A stretch of 64,000 bases of DNA from Wenzhouxiangella sediminis. GTDB taxonomy: Bacteria > Pseudomonadota > Gammaproteobacteria > Xanthomonadales > Wenzhouxiangellaceae. The position numbers were made by a program, and so were the translations under genes. The DNA lies in assembly GCF_003410055.1 (NCBI RefSeq), contig NZ_QUZK01000022.1, positions 62,001-126,000 on the forward strand, written 5' to 3'. How positions within the stretch are numbered: position 1 is the stretch's first letter; each line of letters begins with the position of its first letter. The notes under the pieces were generated by a model. The model made no database searches. It was given only the letters and a program-made list of their open reading frames with translations, and was not told the origin of the DNA. Positions 1-64,000 of this stretch are shown here, piece after piece.

Positions 1-68
1 GGGCAGGATTCGAACCTGCGACCTTCGGGTTATGAGCCCGACGAGCTGCCAGACTGCTCCACCCCGCA
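1..68 (-). tRNA. Initiator tRNA-fMet (CAT anticodon), 3' end cut by window edge
   Basis: Read on the minus strand this has the D arm, an anticodon loop CTCATAA with anticodon CAT, and the T arm GGTTCGAATCC. The anticodon stem carries the three consecutive G:C pairs (GGG / CCC) that mark the initiator rather than the elongator methionine tRNA. The acceptor stem begins GCGGGG. The 3' acceptor strand lies outside the window. The first base would be U (position 68), where E. coli initiator tRNA has C. Confidence 0.93.
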
Positions 69-143
69 ATCGAATTCGCAATTATAGGATCGACTCCGTT
101 TCTTTGCAAGCCCGATCCCGAAAAATCGCGTGTCGGCCGGAGA

Positions 144-839
144 TCAGCCGCCCCGGTCGTCGACTTGCTCCGACTCGGGACGCGAGAGGATATCACGAAG
201 GCCACCGACGATGTAAAGACTCCAGGTGACGGCGGTCACTTGGCCGATCATCGCCAGGCGCCGAGCCATCCCGCGCCGCCACCCGAATTTGCTCTCCTTG
301 GTGCGATGCGTCACGCCAGTGACCAGATCGAAGCTCATGCCGCGCCCGTATCGCTTGGCGGTGTGATTGAGCGCCACTTCGATGCGATAGCCGCGCTTGT
401 GACGCTCGGGCACCAGGTTCCAGATGCGCCGCGTCACCGCCCGTTCACCGCCGATGATGGGAAACACGTGCAGCAGGCGGTTGAGCCACAACGTCTTTCG
501 GGCCCGCAATCCGACGTGCATGTCCACCCTGCCCTCTGCAACGGGGCGCACGATCCGCGTGATCGCTTCGTGGGTCAGTCCGGTCACGTCGGCGTCGAGG
601 AACAGCAACAGGTCGCTGGCGGCTTGCGCCACCCCCGCCTCGAGCGCGGCCGCCTTGCCGCCGTTGTCCTTCAGGCGCAGGACCCGGGCGCCCGCCGCGG
701 CCGCGCGCTCGGCGGTCTCGTCGCTCGAGCCGTCGTCGACCACGATCACCTCTTCCACTTCCGGATGCCCGATCACGTCGGAGACCGCCCGGCCCACCGT
801 GGCCGCCTCGTTGAAAGCGGCGATCACGACCGAAACCAT
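144..839 (-). CDS. Glycosyltransferase family 2 protein
   Basis: A 231-residue GT-A type glycosyltransferase. The N terminus VSVVIAAFNEA opens the nucleotide-binding fold. It is followed by VVDDGSSDET near residue 35 and the metal-binding FLDADV around residue 78, the usual family 2 signatures. A weakly hydrophobic stretch lies near the C terminus (VTAVTWSLYIVGGL). The ATG at 839 was chosen because upstream sequence in this frame is not family-like and because it overlaps the end of the DedA-family gene by 16 nt, suggesting translational coupling. Donor and acceptor cannot be read from the sequence; a membrane lipid or polysaccharide target is plausible given the partner gene. Confidence 0.85.
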   Translation of the reverse strand: MVSVVIAAFNEAATVGRAVSDVIGHPEVEEVIVVDDGSSDETAERAAAAGARVLRLKDNGGKAAALEAGVAQAASDLLLFLDADVTGLTHEAITRIVRPVAEGRVDMHVGLRARKTLWLNRLLHVFPIIGGERAVTRRIWNLVPERHKRGYRIEVALNHTAKRYGRGMSFDLVTGVTHRTKESKFGWRRGMARRLAMIGQVTAVTWSLYIVGGLRDILSRPESEQVDDRGG

Positions 840-1420
840 CGCTTCCTCATCATCGTTCCGACCAGCAGGTAGGCCGCAATCGCCAGAAGCAGGAACAGCA
901 GGAAAGCCACCTCGATGTGCTCGACCAGTTGTTCGAGATGCTGCGCCGTGCCGACCACGCCCCAGGCCAGGCCGGCCATGGCCAGGGTGATGGTGACGAC
1001 CGCTGCGAAATTGACCATGACCCACGTGCGAAACGGCATGTTCAGCGCTCCGGCCAGGACCTGGGCCGCAATCCGAGTGCCATAGACGAACTTGGACAGG
1101 AAGAGGAGCCGCGGCCCGTTGCGCGAGAAAAGGCCCTGCAGCCGATTGACCACCCGGCTGGAGTGCCGCTGCCGCATCTTCTCCACGGCGCCCGAGGGCG
1201 ACCATCGGCCGATCATGAACCAGGCCAGGTCGGAGAGCATGGTGGCGACCACCGCCACCAGGATCACGGCGACGGGGTCCAGTCGACCGGTGGTCGCCAG
1301 GTAGAGCGCAGGCAAGAGTACGACTTCGCCGGCCAGCAGCAGGCCGACGAAAAGCATCAGGTAAGGATATGCGGCTACAAGGTCGAGCACCGGCTGGAAG
1401 ATTCCGGCCGCCTCCTGCAT
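824..1420 (-). CDS. DedA/SNARE-associated (VTT domain) membrane protein
   Basis: A 198-residue inner-membrane protein with several hydrophobic segments (about residues 14-40, 45-65, 120-150 and 165-190). The central region with FSRNGPRLLFLSKFVYGTR resembles the conserved loop of DedA/VTT proteins, which are implicated in lipid-carrier flipping and envelope homeostasis. The start at 1420 is preceded by GGAGAGAGGG, a good ribosome-binding site; an upstream in-frame start lacks one. It is the first gene of a two-gene unit with the glycosyltransferase downstream, which hints at a joint role in lipid-linked sugar metabolism (inference). Confidence 0.8.
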   Translation of the reverse strand: MQEAAGIFQPVLDLVAAYPYLMLFVGLLLAGEVVLLPALYLATTGRLDPVAVILVAVVATMLSDLAWFMIGRWSPSGAVEKMRQRHSSRVVNRLQGLFSRNGPRLLFLSKFVYGTRIAAQVLAGALNMPFRTWVMVNFAAVVTITLAMAGLAWGVVGTAQHLEQLVEHIEVAFLLFLLLAIAAYLLVGTMMRKRWFRS

Positions 1421-1603
1421 CCCTCTCTCCCCGGAATTCACTTGTCGTTGATGACTGTCAACGGATTGTAACCGGCCCGTCACGGGGCGCAAGCGCGAGC
1501 AACCGGGCGTCGATCCATGTCAGGACCCCGACCCGGTCAGGCGGACGCCCCCGCCATCCCGTGTAGAATCCGGATTCGGAACTCAACACACCGCAATGAT
1601 TCG

Positions 1604-3970
1604 ATGAAGCGACTTTTCCTTGCAGCCGTTGCGCTGCTGGCCGGCAGCGCGCTGGCCGAGACCCCCGAACTGAAACAGATCATGGCCGACCCGCAGTGGA
1701 TCGGGCCGCCCGTCGAGGCCGCCTGGTGGCAGCTCGACGGCGAGGCCGTCTACTACCGCGTCGAACGCGACGACAGCGAGCTGTTCGACATCCACCGCGT
1801 CGACCTCGACAGCGGCGAGGACAGCGTAGTGGCGTACGCCGACCAGGCCGACATCGATGGCGCGAACCCGATCCTTCATCCGCATACCGGCCGCATCGTC
1901 TTCGTGCGCGAGGGCAATCTGTTCGCCCGCCTGCCGGGCCGCGATGAACTGCTCCAGCTGACCCGCAATACCGAAGCCGACACCGACCCGGACTTCAGTC
2001 CCGAAGGCGACCGCGTCATCTTCCGCCGCGGCAGCCAGTGGTGGGTCCACGACCTGGTCGATCGCCTGAGCTGGCCGGTGACCGACCTGCGCTTCGAGGA
2101 AATGCCCGACGCCGAGCCCGAGGACGAACTGGCAAGCATGCAGCTTCGCCTGTTCGAGAGCCTGCGCGACGAGCGCGAAGACAAGCGGGAAGCGCGAGAG
2201 GCTGCCGAAAAGGCCGCCCGTGAGGATTCCAGCCGCGCCGCCGCGCCCTGGTACCTGGGCGAAGGCATGGAAGCGGCCGCCTCGAGCCTGTCGCCGAATG
2301 GACGCTGGCTGTTGCTCGCCGTGCAGCCGGCCGGCCACGAGGGCGGCCAGACCGGCCAGATGCCGCACTACGTGACCCAGTCCGGCTACATCGACGTCGA
2401 GGACGTACGCACCCGCGTCGGACGAAACGCCCCGGCCCCGCACAAGCTGTGGCTGCTGGACCTGGAGAACCGCGAAAAGCACGAACTGGCCCTCGACGGC
2501 CTGCCGGGCATCGACACCGACCCGCTGGCCGATCTGAAGAAGGAACAGGACATCGACCCGCTCGGCGAAGACGAAATTCGCGACGTCAGCCTCAGCGGCG
2601 TCGAATGGCACGCCGATGGCGAACTGGTCGCCGTGCAGCTGCGCGCCATCGACAACAAGGATCGCTGGCTCGCAGTGGTCGATACGACCGCGGAAGCGCC
2701 GGCCCTGGACGCCCGCCACCGCCTGACCGACGAAGCCTGGATCAACTGGTACTTCAACGAGTTCGGCTGGCTGCCCGAATCCGAGACTCTGTGGCTGCTG
2801 TCCGAGCAGAGCGGCTACAGCCACTTCTACACCGTCGACGCGCGATCCGGCGAGCCCGTGCAGCACACCAGCGGCGACTTCGAGATCTTCGACCCCGTCG
2901 TTGCCAGCGACGGCGAGACGGTGCTGATGCTGACCAACCGCTCGCACCCGACCGAGTACGACCTCTACCGCCTGGATCTGGGCAGCGACGAACTCGAACG
3001 CATCACCGAACACAAGGGCATCGAGTCCTTCACCGTCCTGCCGGGCGACAGCGAACGCGTGCTGGTTCGCTACTCGGAGGCCTACCTGCCGCCGCAGGCC
3101 GCCCTGGTCCGCCTCGATTCGGGCGAACTCGAGCCGCTTACCGACACTCGCACCGAAGCCTTCAGGAACGTGGACTGGCAACAGCCCGAAGTCGTTGCCG
3201 TGCCGTCGAGCCACGTGGACCGGCCGGTCTGGTCCAAGTTCTACCCTGCCCGCGCCGAGCCGCCGCAGGGCGGCGACCAGCATCCGGTGGTGCTGTTCGT
3301 GCACGGCGCCGGCTACCTGCAGAACACCTGGCTGCGCTATCCCAACTACTTCCGCGAGCAGATGTTCCACAACCTGCTCACCGAACGCGGCTACCACGTG
3401 CTCGACATGGACTTCCGCGCCAGCGCCGGCTACGGCCGCGACTGGCGCACGGCCATCTACCGGCAGATGGGCACGCCCGAACTGGAGGACCTGATCGACG
3501 GCGTCGACTGGCTGGTGGAAAACCACGACGCCGACCCCGAGCGCGTCGGCGTCTACGGCGGCTCCTACGGCGGCTTCATGGCCTTCATGGCGATGTTCAA
3601 GGCGCCCGATGTCTTCGAAGCGGGTGCCGCCCTGCGTCCGGTGACCGACTGGGCGCACTACAACCACTTCTACACCTCGAACATCCTCAATACGCCCGAG
3701 GTCGACCCGGAGGCCTACCGGCGCAGCTCGCCGATCGAGTTCGCCGATGGCCTCGAAGGTCACCTGCTGATCGCCCACGGCATGCTCGACTCCAACGTGT
3801 TCTACCAGGACGCCGTGCGCCTGGCGCAGCGCCTGATCGAACTGGAAAAGAACCACTGGGAAATGGCGTCGTATCCGATGGAAGGGCACGGATTCACCCG
3901 TCCGGACAGCTGGCGCGACGAATACTGGCGTATCCTGAACCTGTTCGAACGCACCATCGGGAGGGAATAA
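1604..3970 (+). CDS. Exported S9 family prolyl oligopeptidase / dipeptidyl peptidase
   Basis: A 788-residue secreted serine peptidase. Residues 1-18 form a signal peptide (MKRLFLAAVALLAGSALA). The middle is a WD40-like beta-propeller with repeated F.P.G / SPNG-type turns. The C-terminal 250 residues are an alpha/beta hydrolase with nucleophile motif GGSYGG, the acidic residue in GMLDSNV and histidine in EGHGF, the S9 triad. The propeller and hydrolase order matches the S9B/S9C groups that trim peptides in the periplasm. The start was placed at the signal peptide; TAGAAT at about 1565 may be its -10 box. An SDR gene follows after 6 bp, probably in the same transcript. Confidence 0.92.
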   Translation: MKRLFLAAVALLAGSALAETPELKQIMADPQWIGPPVEAAWWQLDGEAVYYRVERDDSELFDIHRVDLDSGEDSVVAYADQADIDGANPILHPHTGRIVFVREGNLFARLPGRDELLQLTRNTEADTDPDFSPEGDRVIFRRGSQWWVHDLVDRLSWPVTDLRFEEMPDAEPEDELASMQLRLFESLRDEREDKREAREAAEKAAREDSSRAAAPWYLGEGMEAAASSLSPNGRWLLLAVQPAGHEGGQTGQMPHYVTQSGYIDVEDVRTRVGRNAPAPHKLWLLDLENREKHELALDGLPGIDTDPLADLKKEQDIDPLGEDEIRDVSLSGVEWHADGELVAVQLRAIDNKDRWLAVVDTTAEAPALDARHRLTDEAWINWYFNEFGWLPESETLWLLSEQSGYSHFYTVDARSGEPVQHTSGDFEIFDPVVASDGETVLMLTNRSHPTEYDLYRLDLGSDELERITEHKGIESFTVLPGDSERVLVRYSEAYLPPQAALVRLDSGELEPLTDTRTEAFRNVDWQQPEVVAVPSSHVDRPVWSKFYPARAEPPQGGDQHPVVLFVHGAGYLQNTWLRYPNYFREQMFHNLLTERGYHVLDMDFRASAGYGRDWRTAIYRQMGTPELEDLIDGVDWLVENHDADPERVGVYGGSYGGFMAFMAMFKAPDVFEAGAALRPVTDWAHYNHFYTSNILNTPEVDPEAYRRSSPIEFADGLEGHLLIAHGMLDSNVFYQDAVRLAQRLIELEKNHWEMASYPMEGHGFTRPDSWRDEYWRILNLFERTIGRE

Positions 3971-3976
3971 AAGACA

Positions 3977-4690
3977 ATGAACGTGTTCATTACGGGTAAC
4001 AGCAGCGGCCTGGGACTGGGGCTGACCGAAGCGCTGCTCGACCGCGACGCCATCGTCTGGGGCATGAGCCGACGGGGCTGCCCGCTGGCCGAGCACCAGG
4101 ACGACGGCATCCGCGACCGCAAGCAGGACATCGGCAACCTCAATCATCTCGAGGAAGGGCTCGACCGCCTGCTTTCCGACTGCCTGCGGCTCGACCTGGT
4201 CGTGCTCAACGCCGGCATGCTGGGCCGCATCCAGGAGATCGCACACACCGACGTGCACGACCTCGAGCACATGATGCGCGTCAACGTGTGGGCCAACAAG
4301 ATGATCCTCGACTGGTTCATCGAGCGCCAGATTCCCATCGACCAGGTGGTCGCCATCTCCTCGGGCGCGGCGGTCAACATGAACTACGGTTGGGGCGGCT
4401 ACTCACTCTCGAAGGCTGCCCTCAACAACCTGATCAAGCTCTACGCGCCCGAAATGCCGGACACGCACCTGATCAGCCTGGCGCCCGGGCTGGTCGAAAC
4501 CGGCATGCAGGACTACATCCGCGACGAGGTCGACAGCGAGGAATTTCCCTCCGTGCAGAAGCTCAAGGAGGCGCGCGGCACCGAGAACATGCCCAAGCCG
4601 CGCGAGGCGGCCGATCGCATCCTCGACCTGCTCGACGACCTGCGCGAAAACCACGAGTCGGGCGACTTCGTGGACCTGCGCAACCTGTAG
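3977..4690 (+). CDS. SDR family NAD(P)-dependent oxidoreductase
   Basis: A 237-residue classical short-chain dehydrogenase/reductase. The cofactor motif TGNSSGLGLG is at residues 6-15, followed by NAG (about residue 78), an ISSG stretch and the catalytic YSLSK. Substrate is unknown. It lies 6 bp downstream of the S9 peptidase gene and is closed by a strong terminator at about 4794, so the two form a unit. The NADP versus NAD preference cannot be decided with confidence. Confidence 0.9.
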   Translation: MNVFITGNSSGLGLGLTEALLDRDAIVWGMSRRGCPLAEHQDDGIRDRKQDIGNLNHLEEGLDRLLSDCLRLDLVVLNAGMLGRIQEIAHTDVHDLEHMMRVNVWANKMILDWFIERQIPIDQVVAISSGAAVNMNYGWGGYSLSKAALNNLIKLYAPEMPDTHLISLAPGLVETGMQDYIRDEVDSEEFPSVQKLKEARGTENMPKPREAADRILDLLDDLRENHESGDFVDLRNL

Positions 4691-4793
4691 CCGGCGAACC
4701 ACGGCTTTCGGCGCGCCCGCCCCCGGGGCGGGCGCGCTGCGCTCCAGCGCGCCAGCCCAAAACACAAAAAAACCAAAGCACCAAAAAACAAAC

Positions 4794-4819
4794 CCGCCTG
4801 GCACGATCCAGGCGGTTTT
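4794..4819 (+). terminator. Rho-independent terminator after the SDR gene
   Basis: Perfect 8-bp stem CCGCCTGG / CCAGGCGG with loop CACGAT, followed by TTTT. An A-rich run lies just upstream, so some activity on the other strand is possible. Confidence 0.85.
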
Positions 4820-4867
4820 CCCGTAATATCAGGAACGACCCAACCTGGCTCAACGAGGGATACCGCC

Positions 4868-5878
4868 ATGATGGATTTCAAGATCGGTGACGTGCTCGGC
4901 CTGATGGCCAAAACGCTGCCGTTTCTCGTGTTTCGCTTCCTGATCTACTTCGGCATCACGCTGGCCTACGTGCTGGTGACCGGCGTCGGGGCGGGTATCG
5001 GTTACTTCATCGGCCATATCGGCGACGATCCGGGCGCCTTCAGCGTCTGGGGCGGCCTGTTCGGCTTCGGCATCACTTCGGCCATCCTCTACTTCCTGCG
5101 CGAATACCTGCTCTACATGGTCAAGGCCGGCCACATCGCCGTGCTGGTCGAGTTGCTTGAGGGTCGGGAACTCCCCCAGGGCAAAGGCCAGATCGACTAC
5201 GCCCAGGGCATCGTGCGCGAACGCTTCGTCGAGTCGTCGGTGCTGTTCGGCATCGACCAGCTCATCAAGGGTGTTCTCAAGGCGTTCAATCGCGCCTTTT
5301 TCACCATCACGTCCTTCCTGCCGATTCCCGGCATCCAGGGCCTGGTGAGTTTCATCAACACCATCATCAACCTGTCGCTGACCTATCTCGACGAGGTGAT
5401 CCTGGCGCACAACATGCGCACCAAGGCCGACAACCCGTGGCGGTCGGGCCAGACGGCGCTGATCCTGTACGCGCAGAACTACAAGACCTTCCTGAAGAAC
5501 GCCGTGTGGCTGGCCTTCTTCATCTGGGCCATGACCTTCATCGTCTTCCTGGTGGTGCTGCTGCCGGTCGCCGGCCTGGTCTCCCTGTTCCCGGGCACCG
5601 CCGGCATCCTGACCCTGGTCATCGCCCTGGTGTTCGCCTGGGGCATCAAGCAGGCCGTCATCGAGCCGATCGGCATGACCGCCCTGATGCAGGTCTACTT
5701 CAAGGTCACCGAGGGGCAGGAACCGAATCCCGAATGGGACGACAAGCTCAGCGGCGTCTCCAAGAAATTCGGCGAAATGAAGACCAAGGCCATGGACTGG
5801 GACCGCGAGAAGGGCACCAAGCCGCCCTCGTCCGACGAACCGCCCCAGGGCGGCGCGCCGCAACCCGGCCAGGGCTAG
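4868..5878 (+). CDS. Multi-pass membrane protein of unknown function
   Basis: A 336-residue protein with about six hydrophobic segments (roughly residues 15-45, 55-80, 120-145, 155-180, 215-245 and 250-270). It ends in a hydrophilic, proline- and glycine-rich tail. No catalytic motif is recognised. It carries its own terminator on each side (4794-4819 and 5944-5975), so it appears monocistronic. A ribosome-binding site resembling GAGGGA precedes the tandem ATG ATG. No function is proposed. Confidence 0.8.
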   Translation: MMDFKIGDVLGLMAKTLPFLVFRFLIYFGITLAYVLVTGVGAGIGYFIGHIGDDPGAFSVWGGLFGFGITSAILYFLREYLLYMVKAGHIAVLVELLEGRELPQGKGQIDYAQGIVRERFVESSVLFGIDQLIKGVLKAFNRAFFTITSFLPIPGIQGLVSFINTIINLSLTYLDEVILAHNMRTKADNPWRSGQTALILYAQNYKTFLKNAVWLAFFIWAMTFIVFLVVLLPVAGLVSLFPGTAGILTLVIALVFAWGIKQAVIEPIGMTALMQVYFKVTEGQEPNPEWDDKLSGVSKKFGEMKTKAMDWDREKGTKPPSSDEPPQGGAPQPGQG

Positions 5879-5943
5879 TTTCCAACAACAATAGCGATGT
5901 ACCCGCGGGGTTCGTTCCCTGCACGACAACAAGAAACCGCACT

Positions 5944-5975
5944 GCCCGCAGCCCCTCCGGTTGCGGGCTTTTTTT
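5944..5975 (+). terminator. Rho-independent terminator after the membrane protein gene
   Basis: Stem GCCCGCA / TGCGGGC with an 11-nt loop, followed by seven T residues. It lies 65 bp past the stop codon. Confidence 0.9.
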
Positions 5976-6056
5976 GTGCGCATTTGAGTGTATCTGTCAT
6001 GTCCGGCGGGAAAGTCTCGTAGGGTGGGAGACGCTTCAATCAACCAAGAGGACAAC

Positions 6057-7847
6057 ATGCCAGGATCTTCACCCCGCCTCCGCCGAATCGCAGCAAGCAT
6101 TGCCCTGACCGCCGCGATACCGGTCGCAGTCGCGGAGACATCGCAACCCCTGCCCGACCCCTTCGGCGGCGGCTCGCCGACCGAGATTCGCTATGTCGGC
6201 CCGGGCACCGGCTGCGACCATGTCACGATCCAGGCCGCAGTTGACGCCGCGGCATCCGGCGCCGAAATCCGTGTCGTCGGCGGCTCGGGCTACGGCGCCG
6301 TGGATATCGGCGATGCCGGAAGCCTCGCCATCCGCGGCGGCTACGACGATTGCTCGGCCACGGCGTCCACCGGCCAGAGCATCCTGGACGGCGGCGGCAG
6401 CGCCACCGTCATGGACGTTTTCACCTTCCAGGATCCCGTCACGCTCGAACTCGAGAACCTCACCCTGCAAAACGGCGCGGGCGTGAGCCTCGCCGGCGGC
6501 CTGCAGATCGAGGGACCCGCCCACAGCGTGCTGCTGCGCGATGTGCGCATACTCAACAACGCCGCCAACGAGAGCAGCGGCGACGACACGACCGGCCACG
6601 GCGCCGGCATCCGCATCAAGAGCACCGCCGGCGCCCAGGTCTTCCTGGTCGACACCAGTCAGGTCTCCGACAACACGGCCGCGGGCGACGGTGGCGGCAT
6701 CTACTGCGACGCCACCGGCGGCACGCCGGCGCTGGTCGTCTTCGGCGACGGCGCCATCCAGGGCAACCTCGCCGACAACGGGGGCGGGGTGCACGCATCG
6801 AACTGCGAATTCGTCTCCCGGGCGGGCGGATTTCTGCAGGGCATCTACAACAACGAAGCGCGATTCACCGGGGGCGGCATTTACGCCACCGCGGGAAGCG
6901 CCATCGGCCTGCTGGGAGACGCGCCGGGCGTCTATGTCGACGGCAACCCGGAAGCGCCGGCCAACCTGATCTCGAACACGGCCGGCGGATTCGGCGGCGG
7001 CGCCTATCTCGACGAGGCGGGGACCACGATGGTCTCGGTCGACGGCGTGATTTCCAACAACAGCGCGGGTGGCCCGGGCGGCGGCGTTTTCGTCGACTTT
7101 CAGGCCGCCTTCGAGATGCGCCGCGACAACGGCACCGACTGCGTCTCCTTCGACACCGCGCTGAGCCCGCCGCCCTGCTCGCGACTGGAGAACAACAGCG
7201 CCACCGGCGAAGGCGGTGCGGTCGGTGCCGCCGGCGCCACCGTGGACATCAGCCAGACCTTCATCTCCGGCAACAGCACCGACGCCGACGGCGCCGTGCT
7301 CAGACTGAGCGCGACTGATTCGATACTGGAAGGCAACGTCATTCACGATCACTCGGATGCATCGCTGTTCCTGGTCGAGAACAGCAGCGACCTCACCCTC
7401 GGCTGGTCGACCGTCGCGGGCAACACCCCCGGCGCCGGCAACCCCATCATCCGGGCCAGGGCCGGCAGCGGCGACAACACGCAGCTTGATCTGTACTCGA
7501 GCATCATCCGCCAGTCCGGCGGGAACATCCTCGGACAGGAAACCAGCGACGGCGGCCTGATCGACATTCAAACCGCCGACTGCCTGATCACGCACGAACT
7601 CGCCAGCATCCCCGGCGACACCCGCAGCCAGGTGGCCGACCCGCTGTTCAGGAACCCGGCCGCCGACGACTACCACATCGGCGCCGGCTCGCCGGCCATC
7701 GACTACTGCGACGACACCAACTCGCCCACGCGGCCGGACATGGACGCCCAGATCCGCGGCGTGGACGAAATCGCCGGCGGATTCCGCTGGGACGTCGGCG
7801 CCGACGAACTCCACGACGCGCTCTTTTCCGACCGCTTCGAGTCCTGA
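6057..7847 (+). CDS. Exported right-handed beta-helix protein (choice-of-anchor/polymorphic repeat type)
   Basis: A 596-residue secreted protein. It starts with a signal peptide (about residues 1-26, ending AVAVAE). Many turns of glycine- and asparagine-rich repeats follow (N.A...GGG...., ISNNSAGGPGGG), typical of parallel beta-helix and polymorphic outer-membrane repeats. Near the C terminus is a DYHIGAGSPAIDYCDD segment as in choice-of-anchor-Q domains. The extreme C terminus reads LFSDRFES, which looks like a short sorting tail. The start at 6057 is preceded by AAGAGGACAAC. Surface or secreted location is inferred; no enzymatic residues are recognised. It converges on the diguanylate cyclase gene. 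Confidence 0.85.
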   Translation: MPGSSPRLRRIAASIALTAAIPVAVAETSQPLPDPFGGGSPTEIRYVGPGTGCDHVTIQAAVDAAASGAEIRVVGGSGYGAVDIGDAGSLAIRGGYDDCSATASTGQSILDGGGSATVMDVFTFQDPVTLELENLTLQNGAGVSLAGGLQIEGPAHSVLLRDVRILNNAANESSGDDTTGHGAGIRIKSTAGAQVFLVDTSQVSDNTAAGDGGGIYCDATGGTPALVVFGDGAIQGNLADNGGGVHASNCEFVSRAGGFLQGIYNNEARFTGGGIYATAGSAIGLLGDAPGVYVDGNPEAPANLISNTAGGFGGGAYLDEAGTTMVSVDGVISNNSAGGPGGGVFVDFQAAFEMRRDNGTDCVSFDTALSPPPCSRLENNSATGEGGAVGAAGATVDISQTFISGNSTDADGAVLRLSATDSILEGNVIHDHSDASLFLVENSSDLTLGWSTVAGNTPGAGNPIIRARAGSGDNTQLDLYSSIIRQSGGNILGQETSDGGLIDIQTADCLITHELASIPGDTRSQVADPLFRNPAADDYHIGAGSPAIDYCDDTNSPTRPDMDAQIRGVDEIAGGFRWDVGADELHDALFSDRFES

Positions 7848-7869
7848 AGCCGCAGCCGGAACCCGGGCA

Positions 7870-7891
7870 CCCCGCGGTGCGAGCCGCGGGG
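7870..7891. terminator. GC-rich hairpin between convergent genes (weak terminator candidate)
   Basis: Stem CCCCGCGG / CCGCGGGG with a 6-nt loop, 22 bp after the beta-helix gene stop, but no T-tract follows. A 12-bp palindrome ACCTCCGGAGGT follows at 7910-7921. Either could serve the two converging genes; evidence is structural only. Confidence 0.35.
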
Positions 7892-7925
7892 CGCCTCGGC
7901 CCCGGGAATACCTCCGGAGGTTTCG

Positions 7926-9263
7926 TTATCCCGCCCGCAAACGCCGCTTGTGCTCGTACATGTCGGCATCGGCCCGACGCACCAGTGAATCCGGCAACTC
8001 GCCGTCTTCCGGGTAGAGCGCCTGTCCGATACTTACCGAAAGCGAGACTTCCTGACCATCCAGCATCAGGGGGGCGCTGAGCGCCGCCCGAACCTTTCCG
8101 ATCACGACATCGATACCGGAAGAATCGCTCAAACCGGCCAGCAGGATCGTGAACTCGTCCCCGCCCATGCGCGCCACGGTGTCCGATGCGCGCGTACACG
8201 CAACAAGTCGATCGGCGAGCTCGCACAGCAAGCGGTCGCCCGCCTGGTGACCCAGGCTGTCATTGACTGTCTTCAGATCGTCCAGGTCCAGGTAGAGCAG
8301 GCCCAGGCATTCCGCTTCGCGTCGGGCGCGGTGTAGCGCCATTCTCAGCCGATCGTAGAAGAGCGCGCGATTCGCCAGGCCGGTGAGGGCGTCATGATTG
8401 GCCATATGCAGCAAGCGCTCCTGTGCCTGCTTGCGCTCGATCGCTGCCGCGATCTGCGTCGATACGAACTGCAGCAGATCACGATGCTTGTCGGTATAGG
8501 GCTCAACTTGCGAGGCATTCTCGAGCACGACCACGCCCATCACGTCCTTGCCCGATACCAGCGGCACGCCCAGCCAGTCCCCCAGGGCATCCGACGAGGC
8601 TCGAACCGCGCCGGGCTCCAGGGATTCACTGCCCCGTCTGGCAAGCAGCGCGCCCCCGCCTGAGATCACATTGGCGATCGCCGAACCCGGGTCCAACGGC
8701 TCGGGCACGCGAGGCAGCTGCCGGTCATCGGCAAAGTAGGGCCAGGAGATCGTGTCGCCGGACGCGTCGTACAGCGCCACATAGAACTTGTCCGCCGGCA
8801 GCAAGTCCGCAATCACCCGGTGGATTGCCCCGCACAAGGTCGGCAGACTGTCGGCCGCGTGTGCGGCCTCGGATATCCGGTACAGCGCGGACCGCACGTT
8901 CTCCGCCCGCTTCAGCGAGCTCACGTCCCGCGCCACGGCGATCCGGACCCGATGTTCCTCGGACCAGCGGGCCGACCAGAGGATATGGACCACGCCACCG
9001 TCCTTGCGGAAATACCGGTTCTCGAAATCGATATGCGAGCCTCCACGCATGATGCGTTCAGCCGCTGCACGCGTCCGTTCCCGATCTTCCGGGTGTACGT
9101 GATCGAGCACCCTGGTACCCACCAACTCATCCGGTTGGTATCCAAGCAGACTCCGGCAGGCATCACTCACAAAGACGATCTGCCCCGTTTCATCCACGAC
9201 AAAGACAGGGTCGAGGAGCAAATCCACGATCCTGGGGAACAGAGCTTCGAGGTCGATGGCCAT
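7926..9263 (-). CDS. PAS-GAF-GGDEF diguanylate cyclase
   Basis: A 445-residue sensor cyclase. An N-terminal PAS domain (about 8-125) is followed by a GAF-like domain (about 130-275) and a GGDEF domain (about 280-445). The active-site GGDEF is intact near residue 367, and the RASD motif five residues before it is the inhibitory I-site, so the enzyme should make c-di-GMP and be product-inhibited. There is no transmembrane segment, suggesting cytosolic sensing of a small ligand or redox state. The ATG at 9263 was preferred over a GTG one codon upstream. A TAGAAT hexamer lies only 6 nt upstream of the ATG, and the upstream region is occupied by an IS remnant. Confidence 0.93.
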   Translation of the reverse strand: MAIDLEALFPRIVDLLLDPVFVVDETGQIVFVSDACRSLLGYQPDELVGTRVLDHVHPEDRERTRAAAERIMRGGSHIDFENRYFRKDGGVVHILWSARWSEEHRVRIAVARDVSSLKRAENVRSALYRISEAAHAADSLPTLCGAIHRVIADLLPADKFYVALYDASGDTISWPYFADDRQLPRVPEPLDPGSAIANVISGGGALLARRGSESLEPGAVRASSDALGDWLGVPLVSGKDVMGVVVLENASQVEPYTDKHRDLLQFVSTQIAAAIERKQAQERLLHMANHDALTGLANRALFYDRLRMALHRARREAECLGLLYLDLDDLKTVNDSLGHQAGDRLLCELADRLVACTRASDTVARMGGDEFTILLAGLSDSSGIDVVIGKVRAALSAPLMLDGQEVSLSVSIGQALYPEDGELPDSLVRRADADMYEHKRRLRAG

Positions 9264-9319
9264 CACTCGATTCTAGCAGCGGCCGGAAGGCATCTCGAAG
9301 AGTTCGTCCGACGCAGGAC

Positions 9320-9676
9320 GCCTCGGAGGCCGGGACAGGGCTACCCCTACGAACTGCTGTTGGCGTTGCATGATATCGAGCACCGAGCCAGCAAGGTCAG
9401 GTCGCCGCGAACCAATGGCTTTGTAGAACGGACAAATAGGACGTTGCTCGACGAGCGCTTTCGGATCAAGGGGCGAGACAACTGGTACGAATCAGCCGAG
9501 CAGATCCAGGCTGATCTGGAGGAGTTCCTAGCCTTCTACAACCTCAAGCGCACCCACCAGGGCTATCGCTTGAAGGCCGAACACCGGCTCAGGCGTTGCG
9601 CGATGCGCTGGGCCGAAAGAAGTTGCCGCCGATCATTCCGAAGGAGCCTACAAGCGAGGTTGCAGAGCCGGCATAA
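9320..9676 (+). pseudogene. IS481-family transposase remnant (C-terminal part, frameshifted)
   Basis: Only the C-terminal part of an rve-type DDE transposase is present, recognisable by PYELLLALHDIEHR, SPRTNGFVERTNRTL and YNLKRTHQGYRLK. After YRLK (about 9577) the family sequence resumes in another frame as RTPAQALRDALGRKKLPP and runs to a TAA at 9674-9676, which implies loss of one base. The N-terminal half and left end are absent. It overlaps nothing functional and sits between the diguanylate cyclase start and the Rhs-associated genes. Confidence 0.85.
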
Positions 9677-9698
9677 TCAGGGCTAATGGAGACCCGAG

Positions 9699-9723
9699 TG
9701 TCGGGAAATCACTCAACTTGTAC
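9699..9723 (+). repeat. Probable right terminal inverted repeat of the IS481-family remnant
   Basis: TGTCGGGAAATCACTCAACT, running on to TTGTAC, follows the transposase stop by 22 bp. It resembles the terminal repeats of IS481-family elements, which begin TGT and contain a GGGAA block. No partner left end was found. Confidence 0.5.
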
Positions 9724-9747
9724 GGTGAATGAATCCCTTTCACCACC

Positions 9748-10161
9748 CTAGCAATTAGCCGATACCATTTCTGAGAGCCGAGTATGTGCATTTTCATTTG
9801 TTGCATACTGATCCATCAAAGCAAGCAATGCAGCTGCGTTGTTGCACTCATGACCATGCCAATTCATGCGGCGCTTGCTAGAATAGATGGCGTCAACAAT
9901 TTCGGTAACCCGAAGCTTTAACGAGCCAATCGCTAGATCAGGCGAATCACTATTAAGCTGCAGGATGGCGTTTGACATATGGATAGCACTCTGAAAGCCC
10001 AGGGATTGAACTGAAACACTGTTTCGACTTGGCACCAACTCTCTTAATGGCCCCGCACCCATAAACACTCCACCCGCAAACGCAAGGATTACTATCAGAG
10101 AAAAAACGCAGTTCTTTTCCCAGCTTCCAGCATCAAGGAATTTCCAAATAGACATCAGCAC
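9748..10161 (-). CDS. Small membrane-anchored protein, candidate immunity/partner protein of the Rhs tip
   Basis: A 137-residue protein not recognised as any named family. It has a single N-terminal hydrophobic segment (CVFSLIVILAFAGGVFMGAG, about residues 18-37) followed by a soluble domain predicted to face the periplasm. The GTG at 10161 has TTGGAG five bases upstream. It begins 30 nt after the Rhs stop codon on the same strand, the position occupied by immunity genes in polymorphic toxin loci. Its base composition is clearly AT-richer than neighbours, a sign of transfer. The immunity role is inference from position only. Confidence 0.55.
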   Translation of the reverse strand: MLMSIWKFLDAGSWEKNCVFSLIVILAFAGGVFMGAGPLRELVPSRNSVSVQSLGFQSAIHMSNAILQLNSDSPDLAIGSLKLRVTEIVDAIYSSKRRMNWHGHECNNAAALLALMDQYATNENAHTRLSEMVSANC

Positions 10162-10191
10162 TCACGCTCCAAGTTACGCAACCCCTATCCC

Positions 10192-12486
10192 TCAAAGACA
10201 GTACGTGCACTTGTCTTCAGTACATTCCCTCAAACACCTATCGTATTCCTTGTTACAGGATACAAAATCAATGGCTGTCTTGGGAACACATATCAGCGCC
10301 TCACAGCCAAGCGCAACAAACGGATTCCAGAAAAAAAACCCGAGACCTAGGCAACCGGCGGTGCACCAGCCGGCACCGTACGCAACGTCATACGCACAAA
10401 TAATGACCTCATCGCAGTACGTGTTACAGACCGTACCTGCACAAAACGTATCGACTACCTTTTCTTCGTTGGATCCGCAACACTCCGATCTCTTAAGGCC
10501 ATATTCATCGAAGTAGGAAACTGGACTCGCCCGAACGTAAGCAAACGTCGTCAGATCACCGCGAACCCCAATCGGATCCCGCCTAGAATAACGCCCAACG
10601 TCCGGGCTGTAGTACCTCATGTAGTTGTACGCAAACCCATTTACTTGATCGTAGAGCTGCCCCGGAAACCGCAACCGATCCTCGACTCCCGCCTGTTGCG
10701 TCTCCCCGAAAGCCCTCATCTCCCTACTGTGAGAAACCGAGCCCGCCCCATCTACCAGCTGCTGCGGCGTCCCCAGATGATCTACCTGATAGTAGTAAAA
10801 GCTCGATCCAGATTTTCGCAGGATCGGATCAGTACTCCATAGGCCGTTGGGCGGGAACAGATAAAAATCGGATGAGTTTCCGAGTTCGTCCAACTCGGCC
10901 ATCAGACCCTGATCGTTGTAAGCGTACCAGGTGGCTTCGGGGTTGTCTCCATCAGACTCGTAGATGATCTTGCAGACGCGCCGCCCAAACGGATCGTACA
11001 GGTACTCCGCGATCAGATCGTTATTCTCATCTCTGACCGCGCTCATCCGGTTCTCGGCGTTATACTCGAAGGTGCGCCCCAACCTCCCGCCTGGACCGTA
11101 CTCGGCGACGAGGCTCCCGTTTTCATCGTATTCGTGGCTTTTATCGACGCTGTCGAGCAACTCGTTGTTGTCGTTGTACTGCCACTGTTCATCACCTGTT
11201 CGCAAATCGGTTAAACGGTTCCCCAGCGGATCATAAGTCCATTCCTCCGCCGAGAATGTGGGGTAGCTTGCTTCGGTCAGACGATCAGCATTATCGTAGC
11301 CATAGGCGTACGTGCCGTGCTCGGTGTCCTTTTTGGTGATGTTTCCCGTATCTTCCCAGGTGTAGTCGTAATCCATCAGCACCTGGTCACTGGCATTCAC
11401 AACCTCAATCGTCCGGTGTCGCTGCAGACCGTCGTAGGAGGTTGTTCGAACCGTTCCGCCCGGGTACTCGACGCGGCTGGGCTGCTGCCAATCGTAGTCT
11501 GTGTAGGCAATCACGCCTTCGCCCGGGACGGTGACTGACTCCATCCGATTGGCATCATCCCAGGAAAAGCCATATTCGGTTCCGTCAGGTGCCGTCAGGC
11601 TGGCTTGGCGCCCGTTGGCGTGCCAGCTCTGCTCGTGGGTCTTGGAAAAGCCGGGATAATTGACGGTCTCTTCGGTTTTTCGCCCGAGGTCGTCATAAGT
11701 GTAGCTCCCGCTGAGCGTGCCGTCGTCGTAGCCGGTCAAGCGGCCACGCTCGTCGTAGCTGAAGGTGACTGTGCGTTCCGGAGTATTGAGGTTGCCAGCG
11801 GCGTAGTGCCGCACCTCGGTTCTGCGGCCGGCGTCGTCGTAGTCGTATTCAGCGCGGTTGCCGACGGGATCAGTGCGGGCAAAGAGTTGGCCTGCGTCAT
11901 CATATTCATAGACGGTCGTCTCGCCCATTGGTCGGGCTTCGGTGTTCATCCGGTCCGCCCGGTCGAAGGTAAACACGTGGGTGTTGTCGTTGGCGTCGGT
12001 GAGGCCGATCAGGTTATCGCGATTGTCATAGTGGTAGGTCGTGGTGTGATCCAGGGCGTCAGTAGTCGTGATCATCCGTCCGAGCGGATCGTAAGCGAAT
12101 TCGGTGGTGCGCTGGGCGGGGTCCTCGGTGGCGATCTGGTTGCCCCGGTCGTCATAGGTCGTGCGGGTGGTCTGCTCGCGCCACTGCGCGCCTTCGAGCC
12201 AACGGTCGGTCTGGGCGACGACGCGGCCGCGGCGATCGTAGGTCAGCAGTCGCTCGAAGGTTGGGTACTCGATCTTGACCGGTTGGTGGCGTGCGCCCTG
12301 CCCCGACCCGGGTTCATCTGGATAGTGGAAGGTCGTCTCGTTCCCGGCCCCGTCTGTGATCTTCTCCAAGCGGCGGTCGGCATCGTAGGCGTAGTGGGTC
12401 TGCTTGCCGGATGGATCGGTCTCCCGGGTCCGGTTTCCGGCCGCGTCGTAAGTGTAGGTCTGCTCGCCGCCGAGCGCATCGATCAC
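10192..12486 (-). CDS. Rhs/YD-repeat protein, 3' part with cysteine-rich C-terminal tip
   Basis: A 764-residue open frame dense in YD repeats (YDAAGNRTRETD-like units through residue ~600). The Rhs core-end signature RYSRRDPIG lies at about 635 and a FDEYGL junction at about 664. The last 100 residues are unique, with 15 cysteines and a hydrophobic glycine-rich centre, the position of toxin tips. The frame is continuous with the upstream Rhs segment except for an in-frame TAA at 12513-12511. The GTG used here (12486) lies 24 nt after that stop, preceded by GGAGAAG, so reinitiation is conceivable. The N-terminal half of a normal Rhs protein is missing. It may be a degraded relic. Confidence 0.7.
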   Translation of the reverse strand: MIDALGGEQTYTYDAAGNRTRETDPSGKQTHYAYDADRRLEKITDGAGNETTFHYPDEPGSGQGARHQPVKIEYPTFERLLTYDRRGRVVAQTDRWLEGAQWREQTTRTTYDDRGNQIATEDPAQRTTEFAYDPLGRMITTTDALDHTTTYHYDNRDNLIGLTDANDNTHVFTFDRADRMNTEARPMGETTVYEYDDAGQLFARTDPVGNRAEYDYDDAGRRTEVRHYAAGNLNTPERTVTFSYDERGRLTGYDDGTLSGSYTYDDLGRKTEETVNYPGFSKTHEQSWHANGRQASLTAPDGTEYGFSWDDANRMESVTVPGEGVIAYTDYDWQQPSRVEYPGGTVRTTSYDGLQRHRTIEVVNASDQVLMDYDYTWEDTGNITKKDTEHGTYAYGYDNADRLTEASYPTFSAEEWTYDPLGNRLTDLRTGDEQWQYNDNNELLDSVDKSHEYDENGSLVAEYGPGGRLGRTFEYNAENRMSAVRDENNDLIAEYLYDPFGRRVCKIIYESDGDNPEATWYAYNDQGLMAELDELGNSSDFYLFPPNGLWSTDPILRKSGSSFYYYQVDHLGTPQQLVDGAGSVSHSREMRAFGETQQAGVEDRLRFPGQLYDQVNGFAYNYMRYYSPDVGRYSRRDPIGVRGDLTTFAYVRASPVSYFDEYGLKRSECCGSNEEKVVDTFCAGTVCNTYCDEVIICAYDVAYGAGWCTAGCLGLGFFFWNPFVALGCEALICVPKTAIDFVSCNKEYDRCLRECTEDKCTYCL

Positions 12487-12510
12487 CTTCTCCAGCCGGT
12501 CGGCGTCATC

Positions 12511-13164
12511 TTAAACCTGCTCGGTTTCGGTCAGGTCGGGGTGGATGATACGCACCCTATTACCGACTTCGTCGTAGATAAAGGTGGTGGTTTCCAATTC
12601 CGGGTTGGTTTCGCTGGTGAGATTGCCGGCTTCGTCGTAGGTGTAGGTCGAAGTCCGCTCCAGGGGATCTGTCCGCGTGAGCACGTTGCCCATTACGTCG
12701 TGCGTGCGGCTCTCGACGCCATTCTCCGGGCCCGTAATCTGCTCGAGATTACCCTTGTCGTCGTAGGCGAAGCTCGTCTCGGCGGTCTGGGTCTCTTCGT
12801 CACCGAGACGGCGGATGACCTCGAGGCGGCCTAGCGCATCGTATTCGAACTCGGTAACCCGCTCGACGGTGGTGCCCTCGGCTTCGATGGTGCGGATTCG
12901 GTTGCCGTTGGCGTCGTACTCGTGACGCGTGACAACTCCGGCCTCGTCGATCTCGCGGATGACGCGCGAGTGCGAGTGCTCATACTCGGTCACCGTCTGG
13001 CTGCCGTCGGGGAAGGTCATGCCGGTGAGGTTGTCGAACTCGTCGTAGTGATAGGTCGTGGCGTGACCGTTGAAATCGAAGTGAACGCGGTCCCGGCCGT
13101 CCTTTTCGACACGCTTGTCCAGTTGGCCGTTGACTTGGCGTCGGACCAGCTCGCCCTCTCGCTC
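12511..13164 (-). pseudogene. Rhs/YD-repeat remnant, bounded by two nonsense codons
   Basis: Continuous YD-repeat sequence (TYHYDEFDNLTG, HEYDANGNRIRT, FAYDDKGNLEQITG, YTYDEAGNLTSETN, FIYDEVGNRVRI) in the same frame as the downstream Rhs segment. It is closed by TAA at 12513-12511, where the repeat pattern expects QVYDDADRL, and opened by TAG at 13167-13165, where it expects a Tyr before EREGELVRR. Sequence before 13164 soon stops resembling Rhs, and sufU ends at 13232. The 5' part of the gene has therefore been lost and the rest carries stop mutations. Confidence 0.8.
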
Positions 13165-13231
13165 CTACCAGGCCGAAGTCGCCCGCGTCAGCAATACGAG
13201 CCAATGCGCACTGGCTGTGACTTGACTCTGA

Positions 13232-13651
13232 TCATCGTTCCAGCGCAGCCAGCGCCGTCCGCCAAGGTAGAAGAGCATTTCGGACACGGGCCGGAAATCC
13301 GCTCACCGCGCGCAGATGGTTGATGTCGCCCAAATCGAGGTCATCAGGCAGGGAGGAATCCCCGAGCAAGCGCTCGAACCGGCTGCACCCGAACTCGATG
13401 TCGCGCGCGGATTTACCCGGCAACCAGTCCATCAGCATGGAGGCACTGGCCGTAGTAATCGCGCAAGCCTCGCCGGAGAAAGCGGCTTCCTCAATCGTTC
13501 CGCCCGCCACGCGCAGCTCGACCAGGATATCGTCCCCGCACAGCGCGTCCTGGCCGCGGGCGCTGTGGGTTGCGCCTTCCAGGCGGCCGTAGTGGTGCGG
13601 GGAGCGGTTGTGGTCGAGGATGACCTGCTGGTAGAGCTTGTCGAGCGCCAT
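13232..13651 (-). CDS. sufU: SufU-type Fe-S cluster assembly protein with a missing third cysteine
   Basis: A 139-residue IscU/SufU-like protein. The first ligand motif ALCGDD (C38, D40) and the second GEACAITTASAS (C63) are intact. The third ligand region, usually R.KCA.L.W, reads RVRNALLPW with Asn at 125 instead of Cys. SufU proteins accept persulfide sulfur from SufS, usually with a zinc site built from these cysteines. It is the last gene of the SUF operon, 42 bp after sufS. The Rhs remnant begins soon after its stop. Scaffold or sulfur-transfer function is expected but may be altered. Confidence 0.88.
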   Translation of the reverse strand: MALDKLYQQVILDHNRSPHHYGRLEGATHSARGQDALCGDDILVELRVAGGTIEEAAFSGEACAITTASASMLMDWLPGKSARDIEFGCSRFERLLGDSSLPDDLDLGDINHLRAVSGFPARVRNALLPWRTALAALER

Positions 13652-13693
13652 GGGGCGGAATTCTACCAGCGGCCGGCGCGGGCCGCCGGATGA

Positions 13694-14944
<1,251 letters not shown>

Positions 14945-14973
14945 CGTCTCTTCTCTGCCTTCGGACGGGAAAA

Positions 14974-15054
14974 GGTTTCAGGTTTCAGTGTTCAGGTTTC
15001 AGGCTGGCTCCGATCCAGTCTTTCCTGAAACCTGAAACCTGAACCCTGTAACCT
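14974..15054. repeat. Family A inverted-arm repeat (GGTTTCA words), copy 1
   Basis: The left arm (14974-15003) is tandem GGTTTCA-type words and the right arm (15024-15054) is their reverse complement (CCTGAAACCTGAAACCTGAA). The spacer is about 20 bp. The element fills the gap between sufD and sufS, so the operon transcript should fold it into a long hairpin. Related copies are at 17034 and 36509. Confidence 0.85.
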
Positions 15055-15062
15055 ACCCAGGT

Positions 15063-16265
15063 TCACAACTGCCCCTGCAATTCAGCCAGCAGCCAGTCCC
15101 GGACCGGAGCCTCGGCCTGCCCTTCGAGCGGCTCGGCGGCGAAGCCGTACTTGAGGAGGGTGTTGGCTTTCTCGGTCGGCAGGCCGCGCGAGCGCAGGTA
15201 GAACAGGGCGTCGTCGTCGAGCTGGCCGATGGTGGCGCCGTGGCTGGCGGTGACATCCTCTGAATAGATTTCCAGCTCCGGCTTGGCGTTGATGCGCGCC
15301 ATCTCGCCGAGCAGCAAGCTGGCGGTGTTCAGGTCCGAGTGGCTGTCGTCACTGTCCTCGTGGATGTGGATGCGACCGTTGAACACGCCCACGCCCGTGC
15401 CGTCGGCCAGCAGGCGGAAGGCCTCGCGGCTGTTGGTGTGGCCGGTGCAGTGGTCGATCGAGGTGTGATAGTCCACGTGCTGTTTCGAATCGAGCACAAC
15501 CGTGCCGTCGATTTCACCATGCGCGCCGGCTTCCTTCAGGTATACGTTGAGATCCTGCCGGCCGAGCCGCGCGCCGGTATCGAGCACGAAACTTCGGTAC
15601 TCGGCGTCGCGAACGACGTCCACGCGCGTTCGGGACACGCGCACGATATCGCCGCCGGAGCGGCGCATGACGTGGTTCAGGGCCGCCCCCTGCCCGACCC
15701 GGATTTCATTGACGGCATTAACCATGCCTTCGCCGCCACCGGCCTGCCATTCGACCAGGGTGGCGCGGGCGTTGTCGGCCAGCTCGATGAACAGTCGCGG
15801 GTGGACGGCCGCAGCGAAATCATCCGCCGTTGTCGTGGCCAGAACCAGCGGCTTGTCCAGCTCGCCCTCGATCCTAATCTTCCAGGCCTGGCCGAAGCGG
15901 GCCAGGTTGAGCCAGGCAAACGCATCCTCTCGCCCGCCGTACTCGATGCCTTCGAAGTCGTCGCGCGTGGCCGCCTCCAGCTTCACGCCCGCGGGCAACT
16001 CGGCCGTGTCGGCGTTGAGAATACCGTTGTCGAAATGCAGCAAACAGGCGTCGAACGGCAACTCGGGCGCTTCGGCGCTCGAGGCGGCCCCGGTCTGAAA
16101 CTCGCGCTTTTCAAGCAGGCGGATCGGCGTGTACTTCCAGGCCTCGGTCTTGAGGTCGGGGAAGCCGTGCTGCATCAGCGCCCGCTGCGCGGCCTGGCGC
16201 AGGTCGCTGAAATCGTCAGCGGCCAGGGCCGATTCAGGCGCGAGTCTTTCGGCAAGCTCACTCAT
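15063..16265 (-). CDS. sufD: Fe-S cluster assembly protein SufD
   Basis: A 400-residue SufD, the SufB paralogue in the SufBC2D scaffold. The C-terminal core has DVTASHGATIGQLDDD and LFYLRSRGLP, the SufB/SufD family signature including the conserved histidine. The N-terminal helical part is less conserved. It starts 3 bp after sufC ends, indicating tight coupling. Confidence 0.95.
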   Translation of the reverse strand: MSELAERLAPESALAADDFSDLRQAAQRALMQHGFPDLKTEAWKYTPIRLLEKREFQTGAASSAEAPELPFDACLLHFDNGILNADTAELPAGVKLEAATRDDFEGIEYGGREDAFAWLNLARFGQAWKIRIEGELDKPLVLATTTADDFAAAVHPRLFIELADNARATLVEWQAGGGEGMVNAVNEIRVGQGAALNHVMRRSGGDIVRVSRTRVDVVRDAEYRSFVLDTGARLGRQDLNVYLKEAGAHGEIDGTVVLDSKQHVDYHTSIDHCTGHTNSREAFRLLADGTGVGVFNGRIHIHEDSDDSHSDLNTASLLLGEMARINAKPELEIYSEDVTASHGATIGQLDDDALFYLRSRGLPTEKANTLLKYGFAAEPLEGQAEAPVRDWLLAELQGQL

Positions 16266-16268
16266 AAA

Positions 16269-17024
16269 CTACGCCTCGGCTGCTTCCGTCTTCAGGTGCT
16301 CATAGCCTTCCTTCTCGAGCCGTTCGGCCAGTTCCTTGCCGCCGGACTCGATGATGCGGCCGTTGGAGAGCACGTGCACATGATCGGGGGTGAGGTGTTC
16401 GAGCAGGCGCTGGTAGTGGGTGATCACCATAAAGCTGCGCTCGGGATCGCGCAGGCGGTTGATGCCTTCGGCCACGAGCTTGAGCGCGTCGATATCCAGC
16501 CCTGAATCGGTTTCATCGAGCACGGCCAGCTTCGGTTGGAGGATCGCCATCTGAACGATCTCGTTGCGTTTCTTTTCGCCGCCGGAAAAGCCTTCGTTGA
16601 CGGCGCGCTTGAGCAGGGTGTCGTCCATCTTGAGCTGCTTGAGCGACTCACGCACGGTCTTGAGGAAAGTCATCGAGTCGACTTCCTCCTCGCCGCGCGC
16701 CTTCTTCTGCGCGTTGAGCGCCGAGCGCAGGAAATAGGCGTTGTTCACGCCCGGGATCTCGACCGGATACTGAAAGGCCAGGAACAGGCCGGCGGCGGCG
16801 CGCTCTTCGGGCTCCATGTCGGCCAGATCCTTGCCGTCGAACTCGATCGAGCCTTCGGTGATCTCGTAGCCTTCGCGGCCGGCCATGACGTAGCCGAGCG
16901 TCGACTTGCCCGAACCGTTGGGCCCCATGATGGCGTGCAGTTCACCGGCACCGATCTCGAGGTTCAGGCCCTTGAGGATTTCCTTGCCGTCGATGCTGAC
17001 GTGGAGATTCTTGATCTTGAGCAT
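16269..17024 (-). CDS. sufC: Fe-S cluster assembly ATPase SufC
   Basis: A 251-residue ABC-type ATPase of the SufBCD complex. Walker A is GPNGSGKST (about 35-43), the signature is FSGGEKKRNE, and Walker B is LAVLDETDSGLD. It powers conformational change of SufB/SufD during cluster assembly and is cytosolic. A repeat-bearing gap of 104 bp separates it from sufB; sufD follows after 3 bp. Confidence 0.97.
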   Translation of the reverse strand: MLKIKNLHVSIDGKEILKGLNLEIGAGELHAIMGPNGSGKSTLGYVMAGREGYEITEGSIEFDGKDLADMEPEERAAAGLFLAFQYPVEIPGVNNAYFLRSALNAQKKARGEEEVDSMTFLKTVRESLKQLKMDDTLLKRAVNEGFSGGEKKRNEIVQMAILQPKLAVLDETDSGLDIDALKLVAEGINRLRDPERSFMVITHYQRLLEHLTPDHVHVLSNGRIIESGGKELAERLEKEGYEHLKTEAAEA

Positions 17025-17033
17025 AATTAGTCT

Positions 17034-17123
17034 AGGTTTCAGTTTTCAGGTTTCAGGTTTCAGGGCAGGCCTTTCGGACCTCAGGCGGCAAATCACGTAA
17101 AACAATGCCGTCCCTGAAACCTC
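17034..17123. repeat. Family A inverted-arm repeat (GGTTTCA words), copy 2
   Basis: The left arm at 17034-17066 has four GGTTTCA/GTTTTCA words and the shorter right arm at 17112-17123 is CCCTGAAACCTC. The spacer of about 45 bp differs from copy 1. It sits between sufB and sufC inside the same operon. Confidence 0.8.
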
Positions 17124-17128
17124 GTTCA

Positions 17129-18570
<1,442 letters not shown>

Positions 18571-18574
<4 letters not shown>

Positions 18575-19032
18575 GACATTTCCCGTTGCGATGAGGCCGC
18601 GACTTCCGCGCGGATGGCGATTCGGCGCGAGGACGGCTCGGCCAGGTCGGCGAGACTCAGGCCGGCCAGCGCACTCTCGACGGCCCGGCCGATCTTCTGC
18701 CAGTTGCCGCGGAGACTGCAGTCGGACTCGTGCGAGCAAAGGCCCGGCTCGAGCCCGCATTCGGTCAGGGCGATGGGCCCTTCCATGGCGCTGACGATGC
18801 CGGCCACGGAAATCTCTTCGGGCGGCTCGGCGAGCTTGTAACCGCCGTTGACACCGCGCACCGAAGTGACCAGGCCGGAGCGCGCCAGGGTCTTGAGCAC
18901 CTTGGCCACCGTCGGCGTCTCCAGCTTGGTCAGTTCGGCCAGTCGGCTGGCAGGAACGCACTCGTCGGGGCGATGCGCGAGAGCCGCCAGGAGCACCGTG
19001 GCGTAGTCCGTCAATTTGCTGATTCGAAGCAT
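18571..19032 (-). CDS. sufR: Rrf2 family SUF operon regulator
   Basis: A 153-residue Rrf2-type winged-helix repressor. The N-terminal DNA-binding part is [18 protein letters not shown] followed by [11 protein letters not shown], the conserved wing. The three cysteines in [15 protein letters not shown] match the Fe-S ligand spacing of IscR/SufR-like regulators. As first gene of the SUF operon it probably senses Fe-S status and represses its own operon (family knowledge). A likely promoter lies 30-58 bp upstream. Confidence 0.92.
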
Positions 19033-19061
19033 TTTTCGCGCCCCGTCGAAAGCTCTTGTTA

Positions 19062-19090
19062 ATTATGGCGTCGGAAGGACCTCGAAACAA
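19062..19090 (-). promoter_or_regulatory. Putative sigma70-type promoter of the suf operon
   Basis: On the minus strand there is TTGTTT (19090-19085), a 17-bp spacer and CATAAT (19067-19062). The start codon of sufR is 30 bp downstream. No clear SufR operator dyad could be fixed by eye; the AT-rich stretch at 19099-19114 is a candidate. Confidence 0.5.
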
Positions 19091-19204
19091 GACCGATTTG
19101 GTATTAATTACTCGACGAGCCGGCCCCACGGCCGCTGTATCGCCGGGGGCGAAAGACTGCCAGACTGCTACACTCTTCGGCGTGAATCGACCGATTGGAA
19201 CGCC

Positions 19205-21049
19205 GTGAGCAACGACAGCTTCAGTTTCTCCATGCCGCTGAGCGCCGGCACATCCTCAGGCACCGACGCCCCGCGTTATCTCGCGCCCCCATTTGATGCG
19301 CGCATGGCCGATTCGGGCCAGGCCTTGCTGCTGATTCAAGGCGATGCGGCGATCCGACGCGTGCCGGTACAGCTGGTGCAGGTCTTCGGTCAGTGCAACC
19401 GCTTTCGCAGCCTGGAAGAACACTCCCGGGAAATCGCCCGAGCCTTGCGCGTACCGCCCCAGCAGACCGGAGCCGTCCGCCAGGCGCTCGAGGAACTGGT
19501 TCGGCGGCAACTCCTGCTGACCGAGGAAGAGGCCCTCCAGCGGCTGCAGGCCTCGGCGAACGCAAGCGCCGGGCCCGCGAACGACTCGATCAGCTGCCTG
19601 TTCATCCGAACCTGCCAGCGGCCCGAAACGCTCGATCGCTTGCTGGCCAGCCTGGCGCGACGACCGCTACCGGATGGCCTGGAACGAGTGGTCGTCCTGG
19701 ACGACGATGCCGATCCCGAAGGCCGCCGAGCGACGCGCGCGGTGGTCGAAAGTCACCGCGACGGGTTTCCCTGTGCTTTGACGCTCGTCGATCAAACCAG
19801 GCGACAGGGCATACTCGACCGGATTGCTCGCGAGGCCGGCGCAGAACCCGCGCGGCTGCGCTGGTGTATCGAGGGCGACCCGGAAAGCCCGGAGACCTCC
19901 TATGGAGCCAGTCTCAACTTTGCACTGCTGCTCGGCGCCGGCAAGCTGATTGCCTTGATCGACGACGACGCCACGCTCGACGCCTTCGAACTGCCCGGCA
20001 GCGACGAACGACCGGCCTTCCGCCGGCAGCAGTCGGCTCGCCTGCAATTCCCGGAGCCCGACGAAGACCTTCCGGGCGAGCGGTTCAACGCCGTCGATGG
20101 GCACCCGCTGGCGCTGCACGCTCACCTGCTCGGCGCGGGCACTCGCCGGCTGGGCGAACTGGCCGGCGACGACATCGCCGGGCTGCTCGACGACCTCGAC
20201 CCCCAATTGCTGTCGGAACTGTCCGGCGCCAGCCGCATACGCCTGACGAGCAGCGGAACGCTGGGCGACCCGGGCACCGCCGGCCTGCAGTGGCTTTTCG
20301 ACGAACGCCCCGAACATCTCGAGCCCTTGTGCGAGAGCGAAGATCGCTACCGGAGACTGATCGAGCAACGCCGCGTGGCCCGCGCCACGGCCCGACCGGA
20401 AGTCACCACGGCCTATGCCCTGATGACCACGACCTTGACCGGCATCGACAACCGCGACCTGCTCTTGCCAACCCAGCCAAGAGGCGCCAACGAAGACCTC
20501 TTGTTCGGCGCACTGGTGGACTTTCTCCACCCCGGCAGCCTGCAGGCCAACCTGCCGCATATGCTCTTCCACATGCGCCCGGAACCGAGACGATGGCAAG
20601 CTTCGGACGTCGATGAGCCGCGGGGCGTCAACCGCGGCGCGTTCCTGACAGCGAAGGTCGAATCGCTGCGTTCCCGCCTGCCGCAAGGGGACACCAGATC
20701 GCGCGTTAACCTGCTGGCCGGCGCACTGAAAGGGCTGGCGCAGGCCGGCCGCGACGAGATCGCCTGGCAGCTCCGGCAGGAATTGCTCGAGGTCCGCTCG
20801 CAGATGATCGAGCGGGTCACCTCGGTACGCGAAGCGCTCGAGCCGCCACCCTGGCTGGACCGCGACTTCGCGCGCGTGATCGAGCGTCACGGGCAAGTCG
20901 AGGAGGCACAGGATCGGCGACTGGTCGAAATCGCCGAACAACTGCCAGGCTTCCTGCGCCACTACACCGACGCCCTGCCCGACTGGACGGCCGGCTGGGA
21001 GCATTGCCGAAAGACAGGCATCGACAACCTGCTGGAGGGTGGCTCTTGA
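19205..21049 (+). CDS. Large GT-A glycosyltransferase-like protein with N-terminal winged-helix-like domain
   Basis: About 614 residues. Residues ~60-130 ([20 protein letters not shown] onward) look like a small winged-helix/PqqD-like module. Residues ~140-270 form a GT-A-like fold: [24 protein letters not shown], and the DxD-like [11 protein letters not shown]. The C-terminal 300 residues are helical and not recognised. The GTG at 19205 was chosen; an ATG 27 nt later is the alternative. Its stop overlaps the TTG start of amgK by 4 nt, tying it to cell-wall recycling genes. Its substrate is unknown; a glycan role is inferred. Confidence 0.7.
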
Positions 21050-22035
21050 GCCCGCAAGACGAACGAAGGCGAATCGCCGAGACCTGGGCCGCAAAAGCGC
21101 TCGGCTGGAACGACTGGGACAGCGAAGCCATCTCCAGCGACGCCAGTTTCCGGCGCTACTTTCGCCTGCATCGCGGCGACGACACTCGGGTGGTCATGGA
21201 CGCCCCACCCGAGCACGAAGACACCGGGACCTTCGTCGATGTCGCCGCCCGGCTCGCGAGCACCGGCGTGCACGTTCCGGAGATTCAGGCCCACGATCCC
21301 GGCCAAGGCCTGGTTCTGCTCGAGGACCTGGGATCTCGGCCCTTCCACCACGTGCTCGACGAGGACAATGCCGACGAGCTGTTCGGTGATGCCGTCGAGG
21401 CCCTGATCCGCTTCCAGCGCGAGGCCGACACGACAGGACTCCCGGACTACGACCCCGCGCTGCTGATGCGCGAACTGGCGCTGTTTCCCGACTGGTTTCT
21501 CGAGCGCCACTGGCGGGTCGAGGCCACCGACGGCGAACTCGACGCCTGGGACCTGGTCTGCGCGACGCTGATCCGCTGGGCCCTGGACCAGCCGCAGGTG
21601 TTCTGCCACCGCGATTACATGCCGCGCAACCTGATGGTGGCCGACCCCAATCCCGGCATCATCGACTTCCAGGACGCGGTTCGCGGGCCGATCAGCTACG
21701 ACCCGGTCTGCCTCTACCGCGATGCCTTCCTGAGCTGGCCGAACGAACGCGTCGATGCCTGGCTGGAGGACTACCGGCGCAAGGCCGTCGCCGCCGGCTT
21801 GCCCGCGCCCGAAGATCCCGACCTCTGGCGCCGCACCTGCGACTTCATGGGCGTCCACCGCCACCTCAAGGTCATCGGCATCTTCGCGCGCATCCGCTAC
21901 CGCGACGGCAAACCCAAGTATCTCGAAGACGCGCCGCGCTTCTTCGCCTACCTGGAACAGTCCATGGCGCGCAATCCGGAACTGGACGAGCTTGACCGTT
22001 TGCTCGAAAGCTGGCGACAGCGTCGGGTGGTGTGA
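21046..22035 (+). CDS. amgK: N-acetylmuramate/N-acetylglucosamine 1-kinase AmgK
   Basis: A 329-residue aminoglycoside-phosphotransferase-fold kinase. The catalytic loop FCHRDYMPRNLMV and metal-binding IIDFQDAV are present, and the VLLEDLGSRPF hinge is typical of this group. AmgK phosphorylates MurNAc at C1 in the anabolic recycling route that bypasses de novo UDP-MurNAc synthesis. The start is a TTG overlapping the previous stop (TTGA), preceded by GGAGGGTGG. The murU gene directly follows, which supports the assignment. Confidence 0.9.
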   Translation: MSPQDERRRIAETWAAKALGWNDWDSEAISSDASFRRYFRLHRGDDTRVVMDAPPEHEDTGTFVDVAARLASTGVHVPEIQAHDPGQGLVLLEDLGSRPFHHVLDEDNADELFGDAVEALIRFQREADTTGLPDYDPALLMRELALFPDWFLERHWRVEATDGELDAWDLVCATLIRWALDQPQVFCHRDYMPRNLMVADPNPGIIDFQDAVRGPISYDPVCLYRDAFLSWPNERVDAWLEDYRRKAVAAGLPAPEDPDLWRRTCDFMGVHRHLKVIGIFARIRYRDGKPKYLEDAPRFFAYLEQSMARNPELDELDRLLESWRQRRVV

Positions 22036-22037
22036 AC

Positions 22038-22709
22038 ATGCGCGCCATGATCCTGGCGGCCGGCCGCGGCGAGCGGCTGAAACCGCTGACCGACACGACC
22101 CCGAAACCGCTGATCGAAGTCGGCGGCAAACCGCTGATCGTCCGTCACCTGGAGCGGCTGGCGGCGGCCGGTTTCGAGGAAGTGGTGATCAACCTGGCCT
22201 GGCTTGGCGAACAGATCGCCCGACATCTGGGCCGGGGCGAGGCTTTCGGGCTCGACATCCGCTACTCGCAGGAACCGCCCGGCGCGCTCGAGACGGCCGG
22301 CGGCATCGTGCAGGCCCTGTCCATGCTCGGCGACGCACCCTTCCTGGCCGTCAGCGCGGATGTACTCACCGACTATCCTTTCGAACGCGCCCTCGAAATC
22401 GACATCACCGACCCGGCACACCTCGTGCTGGTCGACAACCCGCCACACCATCCTTCGGGCGACTTCTCGCTCGATGCAGGACGAGTTCGCGCCGGCGGTG
22501 CCCAGCGGCTGACCTACAGCGGCATCGCGGTGTTCGACCCGGTGCTGTTCGCCGGCCTGTCGCCCGGGCGCCGGGCGCTACGCCCGGTGCTCGAGGAGGC
22601 TATCGCAGAAGGCCGGGTGGGCGGCGAGCGCTATAGCGGCATCTGGGCCGATATCGGCACACCCGAGCGCCTGGCCGAGGCTCAGCAGTCGGTGGCCGAC
22701 GACGACTGA
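22038..22709 (+). CDS. murU: MurNAc-1-phosphate uridylyltransferase MurU
   Basis: A nucleotidyltransferase of about 223 residues beginning MRAMILAAGRGERLKPLTD, with TPKPLIEVGGKPLI and a C-terminal GIWADIGTPERL. This is the MurU/NTP-transferase pattern that makes UDP-MurNAc from the AmgK product. A GTG at 22032 overlapping the amgK stop would add two residues. The last 28 bp overlap the 3' end of the convergent alkaline phosphatase gene. Confidence 0.92.
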   Translation: MRAMILAAGRGERLKPLTDTTPKPLIEVGGKPLIVRHLERLAAAGFEEVVINLAWLGEQIARHLGRGEAFGLDIRYSQEPPGALETAGGIVQALSMLGDAPFLAVSADVLTDYPFERALEIDITDPAHLVLVDNPPHHPSGDFSLDAGRVRAGGAQRLTYSGIAVFDPVLFAGLSPGRRALRPVLEEAIAEGRVGGERYSGIWADIGTPERLAEAQQSVADDD

Positions 22710-24277
22710 ACGCGGCAGTTCAGCTTTCCGACATCGGGCAAGCCGTCTTCGCCGGCCAGTGAAGCGGCCGTTTCGCGCAGGGGCGCGACGGCCTGCACGA
22801 TGGCATGAAAGATCGCGTTCTGCTCGAATACGCCATGGATGACACCGGCACCGGGACCCTGGGCGTAAACGGGCACGTCCTCGCCCGAGTGCGTTCCCGA
22901 CCACAGGCCCACGGCCGATTCCTGCAGGTAGTCGGGATCACGGGGATCGATCTCGTCGAAGTCCGGCCGCTCGCCGTCACGGTAACCCGGGCCGTTGGCG
23001 TAACCGAGCACCGTCATCGGCCTGTCGTTTTCGTCGCGCAACAGGCCGCCGTCTCCCTTGCCGTCCTCTTTCGGGCGCTCGGCCAGCCCGACGATGGGAT
23101 TGCCGCGTTTGCCGTAGCCGCCGAAAGTCAACGCATGGCCGTGATCGGCGGTGACGATGATCAGCGTGTCCTCGCCGGTCATCTCGTCGGCGGCCTGCAC
23201 CGCCTCGGCGAAGGCGACGGCGTCGGTCAGGGCGCGCCAGGCGTTGTTGGCGTGGTGGGCGTGGTCGATACGACCGCCTTCGACCAGCATGAAATAGCCA
23301 TTTTCGGAATCTTCGAGCAATTCGATGCTCTTGACCGTCATCTCGGCAATCGAGGGTTCGCCGGCCACATCGTCCGGCCGGTCGTGCTCATAGTTCATGT
23401 GGCTGGGTTGGAACAGACCCAACACCGGCCCGTCGGCGAAATCCGGCAGCGTCTCGAAGCCCTCGCGATTCCAGACGTAGCGGCCGTTTTCGTGCATGGC
23501 CTGCCATTCGGCGATCAGGTTACGCCCGTCGCCACGATGCCCGCGCTGGTCGGGATCCTCCGGATCGGTCTCGTCGGAGGGCAGGAATGCCCGGCGGCCG
23601 CCGCCGAAAACCACATCGATGCTGCCCGGGCGGTATTCGATGAGCTGGCGCGCGATATCTCGGCAGCCGGAATCGCGCTGCGAAGGCGGAATGCCGCGGT
23701 CGGTTTCCCACTCGCGGTCCACCGAGCGCGAGAAAAGGGTAGCCGGCGTGGCGTGCGTTATGCGCGTGGTCGTCACGATGCCCGTCTTCAATCCACCGAG
23801 TTCTGCGAGATCGAGCAGGGAGACGCGCTCGTGGCCGGCCATGGAAGCACAGTCGCCACGCACCGCCTCCGAATCCACCGAGATCGCCCCGGCAAAGCTC
23901 TTCACGCCGGTGGCCATGGCGGTCATGGTGCCGGCCGAATCGGGCGTCTGCTGGTTGGTGTTGTAGGTCTTCGACAGCCCGGTGTGGCGAAACCGCTCGA
24001 AATAAAGCAGGTTCTCCTCGCCGGTCTCGCCGCGAAGCTGCCCTTCGAGGATGCGCGCGGCGGCCACCGTGGCCAGGCTCATGCCGTCACCTACGAACAG
24101 GATCACGTTGCGGGCCTCGCCGGGCTCGTCGAGGGCGGCGCGACGCTCGGCAACCAGGGTCTTTCCGTCCTCGTACCAGCGTGCCGGGGATTCCTCGGCC
24201 GGGGCGGCCGCGGCGATCAGGGAGGCTGAAAGGACGAAAAGGCCGAAAAGCGAGAGGGAAAGATTCGTCTTGTTCAT
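22682..24277 (-). CDS. Alkaline phosphatase (PhoA family), exported
   Basis: A 531-residue exported phosphatase. There is a signal peptide at 1-24 (ending AAAAPA). Metal- and substrate-site motifs are LFVGDGMS, the nucleophile serine in QTPDSAGTMTAM, VEGGRIDHAHHANN, TADHGHA and TGTHSGEDVPVYAQGPG-like residues near the C terminus. It hydrolyses phosphomonoesters in the periplasm. It is longer than E. coli PhoA. No Pho box was identified. It converges with, and slightly overlaps, murU. Confidence 0.93.
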   Translation of the reverse strand: MNKTNLSLSLFGLFVLSASLIAAAAPAEESPARWYEDGKTLVAERRAALDEPGEARNVILFVGDGMSLATVAAARILEGQLRGETGEENLLYFERFRHTGLSKTYNTNQQTPDSAGTMTAMATGVKSFAGAISVDSEAVRGDCASMAGHERVSLLDLAELGGLKTGIVTTTRITHATPATLFSRSVDREWETDRGIPPSQRDSGCRDIARQLIEYRPGSIDVVFGGGRRAFLPSDETDPEDPDQRGHRGDGRNLIAEWQAMHENGRYVWNREGFETLPDFADGPVLGLFQPSHMNYEHDRPDDVAGEPSIAEMTVKSIELLEDSENGYFMLVEGGRIDHAHHANNAWRALTDAVAFAEAVQAADEMTGEDTLIIVTADHGHALTFGGYGKRGNPIVGLAERPKEDGKGDGGLLRDENDRPMTVLGYANGPGYRDGERPDFDEIDPRDPDYLQESAVGLWSGTHSGEDVPVYAQGPGAGVIHGVFEQNAIFHAIVQAVAPLRETAASLAGEDGLPDVGKLNCRVQSSSATDC

Positions 24278-24437
24278 CTGTTTCAGTTTAAGTCATCCGA
24301 ATGACGATCGGGTTGCGAAAACCAACTTCCAATCCCACCTCAATTGGACCCGTCAGGTGTGACGGGATACACTCCCCGGCAGCCATCGGAGAGAGTCCAA
24401 CGTGCCCGTCGAGAGACACCAGGACAACAGCCGCCGC

Positions 24438-24464
24438 TTGACAAGTGTGTTGGTGTTGTATAAC
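24438..24464 (+). promoter_or_regulatory. Putative promoter with embedded dyad upstream of the lipoprotein gene
   Basis: TTGACA (24438-24443), a 15-bp spacer and TATAAC (24459-24464). The -10 region lies inside the dyad GTGTTGTATAACAC (arms GTGTT / AACAC at 24453-24466), a plausible repressor site. The lipoprotein start codon is about 45 bp downstream. Confidence 0.55.
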
Positions 24465-24508
24465 ACTAGCACCACAAATCGACCGAAATCCCCGGGAGGG
24501 AACTGATC

Positions 24509-26218
24509 ATGATCCGCAAGTTTGCCGTCATCGGCTTTTGTACCCTGCTCGTCGCCGGCTGCGGCCGCGATGAAGCGGAAACCGCGCCGCAGGCTGCTGC
24601 CGATTCCGGTGGCGGGCAGGCCGACGCCGCCTCTGCACTGTTCGAGCGCATCGACGCCGACACCCCCTGGCTGATGGCCAACGTCGAGACGATGCCCGAG
24701 GAGCTCGCCGAGAAGCTCTGGGCGCCGCTGTCTTCGATGTCGGAGCTCAATCGCCAGACCTACACCGCCGTGGCCGAAGAAATGGACGAGGCGCCGGTCG
24801 TCGCCGCCCTGCTGCGCGAGTTTGCCCAGATCGACAGCCGCGAGGCCTTCGAGGAGCGCGGCCTGCAGCCCAACGGCCACTGGGCGATCCACGCCGTGTC
24901 CATGTATCCCTTCATGCACTGGCAGCTGTCCGATGCGGAGGCCTTCCGCGCCACCATCGAACGCATCGCCAGCGAAGGCGGCGCCGAGCCGAACTGGCGC
25001 AGCGTCGAGGACGCCGAAATCCTCTGGATTCCCATGGAAGAACTGGGCCTGGCGCTGTCCTATGACGACAACTTCGCCACCGCCGCCTTCGTGCCCGACA
25101 ACGCTGCCCTGCTGCGCCGGGTGGCCAACCTGGACCAGCCGACCACGGCCTACGACATCGCCGACCTGGAGAGCTTCTCCGACGAGCGCGGCTATACCGC
25201 CTACGGCAGCGGCTTCATCGACTTCGGCAAGGTGGTCGACCAGCTGCTCGACAGCGACGACGCCCTTCTGGCGGCCGCGCGCGAGTCCACGCCGCTGGGC
25301 GAAATCGCCGGCAACGAAGTCTGCCGCAATGAGCTGGGTGCCCTGGTCAACCTGTTCCCGCGCGCCAGCCTGGGCTACACCGACATCAGCGAGACCTTCA
25401 TGGCGTTCGACATGACGCTCGAAACCGAGCCGTCCTTCGCCCAGCGCATGCAGGTCATCGCCGACACGCCGGTCGACCTCGAGAAGGCCGAGGCGGGCCT
25501 GCTGGAATTCGGCCTGGCGCTCAACATCGTCGGCGCCCGCGACTTTGCCCGCGAAATCGTGGCCGGCTGGGTCGAGGCGCCGCCGCAGTGCCAGCTCTTC
25601 GACAACATTCGCGAGAACGCCGAGGACTGGCAGCTGGCCCTCAACCAGCCGATTCCCCCGGTGGTGACCAATTTCCACGGCCTGCGGCTGAACGTCGAGG
25701 ACGTGACCATGGGCGAGAACTCGCAAGTCGAATCGGCCGAAGGTTCCCTGGCCCTGTTCATGCGAAACCCGCAGATGATGCTGGGCATGGCCCAGATGTT
25801 CTCGCCAGAGCTGGCCTCCCTGCAGCTCGAACCGGGCGGCGAGCCACAGCCGGTGCCCGCCGGCGTCATCCCCAACATGCCCGAAGGCGTTTCCGCCTGG
25901 ATGGGCCTGGGTGACGCTGCCCTCGGCCTGGCCGTTGGCGAGAACCAGAAGGACCAGCTCAGCGAGACGATGGATCCCGGCGAAGGCGGCGACGCCATCC
26001 TCAGCTACGGCATCAACTTCGAAAACTACGGCGACATTCTCGGCGGCGTGCTCGAAGACATGCAGAAGAAGTTCGAGGAGATGGGCGAGGAGCCCGCCAT
26101 GAACAACCCGTCCGAAGCCATGAGCGCCATGGGCGAGGTCTACGAGTACACTCGCGCCAGCATGCACCTGACCGAGCGCGGCATCGAGTTCCGCAGCACG
26201 ATGACGCTCAAGGACTAG
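24509..26218 (+). CDS. Large lipoprotein of unknown function
   Basis: A 569-residue exported lipoprotein with lipobox LVAGC (Cys18). The mature part is acidic and contains no recognised catalytic motif. Alternating segments of similar flavour (MWxP, ALSYDDNFA, AFDMTLETEPSF) suggest a beta-rich duplicated fold, perhaps related to DUF3352-type proteins, but this is uncertain. A strong ribosome-binding site GGGAGGG precedes the ATG. asnB follows after 18 bp, so the two may share a transcript. Confidence 0.8.
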   Translation: MIRKFAVIGFCTLLVAGCGRDEAETAPQAAADSGGGQADAASALFERIDADTPWLMANVETMPEELAEKLWAPLSSMSELNRQTYTAVAEEMDEAPVVAALLREFAQIDSREAFEERGLQPNGHWAIHAVSMYPFMHWQLSDAEAFRATIERIASEGGAEPNWRSVEDAEILWIPMEELGLALSYDDNFATAAFVPDNAALLRRVANLDQPTTAYDIADLESFSDERGYTAYGSGFIDFGKVVDQLLDSDDALLAAARESTPLGEIAGNEVCRNELGALVNLFPRASLGYTDISETFMAFDMTLETEPSFAQRMQVIADTPVDLEKAEAGLLEFGLALNIVGARDFAREIVAGWVEAPPQCQLFDNIRENAEDWQLALNQPIPPVVTNFHGLRLNVEDVTMGENSQVESAEGSLALFMRNPQMMLGMAQMFSPELASLQLEPGGEPQPVPAGVIPNMPEGVSAWMGLGDAALGLAVGENQKDQLSETMDPGEGGDAILSYGINFENYGDILGGVLEDMQKKFEEMGEEPAMNNPSEAMSAMGEVYEYTRASMHLTERGIEFRSTMTLKD

Positions 26219-26236
26219 CCCCGGACACCGACCACC

Positions 26237-27895
26237 ATGTGCTCGATTCTCGGGCTCTTCGAGATCCCCGCAGGCCGCACCGGCCTGCGGGGTCTTGCGT
26301 TGAAGGCCTCGCGAAAGCAACGCCACCGAGGCCCCGACTGGAGCGGCATCTACGTCAACGACCGGGCGATCGTGGCCCACGAGCGGCTCGCCATCGTCGA
26401 CGTCGAGTCGGGGTCCCAACCCCTGCTGTCCCCGGATGGGCACCAGGTACTCGGAGTCAACGGCGAGATCTACAACCACCGCCAGCTCCGCGCCGAATGC
26501 AGCGACTATGCGTTCCGGACGGGTTCGGACTGCGAGGTCATCCTGGCCCTCTACCGCCGGCACGGCGCCGATTTCCTGAACAAGCTCAACGGCATCTTCG
26601 CCTTCGTCCTCTACGACGAAGAAGCCGACCGGTATCTCATCGCCCGCGACCCCATGGGCGTGATGCCGCTCTACCACGGCCGCGACGAGGACGGCATGCT
26701 CTGGGTGGCCTCGGAGATGAAAGCGATCGAACCGTGGTGCCGGCAAGTCGAGATCTTTCCGCCCGGCCACCTGCTCGACTCCGCCGACGGCGAGATCCGC
26801 CGCTGGCACGAGCCGGCCTGGCGCGACTTCGAGAATGCGAACCGACCGCCCGATCCCGCCGCGTTGCGGCAATCGCTGGAGGATGCAGTCCACCGGCAGA
26901 TGATGGGCGACGTTCCCTACGGCGTGCTGCTGTCGGGCGGACTGGACTCCTCGCTGATCGCCGCCATCGCCAAACGCTATGCCGACCACCGCGTCGAGTC
27001 CGACGACACCGAACAAGCCTGGTGGCCGCGCCTGCACTCCTTCGCGATCGGGCTGGAGGGCTCGCCCGACCTGGCCGCCGCGCGGGTCGCCGCCGCGGCG
27101 ATCGGCACCCAGCACCACGAATTCCACTACAGCGTCCAGGAAGGCATCGACGCGCTCGACGACGTCATCGCCCATATCGAGACCTACGACGTCACCACGG
27201 TGCGCGCGTCGACGCCGATGTTCCTGCTCGCACGCCGCATCAAGGCGATGGGCATCAAGATGGTGCTCTCCGGCGAGGGCGCCGACGAGATCTTCGGCGG
27301 CTACCTGTATTTTCACAAGGCGCCCGATGCGCGTGCTTTCCACGAGGAAACCGTGCGCAAGCTCGACAAGCTCCACCAGTTCGATTGCCTGCGCGCCAAC
27401 AAATCCATGGCCGCCTGGGGCGTTGAAGCGCGGGTGCCGTTTCTCGACCTGGAGTTCCTGGATGCGGCCATGTCGATCGACCCGACCGCCAAGATGGCCG
27501 GCCCCGGCCGGCCGGAGAAGGCCATCCTGCGCGAGGCCGGCGCGGGGCTGCTCCCCGACGAGATCCTTTGGCGCCAGAAAGAACAGTTTTCCGACGGCGT
27601 CGGCTACGGCTGGATCGATGCACTCAAGGCTTTCGCCGAACAGCAGGTCAGCGACCGCGAACTGGCCGAGGCGGCACGCCGCTTTCCGCTCAACCCGCCG
27701 GCGACGAAGGAAGCCTGCCTGTATCGGCGCCTGTTCGAACGCCACTTCCCCTCTCCGGCCGCGGCCGCCACGGTACCCGGCGGACCCTCGGTGGCCTGCT
27801 CCACGCCCGAAGCCCTGGCCTGGGATGCCACGCTCGAGAAGATGGCCGACCCCTCCGGCCGCGCCATGCGCGGGATTCACAACGAGAGCTATTGA
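26237..27895 (+). CDS. asnB: Asparagine synthetase B (glutamine-hydrolysing)
   Basis: A 552-residue class II amidotransferase, essentially the length of E. coli AsnB. Cys2 is the glutaminase nucleophile (MCSILGLFEI), RHRGPDWSG and NGEIYNH complete that domain, and the synthetase domain has the ATP pyrophosphatase loop LLSGGLDSSL with SGEGADEIFGGY. It makes asparagine from aspartate, ATP and glutamine in the cytosol. It converges on hda. Confidence 0.95.
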   Translation: MCSILGLFEIPAGRTGLRGLALKASRKQRHRGPDWSGIYVNDRAIVAHERLAIVDVESGSQPLLSPDGHQVLGVNGEIYNHRQLRAECSDYAFRTGSDCEVILALYRRHGADFLNKLNGIFAFVLYDEEADRYLIARDPMGVMPLYHGRDEDGMLWVASEMKAIEPWCRQVEIFPPGHLLDSADGEIRRWHEPAWRDFENANRPPDPAALRQSLEDAVHRQMMGDVPYGVLLSGGLDSSLIAAIAKRYADHRVESDDTEQAWWPRLHSFAIGLEGSPDLAAARVAAAAIGTQHHEFHYSVQEGIDALDDVIAHIETYDVTTVRASTPMFLLARRIKAMGIKMVLSGEGADEIFGGYLYFHKAPDARAFHEETVRKLDKLHQFDCLRANKSMAAWGVEARVPFLDLEFLDAAMSIDPTAKMAGPGRPEKAILREAGAGLLPDEILWRQKEQFSDGVGYGWIDALKAFAEQQVSDRELAEAARRFPLNPPATKEACLYRRLFERHFPSPAAAATVPGGPSVACSTPEALAWDATLEKMADPSGRAMRGIHNESY

Positions 27896-27914
27896 ACGAT
27901 TGCAACCGGCCGGG

Positions 27915-28595
27915 TCAGCCGGCGCGGTCGTGCAGGATATCGCGCACCAGCGGCACCGAGAGCGTGCGCCTTTCGGTCAGCGCGCGATGGGCGGCCGCGA
28001 CCGCCAGTTCGGCCATGCGCCCGGCGTTACGCGGCGCACGGCTGAGGATGTAGTCCACCACGCCGCGCCCCAGCAGCACTTCGTGCTCCGCCGCCAGGCT
28101 GCGCACGAGGTCGGCCAGTTCCGCTTCTTCGAGCGGCCTTAGCGTCAGGCGCGTGGCCTGCCCCAGGCGCGAACGCAAATCGGGCAACTCGAAGCCATCT
28201 CGCCCCGCACCGCTCATCAACACGCCCGTGCGTTCGGCGCGCCAGCGGTTGAGTGCATTGAACAGGGCCAGTTCGCCGGCTTCGTCGCCGGCGAGCCGAT
28301 CAACGTCGTCGATCACCACCCAGTCGCCGTCGGCATGCTCGAGCAGCATCCGTTGCTCGGGTTTCCCGAGGGCGATGTAGTGCGCCCGCTCGCCGCGACG
28401 GCAGCGGTCGGCGAAGAACGCGGCCAGCAGGTGCGTGCGGCCCGTTCCCGGCGGCCCGGCCAGGAAGGTCCAGTCGCCCGGCTCGAGGCCCTGCGACAAG
28501 GTCGCCACCACCGCCTGATTGGGCCCGGCGATGAAGTTATCGAAGCGCGGTCGTCTTGGCGGCTTGAGCGCCAGGGGCAGCTGGGCACGGCTCAC
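27915..28595 (-). CDS. hda: DnaA regulatory inactivator Hda
   Basis: A 226-residue AAA+ protein resembling the DnaA ATPase core without the DNA-binding domain. It begins MSRAQLPLALKPP (clamp-binding QLPL motif), with P-loop-like LAGPPGTGRTHLLAA and Walker B WVVIDDVDRLAG. The Walker A lysine position reads Arg (GTGRT), as often seen in Hda-like proteins. With the clamp it promotes ATP hydrolysis by DnaA. The start is GTG. The gene is followed upstream by the CDP-alcohol phosphatidyltransferase gene, a common gammaproteobacterial order. Confidence 0.88.
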   Translation of the reverse strand: MSRAQLPLALKPPRRPRFDNFIAGPNQAVVATLSQGLEPGDWTFLAGPPGTGRTHLLAAFFADRCRRGERAHYIALGKPEQRMLLEHADGDWVVIDDVDRLAGDEAGELALFNALNRWRAERTGVLMSGAGRDGFELPDLRSRLGQATRLTLRPLEEAELADLVRSLAAEHEVLLGRGVVDYILSRAPRNAGRMAELAVAAAHRALTERRTLSVPLVRDILHDRAG

Positions 28596-28605
28596 GACAA
28601 CGGCC

Positions 28606-29187
28606 TCAGGAGTCGGAGCCCCGATCGTCGTCGCGACGCGAGCGGCTGACGCGGACCGCCCTGCCCGACCAGATCCAGACGTACTGGACCAGTGTCAGGA
28701 ATGCCATGACGGCGACCAGCCAGACCAGCCCGATCTGGGCTTCCGGCGGCAGCGGAAACCCGGCCAGGCGAACCAGCACGAACCAAACCAGGAAGACCTG
28801 GCAGAAGGTATTGAAGCGCGACAACTGGGTGGGTTCGGCTTCAAAGCGCTCGAAACGAGTGTAGTAAACGTAGCCACCAACGACGATGACGAGATCGCGC
28901 AGGATGACCAGTCCGATCAGCCACCAGGGCAACTCACCCAGCCAGCCCAGGGTGAGGTAGCTGGCCATCATGAGCAGCTTGTCGGCCAGGGGATCGAAGA
29001 TACCGCCCCAGCGCGACTGCCAGGAGAAGCGGCGCGCGAGCCAGCCGTCGAGCAGGTCGGATACCCCGGCGAAAACCGCCAGGGCCAGCGCCCACTGGTA
29101 TTCGCCGGTCAGCAGCAGCCAGACGATGGGCGGCACGACCACCATGCGGCCGATCGTCAACAAGTTGGGGATAAAGCTGAGGTTCAA
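28606..29187 (-). CDS. CDP-alcohol phosphatidyltransferase family protein
   Basis: A 193-residue membrane enzyme. The family motif D..DG..AR........G...D...D is complete in SDLLDGWLARRF and GGIFDPLADK, and about five hydrophobic segments follow the usual topology. It transfers a phosphatidyl group to an alcohol such as glycerol phosphate; it is probably a PgsA-like paralogue. The TTG start overlaps the stop of the DUF2066 gene (TTGA), and hda follows after 10 bp. Confidence 0.9.
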   Translation of the reverse strand: MNLSFIPNLLTIGRMVVVPPIVWLLLTGEYQWALALAVFAGVSDLLDGWLARRFSWQSRWGGIFDPLADKLLMMASYLTLGWLGELPWWLIGLVILRDLVIVVGGYVYYTRFERFEAEPTQLSRFNTFCQVFLVWFVLVRLAGFPLPPEAQIGLVWLVAVMAFLTLVQYVWIWSGRAVRVSRSRRDDDRGSDS

Positions 29188-30224
29188 CGTGCAAACCGGA
29201 AGTGAAGGTGTCGGTCCTCGCCGCGACGCTCCAGCTCCAGCAGTCCGCCCAGGCCGAGGTAGGTTTCGATGTCCTGTCCACCGGCGACGACCTCGAAGGT
29301 GACCTGACGACCCGCGGCGGAGACGACGCGGACATCGTCGACCACGCTGAGATTGCCGAGGTAACCGAGCACCTCGGCGTATTGGACCTCATCGACGATA
29401 CCGTCGACCGTGACCAGCCAGGCGGACGACTCACCGCCAAGGTCGGCGACCGCGTAGCGGGCCGCCAGGGCCGAAGCCAGGCGCTCGATGCCGCTGCGGA
29501 TCAGCCCCTCGGGATCTTCACCACTGTGGTTGAGTCCGGATTCCTGGCCCTCGACCCGCCAGCGCCATCGACCCGTCCACCACGGCGACTCCGGGTCGCT
29601 CTCCTGCAGGCGCAGATCCAGCATGGCAACCACGCCCGCGCCGTAGCGCCGAGCACTCGCCTCGGCTGAACCGAGAAATCCGCCGCGAACGTCCTGCAGG
29701 GAGATCTCGCCGAGGTCCATGGCGTCGCGCAAGGGCCGGACGAGATCCAGACCCACGCGTCGCGCCTCGTCACGAATCACGTACTCCAGGCGCGGCGCCT
29801 CGACGAAACGCGTGCCCGTATCGTCCTCGATCACCGCCCAAAGGAGCACCGCCGGCCGCTCCCGGCCCCAGCGCGGCAAGTCGTTGCGCTCGAGCAGCTC
29901 GTTGATCGAGGGCTCGTCGAAGTCCACCTGCAGTCGAAGCGACTCGTCCGGTTCACCTTCGGGATCGATCACGTTGCGTCGCACGAGCTGCTGCGAGAGC
30001 ACCAGGTCGTCCAGGTCGCCGGCGCCCAGGCCAAGCTCGGCGACCAGCGAGCTGCCGAAACGGCCGGTCAGGCGCGCCAGCACCAGGTCGAGGGCGTCGA
30101 GCTGCTCGGCCGCGCTGGTTCGCGCATCGGTTTCGACCGGGACTTCACCCGTGTACAGGGAGGCCGTCGCTGCCGGGGCGGCGAACAGCAGGAAGCAGGC
30201 GAGAAATGGCAGTAGTCGAGGCAT
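29184..30224 (-). CDS. DUF2066 domain-containing exported protein
   Basis: A 346-residue protein with signal peptide (about 1-22, ending PAATAS). Residues ~25-300 match the DUF2066 pattern as I remember it, including TGEVPVETD near the N terminus, LDLVLARLTGR and a WAVIEDDTG segment. Function is unknown; it is a conserved neighbour of hda and purM/purN in many gammaproteobacteria. An ATG at 30224 was preferred to the GTG immediately before it. Confidence 0.8.
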   Translation of the reverse strand: MPRLLPFLACFLLFAAPAATASLYTGEVPVETDARTSAAEQLDALDLVLARLTGRFGSSLVAELGLGAGDLDDLVLSQQLVRRNVIDPEGEPDESLRLQVDFDEPSINELLERNDLPRWGRERPAVLLWAVIEDDTGTRFVEAPRLEYVIRDEARRVGLDLVRPLRDAMDLGEISLQDVRGGFLGSAEASARRYGAGVVAMLDLRLQESDPESPWWTGRWRWRVEGQESGLNHSGEDPEGLIRSGIERLASALAARYAVADLGGESSAWLVTVDGIVDEVQYAEVLGYLGNLSVVDDVRVVSAAGRQVTFEVVAGGQDIETYLGLGGLLELERRGEDRHLHFRFAR

Positions 30225-30279
30225 CACGCCGCAAAGATAGCACAGCGATTTGCTCGGAGTTGACCGGAACGCGCCGGGC

Positions 30280-30810
30280 TCAACCGCGCTGTGCGGCGAA
30301 GGCTTCGCGGGCTTCGGCGAACTGCCGCTGCGCTTTCTCCAGGTAGGCCATCACCTCGTCCACGTAGCCGTCGGCCGAAGCCGTCCAGACGCGGTTGATG
30401 TAGCGCTCGCCGGCGGCAAAGGCGCTCATGATGTCGGCATAGGCCTGAAGCCCGAAGGCATGCTGCATCGACTCGCGCGAGGCGGCGAAGGCGGTCAGGT
30501 CATTCCGGAAATGCCGGTCGATCTCGAAGCGGAACTCGTGCGGCGGAACTTTCTCGCGCCGCCCCACCAATTCGTCGAGATTGCGGCAGATACTGTCCAG
30601 CGAGGTCTGGAGGGTGTCGATGTTGCCGGCCACGTGATGCTCATCGGCGGCGCCGGCATACTTCGCCTTGCGGAAAAGCACGATGCCGGCGAAGCCGAGA
30701 AACAGCGAAAGGCCGTAGGGCAGCCAGTCGACGGTTTCGACCGAAAGCACGGCGAAGACGGCGCCGAGAATGAATCCGGCCGTGATCAAAAAGATTGCGA
30801 AAGCCTTCAT
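30280..30810 (-). CDS. Membrane protein co-encoded with an OPT transporter
   Basis: A 176-residue protein with two hydrophobic segments at the N terminus (about 5-22 and 31-46) and a helical cytoplasmic domain (HHVAGNIDTLQTSLDSIC onward) that looks coiled-coil-like. No named family is recognised. Its ATG overlaps the stop codon of the OPT transporter gene, so the two are coupled. It may be an accessory subunit (inference). Confidence 0.7.
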   Translation of the reverse strand: MKAFAIFLITAGFILGAVFAVLSVETVDWLPYGLSLFLGFAGIVLFRKAKYAGAADEHHVAGNIDTLQTSLDSICRNLDELVGRREKVPPHEFRFEIDRHFRNDLTAFAASRESMQHAFGLQAYADIMSAFAAGERYINRVWTASADGYVDEVMAYLEKAQRQFAEAREAFAAQRG

Positions 30811-32537
30811 CAGCCCATCCCCTGGTAGATCTTGGCCATGGCGAAACCGACGCCGACCAGCGCCTCGCCGACGATCAGGCCGGCGGCGACCGGAATGCCG
30901 ACATCATCGGCGAATCGATGGCCCAGCCGCCAGTCGGTAATGACGCGGGCCAGCGTGCCGAGCGAATAGGTCAACACGATGGCGAACGGCAGATAGAAGC
31001 CCAGCCCGGCCGTGATGCCCAGGCCCGGCGAGGCCACGCTGAGCAGCGCGCCCAGGCCGGCGCCGGCGAGATACTTGTCGATCGGCACGTCGCCGCCGAG
31101 GATGCCCGACACCATGCTGGCCAGGGCCTGGCCCTGCGGCGCCGGCAGCTTGTCGCTGCCCAGGCCGTAAGCCTCGTGCAGGATGAAGATCAGCGACACG
31201 ATCAGGATCGGTCCCAGCCAGGCGCCGAGGAACTGACCCATCTGCTGCACCCGGGGCGTGGCCCCGATCAGGTAGCCGGTCTTGAGGTCGAGCATCAGGT
31301 CGGTGGCCTGGCTCATGGCCACGCAGACCGCCGCACCCACCATGATCGCGGCGATGATGGCGGACGAGTCGTCCATCCCGCGGGTAATGAAGATCATGAT
31401 GGTCACGGCGATCAGCGTCATCCCCGACAGCGGCGACCAGTTGGTGCGACCGATGGCCTCCGAAAGGATCACGCCGGCAATCCAGATCCACAGCGTGCCG
31501 ACCACGCCCATGGTGATGCCGCGCACCCAGCCGGTCTGCTCGGTGGAGGTGACCGCCATGAAAACCAGCAGAAGGGTCGCGCCGGCGATGGCGAAGTAAA
31601 GCAGCTTGATCGGCATCTCGTCGCGCGCCAGCGCCGCCTCGCTCTTGGCGGCGTTCTGCATGCTCTTGATGGCGGTCACGATCAGCGGCAATGCCAGCAA
31701 CACACCGGCGACCGCCCCGCCGATGAGCATGCCGATACCCACCGGCCGGTAGAGCAATCCCTGCAGGTTGCCCGGATCGCTCAGGGCCTGCCCGGTCTCG
31801 GGGTTGAGCGGCATCAGGCCGCTGATGCTGAGGAAGGGCGAGAGGATCCAGTAGCACAAGAAACCGCCGATGATGAAGGCCACACCGCCGCGCCCGGCGA
31901 TGAAGCCCACGCCGACGGTCAGCAGCGACAGGTACCAAACGCCGTTCATGTATTCGGGCATGCCGATCCGGCTGCCGAGATCGTAATAGCTGGTGCCGCT
32001 GAGCTGGACGATGACATGGATGCCGGCGGCGAACAGCGCGGCGCCGATCAGATACATCGCCTTCTTCATGCCCGCGCCCGGCGACTTGAGGATGGTGGCC
32101 ACGGCCACGCCACCCGGATAGGTGAGGCGCTCGTAGTCGATCATCTGTTTCCTGAGCGGGATGATGAACGCGATGCCCAGGAAGGCGCCGGCGATGCAGC
32201 CGAAGGTCAGCAGCAGCGGGTCGAAGTCCGTCTCGCCCAGGATGAAGAAGGCGGGCACCGAAAACATCAGGCCCGAGGCGGCTCCGTTGACCGCGCTGGC
32301 GACGGTCTGGACGATGTTGTTCTCGATGATGGAGTTGCGCCGCAAAATCCCCCGCAGGATGGCGAAGCCGAGAATGGCGGCCAGTTCGGAACCCTCGATC
32401 GAGAAGCCGAGGATCAGCGCGGCGTAGCCGATGGAAACGGCGATGATGGCGCCGAGGAAGTAGCCGACCAGCACGGCCGTGACGGTCAGTTCCGGATAGG
32501 GCCCGTGGCGAACGACGGGTTCAGCTTTCGAATTCAA
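30810..32537 (-). CDS. OPT family oligopeptide transporter
   Basis: A polytopic permease of about 575 residues with 14 or more hydrophobic segments. Features include SIGYAALILGFSIEGSELAA, the RLTYPGGVAVATILKS region typical of bacterial OPT proteins, GRGGVAFIIGG and SQATDLMLDLKTGYLIGA. OPT members import peptides or metal chelates. The TTG at 32537 was chosen because GGAGAG lies 8 nt upstream; an in-frame TTG 39 nt earlier lacks a site. With the 176-residue protein it separates two otherwise conserved gene blocks. Confidence 0.85.
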   Translation of the reverse strand: MNSKAEPVVRHGPYPELTVTAVLVGYFLGAIIAVSIGYAALILGFSIEGSELAAILGFAILRGILRRNSIIENNIVQTVASAVNGAASGLMFSVPAFFILGETDFDPLLLTFGCIAGAFLGIAFIIPLRKQMIDYERLTYPGGVAVATILKSPGAGMKKAMYLIGAALFAAGIHVIVQLSGTSYYDLGSRIGMPEYMNGVWYLSLLTVGVGFIAGRGGVAFIIGGFLCYWILSPFLSISGLMPLNPETGQALSDPGNLQGLLYRPVGIGMLIGGAVAGVLLALPLIVTAIKSMQNAAKSEAALARDEMPIKLLYFAIAGATLLLVFMAVTSTEQTGWVRGITMGVVGTLWIWIAGVILSEAIGRTNWSPLSGMTLIAVTIMIFITRGMDDSSAIIAAIMVGAAVCVAMSQATDLMLDLKTGYLIGATPRVQQMGQFLGAWLGPILIVSLIFILHEAYGLGSDKLPAPQGQALASMVSGILGGDVPIDKYLAGAGLGALLSVASPGLGITAGLGFYLPFAIVLTYSLGTLARVITDWRLGHRFADDVGIPVAAGLIVGEALVGVGFAMAKIYQGMG

Positions 32538-32702
32538 TGGCGTTCTCTCCGCTTGCTGGACGCGGCCGCCGGGCAACAGGTCCCCGCCCGTCGGCGCCGG
32601 GCAAGCCTAGCGCATATGAGGCCGCGGCTCAACGACGGTGTCAGTCGCGTGCGCGATCCGTCATAATACGCCCTTTCATTCACCCAACCCCGGCGACACG
32701 CG

Positions 32703-33734
32703 ATGAGCGAGCGCAAATCCCCGTCCCTGAGCTACCGCGATGCGGGTGTCGACATCGACGCCGGCAATGCCCTGGTCGACCGCATCAAACCGCTGGTGGC
32801 GGCCACCTCCCGACCGGAAGTGCTCGGCGGCCTGGGCGGCTTCGGCGGCCTGTTCCATCTGGGCGAGAAGTACCGCGACCCGGTGCTGGTGTCCGGCACC
32901 GACGGCGTGGGCACCAAGCTGCTGCTCGCCCGCCAGCTCGGCCGGCACGACACCATCGGCATCGACCTGGTCGCGATGTGCGTCAACGACATCCTGGTCT
33001 GCGGGGCCGAGCCGCTTTTCTTCCTCGATTACTTCGCCTGCGGCAAGCTCGACGTCGATGCCGCCTCCGACGTGGTGTCCGGAATTGCAGAGGGCTGCAA
33101 GCAGGCCGGCTGCGCCCTGATCGGGGGCGAGACGGCCGAAATGCCCGGCATGTACGGCGAGGGGGAGTACGACCTGGCCGGCTTCGCCGTCGGCGCGGTC
33201 GAGCGCGAGCGCATCATCGACGGGTCGGCCATCGACACCGACTGCGTGGTGCTCGGGCTGGCCTCCAGCGGTCCGCACAGCAACGGCTATTCGCTGATCC
33301 GCAAGGTCATCGAACTCGGCGCCGAACCGCTCGACACGCCCTTTGCCGACGTCACCCTCGGTGATGCCCTGCTCGCCCCGACCCGCATCTACGTCGACGC
33401 GGTGCGCAAATTGCTCGGCAATCGCGATATCCGCGGCATGGCGCACATCACCGGCGGCGGGTTGACCGAGAACATCGTGCGCGTCCTGCCCGATGAATTC
33501 GGGTTGGAGATCGACACGCGCGCCTGGCGGGTGCCGGGCGTGTTCGAATGGCTGCAGAAAACCGGCGGCATCAGCGATGCCGAAATGCGCCGCACCTTCA
33601 ACATGGGCATCGGTTTCGCGCTGATCGTGCCCGCGAACGACGCCGAGGGCGTGACCGAGCTGCTCGGAGAGCCGGCGCCGGTGATCGGCCACGTCGTTGC
33701 ACGCGGCGACGGCGACCGCGTGCGCTATCTCTGA
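32703..33734 (+). CDS. purM: Phosphoribosylformylglycinamidine cyclo-ligase PurM
   Basis: A 343-residue AIR synthetase with the usual landmarks [51 protein letters not shown] and [10 protein letters not shown]. It catalyses the fifth step of purine synthesis. A CATAAT hexamer at 32662 may be its -10 box. purN follows 1 bp after its stop codon. Confidence 0.97.
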
Positions 33735-33735
33735 C

Positions 33736-34434
33736 GTGCCGGCCGCCGACCTGCCCCGCCTGGTCGTCCTGCTGTCGGGCCGCGGCAGCAACTTCAAGGC
33801 CATCCACGAAGCCGTCGGGGCCGGCCGGCTCGATGCCCGCATCGCCGGCGTCGTCTCCGACCGGGCGCAGGCGGCCGGGCTGGCGCTCGCGGAGGCGGCC
33901 GGCATCGACACGGCCTGCCTCGAGCGCAGCCGCTTCGCCTCCCGCGAGGAATTCGAGGACAGCCTCACGACGACCATCGCCGGCTTCGCGCCGGACTACA
34001 TCGTGCTGGCCGGATTCATGCGGGTGCTCGGCACCCCCTTCGTCGAACGCCATCTCGGGCGCATGATCAACATTCATCCGTCCCTGCTGCCGCGCCATCG
34101 CGGCCTGCGCACGCACCAGCGCGTCCTCGACGCCGGAGAGCGCGAGCACGGCGCGAGCGTACACTTCGTCACGCCGACCCTGGACGCGGGACCGGTCCTG
34201 AGCCGCGTGACCATCGAGGTCGGCGCCGACGACACCGCCGAAACCCTGGCCGACCGGCTCCTGCCCCTGGAACACGAGCTCTACCCGGCCACGCTGGCAC
34301 TTTTGCTCAATCACCGAGTCGAACTACGCAATGAATGCATACATATCGACGACAAGCCGCTTGATCGTCCGCTGGAGCTTGGCCGCGACCTGGATGCTGG
34401 CGGCCGTCTGCACTGGCGCGGCGATGGCGGCTGA
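33736..34434 (+). CDS. purN: Phosphoribosylglycinamide formyltransferase PurN
   Basis: A 232-residue GAR transformylase. Motifs are LVVLLSGRGSNFKAI at the N terminus, FMRVLGTPFVERH, the catalytic region INIHPSLLPRHRGL and GASVHFVTPTLDAGPVL. It uses 10-formyl-THF. The GTG start at 33736 follows purM directly. The last 104 nt overlap the 5' end of the DUF3108 gene in another frame. Confidence 0.95.
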   Translation: MPAADLPRLVVLLSGRGSNFKAIHEAVGAGRLDARIAGVVSDRAQAAGLALAEAAGIDTACLERSRFASREEFEDSLTTTIAGFAPDYIVLAGFMRVLGTPFVERHLGRMINIHPSLLPRHRGLRTHQRVLDAGEREHGASVHFVTPTLDAGPVLSRVTIEVGADDTAETLADRLLPLEHELYPATLALLLNHRVELRNECIHIDDKPLDRPLELGRDLDAGGRLHWRGDGG

Positions 34435-35110
34435 CACGCCTCCCATTCCCGCCCATGAGGCGACCTACGAAGTGCTCCGCCACGGCAAGAAAGTGGGCGA
34501 GCTGTCGGTCAGCCTCGAGCAGCTCGACAACGGCGTGTGGCATTACCGTTCCGACACTCGCGCGACGGCCTGGTGGGTCAGGGCCCTGAACATGTCGGCC
34601 GAAGAGGCCGCCCACTTCGTCTGGCGCGGCGACCGCATCGTGATGTTGACCTACCATCACGCCCAGCACGCCCCGGCCAACAACCGCTACTTCCAGCACC
34701 GCACCGACTGGGAAGCGGGCACGACCAGGGTGCGCACCGAGGAAGGCTCGCAGACGATCGAGCTGGTCGACAACATGGTCGACCCGCTGAGCCTGCGCCT
34801 GCAGCTCGCCGCCAACCTGGCCGACGAGACCCGCCGGCGGGACACGCACGATTTCACCCTGCTCGACCGCAACGAGGTCAAGCACAAGCAGTACACATTC
34901 GACGGAGAAGAAACCCTGGATCTGCCCGCCGGCTGCTTCGAGACCGTCCGCCTCCGGCGCATCGAGGATCCCGGCTCGGACAAGAACAACCTGTCCTGGC
35001 ACGCCGAGGACTTCAGTTGGATGCCGGTGCGCATCCTCCGCCAGGAGGACGGCAAGGACAAGCTGGATATCCGGCTTCTGAGCACCGACCTGCCCCTTAA
35101 CGGTTGCTGA
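34331..35110 (+). CDS. DUF3108 domain-containing exported protein
   Basis: A 259-residue protein with a long signal peptide (about 1-33, ending GAAMAA). The mature domain begins IPAHEATYEVLRHGKKVGEL and matches DUF3108, a beta-barrel-like periplasmic fold of unknown function that often follows purN. The ATG at 34331 lies inside purN, giving a 104-nt overlap; a downstream ATG (residue 22) would leave a shorter but still hydrophobic leader. Confidence 0.85.
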   Translation: MNAYISTTSRLIVRWSLAATWMLAAVCTGAAMAADTPPIPAHEATYEVLRHGKKVGELSVSLEQLDNGVWHYRSDTRATAWWVRALNMSAEEAAHFVWRGDRIVMLTYHHAQHAPANNRYFQHRTDWEAGTTRVRTEEGSQTIELVDNMVDPLSLRLQLAANLADETRRRDTHDFTLLDRNEVKHKQYTFDGEETLDLPAGCFETVRLRRIEDPGSDKNNLSWHAEDFSWMPVRILRQEDGKDKLDIRLLSTDLPLNGC

Positions 35111-35209
35111 CGGCCGTCGGTCGGGGATGCGACCCCGACCCACGGCTTCGTTCGGAACTAAGCGCGCCACGACCGTATAATCGAGGCCACACTCACCGCG
35201 GAGATCCCG

Positions 35210-36499
35210 ATGCAACGTCTCGCCAGCATCACCGCCGTCCTTCTCCTTCTCGCCGGCTGCGCCACCAACCCGGTGACCGGCGAGCGCGAGTTCAATCTCT
35301 ACGGTGAAAACTGGGAGCGGCAGGTCGGCGAGCAGCAATACGCGCCGATGCGCCAGGCCCAGGGCGGCGACCTGGTGATCGACCGGTCGGTCGTCGACTA
35401 CGTCCAGTCGGTGGGCCAGCGTGTCGCGCAGCACGCCGACCGCGAATTGCCCTATGAATTCCAGGTCATCAACAGTTCGGTGCCCAACGCCTGGGCCCTG
35501 CCGGCGGGCAAGATCGCCGTCAACCGCGGCCTGCTGACCGAGCTGGGGTCGGAGGCGGAACTCGCCGCCGTGCTCGGCCACGAAGTGGTTCACGCCGCCG
35601 CCAGCCACAGCGCCCAGTCGGCTTCGCGCGCCGCGCTGGCCCAGGGCGCCGTCATCCTGGGCAGCGTCGCCGTGGGCGCGGCAACGGAAGACGATCAGTA
35701 CACGCAGGTCGCGCTGCTCGGCGGCATGCTCGGCGCACAGCTCATCCAGCAGCGCTACTCGCGCGACGCCGAACGGGAATCCGACTACTACGGCATGCAC
35801 TACATGAAGCGCGCCGGCTACGACCCGGCTGCCGCCGTCGATCTCCAGGAGACCTTCGTGCGGCTTTCGGAAAACCGCCAGCAAGGCTGGCTCAACGGCC
35901 TGTTTGCCTCACATCCCCCTTCGCCCGAGCGCGTCGAGAATAATCGGGAGACGGCCGACGAACTCGGCCGCGGCGGCCGCATCGGGCGCGAGGAGTACCA
36001 GGAACAAATGGCGTATCTCCAGCGTCTGCAGCCCGCTTATGAGGCGCATGACCAAGGACGCAAGGCCCTGCAGGAAGGCAACGCCGACGAAGCACTGAGA
36101 AAGGCCGAAGAGGCGATCTCGATCGAGGACGGCGAAGCGCTCTTCTACGCCCTGCGCGGCGACGCGCTGGCCACGCGCAAGGACTTCGGGGCCGCAGAGC
36201 GCGCCTTCACCGAGGCGCTGCAGCGCGACTCGACGTGGTTCTACCATCACCTGCGTCGCGGCATGGTGCGCGAAGAACGTAGCCGCTGGTCCGGTGCCCG
36301 CGCCGACCTGCAGGCCAGCCTGGAACTGCTGCAGACCGCCGACGGCCACCTCCACCTGGGCAACGTCGAACGCGCCAGCGGCAACCGGCAACAAGCGATC
36401 GAACACTACAAGACCGCGGCCCAGTCCGACACGCCGGCCGGCCAGAAAGCCCGCCAGCACCTGGTCGACATGGGCGTCGCCGAACCCGCGCAGCAGTAG
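35210..36499 (+). CDS. M48 family metalloprotease lipoprotein with TPR tail (BepA-like)
   Basis: A 429-residue outer-membrane or periplasmic lipoprotein with lipobox LLAGC (Cys17). The M48 zinc motif HEVVH is at residues 124-128, with the third ligand in SRDAERESD (about 188-190). TPR-like helices span about 265-420. BepA-type proteases do quality control of outer-membrane proteins and LptD. A TATAAT hexamer (35176-35181) lies 28 bp upstream, without a good -35. The gene stands alone and is followed by a repeat element. Confidence 0.92.
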   Translation: MQRLASITAVLLLLAGCATNPVTGEREFNLYGENWERQVGEQQYAPMRQAQGGDLVIDRSVVDYVQSVGQRVAQHADRELPYEFQVINSSVPNAWALPAGKIAVNRGLLTELGSEAELAAVLGHEVVHAAASHSAQSASRAALAQGAVILGSVAVGAATEDDQYTQVALLGGMLGAQLIQQRYSRDAERESDYYGMHYMKRAGYDPAAAVDLQETFVRLSENRQQGWLNGLFASHPPSPERVENNRETADELGRGGRIGREEYQEQMAYLQRLQPAYEAHDQGRKALQEGNADEALRKAEEAISIEDGEALFYALRGDALATRKDFGAAERAFTEALQRDSTWFYHHLRRGMVREERSRWSGARADLQASLELLQTADGHLHLGNVERASGNRQQAIEHYKTAAQSDTPAGQKARQHLVDMGVAEPAQQ

Positions 36500-36508
36500 A
36501 CATTTCCG

Positions 36509-36736
36509 GGTTCAGGAAAGAAGGTTTCAGGTTTCAGGTTTCAGGTTTCGGGTTTCAGGAAAAACACGGGGTTCGGTGCTCGGGGTTCAGGGTTCCGGAG
36601 AACACAGGGCAATTCCGGGGCTAGGAGCTGGTGTCTTGCTCGTTGCTAGCGGCGAGCGAGGCATTCGGGTTATCGGCATCGGATGCTCGGCTTCGCCAAG
36701 CGCCCCTGAAACCTGAACCCTGAAACCTGAACCCTT
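36509..36736. repeat. Family A inverted-arm repeat (GGTTTCA words), copy 3, long form
   Basis: The left arm at 36509-36559 holds about five GGTTTCAGG-type words; the right arm at 36705-36736 is the complement (CCTGAAACCTGAACCCTGAA and on). The 145-bp spacer contains further degenerate copies (GGTTCAGGGTTCCGG at 36585-36599) and otherwise unique sequence. It separates the M48 gene from the convergent DMT transporter gene. Confidence 0.85.
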
Positions 36737-36745
36737 TGTTCCTGT

Positions 36746-37621
36746 TCAGAAGGCCACCATCAACCCGACGCCGGAAAACGTCAGGCAGATGCCCGCCACG
36801 CGCCGCCAGTTCATCTCTTCTTTCAGGAACAGCCAGGCGAAGAGCACGATGAAGGCCGCGGCGGTTTCGTTGAGGACGGAGGCCACCGAGGCCTGGGTCA
36901 GCTTGTAGCCGGCCAACCACAGCATCATCGACACATAGCTGCCCAGCAGGCTGCCGACGACGATGACCGTCCACGGCTGCTTCGAACGATAGTGCAGCAT
37001 GGCGCGCGCCCAGCCGCGGGTCATGTAGAGGAACAGGAACATGCCGATCGTACCGGCAGCCAGGCGCACGCCCATCGTCCACATGAACGACTCGCTCTCG
37101 AGCACCGGTTTGACCATGACGATGCCGGCGGCCATCATCAGCACCGAGCCCGCTCCGAAGGCGACGCCCAGGCGAATGGCCCGCAGCGAAACATCGCGCC
37201 GGTTCTGCCGCCAGGTCACCAGCAGGATCCCGCCGAGCACCAGCACGAAACCGAAATACTGCCACCAGATCAGCACTTCGCCGAGGAACAGGATCGACAG
37301 CACGATCACGAACGGCGAATAGAGGCTGGCGACCACGCCGGTGCGCGACGCGCCCATCAGGTTGAGCGCGCGCAGGTACCAGGTATCGGCCACGGCGATG
37401 CCGACCACGCCCGAGACGACCACGACCAACCACTCCATCGACGAGTAAGCGGGCCAGCTGACGCCGTCGACCAGCAGGATCGTCGGCACCATCAGCCCCG
37501 TCGCCAGCACGTTCTTGAACAGGTTCAGCTCGAACGCCGGCAGACTTTCCCCGGAGCGCCGGAACAGGACGACCGCCAATGCCCAGCAGGCCGCGCAGGC
37601 GACCGAGAAGAACTCACCCAC
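36746..37621 (-). CDS. EamA/DMT superfamily permease
   Basis: A 291-residue transporter with ten hydrophobic segments in two EamA-type halves (about 1-135 and 150-291). It shows typical helix-end sequences such as YLRALNLMGASRTGVVASL and QASVASVLNETAAAFIVLFA. Substrate is unknown. The GTG start at 37621 lies within the 3' end of the VUT gene (8-nt overlap), so translation is coupled. Confidence 0.9.
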   Translation of the reverse strand: MGEFFSVACAACWALAVVLFRRSGESLPAFELNLFKNVLATGLMVPTILLVDGVSWPAYSSMEWLVVVVSGVVGIAVADTWYLRALNLMGASRTGVVASLYSPFVIVLSILFLGEVLIWWQYFGFVLVLGGILLVTWRQNRRDVSLRAIRLGVAFGAGSVLMMAAGIVMVKPVLESESFMWTMGVRLAAGTIGMFLFLYMTRGWARAMLHYRSKQPWTVIVVGSLLGSYVSMMLWLAGYKLTQASVASVLNETAAAFIVLFAWLFLKEEMNWRRVAGICLTFSGVGLMVAF

Positions 37622-38105
37622 GTCGAGCCACCACGCACCAGGGGACGAGAAGCGCCAGGGCGATGGCCACCTTGACGCCGTAGTCGCCGATGGCCAGCGT
37701 GACCCAGGGCATGGCGGTGCCCCAGAAAGCCAGCGCGAAGAACAGCGCCGTGTCCACCGCCGAGCCGATCACGCTCGAGAACAGCGGCGGCTGCCACCAG
37801 GCGCGCCTGCGCAGTCGGTTAAAGATGGCCACGTCCATCAACTGCGAAACCAGGAAGGCCGTGCCGGAGGCCATCGCGATCCGCGGGCTGGCCAGCCAGA
37901 TCGAGGCCAGCACCGCCAGCGCGAAACCGATGTAGACCACCTTTCTCGCCGCCGCGGGCCCGAAGCGGCGGTTGGTCAGGTCGGTCACGAAATACGACAC
38001 CGGATAGGTCAGCGCGCCCCAGGTCAGCCAGTCGTTGACCGGAAACTGGACGAGATAGTTGGCGCTGGCGACGACCAGCACCATGGCGAGAATCAGCAGG
38101 GGCAT
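37614..38105 (-). CDS. Queuosine precursor transporter (VUT/YhhQ family)
   Basis: A 163-residue membrane protein with about five hydrophobic segments. The pattern SANYLVQFPVNDWLTWGALT with VTDLTNRRFG and SGTAFLVSQLMDVAIFNRLR is that of VUT-family queuosine precursor importers. It is shorter than E. coli YhhQ but within the compact form of the family. It lies upstream of, and overlaps, the DMT permease gene. Confidence 0.88.
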   Translation of the reverse strand: MPLLILAMVLVVASANYLVQFPVNDWLTWGALTYPVSYFVTDLTNRRFGPAAARKVVYIGFALAVLASIWLASPRIAMASGTAFLVSQLMDVAIFNRLRRRAWWQPPLFSSVIGSAVDTALFFALAFWGTAMPWVTLAIGDYGVKVAIALALLVPWCVVARRG

Positions 38106-38244
38106 GATATCTGGGCACGGACGATCCGACAGGCGGCCATTCTACCGGCCCGCGCAGCGCGCCATCCAAGGGAATTCCTAGGGACGATCCTAGGGACGAT
38201 GCGGTATCCTCGGCATGAGAACCGAGGGAAGGTTGACCACTGCC

Positions 38245-39198
38245 ATGACGAACTGGCTGATCGTGTTGCTGGGACTGGTTGCGGCCTGGGTCCTGTTCTG
38301 GCTGCTGTGGCCGCGCCCGCTGGCGCGCCTGTTCATGGCCGCTGAGCGCAAGCAGGGTCGCCTGTCGATCCGTCGCGTGCGACAGGACGGATTCGACTGG
38401 CACGTTCTCGAAGGCGGCCACGGCGAGCCGCTGGTGCTCCTGCACGGTTTCAACGGCGACGGCTATCATTTCGCCCGCGTCTCGCGTCTGCTCGGCGCTC
38501 ATTTCCGCGTCATCGCACCCGACCTGCCCGGCTTCGGCCAGACCACCTTCCAAGGCGAACTCGACTACGACGTGGAATCGCAGGCCCGGCGGGTCCTGGC
38601 CCTGCTCGACGAGCTGGGCATCGAACGCTTCTACCTCGGCGGCAATTCCATGGGCGGCTATGTGGCCTGCGCCCTGGCGAGACTTGCGCCGGAGCGGGTT
38701 CGCGCGCTGTGGCTGATGAATCCCGGCGGACTCCAGACCGCGACGCTTTCACCGCTTTTCGAGGTCGTCTATCAGGGCGGCCACAACGCCCTGGTCGTGC
38801 GGAATCGCGAGGACTTCCAGCGACTGATGGACTACTGCTTCGTGCGCCCGCCCTGGCTGCCCCGACCGCTGGCGCGCGAGCTGGCCGATCGCGCCGCGCG
38901 ACACGCCGAACGGGCCCAGGACATATTCGACGCCATTCGCTTTCACTCCAAGCCGCTGGAGGACCTGGCCCGGGGCCTCGACATGCCGGCCCTGATCGTC
39001 TGGGGCCAGGCCGACCAGGTGCTGCACCCCGACGGCCTCAAGCTGCTTTCGGAGTGCATGCCCCAGGCTCAAACGCTGCTGATGCCGGCCACCGGCCACC
39101 TGCCGATGATCGAACAGCCACGGCCGACGGCCGAGGCCTGGATCAGCTTTGCCGAGTCGGCGGCCCGGCGGGAGACGCGCGAAGCGGCGCGAGTGTAG
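38245..39198 (+). CDS. Membrane-anchored alpha/beta hydrolase
   Basis: About 317 residues: an N-terminal transmembrane anchor (MTNWLIVLLGLVAAWVLFWL) and an alpha/beta hydrolase domain. Motifs are LVLLHGFNGDG (oxyanion hole), LGGNSMGGYVA (nucleophile elbow), VWGQADQVLHPDG (acid) and TGHLPMIEQP (histidine). Substrate is unknown, possibly an ester at the inner membrane. The ATG at 38245 has AGGGAAGG 12 nt upstream; an in-frame ATG at 38215 lacks a site. Confidence 0.88.
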   Translation: MTNWLIVLLGLVAAWVLFWLLWPRPLARLFMAAERKQGRLSIRRVRQDGFDWHVLEGGHGEPLVLLHGFNGDGYHFARVSRLLGAHFRVIAPDLPGFGQTTFQGELDYDVESQARRVLALLDELGIERFYLGGNSMGGYVACALARLAPERVRALWLMNPGGLQTATLSPLFEVVYQGGHNALVVRNREDFQRLMDYCFVRPPWLPRPLARELADRAARHAERAQDIFDAIRFHSKPLEDLARGLDMPALIVWGQADQVLHPDGLKLLSECMPQAQTLLMPATGHLPMIEQPRPTAEAWISFAESAARRETREAARV

Positions 39199-39241
39199 TA
39201 TGGCCACAGTTCACGGGGGATTGGAGAACACGGGAGGCAAC

Positions 39242-39268
39242 ATGAACAAGCATAAGGGAAGGGCGTAA
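39242..39268 (+). CDS. Eight-codon leader ORF ahead of the Lon-like gene
   Basis: ATG preceded by GGGAGGCAAC gives MNKHKGRA and a TAA, which ends one base before the GTG of the Lon-like gene. The strong site and tight junction suggest that ribosomes translating the leader reinitiate on the GTG, whose own site (GGGAAGGGCG) lies inside the leader. Too short for similarity evidence. Confidence 0.4.
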   Translation: MNKHKGRA

Positions 39269-39269
39269 C

Positions 39270-41594
39270 GTGGCCCGGCACGCGATTCCACCGGAACGCC
39301 TGCGATGGCAGCCCGACGGCAACGACATTCCCGGCGACTCGACCCGCGACATCCCGGTACTCGACGGCACGCTCGGCCAGGACGCGGCGCTCGAGGCCCT
39401 CCACTACGGCATCGCCAGTCCGGGCCACAACCAGCATGTGTTCCTGCGCGGCCCGCGCGGCAGCGGTCGGCGCAGGCTGCTCGATAGCCTGTTCGGAAGT
39501 TTGCGCCCCAAGGCGCGCCAGAATCGCGACTTCTGCTTCGTCCACAACTTCTCCAACCCCGACCGCCCCCGATTGATCATTCTGCCGCGCGGCGAAGGAC
39601 GCCCTTTCCAGAAGCAGATGCATCGCATCGCCCTGTTCGTGCGCGAACGGCTGCCCGACATTCTTGCCAACGACCCGATTCGCGGCCGCCGCGAAGCCCG
39701 GCGCGAGGCGGCCGAGCGCGACATCCGTCTGTTGCTGCGGCCGCTGGAGAAGAAACTCGAGGCCGAAGGCCTGGCCCTGATCCGCAGCCAGGCCGGCCCG
39801 AACGCGCGCCTGCAGGTTTCGGTTCGCATCATGGGCAAGCCCGTCTCCCAGGAAGAGTTCCGCAACATGGTGGCGCGCAAGCAGGCCACCGAGGAAGACC
39901 GCAAGAAATTCGAAGAGCGGATCAAGTCCTACGACGAAGAGATCAACAAGATCTCGCGGCAGATCCGCAAGAAGTGGCAGCAGGCCCAGCAGCACATCGA
40001 GCAGATCGACATAACCGAAACCGCCCGCATCATGGGCGAGATGACCGCCGAGGTCTCGCAACGCTTCAAGGCCGACGGAATCGAGGTGTACCTGCGCGAA
40101 GTCATCGACGACGTGCTGGAGAAGCGCATCGGGCACGAAACCAGCCAGCTCGCCGATCCGACCGTGCTCTACGGCGTCAACGTGCTCAACATGGGCCGCG
40201 AGGACAGCGGCGCTCCCGCCATCTCGACCAGTTCGATCTCTCCGGCCAGCCTGTTCGGCACCGTCGATCCGGCCTGGCGAAGCGGCGGCAGGGCCGTCGC
40301 GTCCTTCCAGGGCATCCGCTCGGGCACCCTGATCCAGGCCGACGGCGGTTTCCTGATTCTCGATGCCGAAGACCTGGCCAGCGAACCGGGCGTATTCCGC
40401 CAACTGCTGCGCATCCTGCGCGCCGGCGAGGTTTCCATTGCCGCGCCGACGGCCGACTGGAGCCAGGCCGCCCAGTCCCTGCGGCCGGAGGCCGTGCCCA
40501 TCGACGTGGGCGTCATCCTGGTCGGGGATGCGGCCGCCTACGCGCAACTGGAATCCATCAGCCGGGAGTTTTCCCGGCGCTTTCGCCTGCTGGCCGATCT
40601 CGAAGCCAGCGTTGAGCGCGACGGCGACGGAATCGACCGGACCTGCCGGTTCGTATCCGCCGTGGTGCAGCGCGAAGCCCTGCTGCCGCTGACGCGTCCG
40701 GGGCTGGCCGCCGTCGTGGAAATCAGCGCCCGTCTGTCCGACCAGCCGGGGCGGCTGACCACGCGCGTCGGCAGGCTCGCAGAAGTCATTCGCGAGGCCG
40801 CCTTTCTCGCTGCAGGAGACGACGAGACCGAAATAGGCCGCGAGCACGTCGAAGCCGCTTTCGGCAGGATTCGACACCGGGCCGGCCTGCCGGCGGCGGG
40901 AAGAATCCAGCACAGCGTCGACAGCGGCCTGATCCGACTGCGCGGCCGCTCGGCCGGCCAGCTCAACGTGATCAGCCGGGAGCGCCTGGCCGACGAGATG
41001 TTCGGCGCACCGGCCCGCCTGAGCCTGACCGCCGCAAGGGGCGCCGGCAACGGCATCTCCCTGGAAAGCGGCGAAGGCGAGTTGCCGGTTCGGCAATTCC
41101 TGCTGCCGATGCTCACCGAACTGTTGCACCTGGACGCCCTGCCCGACCTGCGCGTGGCGATGACCCTCGATCCCGCCGTGCTGCCGGATGATGCGGCATC
41201 GACCCTGCTCGGCCAGGCCTGCGGCCTGATCGCCGTGCTGGCCGGCCTCTCCGTCCGGCAGGAGCTGGCCGTGATCGGCAGCATCGACGCCCGCGGCCAG
41301 GTCGGACGGGTCGATTACCTGAATGAACGAATCGAAGGTTATTTCGACGCCTGTAACCGCGTGGGTCTGAACGGCCAGCAGGGCGTCATCATCCCGGCTG
41401 TGGACAAGGATCGGCTGGCCCTGGACAAGCGCGTCATCAAGGCCTGCACCAACGACCAGTTCCACATCATGGCCGCCGCCAGCATCGCCGAGGCCCTCGA
41501 ACGCCTGACCGGCAAGACCGCCGGCATCTGGAAGGACGACGGCTTCCCCGAAGACTCCGTGCTGGGGATGGCGCGGGCGAGCCTGCAGGCCTAG
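39270..41594 (+). CDS. Lon-family (S16, LonH-type) protein with inactivated ATPase and protease sites
   Basis: A 774-residue protein with the architecture of the YcbZ/LonH group: AAA region with an inserted helical segment (about 130-260) and C-terminal Lon protease domain (about 590-750). Family sequence is clear, e.g. GGFLILDAEDLA and QGVIIPA. Key residues are replaced: the P-loop reads GPRGSGRRR (61-69) with Arg for Lys; the catalytic serine position in the GDSAS motif reads DDAAS (Ala642); the catalytic lysine in NEKIEG reads NERIEG (Arg687). It is therefore probably catalytically dead, yet the frame is intact, so a scaffolding or regulatory role is possible. Confidence 0.88.
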   Translation: MARHAIPPERLRWQPDGNDIPGDSTRDIPVLDGTLGQDAALEALHYGIASPGHNQHVFLRGPRGSGRRRLLDSLFGSLRPKARQNRDFCFVHNFSNPDRPRLIILPRGEGRPFQKQMHRIALFVRERLPDILANDPIRGRREARREAAERDIRLLLRPLEKKLEAEGLALIRSQAGPNARLQVSVRIMGKPVSQEEFRNMVARKQATEEDRKKFEERIKSYDEEINKISRQIRKKWQQAQQHIEQIDITETARIMGEMTAEVSQRFKADGIEVYLREVIDDVLEKRIGHETSQLADPTVLYGVNVLNMGREDSGAPAISTSSISPASLFGTVDPAWRSGGRAVASFQGIRSGTLIQADGGFLILDAEDLASEPGVFRQLLRILRAGEVSIAAPTADWSQAAQSLRPEAVPIDVGVILVGDAAAYAQLESISREFSRRFRLLADLEASVERDGDGIDRTCRFVSAVVQREALLPLTRPGLAAVVEISARLSDQPGRLTTRVGRLAEVIREAAFLAAGDDETEIGREHVEAAFGRIRHRAGLPAAGRIQHSVDSGLIRLRGRSAGQLNVISRERLADEMFGAPARLSLTAARGAGNGISLESGEGELPVRQFLLPMLTELLHLDALPDLRVAMTLDPAVLPDDAASTLLGQACGLIAVLAGLSVRQELAVIGSIDARGQVGRVDYLNERIEGYFDACNRVGLNGQQGVIIPAVDKDRLALDKRVIKACTNDQFHIMAAASIAEALERLTGKTAGIWKDDGFPEDSVLGMARASLQA

Positions 41595-41637
41595 CAGACT
41601 TCCAGGCAGCGCCCAGCCGAGTTATTGCGGAGCTCTC

Positions 41638-42312
41638 TCAGTCAATCTGACGCAAGAACGTCCGCTGGCCCGACACACCCAGCTTGTCGAGCGAGCGCTC
41701 GAGGCGTTTGAGCATCGGTTCGGGATCGACGGGCTTGTCATCGATTCGGGCTCGGTCGAAGTCGATGACGTGCCAGTGGCCGTCGCCGTCGATGAGCAGG
41801 TTGTGGGCGTTCAGGTCGGGATGGACGACGCCGGCGGCGAAGAAGCGGTGCAGGGTTCGGCCCAGGCGGCGCCAGTGGAATTCCTCGAGGATGTCGGCCG
41901 CCTGGGGCAGGCTGATGGTGTTCTCGATCAGTCGGGTCAATATGGCAGCGCGATAGGTCAGGCCCAGGCGTTGGCAGCCGGCCATCAGCGGTGTCGGCAC
42001 CGGCAGATCCAGCTGGCGCAGGCGTGCGAGGATCCTGAACTCCCGGAAGCTGCGGCTGCGCGTGTAGCCGGTGAAGAAATACCGGTCCTTGCTGACGCGC
42101 GCCACCATGCCGCCGCGCAGGTAGCGGCGAAGGACGGCCGGGCCCGCCTCGGTGGTGACCGCCAGCGCCCGGCCTCGCCCACCGAATTCCGCCAGCACGG
42201 CGTCCCGTAATTCCCAGAACCGGGGTTGGAGCCACTCGGGGCTGACCGCGTCGAGGGCCGACGCGTCATATAGAATATGCAGTGAGCCTGCTTGCAGTTC
42301 CGATTCCGGCAT
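41638..42312 (-). CDS. kdkA: 3-deoxy-D-manno-octulosonic acid kinase
   Basis: A 224-residue protein-kinase-fold enzyme. The RRYLRGGMVARVSKDRYFF region is typical of KdkA, and the catalytic loop VVHPDLNAHNLLID with IDFDRARID completes the site. It phosphorylates KDO in the LPS inner core. The ATG at 42312 was chosen. It is divergent from a GT9 glycosyltransferase gene with a 38-bp intergenic region, which supports an LPS role. Confidence 0.9.
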   Translation of the reverse strand: MPESELQAGSLHILYDASALDAVSPEWLQPRFWELRDAVLAEFGGRGRALAVTTEAGPAVLRRYLRGGMVARVSKDRYFFTGYTRSRSFREFRILARLRQLDLPVPTPLMAGCQRLGLTYRAAILTRLIENTISLPQAADILEEFHWRRLGRTLHRFFAAGVVHPDLNAHNLLIDGDGHWHVIDFDRARIDDKPVDPEPMLKRLERSLDKLGVSGQRTFLRQID

Positions 42313-42350
42313 ATCGCCCCGGTCGCATTTCGATTGAGTTTCGCCGTATC

Positions 42351-43403
42351 GTGCCCGATCCACAGACGAACGAACCGCCCGGATCCCTCTGCCTCTTGCG
42401 CCTTTCGGCGCTCGGCGACGTCTGCAACACCGTGCCGCTGGTACGCGCCATCCAGCGCGCCTGGCCTGAGACGGCCCTGACCTGGATCGTCGGCAAGGCC
42501 GAACATCGGCTGGTTCACGATCTCCCCGGTGTCGAGTTCATTGTATTCGACAAGCGCGGTGCTTTCGCCGGCTTCAGGGACGCCCGCAGCCAGCTAGCGG
42601 GACGCCGCTTCGATACGCTGCTGCTCGCCCAGGTCTCGCAGCGCTCAACGATTCTTGCCAGCCAGGTGCGCGCCGACCGGCGCATCGGCTTCGACCGGGC
42701 GCGAGCCCGGCCGGGACACGGCCTGGTCATCAACGAGCGCATCGGCGCGGTCTCCTTCCAGCACCAGATGCACGCCTTCCTGGAGTTCGCCCGTTACCTG
42801 GGCTTGCCCACCGAGGGCGTCGACCGGCGCCTGCCCCTGCCCGAGGAAGCCCGCGCTTTCGCACGGCAGCACCAACCCGAGGCGCGCCGCGCCGTGATCA
42901 TCAGCCCGGCTTCGAGCCACACCGGGCGCAACTGGCACGCTGAAGGTTACGCTGCCGTGTCCGACTGGATCGTGGATGAGACGGGACGCCCCGTGATCCT
43001 GATGGGCGGACCGGGGCCGGCGGAACAGGAACTGGGACGAGCCATCGAGGCGAAGGCCCGCAATGCCGTGCTCAACCTGATCGGGCAAGACACGATAAAG
43101 CAGGCCCTGGCGATGTTCGAGCGGGCTGCCTGCGTGATCGCCCCCGACTCCGGTCCGGCCCACTTCGCCGATGCCATGGGCACACCGGTCGTGGGGCTCT
43201 ACGCGGCCACCTGGGCCCGGCGCTCGGGGCCCATCGACAGCCTGGAGCACACCGTCGACCGCTTTCCCCAGGCGGCCCGCGAATTCGCGGGCCGGGAACC
43301 GGAAGAACTGCGCTGGGGCAAGCGACTCGAGCGTCCCGGGGTGATGAGACTCATCACCCCGAAAATGGTGATCGATAGGCTCAAGCGCCTGCTCGACGCC
43401 TGA
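42351..43403 (+). CDS. Glycosyltransferase family 9 (heptosyltransferase-like)
   Basis: A 350-residue GT-B enzyme of the WaaC/WaaF type. The N terminus CLLRLSALGDVCNTVPLVRA is the family fingerprint, and ISPASSHTGRNWHAEGYA and PDSGPAHFADAMGTPVVGLY form the donor site. It probably adds heptose to the LPS core. The GTG at 42351 was chosen so as not to overlap kdkA. Confidence 0.92.
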   Translation: MPDPQTNEPPGSLCLLRLSALGDVCNTVPLVRAIQRAWPETALTWIVGKAEHRLVHDLPGVEFIVFDKRGAFAGFRDARSQLAGRRFDTLLLAQVSQRSTILASQVRADRRIGFDRARARPGHGLVINERIGAVSFQHQMHAFLEFARYLGLPTEGVDRRLPLPEEARAFARQHQPEARRAVIISPASSHTGRNWHAEGYAAVSDWIVDETGRPVILMGGPGPAEQELGRAIEAKARNAVLNLIGQDTIKQALAMFERAACVIAPDSGPAHFADAMGTPVVGLYAATWARRSGPIDSLEHTVDRFPQAAREFAGREPEELRWGKRLERPGVMRLITPKMVIDRLKRLLDA

Positions 43404-43414
43404 CTACTGGCTGA

Positions 43415-45757
43415 TCACCAGTTGCCGCACTCGATTTCCGACTGGGTCGTCTCGCCGCCGTCGAGGCGCGTGACCTCCACGTTGGCGGTCGCGGTGGCAC
43501 CCGACGGGTCGCTGATCGTGTAGCGGAACCGGTTGCGGCCGTTGCAGGTTTCACTGACCTGGAAAGTGATCGTGCCGTCCCCGTTGACGGTATATTGCGC
43601 CGGACTTCCATACCACTGCTCTACGGAGATGATCTCCAGCGGGTCGCCGTCCGGATCGAAGTCGTTGGCCAGCACATCGACAGTCACCGCCTGGCCGGCG
43701 GGCGTGCTGGCCTGGTCCGGGTTGGCCACCGGGGCGCGGTTGGCGAAGGCGACATCGATGGTCACGGTCGCCGTTGCTTCTCCACCCCGACCGTCGCTGA
43801 TCGTGTAGCTGAAGCTGTCGCTGCCGACGAATTCGTCGTTCGGCAGGTAGCGCAACGCGTCTCCGGACTGCGAGACAGTGCCGTTTCCGGGCTGCGTGAA
43901 GCCGGCAATGCTCAATGCGTCGCCATCGGGATCGCTCGCCGCTGCGAGCACGTCGATGTCGACCGGCTGGTTGCGCAGCGTCGCGGCGGTCAGGTCGCCC
44001 ACCACGGGCGGCTGATTGGGCGACTGGACGGTCACGGTCACCGTCGCACTCGCCTCGCCGCCGAAGCCGTCCTCCACCGTGTAGCTGAAGCTGTCGGTTC
44101 CGGTGAAGCCTTCGTTCGGCGTGTAGAGCACCTGCCCGCCGCTGGCCGAAGCCTGGCCGTTGGCCGGCTGCGTGACTCCCACGATGGTGAGCGTGTCGCC
44201 GTCGGCGTCGCTGTCGTTGGCAAGCACGTCGAGCGCGTTGTCGGTGGAGTCGGTGTCGACCGTGTACTGGTCGTTACCGGCCTGCGGCGCCTCGTTGGCG
44301 AACTCGATTTCGCCCTCTGTGACCGTCGCCGTGCTTTCCTGGTAGCGGTAGTAGTCCACGATGCGCTTGTGGCGGACCGGGTTGCGCAGAGCGCGACGGA
44401 TCCAGGGCGCTTCGACCGGCACCTCGACCTGGCGGATTTCGGTGGCCGGTTCATCCGGTCCGACGGTCACGGTCTCGGTGCTCGAACGCTCGGTCACGAA
44501 GCTGATTTCGACGCGGCGGTTCTTCGAACGGTTCTCGGGGCCGTCGTTGGGGAAGCGCGGCTCGGTCTCGCCTTCACCGCGCCAGTCGATCCGGTCGGCC
44601 TCGACACCGCGGGAGGTCAGGTAATCCACAACCGAGCGGGCCCGACGCTCGCTCAAGCCCTGGTTGTATTCCTCGGTGCCGATGTTGCAGGTGTGACCGA
44701 CGATCTGAATGTCGCCGACCAGGCCACCGTCGTCGACCACGGCCAGGATTTCGTCGAGCGTATTCTCGGCCGCGGGCTTGAGGACCGAGCTGTCGAAATC
44801 GAAGGTCGTGCGATCGGTCAGGGTGACCTCGTTGACGACCATGCGTTCCTCAGTGCGCGATTCACCGGCGACCTCGACCTCCACGTCACGATACTGGCGA
44901 GACGGGCGGAAGGAATTCTCGGAGCCGCCGAAGCTGAAGCTGTAGACGATACTGCCGCGCAGGTCGTTGTCGTCGACCACGAAGTCGCCGTCCTTGTACG
45001 CATAGCTGGTGCGCAGGCTCAGGCTGTGCGGCGAATTGCGGAAGTGCTTGTCAAGAGAGAGCGAGGCGGTCGTCTGCGAGGAGCTGTAGTCACCCTCTTC
45101 ATAGTCCAGCCCGCCGCGCAGGCGGATCAGGGGGTCGTCGAAGAATCGCTCGGCGCGCAGGCCCAGGCCCCACTCGTACGGCTCTTCAAACCACTCGGTG
45201 ACGGTCTCGATCGTGTCCACGCGCGAAAATGCCCGGCCTTCGATCTCGCCGGTGACCAGCATTTCGTCGATGGTGGTGGCGCGATCGACCAGGCGCTCGT
45301 CGGACAGGGCGGTCATGCCGTAGCCCGAGAACGCCCAGTTGCGGCCTTCCCAGCCGGCGCCGAAGGTCAGCTTGCGATCCTCGAACTGGTTCTGGTCGGC
45401 GGCGATGAACAGCTTGGCCACGTTGCCGTCGGTGTACACCGGCCCGTCGGGGCCTTCCTCGGCGGTCTCGTTGATCAACCAGTGGTAATTGAGCTTGACG
45501 CCGCCGGCGCCCTCGCTGCCCAGCCAGCCGTCGCCGATGAAGCTGGAACGCTGCGACTCGTAAAGTGCGGCCTGGAACTCACCGACAACGTCGAACTCGC
45601 TGTCGAGCCCGATGCCGATACGGTAGCGGTCACCGATGAAATGGAAGGTGGGCGTGCCGGCCTGGCTGCGGGGTTCTTCCCCGTCGTCGACCTGGGCCAC
45701 GGCCACGGTGGCGAGACTCTGGGCAAGCACCAGAGATAGTAGCAATTTGCGAAACAT
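43415..45757 (-). CDS. OmpA-family outer-membrane protein with C-terminal Ig-like repeats
   Basis: A 780-residue protein: signal peptide (1-21), a beta-barrel region (about 35-290) rich in aromatic-ended strands, an OmpA peptidoglycan-binding domain (about 310-425) with FDFDSSVLKPAA and QGLSERRARSVVDYL, then three cadherin/Big_9-like repeats (about 489-575, 580-668, 669-770) each with LAND.D.DGD-type calcium-style motifs. The usual GHTD of the OmpA domain reads GHTC (Cys357). Two cysteines near the C terminus may pair. The order barrel-OmpA-Ig is unusual. Confidence 0.88.
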   Translation of the reverse strand: MFRKLLLSLVLAQSLATVAVAQVDDGEEPRSQAGTPTFHFIGDRYRIGIGLDSEFDVVGEFQAALYESQRSSFIGDGWLGSEGAGGVKLNYHWLINETAEEGPDGPVYTDGNVAKLFIAADQNQFEDRKLTFGAGWEGRNWAFSGYGMTALSDERLVDRATTIDEMLVTGEIEGRAFSRVDTIETVTEWFEEPYEWGLGLRAERFFDDPLIRLRGGLDYEEGDYSSSQTTASLSLDKHFRNSPHSLSLRTSYAYKDGDFVVDDNDLRGSIVYSFSFGGSENSFRPSRQYRDVEVEVAGESRTEERMVVNEVTLTDRTTFDFDSSVLKPAAENTLDEILAVVDDGGLVGDIQIVGHTCNIGTEEYNQGLSERRARSVVDYLTSRGVEADRIDWRGEGETEPRFPNDGPENRSKNRRVEISFVTERSSTETVTVGPDEPATEIRQVEVPVEAPWIRRALRNPVRHKRIVDYYRYQESTATVTEGEIEFANEAPQAGNDQYTVDTDSTDNALDVLANDSDADGDTLTIVGVTQPANGQASASGGQVLYTPNEGFTGTDSFSYTVEDGFGGEASATVTVTVQSPNQPPVVGDLTAATLRNQPVDIDVLAAASDPDGDALSIAGFTQPGNGTVSQSGDALRYLPNDEFVGSDSFSYTISDGRGGEATATVTIDVAFANRAPVANPDQASTPAGQAVTVDVLANDFDPDGDPLEIISVEQWYGSPAQYTVNGDGTITFQVSETCNGRNRFRYTISDPSGATATANVEVTRLDGGETTQSEIECGNW

Positions 45758-45833
45758 CGACCGCCCCTGCTGTTGTTATCGGGAAAACGGGAGCAATTCT
45801 ACTCCCCTGGCAGGAACAAGACCACGGAAAGCG

Positions 45834-45857
45834 GGCGAAATTCCGATGTATTTCGCC
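45834..45857. terminator. Hairpin downstream of the DUF6165 gene (weak terminator candidate)
   Basis: Inverted repeat GGCGAAAT / ATTTCGCC with an 8-nt loop, 5 bp past the DUF6165 stop. No proper T-tract follows on the minus strand; it also lies upstream of the OmpA-family gene and could be regulatory. Confidence 0.35.
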
Positions 45858-45862
45858 TTCTT

Positions 45863-46252
45863 CTAGCGATAGTCGCTGTAGGACTTCTCCTCCACGATCT
45901 CGGAGCCGAGGCGCTCGTTGACCCGCTTCTTGAGCGCGGCACGCTCGTCGTTGCGGAGATAGACCGAACGGGCCAGCTCAACGAAGTGGTCGCCGAAACG
46001 CCCGTCGCGTTCTTCCTCGCGGATGGCGTCCTCGATTTCCCACAGGGCCTCATTGACCTCGCGCAGGCGCCCGCGCAGGGCGTCGATGTCGCCGTCCTCC
46101 AGCCCGGCGTCCTGCCAAACGCTCCAGAGCAGTTCATGCTCGCGCCGCACGTTGGCGAGCTTGGCCTCGTCGTCGATGCGCTCGAGCTTGATCTCGAGAA
46201 TGGAGAGCTTGTCGAGCAGCTCACCCGGCGAGACGGGAATCAGCAATTCCAT
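45863..46252 (-). CDS. DUF6165 family protein
   Basis: A 129-residue cytosolic protein beginning with a conserved VSPGELLDKLSILEIKLERI segment and continuing as an all-helical, charge-rich domain. I recognise the pattern as DUF6165, a family of unknown function often found near LPS or glycan genes, which fits kdkA and the GT9 gene nearby. GAGGATTCTCC precedes the ATG. Confidence 0.75.
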   Translation of the reverse strand: MELLIPVSPGELLDKLSILEIKLERIDDEAKLANVRREHELLWSVWQDAGLEDGDIDALRGRLREVNEALWEIEDAIREEERDGRFGDHFVELARSVYLRNDERAALKKRVNERLGSEIVEEKSYSDYR

Positions 46253-46300
46253 GGAGAATCCTCGGCTGTTCTGGCGAAAAAGCTAACGCAGAAAAAGAGA

Positions 46301-46391
46301 AACCGCAAAGACGCAAAGAGCGCAAAGTGTCATGAATGAAATCTCATCCATTATCCCTTCTTTGCGTTCTTCGCGCGCTTTGCGGTTAACC
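46301..46391. repeat. Family C inverted-arm repeat (CGCAAAG words)
   Basis: The left arm (46301-46327) contains AACCGCAAAGACGCAAAGAG and a further CGCAAAG. The right arm (46359-46391) is the complement with CTTTGCG words ending TGCGGTTAACC. The spacer is about 31 bp. It lies in the gap between pnp and the DUF6165 gene. Confidence 0.85.
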
Positions 46392-46405
46392 GATTTTCAG
46401 TCGAG

Positions 46406-46430
46406 CGACCGCCCGGTGTCCGAGCGGTCG
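46406..46430 (-). terminator. Stem-loop downstream of pnp
   Basis: On the minus strand CGACCGCTCGG and CCGGGCGGTCG pair over 11 bp (one wobble) around a 3-nt loop, 11 bp after the pnp stop. There is no T-tract, so it is more likely a 3'-end stabilising structure or part of a factor-dependent terminator. Confidence 0.45.
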
Positions 46431-46441
46431 TCAGAGCTCGA

Positions 46442-48544
46442 TCAGGACTCGCCTTCTTCTTCCTTGAGCGCCTTCATGCTCAGGCGAATACGGCCCTGCT
46501 TGTCGACTTCGAGCACCTTGACCTTGACCTTGTCGCCTTCGGCCAGTTCGTCGGTGACGTTCTCGACGCGCTTGTCGGAGATCTGCGAGATGTGGACGAG
46601 GCCGTCCTTGCCCGGCAGGATCGTCACGAAAGCACCGAAGTTCATGATCTTGGTGACCGTGCCTTCGTAGACCGCGCCCACTTCGACATCGGCGGTGATC
46701 TGCTCGATGCGCTTGCGCGCGTCGTCGGCAGCGGCCTGGTTGACGGAGGCGATGGTGACCGTGCCGTCGTCCTGGATGTCGATCGTGGTGCCGGTTTCCT
46801 CGGTGATCTGGCGGATGGTCGCACCGCCCTTGCCGATCACGTCGCGGATCTTGTCCGGGTGCACCTTCATGGTGAACAGGCGCGGCGCGTACTCGCTCAT
46901 TTCCTCGCGCGGCTTCTCGATGATCTTGTTCATCTGCTCGAGAATGTGGCCGCGGCCGGCGTTGGCCTGCTTGAGGGCGACTTCCATGATCTCCCTGGTG
47001 ATGCCGGTGATCTTGATGTCCATCTGCAGGGCGGTCACGCCCTCGGCGGAACCGGCCACCTTGAAGTCCATGTCGCCGAGGTGGTCTTCGTCACCCAGGA
47101 TGTCGGTCAGCACAGCGAAACGATCGCCGTCCTTGATCAGGCCCATGGCGATACCGGCAACAGGCGCCTTGATCGGCACACCGGCGTCCATCAGAGCGAG
47201 CGAGCCGCCGCAGACGGTGGCCATCGAGCTCGAGCCGTTGGATTCGGTCACTTCGGAGACCAGGCGCAGCACGTAGGGGAACTCCTCGCCCTGCGGCACC
47301 ACGGCCGACAGCGCGCGCTTGGCCAGCTTGCCGTGGCCGATTTCGCGGCGCTTGGGCGCCAGCATGTGGCTGGTCTCGCCGACGCAGTACGGGGGGAAGT
47401 TGTAGTGGAGCATGAACGGCTCCTTGTACTCGCCCTCGATGGCGTCGATGATCTGCGCGTCGCGGCCGGTGCCCAGCGTGACCACGCACATCGCCTGCGT
47501 CTCGCCGCGGGTGAAGATCGCCGAACCGTGGGTGCGCGGCAGGAAGCCGACCGACATGTCCAGCGGGCGCACGGTGGTCAGGTCGCGACCGTCGATGCGG
47601 TTCTGACCGGACAGGATGCGCTCGCGAACCAGGTTCTTCTCGATCTTGCCGAACGCGTCCGACACGTCGCCTGCCGACGGCGCGTTCTCGTCGTTCTCGT
47701 CGCAGAGCTGCTCGACGACCTTGTTCTTGACCTCGGAAATGGCTTCCTTGCGCTCGACCTTGTCGGTCAGGTCGTAGGCCTTCTCCAGGCCATCGCCGAT
47801 GGCGGCCTTGACCTTGCCTTCCAGGCCTTCCGGCGCTTCGGGCGCCTGCCAGTCCCACTTCGCCTTGCCGGCTTCGGCCGTCAACTCCTCGATAGCGCTG
47901 ATGGCGGTCTGCATGTGATCGTGGCCGAAGGTCACCGCGCCGAGCATCTGCTCTTCGGTGAGCTGGTCGGCTTCGGACTCGACCATCAGGACGGCGTCCT
48001 TCGTGCCGGCGACAACCAGGTTGAGGCGCGATTCCTCAAGCTGGGTGGCGGTCGGGTTCAGCACGTACTCGCCGTCGACGTAGCCGACGCGGGCGCCGCC
48101 GATCGGGCCCTGGAACGGGCAGCCCGACAGCGAGAGCGCGGCCGATGCACCGATCATCGCCGGGATGTCGGCATCGACTTCCGGGTTCGACGACATGACG
48201 GTGGCGATGACCTGGGTTTCATTCAGAAAGCCCTTGGGGAAGAGCGGACGAATGGGCCGGTCGATCAGGCGCGAGGTCAGGGTTTCCTTTTCGGTCGGGC
48301 GCCCTTCGCGCTTGAAGAAACCGCCGGGAATGCGGCCGGCGGAATAGAATTTTTCCTGGTAGTTGACGGTCAGCGGGAAGAACGGCTGACCCGGCTTGGC
48401 TTCCTTCTTGGCCACGGCGGTGACGAGCACCACGGTGTCCGCCATCGTGACCATGACGGCCCCGTCGGCCTGGCGCGCGACGTGCCCGGTCTCGAGCGTG
48501 ACGTCGTGTTCGCCATACTTGAACGTTTTACTGAACTTCTTCAC
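46442..48544 (-). CDS. pnp: Polyribonucleotide nucleotidyltransferase (PNPase)
   Basis: A 700-residue PNPase with two RNase PH domains (about 1-230 and 310-540), a KH domain ([19 protein letters not shown]) and a C-terminal S1 domain ([15 protein letters not shown]). It degrades RNA 3' to 5' by phosphorolysis in the degradosome. The start is GTG with GGAGTGAAAA upstream. It follows rpsO, the order conserved across proteobacteria. Confidence 0.98.
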
Positions 48545-48570
48545 TTTTCACTCCACTTTTGCACTTGCAA

Positions 48571-48610
48571 TAGAAAACACCCCGGAACAGCTCGGAAGCT
48601 GCCGGGGTGT
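48571..48610 (-). terminator. rpsO-pnp intergenic terminator/attenuator
   Basis: On the minus strand ACACCCCGG and CCGGGGTGT form a 9-bp stem around an inner imperfect hairpin, followed by TTTTCT. It lies 26 bp after the rpsO stop, where E. coli has its partial terminator and RNase III site. Confidence 0.85.
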
Positions 48611-48636
48611 CGGTCTCAATCGGAATCGATCCGCTC

Positions 48637-48906
48637 TTAGCGGCGCAGGCCAAGGCGCTGGATCAGGTCGCGGTAGCGCTGGATGTCTTTTTTCTTGACG
48701 TAATCCAGCAGCGAGCGACGCTGATTGACCAGCTTGAGCAGGCCTCGACGGGAGTGATGATCGGCCTTGTGGTTCTCGAAATGACCGGTCAGATCCTGGA
48801 TGCGCGCCGTCAGCAGCGCGACCTGGACTTCCGGGGAACCCGTATCACCCTCGGAGAGCTGGTATTCCTTGACAACTTCGCTTTTCTGTTCAGCGGTCAG
48901 AGTCAT
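48637..48906 (-). CDS. rpsO: 30S ribosomal protein S15
   Basis: An 89-residue S15 with the standard landmarks [27 protein letters not shown] and [12 protein letters not shown]. It binds 16S rRNA helix 22 and in many bacteria represses its own translation through the leader RNA. It is the promoter-proximal gene of the rpsO-pnp unit. Confidence 0.98.
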
Positions 48907-49022
48907 CTTTCAAAAATCTCCAAAATCAACAGTTTGGGCGACCGGGCTTTTCCAGAAAACCCCCTGGGCCGACCCCAGGACGGGCTTTGTGCAAAAGCCC
49001 CGATCGCCGGTTTTTCATCAAG
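48907..49022 (-). promoter_or_regulatory. Structured rpsO 5' leader (candidate S15 autoregulatory RNA)
   Basis: About 115 nt between the predicted transcription start and the rpsO ATG. It contains three potential helices read on the minus strand: GGGCTTTTGCACAAAGCCC, CCTGGGGTCGGCCCAGG, and GGGTTTTCTGGAAAAGCCC. Such structured leaders mediate S15 feedback in other bacteria. No motif match was computed. Confidence 0.45.
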
Positions 49023-49028
49023 CCCGGC

Positions 49029-49058
49029 ATTATAACCGCCCCGGAAACGCCGTAGCAA
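49029..49058 (-). promoter_or_regulatory. Putative sigma70 promoter of rpsO-pnp
   Basis: On the minus strand TTGCTA (49058-49053), an 18-bp spacer and a consensus TATAAT (49034-49029). The rest of the gap to 49163 shows no further feature. Confidence 0.7.
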
Positions 49059-49163
49059 GCTGTTTTCCACCCCGAACTCAGGATCAAAGGTCCCACCGAC
49101 CACGGACGAATCCGGCGTCCGGTCGAGGCCGCAGGTCGGGGTCGCATCCCCGACGGACGACTC

Positions 49164-52244
<3,081 letters not shown>

Positions 52245-52264
52245 GGTGCAGCTGCCTTCAGATG

Positions 52265-53875
52265 TCAGTGCGCGTGGCCGTGGCCGATGTCGTTGCCGCC
52301 GGCCGCCGCCAGGCGAACGGAATAGGCGCCGCGGGAGACCACGCGTTCGCCGGCGCTCAGCCCTGCTAGGACCTCGACGTAGTCACCGTCGACGATACCG
52401 AGCCGCACGGGCCGGCGGTCGAAGGTCTCGCCGCCGGTCTGCACGTAGACGACGTCGCGTCCGCCGTCCTCGATGACGGCCGAGCGCGGAACGGCCAGGC
52501 GGGGTTCGGCCGCCGCCACGAACACGTGAGCGGGCAATCGCGCGCCGATCAGCTTCGGCCCCTGGTCAATCGGATAGTCGAGCGTCACGCCGACGGTGCG
52601 GGTCGTCGGGTCGACCGCGGCCTCGGTCTGCACCACCCGCGCGCCGCTGGCCTCGTCGAGGACGACGGCGCCGCCGTCCTCGCCCTCGAGCCAGGCGCCC
52701 GATGACTGGCCGATATCGCCGGCGAAACGTTCGGGCAGGCGGATTTCCAGCCAGCGATGGTCCGGCGAGGCGATGCGGAACACGCGATCGCCCGAACGCA
52801 CGAAGGCACCCGGACGCGTGGAGACCTCGACGACCTCGCCGGCCGCCGGGGAGCGCAGGGCAATACCGGCCTCGCCGTCGCCCTGCTCGTACTGCTGCAG
52901 CCGCGCGCGGGCGGCCTCGAATTCGGCCTGCGCGACCTCGACGCGCTCGCGCGCCTCGATCAAGCGCCGCTCGGGCACCGCGCCCTGCTCGAACAGGGGC
53001 GCGAGGCGTTCGACGTCGCGCCGGGCCAGTGCCAGGGTCGAGCGGGCCTGCTCGAGCTCGACGCGCAGGCTTCCGAAGTCGGTCTCCGCGCCCAGGCGCG
53101 GCACCACAAAACCCAGCACCTCGCCCGCTTCGACCCGATCACCGGCGCGCGCCAGCTCGCGATGCGTCATGTAGCCGTCGGCCGGCGCCCGCAGCTCTGC
53201 GCCAGCGTCGGCCGGCGCCGCCACGGTGGCGAACCCCAGCACCGACGGTCGCAGCGGGCGTTCGAAGACCGGTTCGGCGGCGAACACGTCGTTCCACTGC
53301 TGTTCCTTGAGATAGCTGATGTCGCCCTCGGCCGCCGGCGCCGTGACCCGGGCGGCCTGCCGCGATTCGTAGACCCGGAACGCGCCCAGGTCGTGCTCGA
53401 CTTCCAGGCCCTCGCCGGCGACGCGCAGCAGCAGGCGGAACTCGCCCGCCTCGCGCGGGGTGACCGCCGGGGTAAACAGTCCGTCGCGGGCCGGTTCGTT
53501 GACGCGGAAGCGCGCCACCGTCCGGTCGCCCTGCGCCAGCACCACGTCCATGCGCCCGGAGCGCATGGGCTGGAAATCGCTCAGGCGCGTGACGTGCGCC
53601 AGGAACGTCGACGATTCACCGGCGACCAGCGGCGGGAATTCCACGAACAGCTCGGTCTGCGCGGTGTAGTCGGTGACGACGACCGGCTCGCCGGAAGATT
53701 CTTCCGCGTGCGCCCCGCCGGCGGCATCGCCGTGGGCATGACCGGCTTCGTCGCCGTGCTCGTGACCGTGACCGGCCTCCTCTACGCCACAGCCCGACAG
53801 GACCAGGAGGACCAGAAGGACCAGCACCAAAAGCGTGGTGCCGGTCCGGCCGGCCCGGGAGCGATCAGTGGTCAT
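52265..53875 (-). CDS. RND efflux periplasmic adaptor with histidine-rich ends
   Basis: A 536-residue membrane-fusion protein. An N-terminal hydrophobic segment with lipobox-like LVLSGC is followed by a His-rich stretch (GHGHEHGDEAGHAHGD), a CusB-like N-terminal domain, a barrel-sandwich domain, the helical hairpin (LRVELEQARSTLALARRDVE and on) and C-terminal beta-barrel domains. It ends GHGHAH. It bridges the RND pump and the outer-membrane channel. The ATG at 53875 overlaps the His-rich lipoprotein gene by 11 nt. Confidence 0.9.
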   Translation of the reverse strand: MTTDRSRAGRTGTTLLVLVLLVLLVLSGCGVEEAGHGHEHGDEAGHAHGDAAGGAHAEESSGEPVVVTDYTAQTELFVEFPPLVAGESSTFLAHVTRLSDFQPMRSGRMDVVLAQGDRTVARFRVNEPARDGLFTPAVTPREAGEFRLLLRVAGEGLEVEHDLGAFRVYESRQAARVTAPAAEGDISYLKEQQWNDVFAAEPVFERPLRPSVLGFATVAAPADAGAELRAPADGYMTHRELARAGDRVEAGEVLGFVVPRLGAETDFGSLRVELEQARSTLALARRDVERLAPLFEQGAVPERRLIEARERVEVAQAEFEAARARLQQYEQGDGEAGIALRSPAAGEVVEVSTRPGAFVRSGDRVFRIASPDHRWLEIRLPERFAGDIGQSSGAWLEGEDGGAVVLDEASGARVVQTEAAVDPTTRTVGVTLDYPIDQGPKLIGARLPAHVFVAAAEPRLAVPRSAVIEDGGRDVVYVQTGGETFDRRPVRLGIVDGDYVEVLAGLSAGERVVSRGAYSVRLAAAGGNDIGHGHAH

Positions 53876-54299
53876 GCGGCTCCCCGCCGTCGTGACTGTG
53901 CTCGTCGTCCTCGTGCGCGTGGTCGCCGTCTTCGTGTTCGGCATGGTCTTCGTGGTGCGCTTCGCCGTCGTGAGCGTGCGCCTCGCCCTCGGCGTGGGCC
54001 TGGTCGTGGTGCGCGTCGTCCATCATCTCGCCGGACTGCATGTCGTCGCCCTCGGCGTCGGCCGCCTCATCACCGTAATAGGCTTCGGTTTCCGTGGCGG
54101 CGCCGTCGTCGTGGGCATGACCGTGGTCGTCGCCGGTTTCGCCGTCGTGGGCGTGATCGCCCTCGTGCGCGGCGCCTTCGTCGTGCGCATGCTCGCCGCC
54201 GTCGTCGTGGGCATGGCCGTGATCGCCGTTGTCGGCGCCGCAGGCGGTCAGGGCCAGGGCCAGCAGGCCCGCGAGAATGGTCAGCAGGGACTTGTTCAT
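53865..54299 (-). CDS. Histidine-rich lipoprotein, probable metal-binding partner of the efflux system
   Basis: A 144-residue protein with signal peptide and lipobox LTAC (Cys20). The mature chain is almost entirely low-complexity: 26 histidines with many Asp/Glu in units such as DHGHAHDDG and EAHAHDGEAHHEDH. Such chains buffer divalent metals or Cu/Ag in the periplasm. Its ATG overlaps the stop of the TolC-like gene (ATGA). Being lipidated it would tether metal near the pump (inference). Confidence 0.85.
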   Translation of the reverse strand: MNKSLLTILAGLLALALTACGADNGDHGHAHDDGGEHAHDEGAAHEGDHAHDGETGDDHGHAHDDGAATETEAYYGDEAADAEGDDMQSGEMMDDAHHDQAHAEGEAHAHDGEAHHEDHAEHEDGDHAHEDDEHSHDGGEPHDH

Positions 54300-55492
54300 G
54301 GTTCACCTCTCATCAGTTGCAGTTCGATATGGGATTGTCTTGCCGCCAGCGCGCGGCGAATCCGCTCGCGGCTGGCGGCCAGCTCGGTCCGGTGGGCGTC
54401 GATCAGTTCGAGCACGCCGATCTCGCCGGCGCGGTAGGCGCTCTCGGCGATCCCGGCCAGGGATTCGGACGCCTGGATATCGCTCAGCGCCTGCGCGGCG
54501 CCTCGACGGGCCTCGAGTTCACGGGCGAGCGCGCCCATCTCGGCGCCGAGTCTCGAGACCAGCAACGAGCGCTCGGCGGCCAGGCGACGCGCCCGGGCGC
54601 TTTCGACCTGCGACTGGCCGACGCCGCGGTCGAACAGCGGGACTTCCAGGCCCACCATGAACAGGTTGCCGCTGGCCGACAGACCGGGCTCGTCGAGTTC
54701 GCGCCGGCCCACGCCCAGCGTGACTTCCGGCCAGCGTCCGCGCTCAGCCGCCCGGGCGGACAATTCGGCGGCGCGAATCTCCGCGTCCAGGGCACGCACT
54801 TGCGGATGGTCGGCCAGCCGATCTTGCGGCTCGGCAGCCTCCGCTCGCGGCGGCAGCAGCTCGCCTTGCAGATCGACCGGCTCGTGCTCGATCAGGGCAA
54901 ACAGGCGATCGCGCGCCGAGGCCGCCCGGGCCCGCGTCTCCAGCCGTTCACCGTCGAGCGCGGCCAGCTCGTGGCGAAGCCGCAGCGCGTCGAAGCGTGA
55001 GGCGTCGCCGGCCTGCGCCCGCTGCTCGACGTCGGCTACCAGCTGCGCCAGGCGATCGTGCCAGCGGCCGACGGCCCGGGCCTGGCGGGAGGCGGCCAGG
55101 GCCGCGTAGAAGTGTCGGCGAATCAGCGCCGCCTGCTCGTCGCGATCGAGCTCGAATCGCGCGCCACTGGCCGTCCTTTCATACGTCGCCGAACGCTTCT
55201 CCAGGCCGTGCACGCCGGCGAGATTGACCCGCTGCCGGAGCCAGTAGAAATGGTCTTCCACCGAGCCGCCGGCCACATCGGCTTCTTCGTAGCTGTACTC
55301 GACTTCGGGGTTGTCCCAGCGTCCGGCCGAGCGCACGCGGCCCTCGGCCTGCGCCCGTCCGGCTTCGAGCCAGGTAGTGAAGTCCGACCGGTCGAGGCCG
55401 ATGCGGACCGCATCGGCCTCGGTCAGCGGCGACTGCGCTTGCACCGTGAAGTAGCAGGCCAGCAGGCCCGCCAGGACAATCGATCTCATCAT
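54296..55492 (-). CDS. TolC family outer-membrane efflux protein
   Basis: A 398-residue OMF protein with signal peptide (about 1-20). It has the duplicated coiled-coil hairpins of the family, including SYEEADVAG, ALRLRHELAALDGE, and a C-terminal repeat with YRAGEIGVLELIDAHRT. It forms the outer channel of the tripartite pump. Tandem ATG ATG starts at 55492 lie 1 nt after the M56 gene stop. Confidence 0.9.
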   Translation of the reverse strand: MMRSIVLAGLLACYFTVQAQSPLTEADAVRIGLDRSDFTTWLEAGRAQAEGRVRSAGRWDNPEVEYSYEEADVAGGSVEDHFYWLRQRVNLAGVHGLEKRSATYERTASGARFELDRDEQAALIRRHFYAALAASRQARAVGRWHDRLAQLVADVEQRAQAGDASRFDALRLRHELAALDGERLETRARAASARDRLFALIEHEPVDLQGELLPPRAEAAEPQDRLADHPQVRALDAEIRAAELSARAAERGRWPEVTLGVGRRELDEPGLSASGNLFMVGLEVPLFDRGVGQSQVESARARRLAAERSLLVSRLGAEMGALARELEARRGAAQALSDIQASESLAGIAESAYRAGEIGVLELIDAHRTELAASRERIRRALAARQSHIELQLMRGEP

Positions 55493-55493
55493 T

Positions 55494-56453
55494 TCAGCTA
55501 CCCAGGATGACGCCGAGAACGGTTTCGATGGCGTGGTGCGCACCGGCCAGCCAGGCGGCCGGGACCAGGACAGCGAGTCCCAGCGCGACCGTGCTCCAGT
55601 CGCGCGAGACGGCGCTCGGTTCGCCAGCGGCCAGCAGCCGCTCGACGCGGCGCGCGATATCGGCACCGCCGGCCGCCAGGCCGACCGTGGCCGGAAACTG
55701 TTGCCGCCGGACCACCTTGAGCAGCGCCTGCGCCGTGTCCGCGCCGCCGAAGCGCCGCGCGACGCGATCGTCGGCGCGCTCCTCGATTGCCTGGCGCCAA
55801 TGGGCGCGCAGACGCGCCGCGCTGGCCGGCAAATGAAAGGTCAGCAGGCACTCGAACAACGAGGACTTGATCAGGTCCCGTCCGCGCAGGTGCGCGGCTT
55901 CGTGGGCGATCACGATGCGCCGCTCACGGGCGTCGAGGCAATCGAACAGCCCGCGCGAAACCAGCACCACGGGGCGGAGCGGCCGGGCCACCATCGCCAG
56001 CGGACGCTCATCGTCGATCTTGCGGACCAGGCCGTTGGACGGCACCAGGCGCAGCAGCGCCGCGAGCCGCCCGCGGCGTGCCAGCGCGGCCCATGCATGC
56101 CGGACAACGACCGTAGTCACGGCCGCGAGCACCATCAGCAGCGCGGCGCCGGCCAGCGGTTCGATCTGGATCGCCGGGAAATGCTCGAAGCACAGATGCG
56201 GATGCCCGTCGCCATGGATGCGGCAGTGATCGTCGATCCAGCCGACGCGTTTGCTCAGCGCCACGCCAGCGAGGGCAGCCGCCCAACTCGCCGGCAGCAA
56301 CCAGGGCAGCAGCGCGAGGAGGGTGAACCGATGCAGCCGGCGCTTCGGTGGTAACGCTTCGAACGAATAGCGACTCAGCCACTGCGCCGCACCCGCGGCC
56401 AGGGCCCAGGCAAGCGCGCACAGCGCCACGAACATGGCGAGCAGCCCGATCAC
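55494..56453 (-). CDS. M56 family membrane metallopeptidase (BlaR1/MecR1-like sensor)
   Basis: A 319-residue protein with transmembrane segments near 5-25, 42-65, 100-125 and 290-315 and a cytoplasmic zinc protease motif HEAAH (about 185). It lacks the penicillin-binding sensor domain of BlaR1; the extracytoplasmic loop is short and contains histidines and cysteines (DDHCRIHGDGHPHLCFEH), suggesting metal sensing. The GTG start overlaps the blaI-like stop by 4 nt. It probably cleaves or inactivates the repressor on signal. Confidence 0.88.
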   Translation of the reverse strand: MIGLLAMFVALCALAWALAAGAAQWLSRYSFEALPPKRRLHRFTLLALLPWLLPASWAAALAGVALSKRVGWIDDHCRIHGDGHPHLCFEHFPAIQIEPLAGAALLMVLAAVTTVVVRHAWAALARRGRLAALLRLVPSNGLVRKIDDERPLAMVARPLRPVVLVSRGLFDCLDARERRIVIAHEAAHLRGRDLIKSSLFECLLTFHLPASAARLRAHWRQAIEERADDRVARRFGGADTAQALLKVVRRQQFPATVGLAAGGADIARRVERLLAAGEPSAVSRDWSTVALGLAVLVPAAWLAGAHHAIETVLGVILGS

Positions 56454-56887
56454 CGGTCTTCCTCGCGGCGCCGCCGCTCCAGCGCGGCCTCGAGTCGTTC
56501 GAGCGTGGCCTCGTCCATGCCGTCGGCCGACTCGACGAAGGCGGCGATCGAAGCGGCCGGGTCACCGCCGAAGCGACCCAGCATGTCCTGCATGTAGGCG
56601 GCCACCAGCTCCTCGCGCCGGACCTTCGGCGAGTAGCGAAACGCATGGCCGCGCTTGAAGCGCTCGACAAGCTGCTTTCGGTGCAGGCGCTCGAGGGTCG
56701 ACTGCACGGTATTGAGCGAGATGCCGCGCTGCGCCCCCATCAGCTCGTGCAGTCCCTTGGCCGTCCACTCGGGCTCGGACCACAGACGCTCCATGACCGC
56801 GACCTCGAGGTCGCCGAGCACGGGCATGGAAGTCCGGGGGACGCTGTCCTTGGTCACGGATCGAGGCCTGCTCTTGAAAGGAGCCAT
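56450..56887 (-). CDS. BlaI/MecI/CopY family transcriptional repressor
   Basis: A 145-residue winged-helix repressor. The conserved core LGDLEVAVMERLW, WTAKGLHELM, LNTVQSTLERLHRKQLVER is that of BlaI/MecI/CopY regulators. The C-terminal helices serve dimerisation. It heads the operon M56-TolC-His-rich lipoprotein-adaptor-RND pump, so it most likely represses this operon. Start is uncertain: ATG at 56887 or at 56827 (MPVLGDLE), which is closer to family length. Confidence 0.9.
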   Translation of the reverse strand: MAPFKSRPRSVTKDSVPRTSMPVLGDLEVAVMERLWSEPEWTAKGLHELMGAQRGISLNTVQSTLERLHRKQLVERFKRGHAFRYSPKVRREELVAAYMQDMLGRFGGDPAASIAAFVESADGMDEATLERLEAALERRRREEDR

Positions 56888-56900
56888 GGAGTCTACGCAG

Positions 56901-56929
56901 GCAAAAACCGACCGTCAATCGGTTTTTGC
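56901..56929. promoter_or_regulatory. Perfect 11-bp inverted repeat upstream of the blaI-like gene
   Basis: GCAAAAACCGA and TCGGTTTTTGC flank a 7-bp spacer, 14 bp upstream of the blaI-like ATG and about 130 bp upstream of liuB. It may be the BlaI-type operator or a bidirectional transcript insulator. Confidence 0.5.
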
Positions 56930-56938
56930 GCGGTCACG

Positions 56939-57026
56939 CCAACCAGCCAACCAGCCAACCAGCCAACCAGCCAACCAGCCAACGAACAAACGAACCAACG
57001 AACCAACGAACCAACGAACCAACAGG
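56939..57026. repeat. 8-bp microsatellite (AACCAGCC then AACGAACC)
   Basis: Five AACCAGCC units (56941-56980) are followed by AACGAACA and about four AACGAACC units. It ends 34 bp before the liuB start codon. A TACAAT hexamer (57028-57033) abuts it, so a -35 element 17 bp upstream would fall inside the repeat. Confidence 0.9.
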
Positions 57027-57060
57027 CTACAATGAAGCGCTTTGACCGACTGGAGCGTGC

Positions 57061-58668
57061 ATGCCCCGCCTGGACAGCCACGTCAATCGCAAGGACGCCG
57101 ATTTCGTCGCCCGCGACGAACATCACCGGCAACTGGCCGCCGACCTGCGCGAGAAGCTCGAGAAGACCGCCCTCGGCGGCTCCGAGAAGGCGCGCGAGAA
57201 GCACACCGGCCGCGGCAAGCTGCTGCCCCGCGAGCGCGTGCGCACCCTGCTTGATCCGGGCAGCCCCTTTCTCGAAGTCGCGCCGCTGGCGGCCAACGGC
57301 ATGTACGACGACGCCGCGCCGGGTGCCGGAGCGATCGCCGGCATCGGGCGGGTCAACGGCGTCGAGTGCATGGTCGTGGCCAACGACGCCACGGTGAAGG
57401 GCGGCACCTACTACCCGATCACGGTCAAGAAACACCTGCGCGCCCAGGAAATCGCGCTGGAGAACAACCTGCCCTGCATCTACCTGGTCGATTCCGGCGG
57501 CGCCTTCCTGCCCCTGCAGGACGAAGTCTTCCCCGACCGCGACCATTTCGGGCGCATCTTCTACAACCAGGCCCGGCTGTCGGCCAAGAACATCCCGCAG
57601 ATCGCCGTGGTCATGGGTTCCTGCACCGCCGGCGGCGCCTACGTACCGGCGATGTGCGACGAGGCGATCATCGTGCGTGAACAGGGCACGATCTTCCTCG
57701 GCGGCCCGCCGCTGGTGAAGGCCGCCACCGGCGAGGAAGTCGACGCCGAAACCCTCGGCGGCGCAGACGTGCACACCCGCCTGTCGGGCGTGGCCGACCA
57801 TTTCGCCGAGAACGATACGCACGCCCTGGCAATCGCGCGCGACCTGGTCGGCAATCTCAACCGCCCTGCCCCGGCCTTCACGCCGAACGAGACGCCCGCC
57901 GAGCCCGCCTACCCGGCCGAGGACATCTACGGCATCCTGCCCGACGACACGCGCTACCCCTTCGAGGTGCGCGAGATCATCGCGCGCATCGTCGACGGCT
58001 CGGAATTCGAGGAGTTCAAGGCGCGCTTCGGCACCACGCTGGTGTGCGGCTTCGCGCGGATTCACGGCTACACCGTGGGCATCGTCGCCAACAACGGCAT
58101 CCTGTTTTCGGAGTCCGCCCAGAAAGGGGCGCACTTCATCCAGCTGTGCAACCAGCGCAACATTCCGCTGGTGTTCCTGCAGAACATCACCGGCTTCATG
58201 GTCGGCAAGAAGTACGAGCAGTCAGGCATCGCCCGCGACGGCGCCAAGATGGTCACCGCCGTGGCCTGTTCGCACGTGCCGAAGTTCACCGTGGTCATCG
58301 GCGGCTCCTTCGGTGCGGGCAACTACGCCATGTGCGGCCGCGCCTACCAGCCGCGTTTTTTGTGGATGTGGCCCAACGCGCGAATCTCGGTGATGGGCGG
58401 CGAACAGGCCGCCAGCGTGCTGGCCACCGTCAAGCGCGACGCGATCGAGGGCCGCGGCGAGGAATGGCCGGAAGCCGAGGAAGAAAAGTTCAAGGCGCCG
58501 ATCCGCGACCAGTACGAGCATCAGGGCCATCCCTATTACGCGTCGGCGCGGCTGTGGGACGACGGCATCATCGACCCGACCGACACGCGCCGCGTCCTGG
58601 GCCTGGCCATCGCGGCCTCGGCCAACGCACCGATCGAGCGGGAGCGCTTTGGCGTATTTCGCATGTAA
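57061..58668 (+). CDS. liuB: Methylcrotonyl-CoA carboxylase carboxyltransferase (beta) subunit
   Basis: A 535-residue biotin-dependent carboxyltransferase. The N-half contains [11 protein letters not shown] and [19 protein letters not shown], and the C-half [15 protein letters not shown] and [11 protein letters not shown], the MCC-beta signatures. It carboxylates 3-methylcrotonyl-CoA in leucine catabolism with LiuD. GGAG lies 7 nt before the ATG. It heads a liuB-liuC-liuD cluster in which each intergenic gap holds a family B repeat. Confidence 0.93.
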
Positions 58669-58683
58669 AAAAATAAAACCTTT

Positions 58684-58836
58684 TTGTCCACAGATGAACA
58701 CAGATAAACACAGATAAAAAAACAGACGAACGGAAAAAATGGGAAAGCGGAAGCGATCAACGTCTTGTTCGATCGGTGCCGACGAGCACATTCTTTTCGT
58801 TCTTTATCCGTGTTCATCTGTGTTCATCTGTGGACA
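58684..58836. repeat. Family B inverted-arm repeat (ACAGATGAAC words), copy 1
   Basis: The left arm (58684-58718) begins TTGTCCACAGATGAACACAG and repeats ACAGATAAAC; the right arm (58803-58836) is the complement, ending TTCATCTGTGTTCATCTGTG and GACA. The spacer of about 84 bp is unique. It fills the gap between liuB and liuC. Confidence 0.9.
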
Positions 58837-58867
58837 TTCCAGATTTTGACTTTGACTTTGAGAAGCC

Positions 58868-59662
58868 ATGACTGACCTACTCAAACTCGACATCGATAAC
58901 CGCGGCGTTGCCACGGTGACGCTGAACCGGCCCGAAGTGCACAACGCCTTCAACGCCGAACTGGTGGCCGAGCTGTCGGCGACCTTCGATAAGGTCGCCG
59001 CCGAAGGCGCGCGGGCGATGATCCTCACCGGCGAGGGCCACAGTTTCTCCGCCGGCGCGGATCTCAACTGGATGCGCTCGATGGCCGAAGGCTCGGAAGC
59101 AGAGAACCGCGACGACGCCAAACGCCTGGCGGCCATGCTGCGCAAGCTCGACCAGCTGCCCTGCCCCACCGTCGCGCGGGTCAACGGCCATGCCTTCGGC
59201 GGCGGCGTGGGCCTGATCGCCTGCTGCGACCTGGCCGTAGCGCTGGAGACGGCGAAGTTCGGCCTGACCGAAGTGCGCCTGGGGCTGGCGCCGGCGACCA
59301 TCGCGCCCTTCGTGATCCCGCGCATCGGCGTCAACAACGCGCGGCACTACATGCTCACCGGCGAGCGCATCGACGCCGAACGCGCCGTGCGCATCGGCCT
59401 GGTCAGCGACACCGTGCCGACCGGCCAGCTCGACGGCCACGTCGACGACCTGATCAAGCTCCTGCTGGCCGGCGGCCCGCATGCCCAGGCCCACTGCAAG
59501 GAACTCATCCACACCATCGCCAGCGGCCGGCACGACGAGGCCGAAACCGACCGCCGCACCTCCGAGCTGATCGCCGCCCTGCGGGTCTCCCGCGAAGGCC
59601 AGGAAGGCCTGAACGCGTTTCTCGAAAAGCGCAAGCCCTCCTGGGTTGCGGGCGATTCCTGA
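58868..59662 (+). CDS. liuC: Methylglutaconyl-CoA hydratase (enoyl-CoA hydratase family)
   Basis: A 264-residue crotonase-fold enzyme: TLNRPEVHNAFN, the oxyanion-hole stretch SFSAGADLNWM and the second site HAFGGGVGLIACCD. Its position between liuB and liuD indicates the LiuC step (methylglutaconyl-CoA to HMG-CoA) rather than fatty acid oxidation. Both flanks carry family B repeats. Confidence 0.9.
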   Translation: MTDLLKLDIDNRGVATVTLNRPEVHNAFNAELVAELSATFDKVAAEGARAMILTGEGHSFSAGADLNWMRSMAEGSEAENRDDAKRLAAMLRKLDQLPCPTVARVNGHAFGGGVGLIACCDLAVALETAKFGLTEVRLGLAPATIAPFVIPRIGVNNARHYMLTGERIDAERAVRIGLVSDTVPTGQLDGHVDDLIKLLLAGGPHAQAHCKELIHTIASGRHDEAETDRRTSELIAALRVSREGQEGLNAFLEKRKPSWVAGDS

Positions 59663-59672
59663 GAAACCTTAT

Positions 59673-59818
59673 TTGTCCACAGATGAACACAGATAAACAC
59701 AGATTGAAAACAAGAGGCGCGCCCAGAAGACTGACATCGGTCGCTATTGCCCTGGCGGGTCAAGGTAAGCACGAAAACAATTTTTTATCTGTGTTCATCT
59801 GTGTTCATCTGTGGACAA
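59673..59818. repeat. Family B inverted-arm repeat (ACAGATGAAC words), copy 2
   Basis: The left arm at 59673-59705 (TTGTCCACAGATGAACACAG, continuing ATAAACACAGATT) is nearly identical to copy 1. The right arm at 59783-59818 is its complement. The 77-bp spacer shows no evident similarity to that of copy 1. It fills the liuC-liuD gap. Confidence 0.9.
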
Positions 59819-59837
59819 TTTTTTCTTTTAGAGAGCC

Positions 59838-61811
59838 ATGTTCAAGACTGTCCTGATTGCCAATAGAGGCGAGATCGCCTGCCGCATCATCGCCACCTGC
59901 CGCCACCTGGGCGTGGAGACGGTGGCCGTCTATTCCGACGCCGACGCCAATGCGCGGCACGTCCGCCTGGCGGACCGGGCCGTGCATATCGGCGCCGCGC
60001 CGGCGCGCGAGTCCTACCTGGACATCGAACGCATCATCGCTGCGGCGAAGCAAACGGATGCGCAGGCCATCCATCCCGGCTACGGATTCCTGGCCGAGAA
60101 CGCCGATTTCGCGCGCGCCTTGCGCGACGCCGGCCTGACCCTGATCGGCCCCTCGCCCGAGACCATGGACCTGATGGGCTCCAAGGCGGCGGCCAAGGCG
60201 AAAATGGAAGCCGCCGACGTGCCGCTGATTCCCGGCTACCACGGCGACGACCAGGCCGACGACACGCTCATGTCCGAAGCCGAGCGCGTCGGCTTCCCGC
60301 TGATGCTCAAGGCCGCGGCCGGCGGCGGCGGCAAGGGCATGCGCGTGGTTCACTCGAAGGATGATTTCGCCGAGGCGCTCAAGGCCGCCCGACGCGAAGC
60401 CTCCGGCGCCTTCGGCGACGACCGCATGATCCTCGAGCGCTACCTGCCCACGCCAAGGCATATCGAGGCGCAGGTCTTCGCCGACACCCACGGCAACACC
60501 GTGCACCTGTTCGAACGCGACTGCTCCAGTCAGCGGCGCCACCAGAAGATCATCGAGGAAGCGCCGGCGGCCCATCTCGACGAGGACGTGCGCCAGCGCC
60601 TGCTCGCGGCCGCCGTGCGCGCGGCCGAGGCGGTCGACTACGTCGGCGCCGGCACCGTGGAGTTCCTGGTCGACGGCGATGAATTCTTCTTCCTGGAGAT
60701 GAACACCCGCCTGCAGGTCGAGCACCCGGTCACCGAATCGATCACCGGGCTCGACCTGGTCGAATGGCAACTGCGCGTCGCCTCCGGCGAAAAGCTGCCG
60801 CTTTCCCAGGACGAGATCCGCCTGGACGGTCACGCCATGGAGGCGCGCATCTACGCCGAAGACCCCGACCAGGGCTTCGTGCCCTCGACCGGTCGCATCG
60901 ACGCGCTGGTGCTGCCCGAGTCGGGCTGGGTCCGAATCGATTCGGGCGTGGACGCCGGCGACGAAGTGAGCATGCACTACGACCCGATGATCGCCAAGCT
61001 CGTCGTCCACGACAGCACGCGAGAAGCCTGCCTGGCGCGCCTCAACCAGGCGCTGGCGGCCAGCTTCGTGGCCGGCCCGACCACCAACCTGGGATTCCTG
61101 CAGGCCCTGGCCGGCTCGGAGGTCTTCTCGGATGCGGCCATCGACACGGGGCTGCTCGACCGCGACCTGCCGTCGATCCTGGATGCCGGCGAAGTACCGG
61201 TCGAAGTGCTCGCGGCGGCCGCCGGTCGCTGGTTGCTGGCCCAGGAGACCGAGGCCACGGGCCGCACACCCTGGGACAGCTGCGACAGCTGGCGCCTGGG
61301 CGAACCGGCCACGCGCACGCTCGATATCGAATCGGCCGGCCGGCGCGTCACCGTCGAAGCGACCGGCTTCGGCGGCGACTACACGCTCCGGATGGAAGAC
61401 GACGCCCACCCCGTTCGGATGAAACAACTGGCCGAAAGCGAGTTCAGCCTGACGCTCGACGGCCAGGGTCGCCGGCTCCAGGTCCACCTGGCGGGCGAGC
61501 ACGCGCTGGAAGTCTGCCTCGACAACCGGCGCTGGCCGGTGAGCCGTCATGCCCGGTTCGAGGCCGCCGTCGAGGGCGGGGCCGGGGATGGCCGACTACT
61601 GGCCCCGATGCCGGGCAAGATCCTCGAAATCCGCGCCGAAGCCGGTCAGTCGGTCTCCGAGGGCGAGACGCTGCTGATCATGGAGGCGATGAAGATGGAG
61701 CTGGCCATCAAGGCGCCCATGGACGGCGAGGTGTCGGAGATTGCCGTAAGCGCCGAGGATGTGGTGGAAGCCGACACGCTCCTGCTCGCGATGGAGCCGG
61801 CCACAGATTAG
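59838..61811 (+). CDS. liuD: Methylcrotonyl-CoA carboxylase biotin-containing (alpha) subunit
   Basis: A 657-residue biotin carboxylase with carrier domain. The biotin-carboxylase part has the N-terminal NRGEIACRI, the ATP-grasp loop KAAAGGGGKGMR, ERDCSSQRRHQK and EMNTRLQVEHPVTE. The C-terminal biotinyl domain carries EAMKMEL with the biotinylated lysine. It supplies carboxybiotin to LiuB. The gene closes the liu cluster, 80 bp before tex. Confidence 0.95.
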   Translation: MFKTVLIANRGEIACRIIATCRHLGVETVAVYSDADANARHVRLADRAVHIGAAPARESYLDIERIIAAAKQTDAQAIHPGYGFLAENADFARALRDAGLTLIGPSPETMDLMGSKAAAKAKMEAADVPLIPGYHGDDQADDTLMSEAERVGFPLMLKAAAGGGGKGMRVVHSKDDFAEALKAARREASGAFGDDRMILERYLPTPRHIEAQVFADTHGNTVHLFERDCSSQRRHQKIIEEAPAAHLDEDVRQRLLAAAVRAAEAVDYVGAGTVEFLVDGDEFFFLEMNTRLQVEHPVTESITGLDLVEWQLRVASGEKLPLSQDEIRLDGHAMEARIYAEDPDQGFVPSTGRIDALVLPESGWVRIDSGVDAGDEVSMHYDPMIAKLVVHDSTREACLARLNQALAASFVAGPTTNLGFLQALAGSEVFSDAAIDTGLLDRDLPSILDAGEVPVEVLAAAAGRWLLAQETEATGRTPWDSCDSWRLGEPATRTLDIESAGRRVTVEATGFGGDYTLRMEDDAHPVRMKQLAESEFSLTLDGQGRRLQVHLAGEHALEVCLDNRRWPVSRHARFEAAVEGGAGDGRLLAPMPGKILEIRAEAGQSVSEGETLLIMEAMKMELAIKAPMDGEVSEIAVSAEDVVEADTLLLAMEPATD

Positions 61812-61891
61812 GGCAATGTCAAGATGGTCGGAGTCCGGCGGTTCGCGGATAATCGCTCGCTTCACTTCGCAGCATCCTTGAACGATTGCCC

Positions 61892-64000
<2,109 letters not shown>

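Follow-up and report, generated by a model that had tools for sequence, protein, structure and literature searches.

The closest described relatives of the protein analysed here are MtaLonC and TTC1975, which represent the LonC branch of Lon peptidases (MEROPS S16.007). According to PMC3391209, MtaLonC has an intact Ser-Lys dyad and cleaves peptides independently of ATP, the two LonC enzymes assayed in that paper and in the work cited there showed no ATPase activity, and LonC proteins carry an insertion with the consensus CX3GLX(G/E). A passage on LonA and LonB in PMC9569914 puts exactly 42 residues between the Ser and the Lys in each subfamily, and non-peptidase homologues of Lon are mentioned in the same source. 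Lon-fold domains can also be used without proteolysis: RadA and ComM employ them as a hexamer scaffold (PMC11612176), and the Lon domain of BrxL is inactive (PMC12839542).

In the window, by which we mean the whole stretch of 64,000 nucleotides of Wenzhouxiangella sediminis DNA that was analysed, a preliminary description had reported an intact 774-codon frame related to Lon. This frame was confirmed, and it begins with a GTG codon. The gene and its domains, whose boundaries were set in the present analysis, are as follows.

39270..41594, forward strand: 774 aa from a GTG start, predicted to be a Lon-like pseudo-peptidase belonging to the LonC / AAA_32 branch (frame, Pfam, PDB match, model)
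39525..40139, forward strand: helical domain, residues 86-290, better conserved than any other part in the dyad-lost genus and with a positive mean net charge
40140..40904, forward strand: AAA-like core and LID, residues 291-545 (Pfam)
40905..41513, forward strand: Lon protease-fold domain, residues 546-748, with an eroded active site (PDB alignment, fold match, invariant positions)

The 774-aa protein matched AAA_32, LonB_AAA-LID and LonC_helical of Pfam above the cut-offs, and Lon_C below the cut-off. The scores of PF13654 (99.8 bits, cut-off 21) and PF20437 (49.6 bits, cut-off 24) indicate that the AAA_32 core and the LonC helical domain, respectively, are present, as in MtaLonC and TTC1975, which are also its nearest PDB relatives by sequence. 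An AlphaFold2 model based on an alignment of 54 sequences had a mean pLDDT of 88.8, and its top match among solved folds was MtaLonC (Z 35.9, rmsd 4.3 over 573 residues). The likeness extends to the LonC insertion after the Lys helix, which reads CNRVGLNG from C695, and to a P-loop without Lys. Unlike MtaLonC, the 774-aa protein has neither the catalytic Lys nor the Asp that precedes the Ser, its SGxIHTKG strand is no longer recognisable, and its conserved part is the helical domain. From LonA it differs in having Ala643 where LonA has Pro before the Ser, and no LonA N-terminal domain was found among its Pfam matches. When the locus was scanned for promoters and terminators, three sites resembled terminators (2.6 expected) and one, within the gene, resembled a promoter (0.3 expected).

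The label of LonH/YcbZ type, given in the preliminary description, was right as to the superfamily but too loose. E. coli YcbZ is 25% identical to the 774-aa protein over 429 aa (122 bits), it is only 586 aa long, and its GDSAS and NEKIEG motifs are intact and 43 apart. A second AAA_32 protein encoded in the same genome is nearer to YcbZ (35% over 473 aa, 258 bits), which, by scores and not by a tree, argues against orthology of the 774-aa protein with YcbZ. Among the open-licence papers listed for YcbZ/LonH and AsrA, we found nothing on the present dyad-lost clade.

Three catalytic positions had been described as independently replaced: the Lys of the P-loop, the nucleophilic Ser and the Lys of the dyad. 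The codons in question, read and compared in alignments, are listed below.

39468..39470, forward strand: Arg67, codon CGG, where the P-loop would have its Lys; frequent across the family, no specific loss (codon read, alignment)
41193..41195, forward strand: Ala642, codon GCG, aligned with the Gly of GDSAS, not with the Ser (codon read, alignment)
41196..41198, forward strand: Ala643, codon GCA, at the place of the Asp before the Ser (codon read)
41199..41201, forward strand: Ser644, codon TCG, a Ser retained at the nucleophile position, 43 residues ahead of the Lys column (codon read, alignment)
41328..41330, forward strand: Arg687, codon CGA, replacing the catalytic Lys (codon read, alignment)

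Only one of the three losses stood. The column of Arg687 holds Lys in 142/142 dyad-bearing rows (at least two of which are duplicate contigs, L117 of L020 and L119 of L023), and in the printed PDB alignment, as we read it, Arg687 lies opposite the Lys and Ser644 opposite the Ser of MtaLonC. Ala642, taken at first for the lost Ser, proved to be the wrong residue: in all 142 rows, Gly occupies column 642 and Ser column 644, and the distance from Ser to Lys is 43 in each of them, in agreement with the 42 intervening residues given in PMC9569914. Since 687 minus 43 is 644, Ser644 occupies the nucleophile column, and the Ser is kept in the 774-aa protein. The HMMER posterior of the 774-aa protein was only about 0.5 around the Ser644 stretch, and HMMER placed the relative L005 in the other register there; this register alone disagrees with the alignment and the spacing of 43, which rule out Ala642 as the nucleophile position. 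The Arg of the P-loop had been misread as a loss of the ATPase Lys. It is ordinary for the family, occurring in 41/78 rows of an 80-locus set (Lys in 37/78), in 57/64 dyad-bearing rows from the order, paralogs included (Lys in 0/64), and in P. aeruginosa PA7. Being common in dyad-bearing rows, it is ruled out as a sign of decay. Ala, Ser or Asn stands at this place in some dyad-bearing rows of the order.

A sequencing error at Arg687 is ruled out, as the Arg is common to the orthologs. So is a Ser-Lys pair that moved elsewhere: in the rows read, there is no clade-wide Ser near the motif and no Lys in the Lys column. That Ser644 and Arg687 form an odd dyad and the protein is still a peptidase we consider very unlikely. 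A Ser stands 43 before the Arg in the 774-aa protein and in its relatives L004, L005 and L008, as such a dyad would need, but it is found in just 5/17 full-length rows of the genus and 6/24 dyad-lost rows. Moreover, the Asp at position 643 and the SGxIHTKG strand are gone, the number of fixed protease positions falls from 104 to 14, and Arg is a poor general base. Instead of the Ser-Lys dyad with 42 residues between that marks a LonC peptidase, the 774-aa protein has Ser644 and Arg687. Judged by these residues, it is a non-peptidase homologue, not a LonC peptidase (MEROPS S16.007), and its function is probably not proteolytic.

To see how far the replacement is shared, which the preliminary description had proposed to check, we searched 30 genomes at the level of the genus, 43 at that of the family, 250 for the order and 369 for the class, many of them incomplete. 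Residues were read in 64 dyad-bearing rows from the order, in 29 of at most 30 class-level loci (97 class genomes had a match), and in the best 80 of at least 584 loci from named genomes. Among the loci read, the loss of the dyad was confined to this family: it was found in 18 genomes of the genus (in one of them as two fragments), in five of the genus g6, and in G035. The Lys column held no Lys in 24/24 dyad-lost rows, 21 of which had Arg and one each Gln, Cys and Ser. Both dyad residues were kept in 29/29 class-level loci and in 78/80 loci from named genomes, where the exceptions were L116, itself a member of the dyad-lost clade, and L188, a fragment. We computed a tree for 99 rows, using residues 30-545 and hence no part of the protease domain. 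On it, the dyad loss needed a single change (support 94 with the long-branched L028 and 99 without it), and the dyad-bearing L020 of the same family was sister to the dyad-lost clade (support 86). The genus did not form one clade, as g6 fell inside it (support 88); the loss of the dyad predates the genus. The gene is missing from 12/30 genomes of the genus, several of which are 94-99% complete (G013, with one short weak match, was counted among the 12), and its branch is present in 25/43 genomes of the family.

The gene is not simply decaying. No stop was found inside any matched frame in the genus and family searches. The whole-gene dN/dS, a proposed check that we ran by pairwise counting, in which dS comes near saturation in wide pairs, was low (0.06 to 0.26) in five pairs of the 774-aa protein with relatives 97-65% identical to it: 0.058 with L004 (dS 0.33), 0.159 with L005, 0.208 with L006, 0.257 with L007 and 0.234 with L008. 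In the same five pairs, the dN/dS of the protease domain, 0.106 to 0.512, lay above those of the helical and AAA domains. It was higher in wider pairs, reaching 0.822 for L030 with L065, and 0.958 for the 774-aa protein with L009, where dS is near saturation. The helical domain of the 774-aa protein, by comparison, was 100% identical to that of L004 although dS in this domain was 0.40.

The pattern was the same across the genus. The helical domain was more alike than the protease domain in 136/136 pairs of the dyad-lost genus and in 9/10 pairs of the dyad-lost g6, the sole exception being L063-L064 (protease 84%, helical 79%). The opposite held for dyad-bearing sets, with 0/136 and 0/276 such pairs, 21/105 for the paralog (15 rows, of which the same genus contributes 13) and 0/15 pairs of the f8 paralog. 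Close pairs illustrate the difference: dyad-lost L009 and L013 are 94% identical in the helical and 81% in the protease domain, whereas dyad-bearing L074 and L075 are 94% and 98% identical, respectively. Counted as positions unchanged in 17/17 rows of the dyad-lost genus, or in at least 30/32 dyad-bearing rows, so that the thresholds differ, invariant positions fell from 104/203 in dyad-bearing rows to 14/203 in the dyad-lost genus in the protease domain, from 22 to 10 in the N-terminal part and from 69 to 45 in the AAA part; only in the helical domain did they rise, from 19/205 to 65/205. Constraint is reversed in the dyad-lost genus, down in the protease domain and up in the helical domain. 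The helical domain also differs in charge: its net charge averages +5.4 in the dyad-lost genus (range -1 to 8), compared with -7.4 in the dyad-bearing f8 set, -6.6 in f9 and -13.5 in the paralog.

Neutral decay of the whole gene is thus ruled out by the open frames, the low dN/dS and the constraint on the helical domain. A milder version, in which the protease was lost and the remainder is now under weakening selection on its way out, fits the absence of the gene from 12/30 genomes of the genus and the two high dN/dS values of the protease domain in wider pairs. However, the frames without stops, the helical domain identical to that of L004 at such a dS, its 65 positions invariant in 17 genus rows, and a dyad loss older than the genus all speak against it, and we regard it as quite improbable. 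The absence of the Lys from 24/24 dyad-lost rows, the single origin of its loss, the open frames, the low dN/dS and the shift of constraint to the helical domain all support the core idea of the preliminary description, namely a Lon retained for something other than catalysis, so that its interpretation is right in outline.

One such role would be the regulation of an active Lon, either in mixed rings or by substrate delivery. A second copy, sought as had been proposed, was found: the genome encodes a LonA with a strong Lon_C match (G000:C5) and the AAA_32 paralog (G000:C48:58000-68000, L033), whose dyad motifs GDSAS and SEKVEG are intact. The P-loop of this paralog reads GPRGVDRH. Both potential targets are common, the paralog being present in 12/18 genus genomes that have the Lon-like gene (the dyad was read in 11 of the 12) and a strong LonA match in 28/30 genus genomes. 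The paralog does not always accompany the gene, however. No AAA_32 paralog was detected in 6/18 genomes, five of which are incomplete at 65-90%, but the sixth, G027, is a single contig at 95%, and in 2 genus genomes the paralog is present and the Lon-like gene absent. In addition, the 774-aa protein and the paralog are only about 27% identical. The six genomes without it disfavour the paralog as the only target, while LonA, found nearly everywhere, is a possible one. Thus, the dominant regulator of an active Lon that had been suggested gained no direct support, and we consider a regulatory role unlikely.

The neighbourhood of the gene offers another candidate partner. Three of the flanking genes are conserved.

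38215..39198, forward strand: alpha/beta hydrolase with a membrane anchor, most similar to 6i8w (PlaF) among solved structures, 71 bp upstream of the Lon-like gene, conserved neighbour (PDB match, neighbourhood comparison)
41638..42363, reverse strand: Kdo kinase (KdkA), convergent, conserved flank (neighbourhood comparison)
42282..43403, forward strand: glycosyltransferase family 9 (heptosyltransferase-like), conserved flank (neighbourhood comparison)

The hydrolase lies upstream on the same strand in 17/18 genus genomes with the Lon-like gene, with a cut hydrolase end in G021. In the 18th, G015, the contig ends 139 bp upstream of the Lon-like gene, and the hydrolase is found at the end of another contig. 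The same upstream position was seen in each of the 6 remaining dyad-lost genomes, in the dyad-bearing G031 (at 308 bp), and in 10/12 dyad-bearing f8 rows, within about 110 bp in nine of them and at 753 bp in L071; there was no hydrolase in 1485 bp upstream of L070, and L078 has no upstream DNA. As dyad-bearing relatives share it, the association is older than the dyad loss. The f9 loci have less than 0.5 kb of upstream sequence, except for L029, so that absence of the hydrolase there cannot be inferred. No hydrolase matched within 3.7 kb on each side of the paralog in this genome, or in flanking stretches of 0 to 6 kb around distant homologs. The hydrolase does not need the Lon-like protein, as it is present in 41/43 genomes of the family and the Lon branch in 25. 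In 11 Lon-less genomes of the genus, the genes next after the hydrolase, with no Lon between, are those for the Kdo kinase and glycosyltransferase (9 genomes) or that for the glycosyltransferase (2 genomes). Adjacency may also be due to a common promoter or to mere inertia in the order of genes, since much of the neighbourhood is conserved.

Other features of the neighbourhood were recorded. A gene for an OmpA-domain protein with three Big_9 / cadherin-like stretches (43415-45757) is a neighbour in many relatives. A Vut_1 / queuosine-precursor-transporter-like frame (37614-38105) encodes 163 aa, the NCBIfam models being 201 and 221 long. In g6 (L109, L110, L112, L232), a PNPase block directly follows Lon in inverted order, a local rearrangement. 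The hydrolase match in L205 (G028:C149) contains one in-frame TAG.

The top PDB match of the hydrolase is PlaF (6i8w, 6e-56), with which it shares one N-terminal transmembrane helix and a nucleophile motif, here GNSMGG; its catalytic motifs were readable in every aligned row. PlaF is a single-pass membrane phospholipase A1 that faces the periplasm (PMC9132575), where a cytosolic Lon could not reach it, and this counts against the hydrolase as a partner. In 47 rows, however, the charge was at most +1 before the helix of the hydrolase and +1 to +7 after it. By this rule of thumb, the flanks point to a cytosolic catalytic domain, opposite to that of PlaF; the assignment hangs on the start codon, since the side before the helix was counted from the last Met, and with the frame start at 38215 the hydrolase of the window would have two Arg and one Glu on that side.

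The explanation that we prefer, and to which we give an even chance, is that the 774-aa protein is a pseudo-peptidase of the LonC branch, a ring that does not cut, whose helical domain binds a partner, with the hydrolase as the likeliest candidate. The catalytic Lys was lost, with a single origin on the tree, in the ancestor of the clade, and mostly to Arg. The nucleophile position, the preceding Asp and the SGxIHTKG strand drift, whereas purifying selection has preserved the frame and the Lon-type sequence, and the helical domain most of all. The predicted ring would still be of the Lon type, and its conserved, on average positively charged helical domain would serve for binding. The target would most likely be the neighbouring hydrolase, or the substrates or membrane surface of that enzyme, and the action on it may be holding, gating or chaperoning. 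In the ancestor, where the gene already adjoined that of the hydrolase, this target was probably a substrate for degradation. Some observations count against this explanation, namely the protease-domain dN/dS against L009, the lower numbers of invariant positions in the N-terminal and AAA parts, and the Ser that is still present at 644.

The positive helical domain could alternatively bind nucleic acid or membrane lipid, in a ring that uses its Lon-fold domain as a scaffold in the manner of RadA, ComM or BrxL. RadA and BrxL chains are among the fold matches, and the precedents of the RadA and ComM scaffolds and of the inactive BrxL domain fit such a use. These proteins have other ATPase parts and roles, and here it is a whole LonC-type protein that lost the dyad. 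A protein of the RadA or BrxL kind would have an ATPase part of RecA or MCM type with a DNA role; the Pfam ATPase match above cut-off in the 774-aa protein is AAA_32. Against this alternative, the Pfam search of the 774-aa protein found no DNA-binding module, a mean charge is weak evidence when single rows go down to -1, and most of the neighbouring genes have to do with the envelope or with transport. We therefore assign a low probability to this alternative.

Returning to the pseudo-peptidase as possibly a partner of the upstream hydrolase, a stronger form of this reading can be proposed, although we are inclined to doubt it: a LonC-type protease would have turned into a dedicated non-proteolytic lipase partner. 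The ancestor would have been able to cut, and in the clade the protein would only hold or chaperone the lipase or the lipid surface of the latter. Contact would be made through the helical domain, and lipase and pseudo-Lon would form a two-gene module.

Among the open-licence papers listed by our searches, none describes a complete LonC-type protein whose dyad is gone and which nevertheless went on evolving under constraint. The swap of constraint, down in the protease domain and up in the helical domain, is clean and repeated across the genus. With no proteolysis to interfere, the binding partner of a Lon helical domain becomes directly testable, and the hydrolase is the first candidate.
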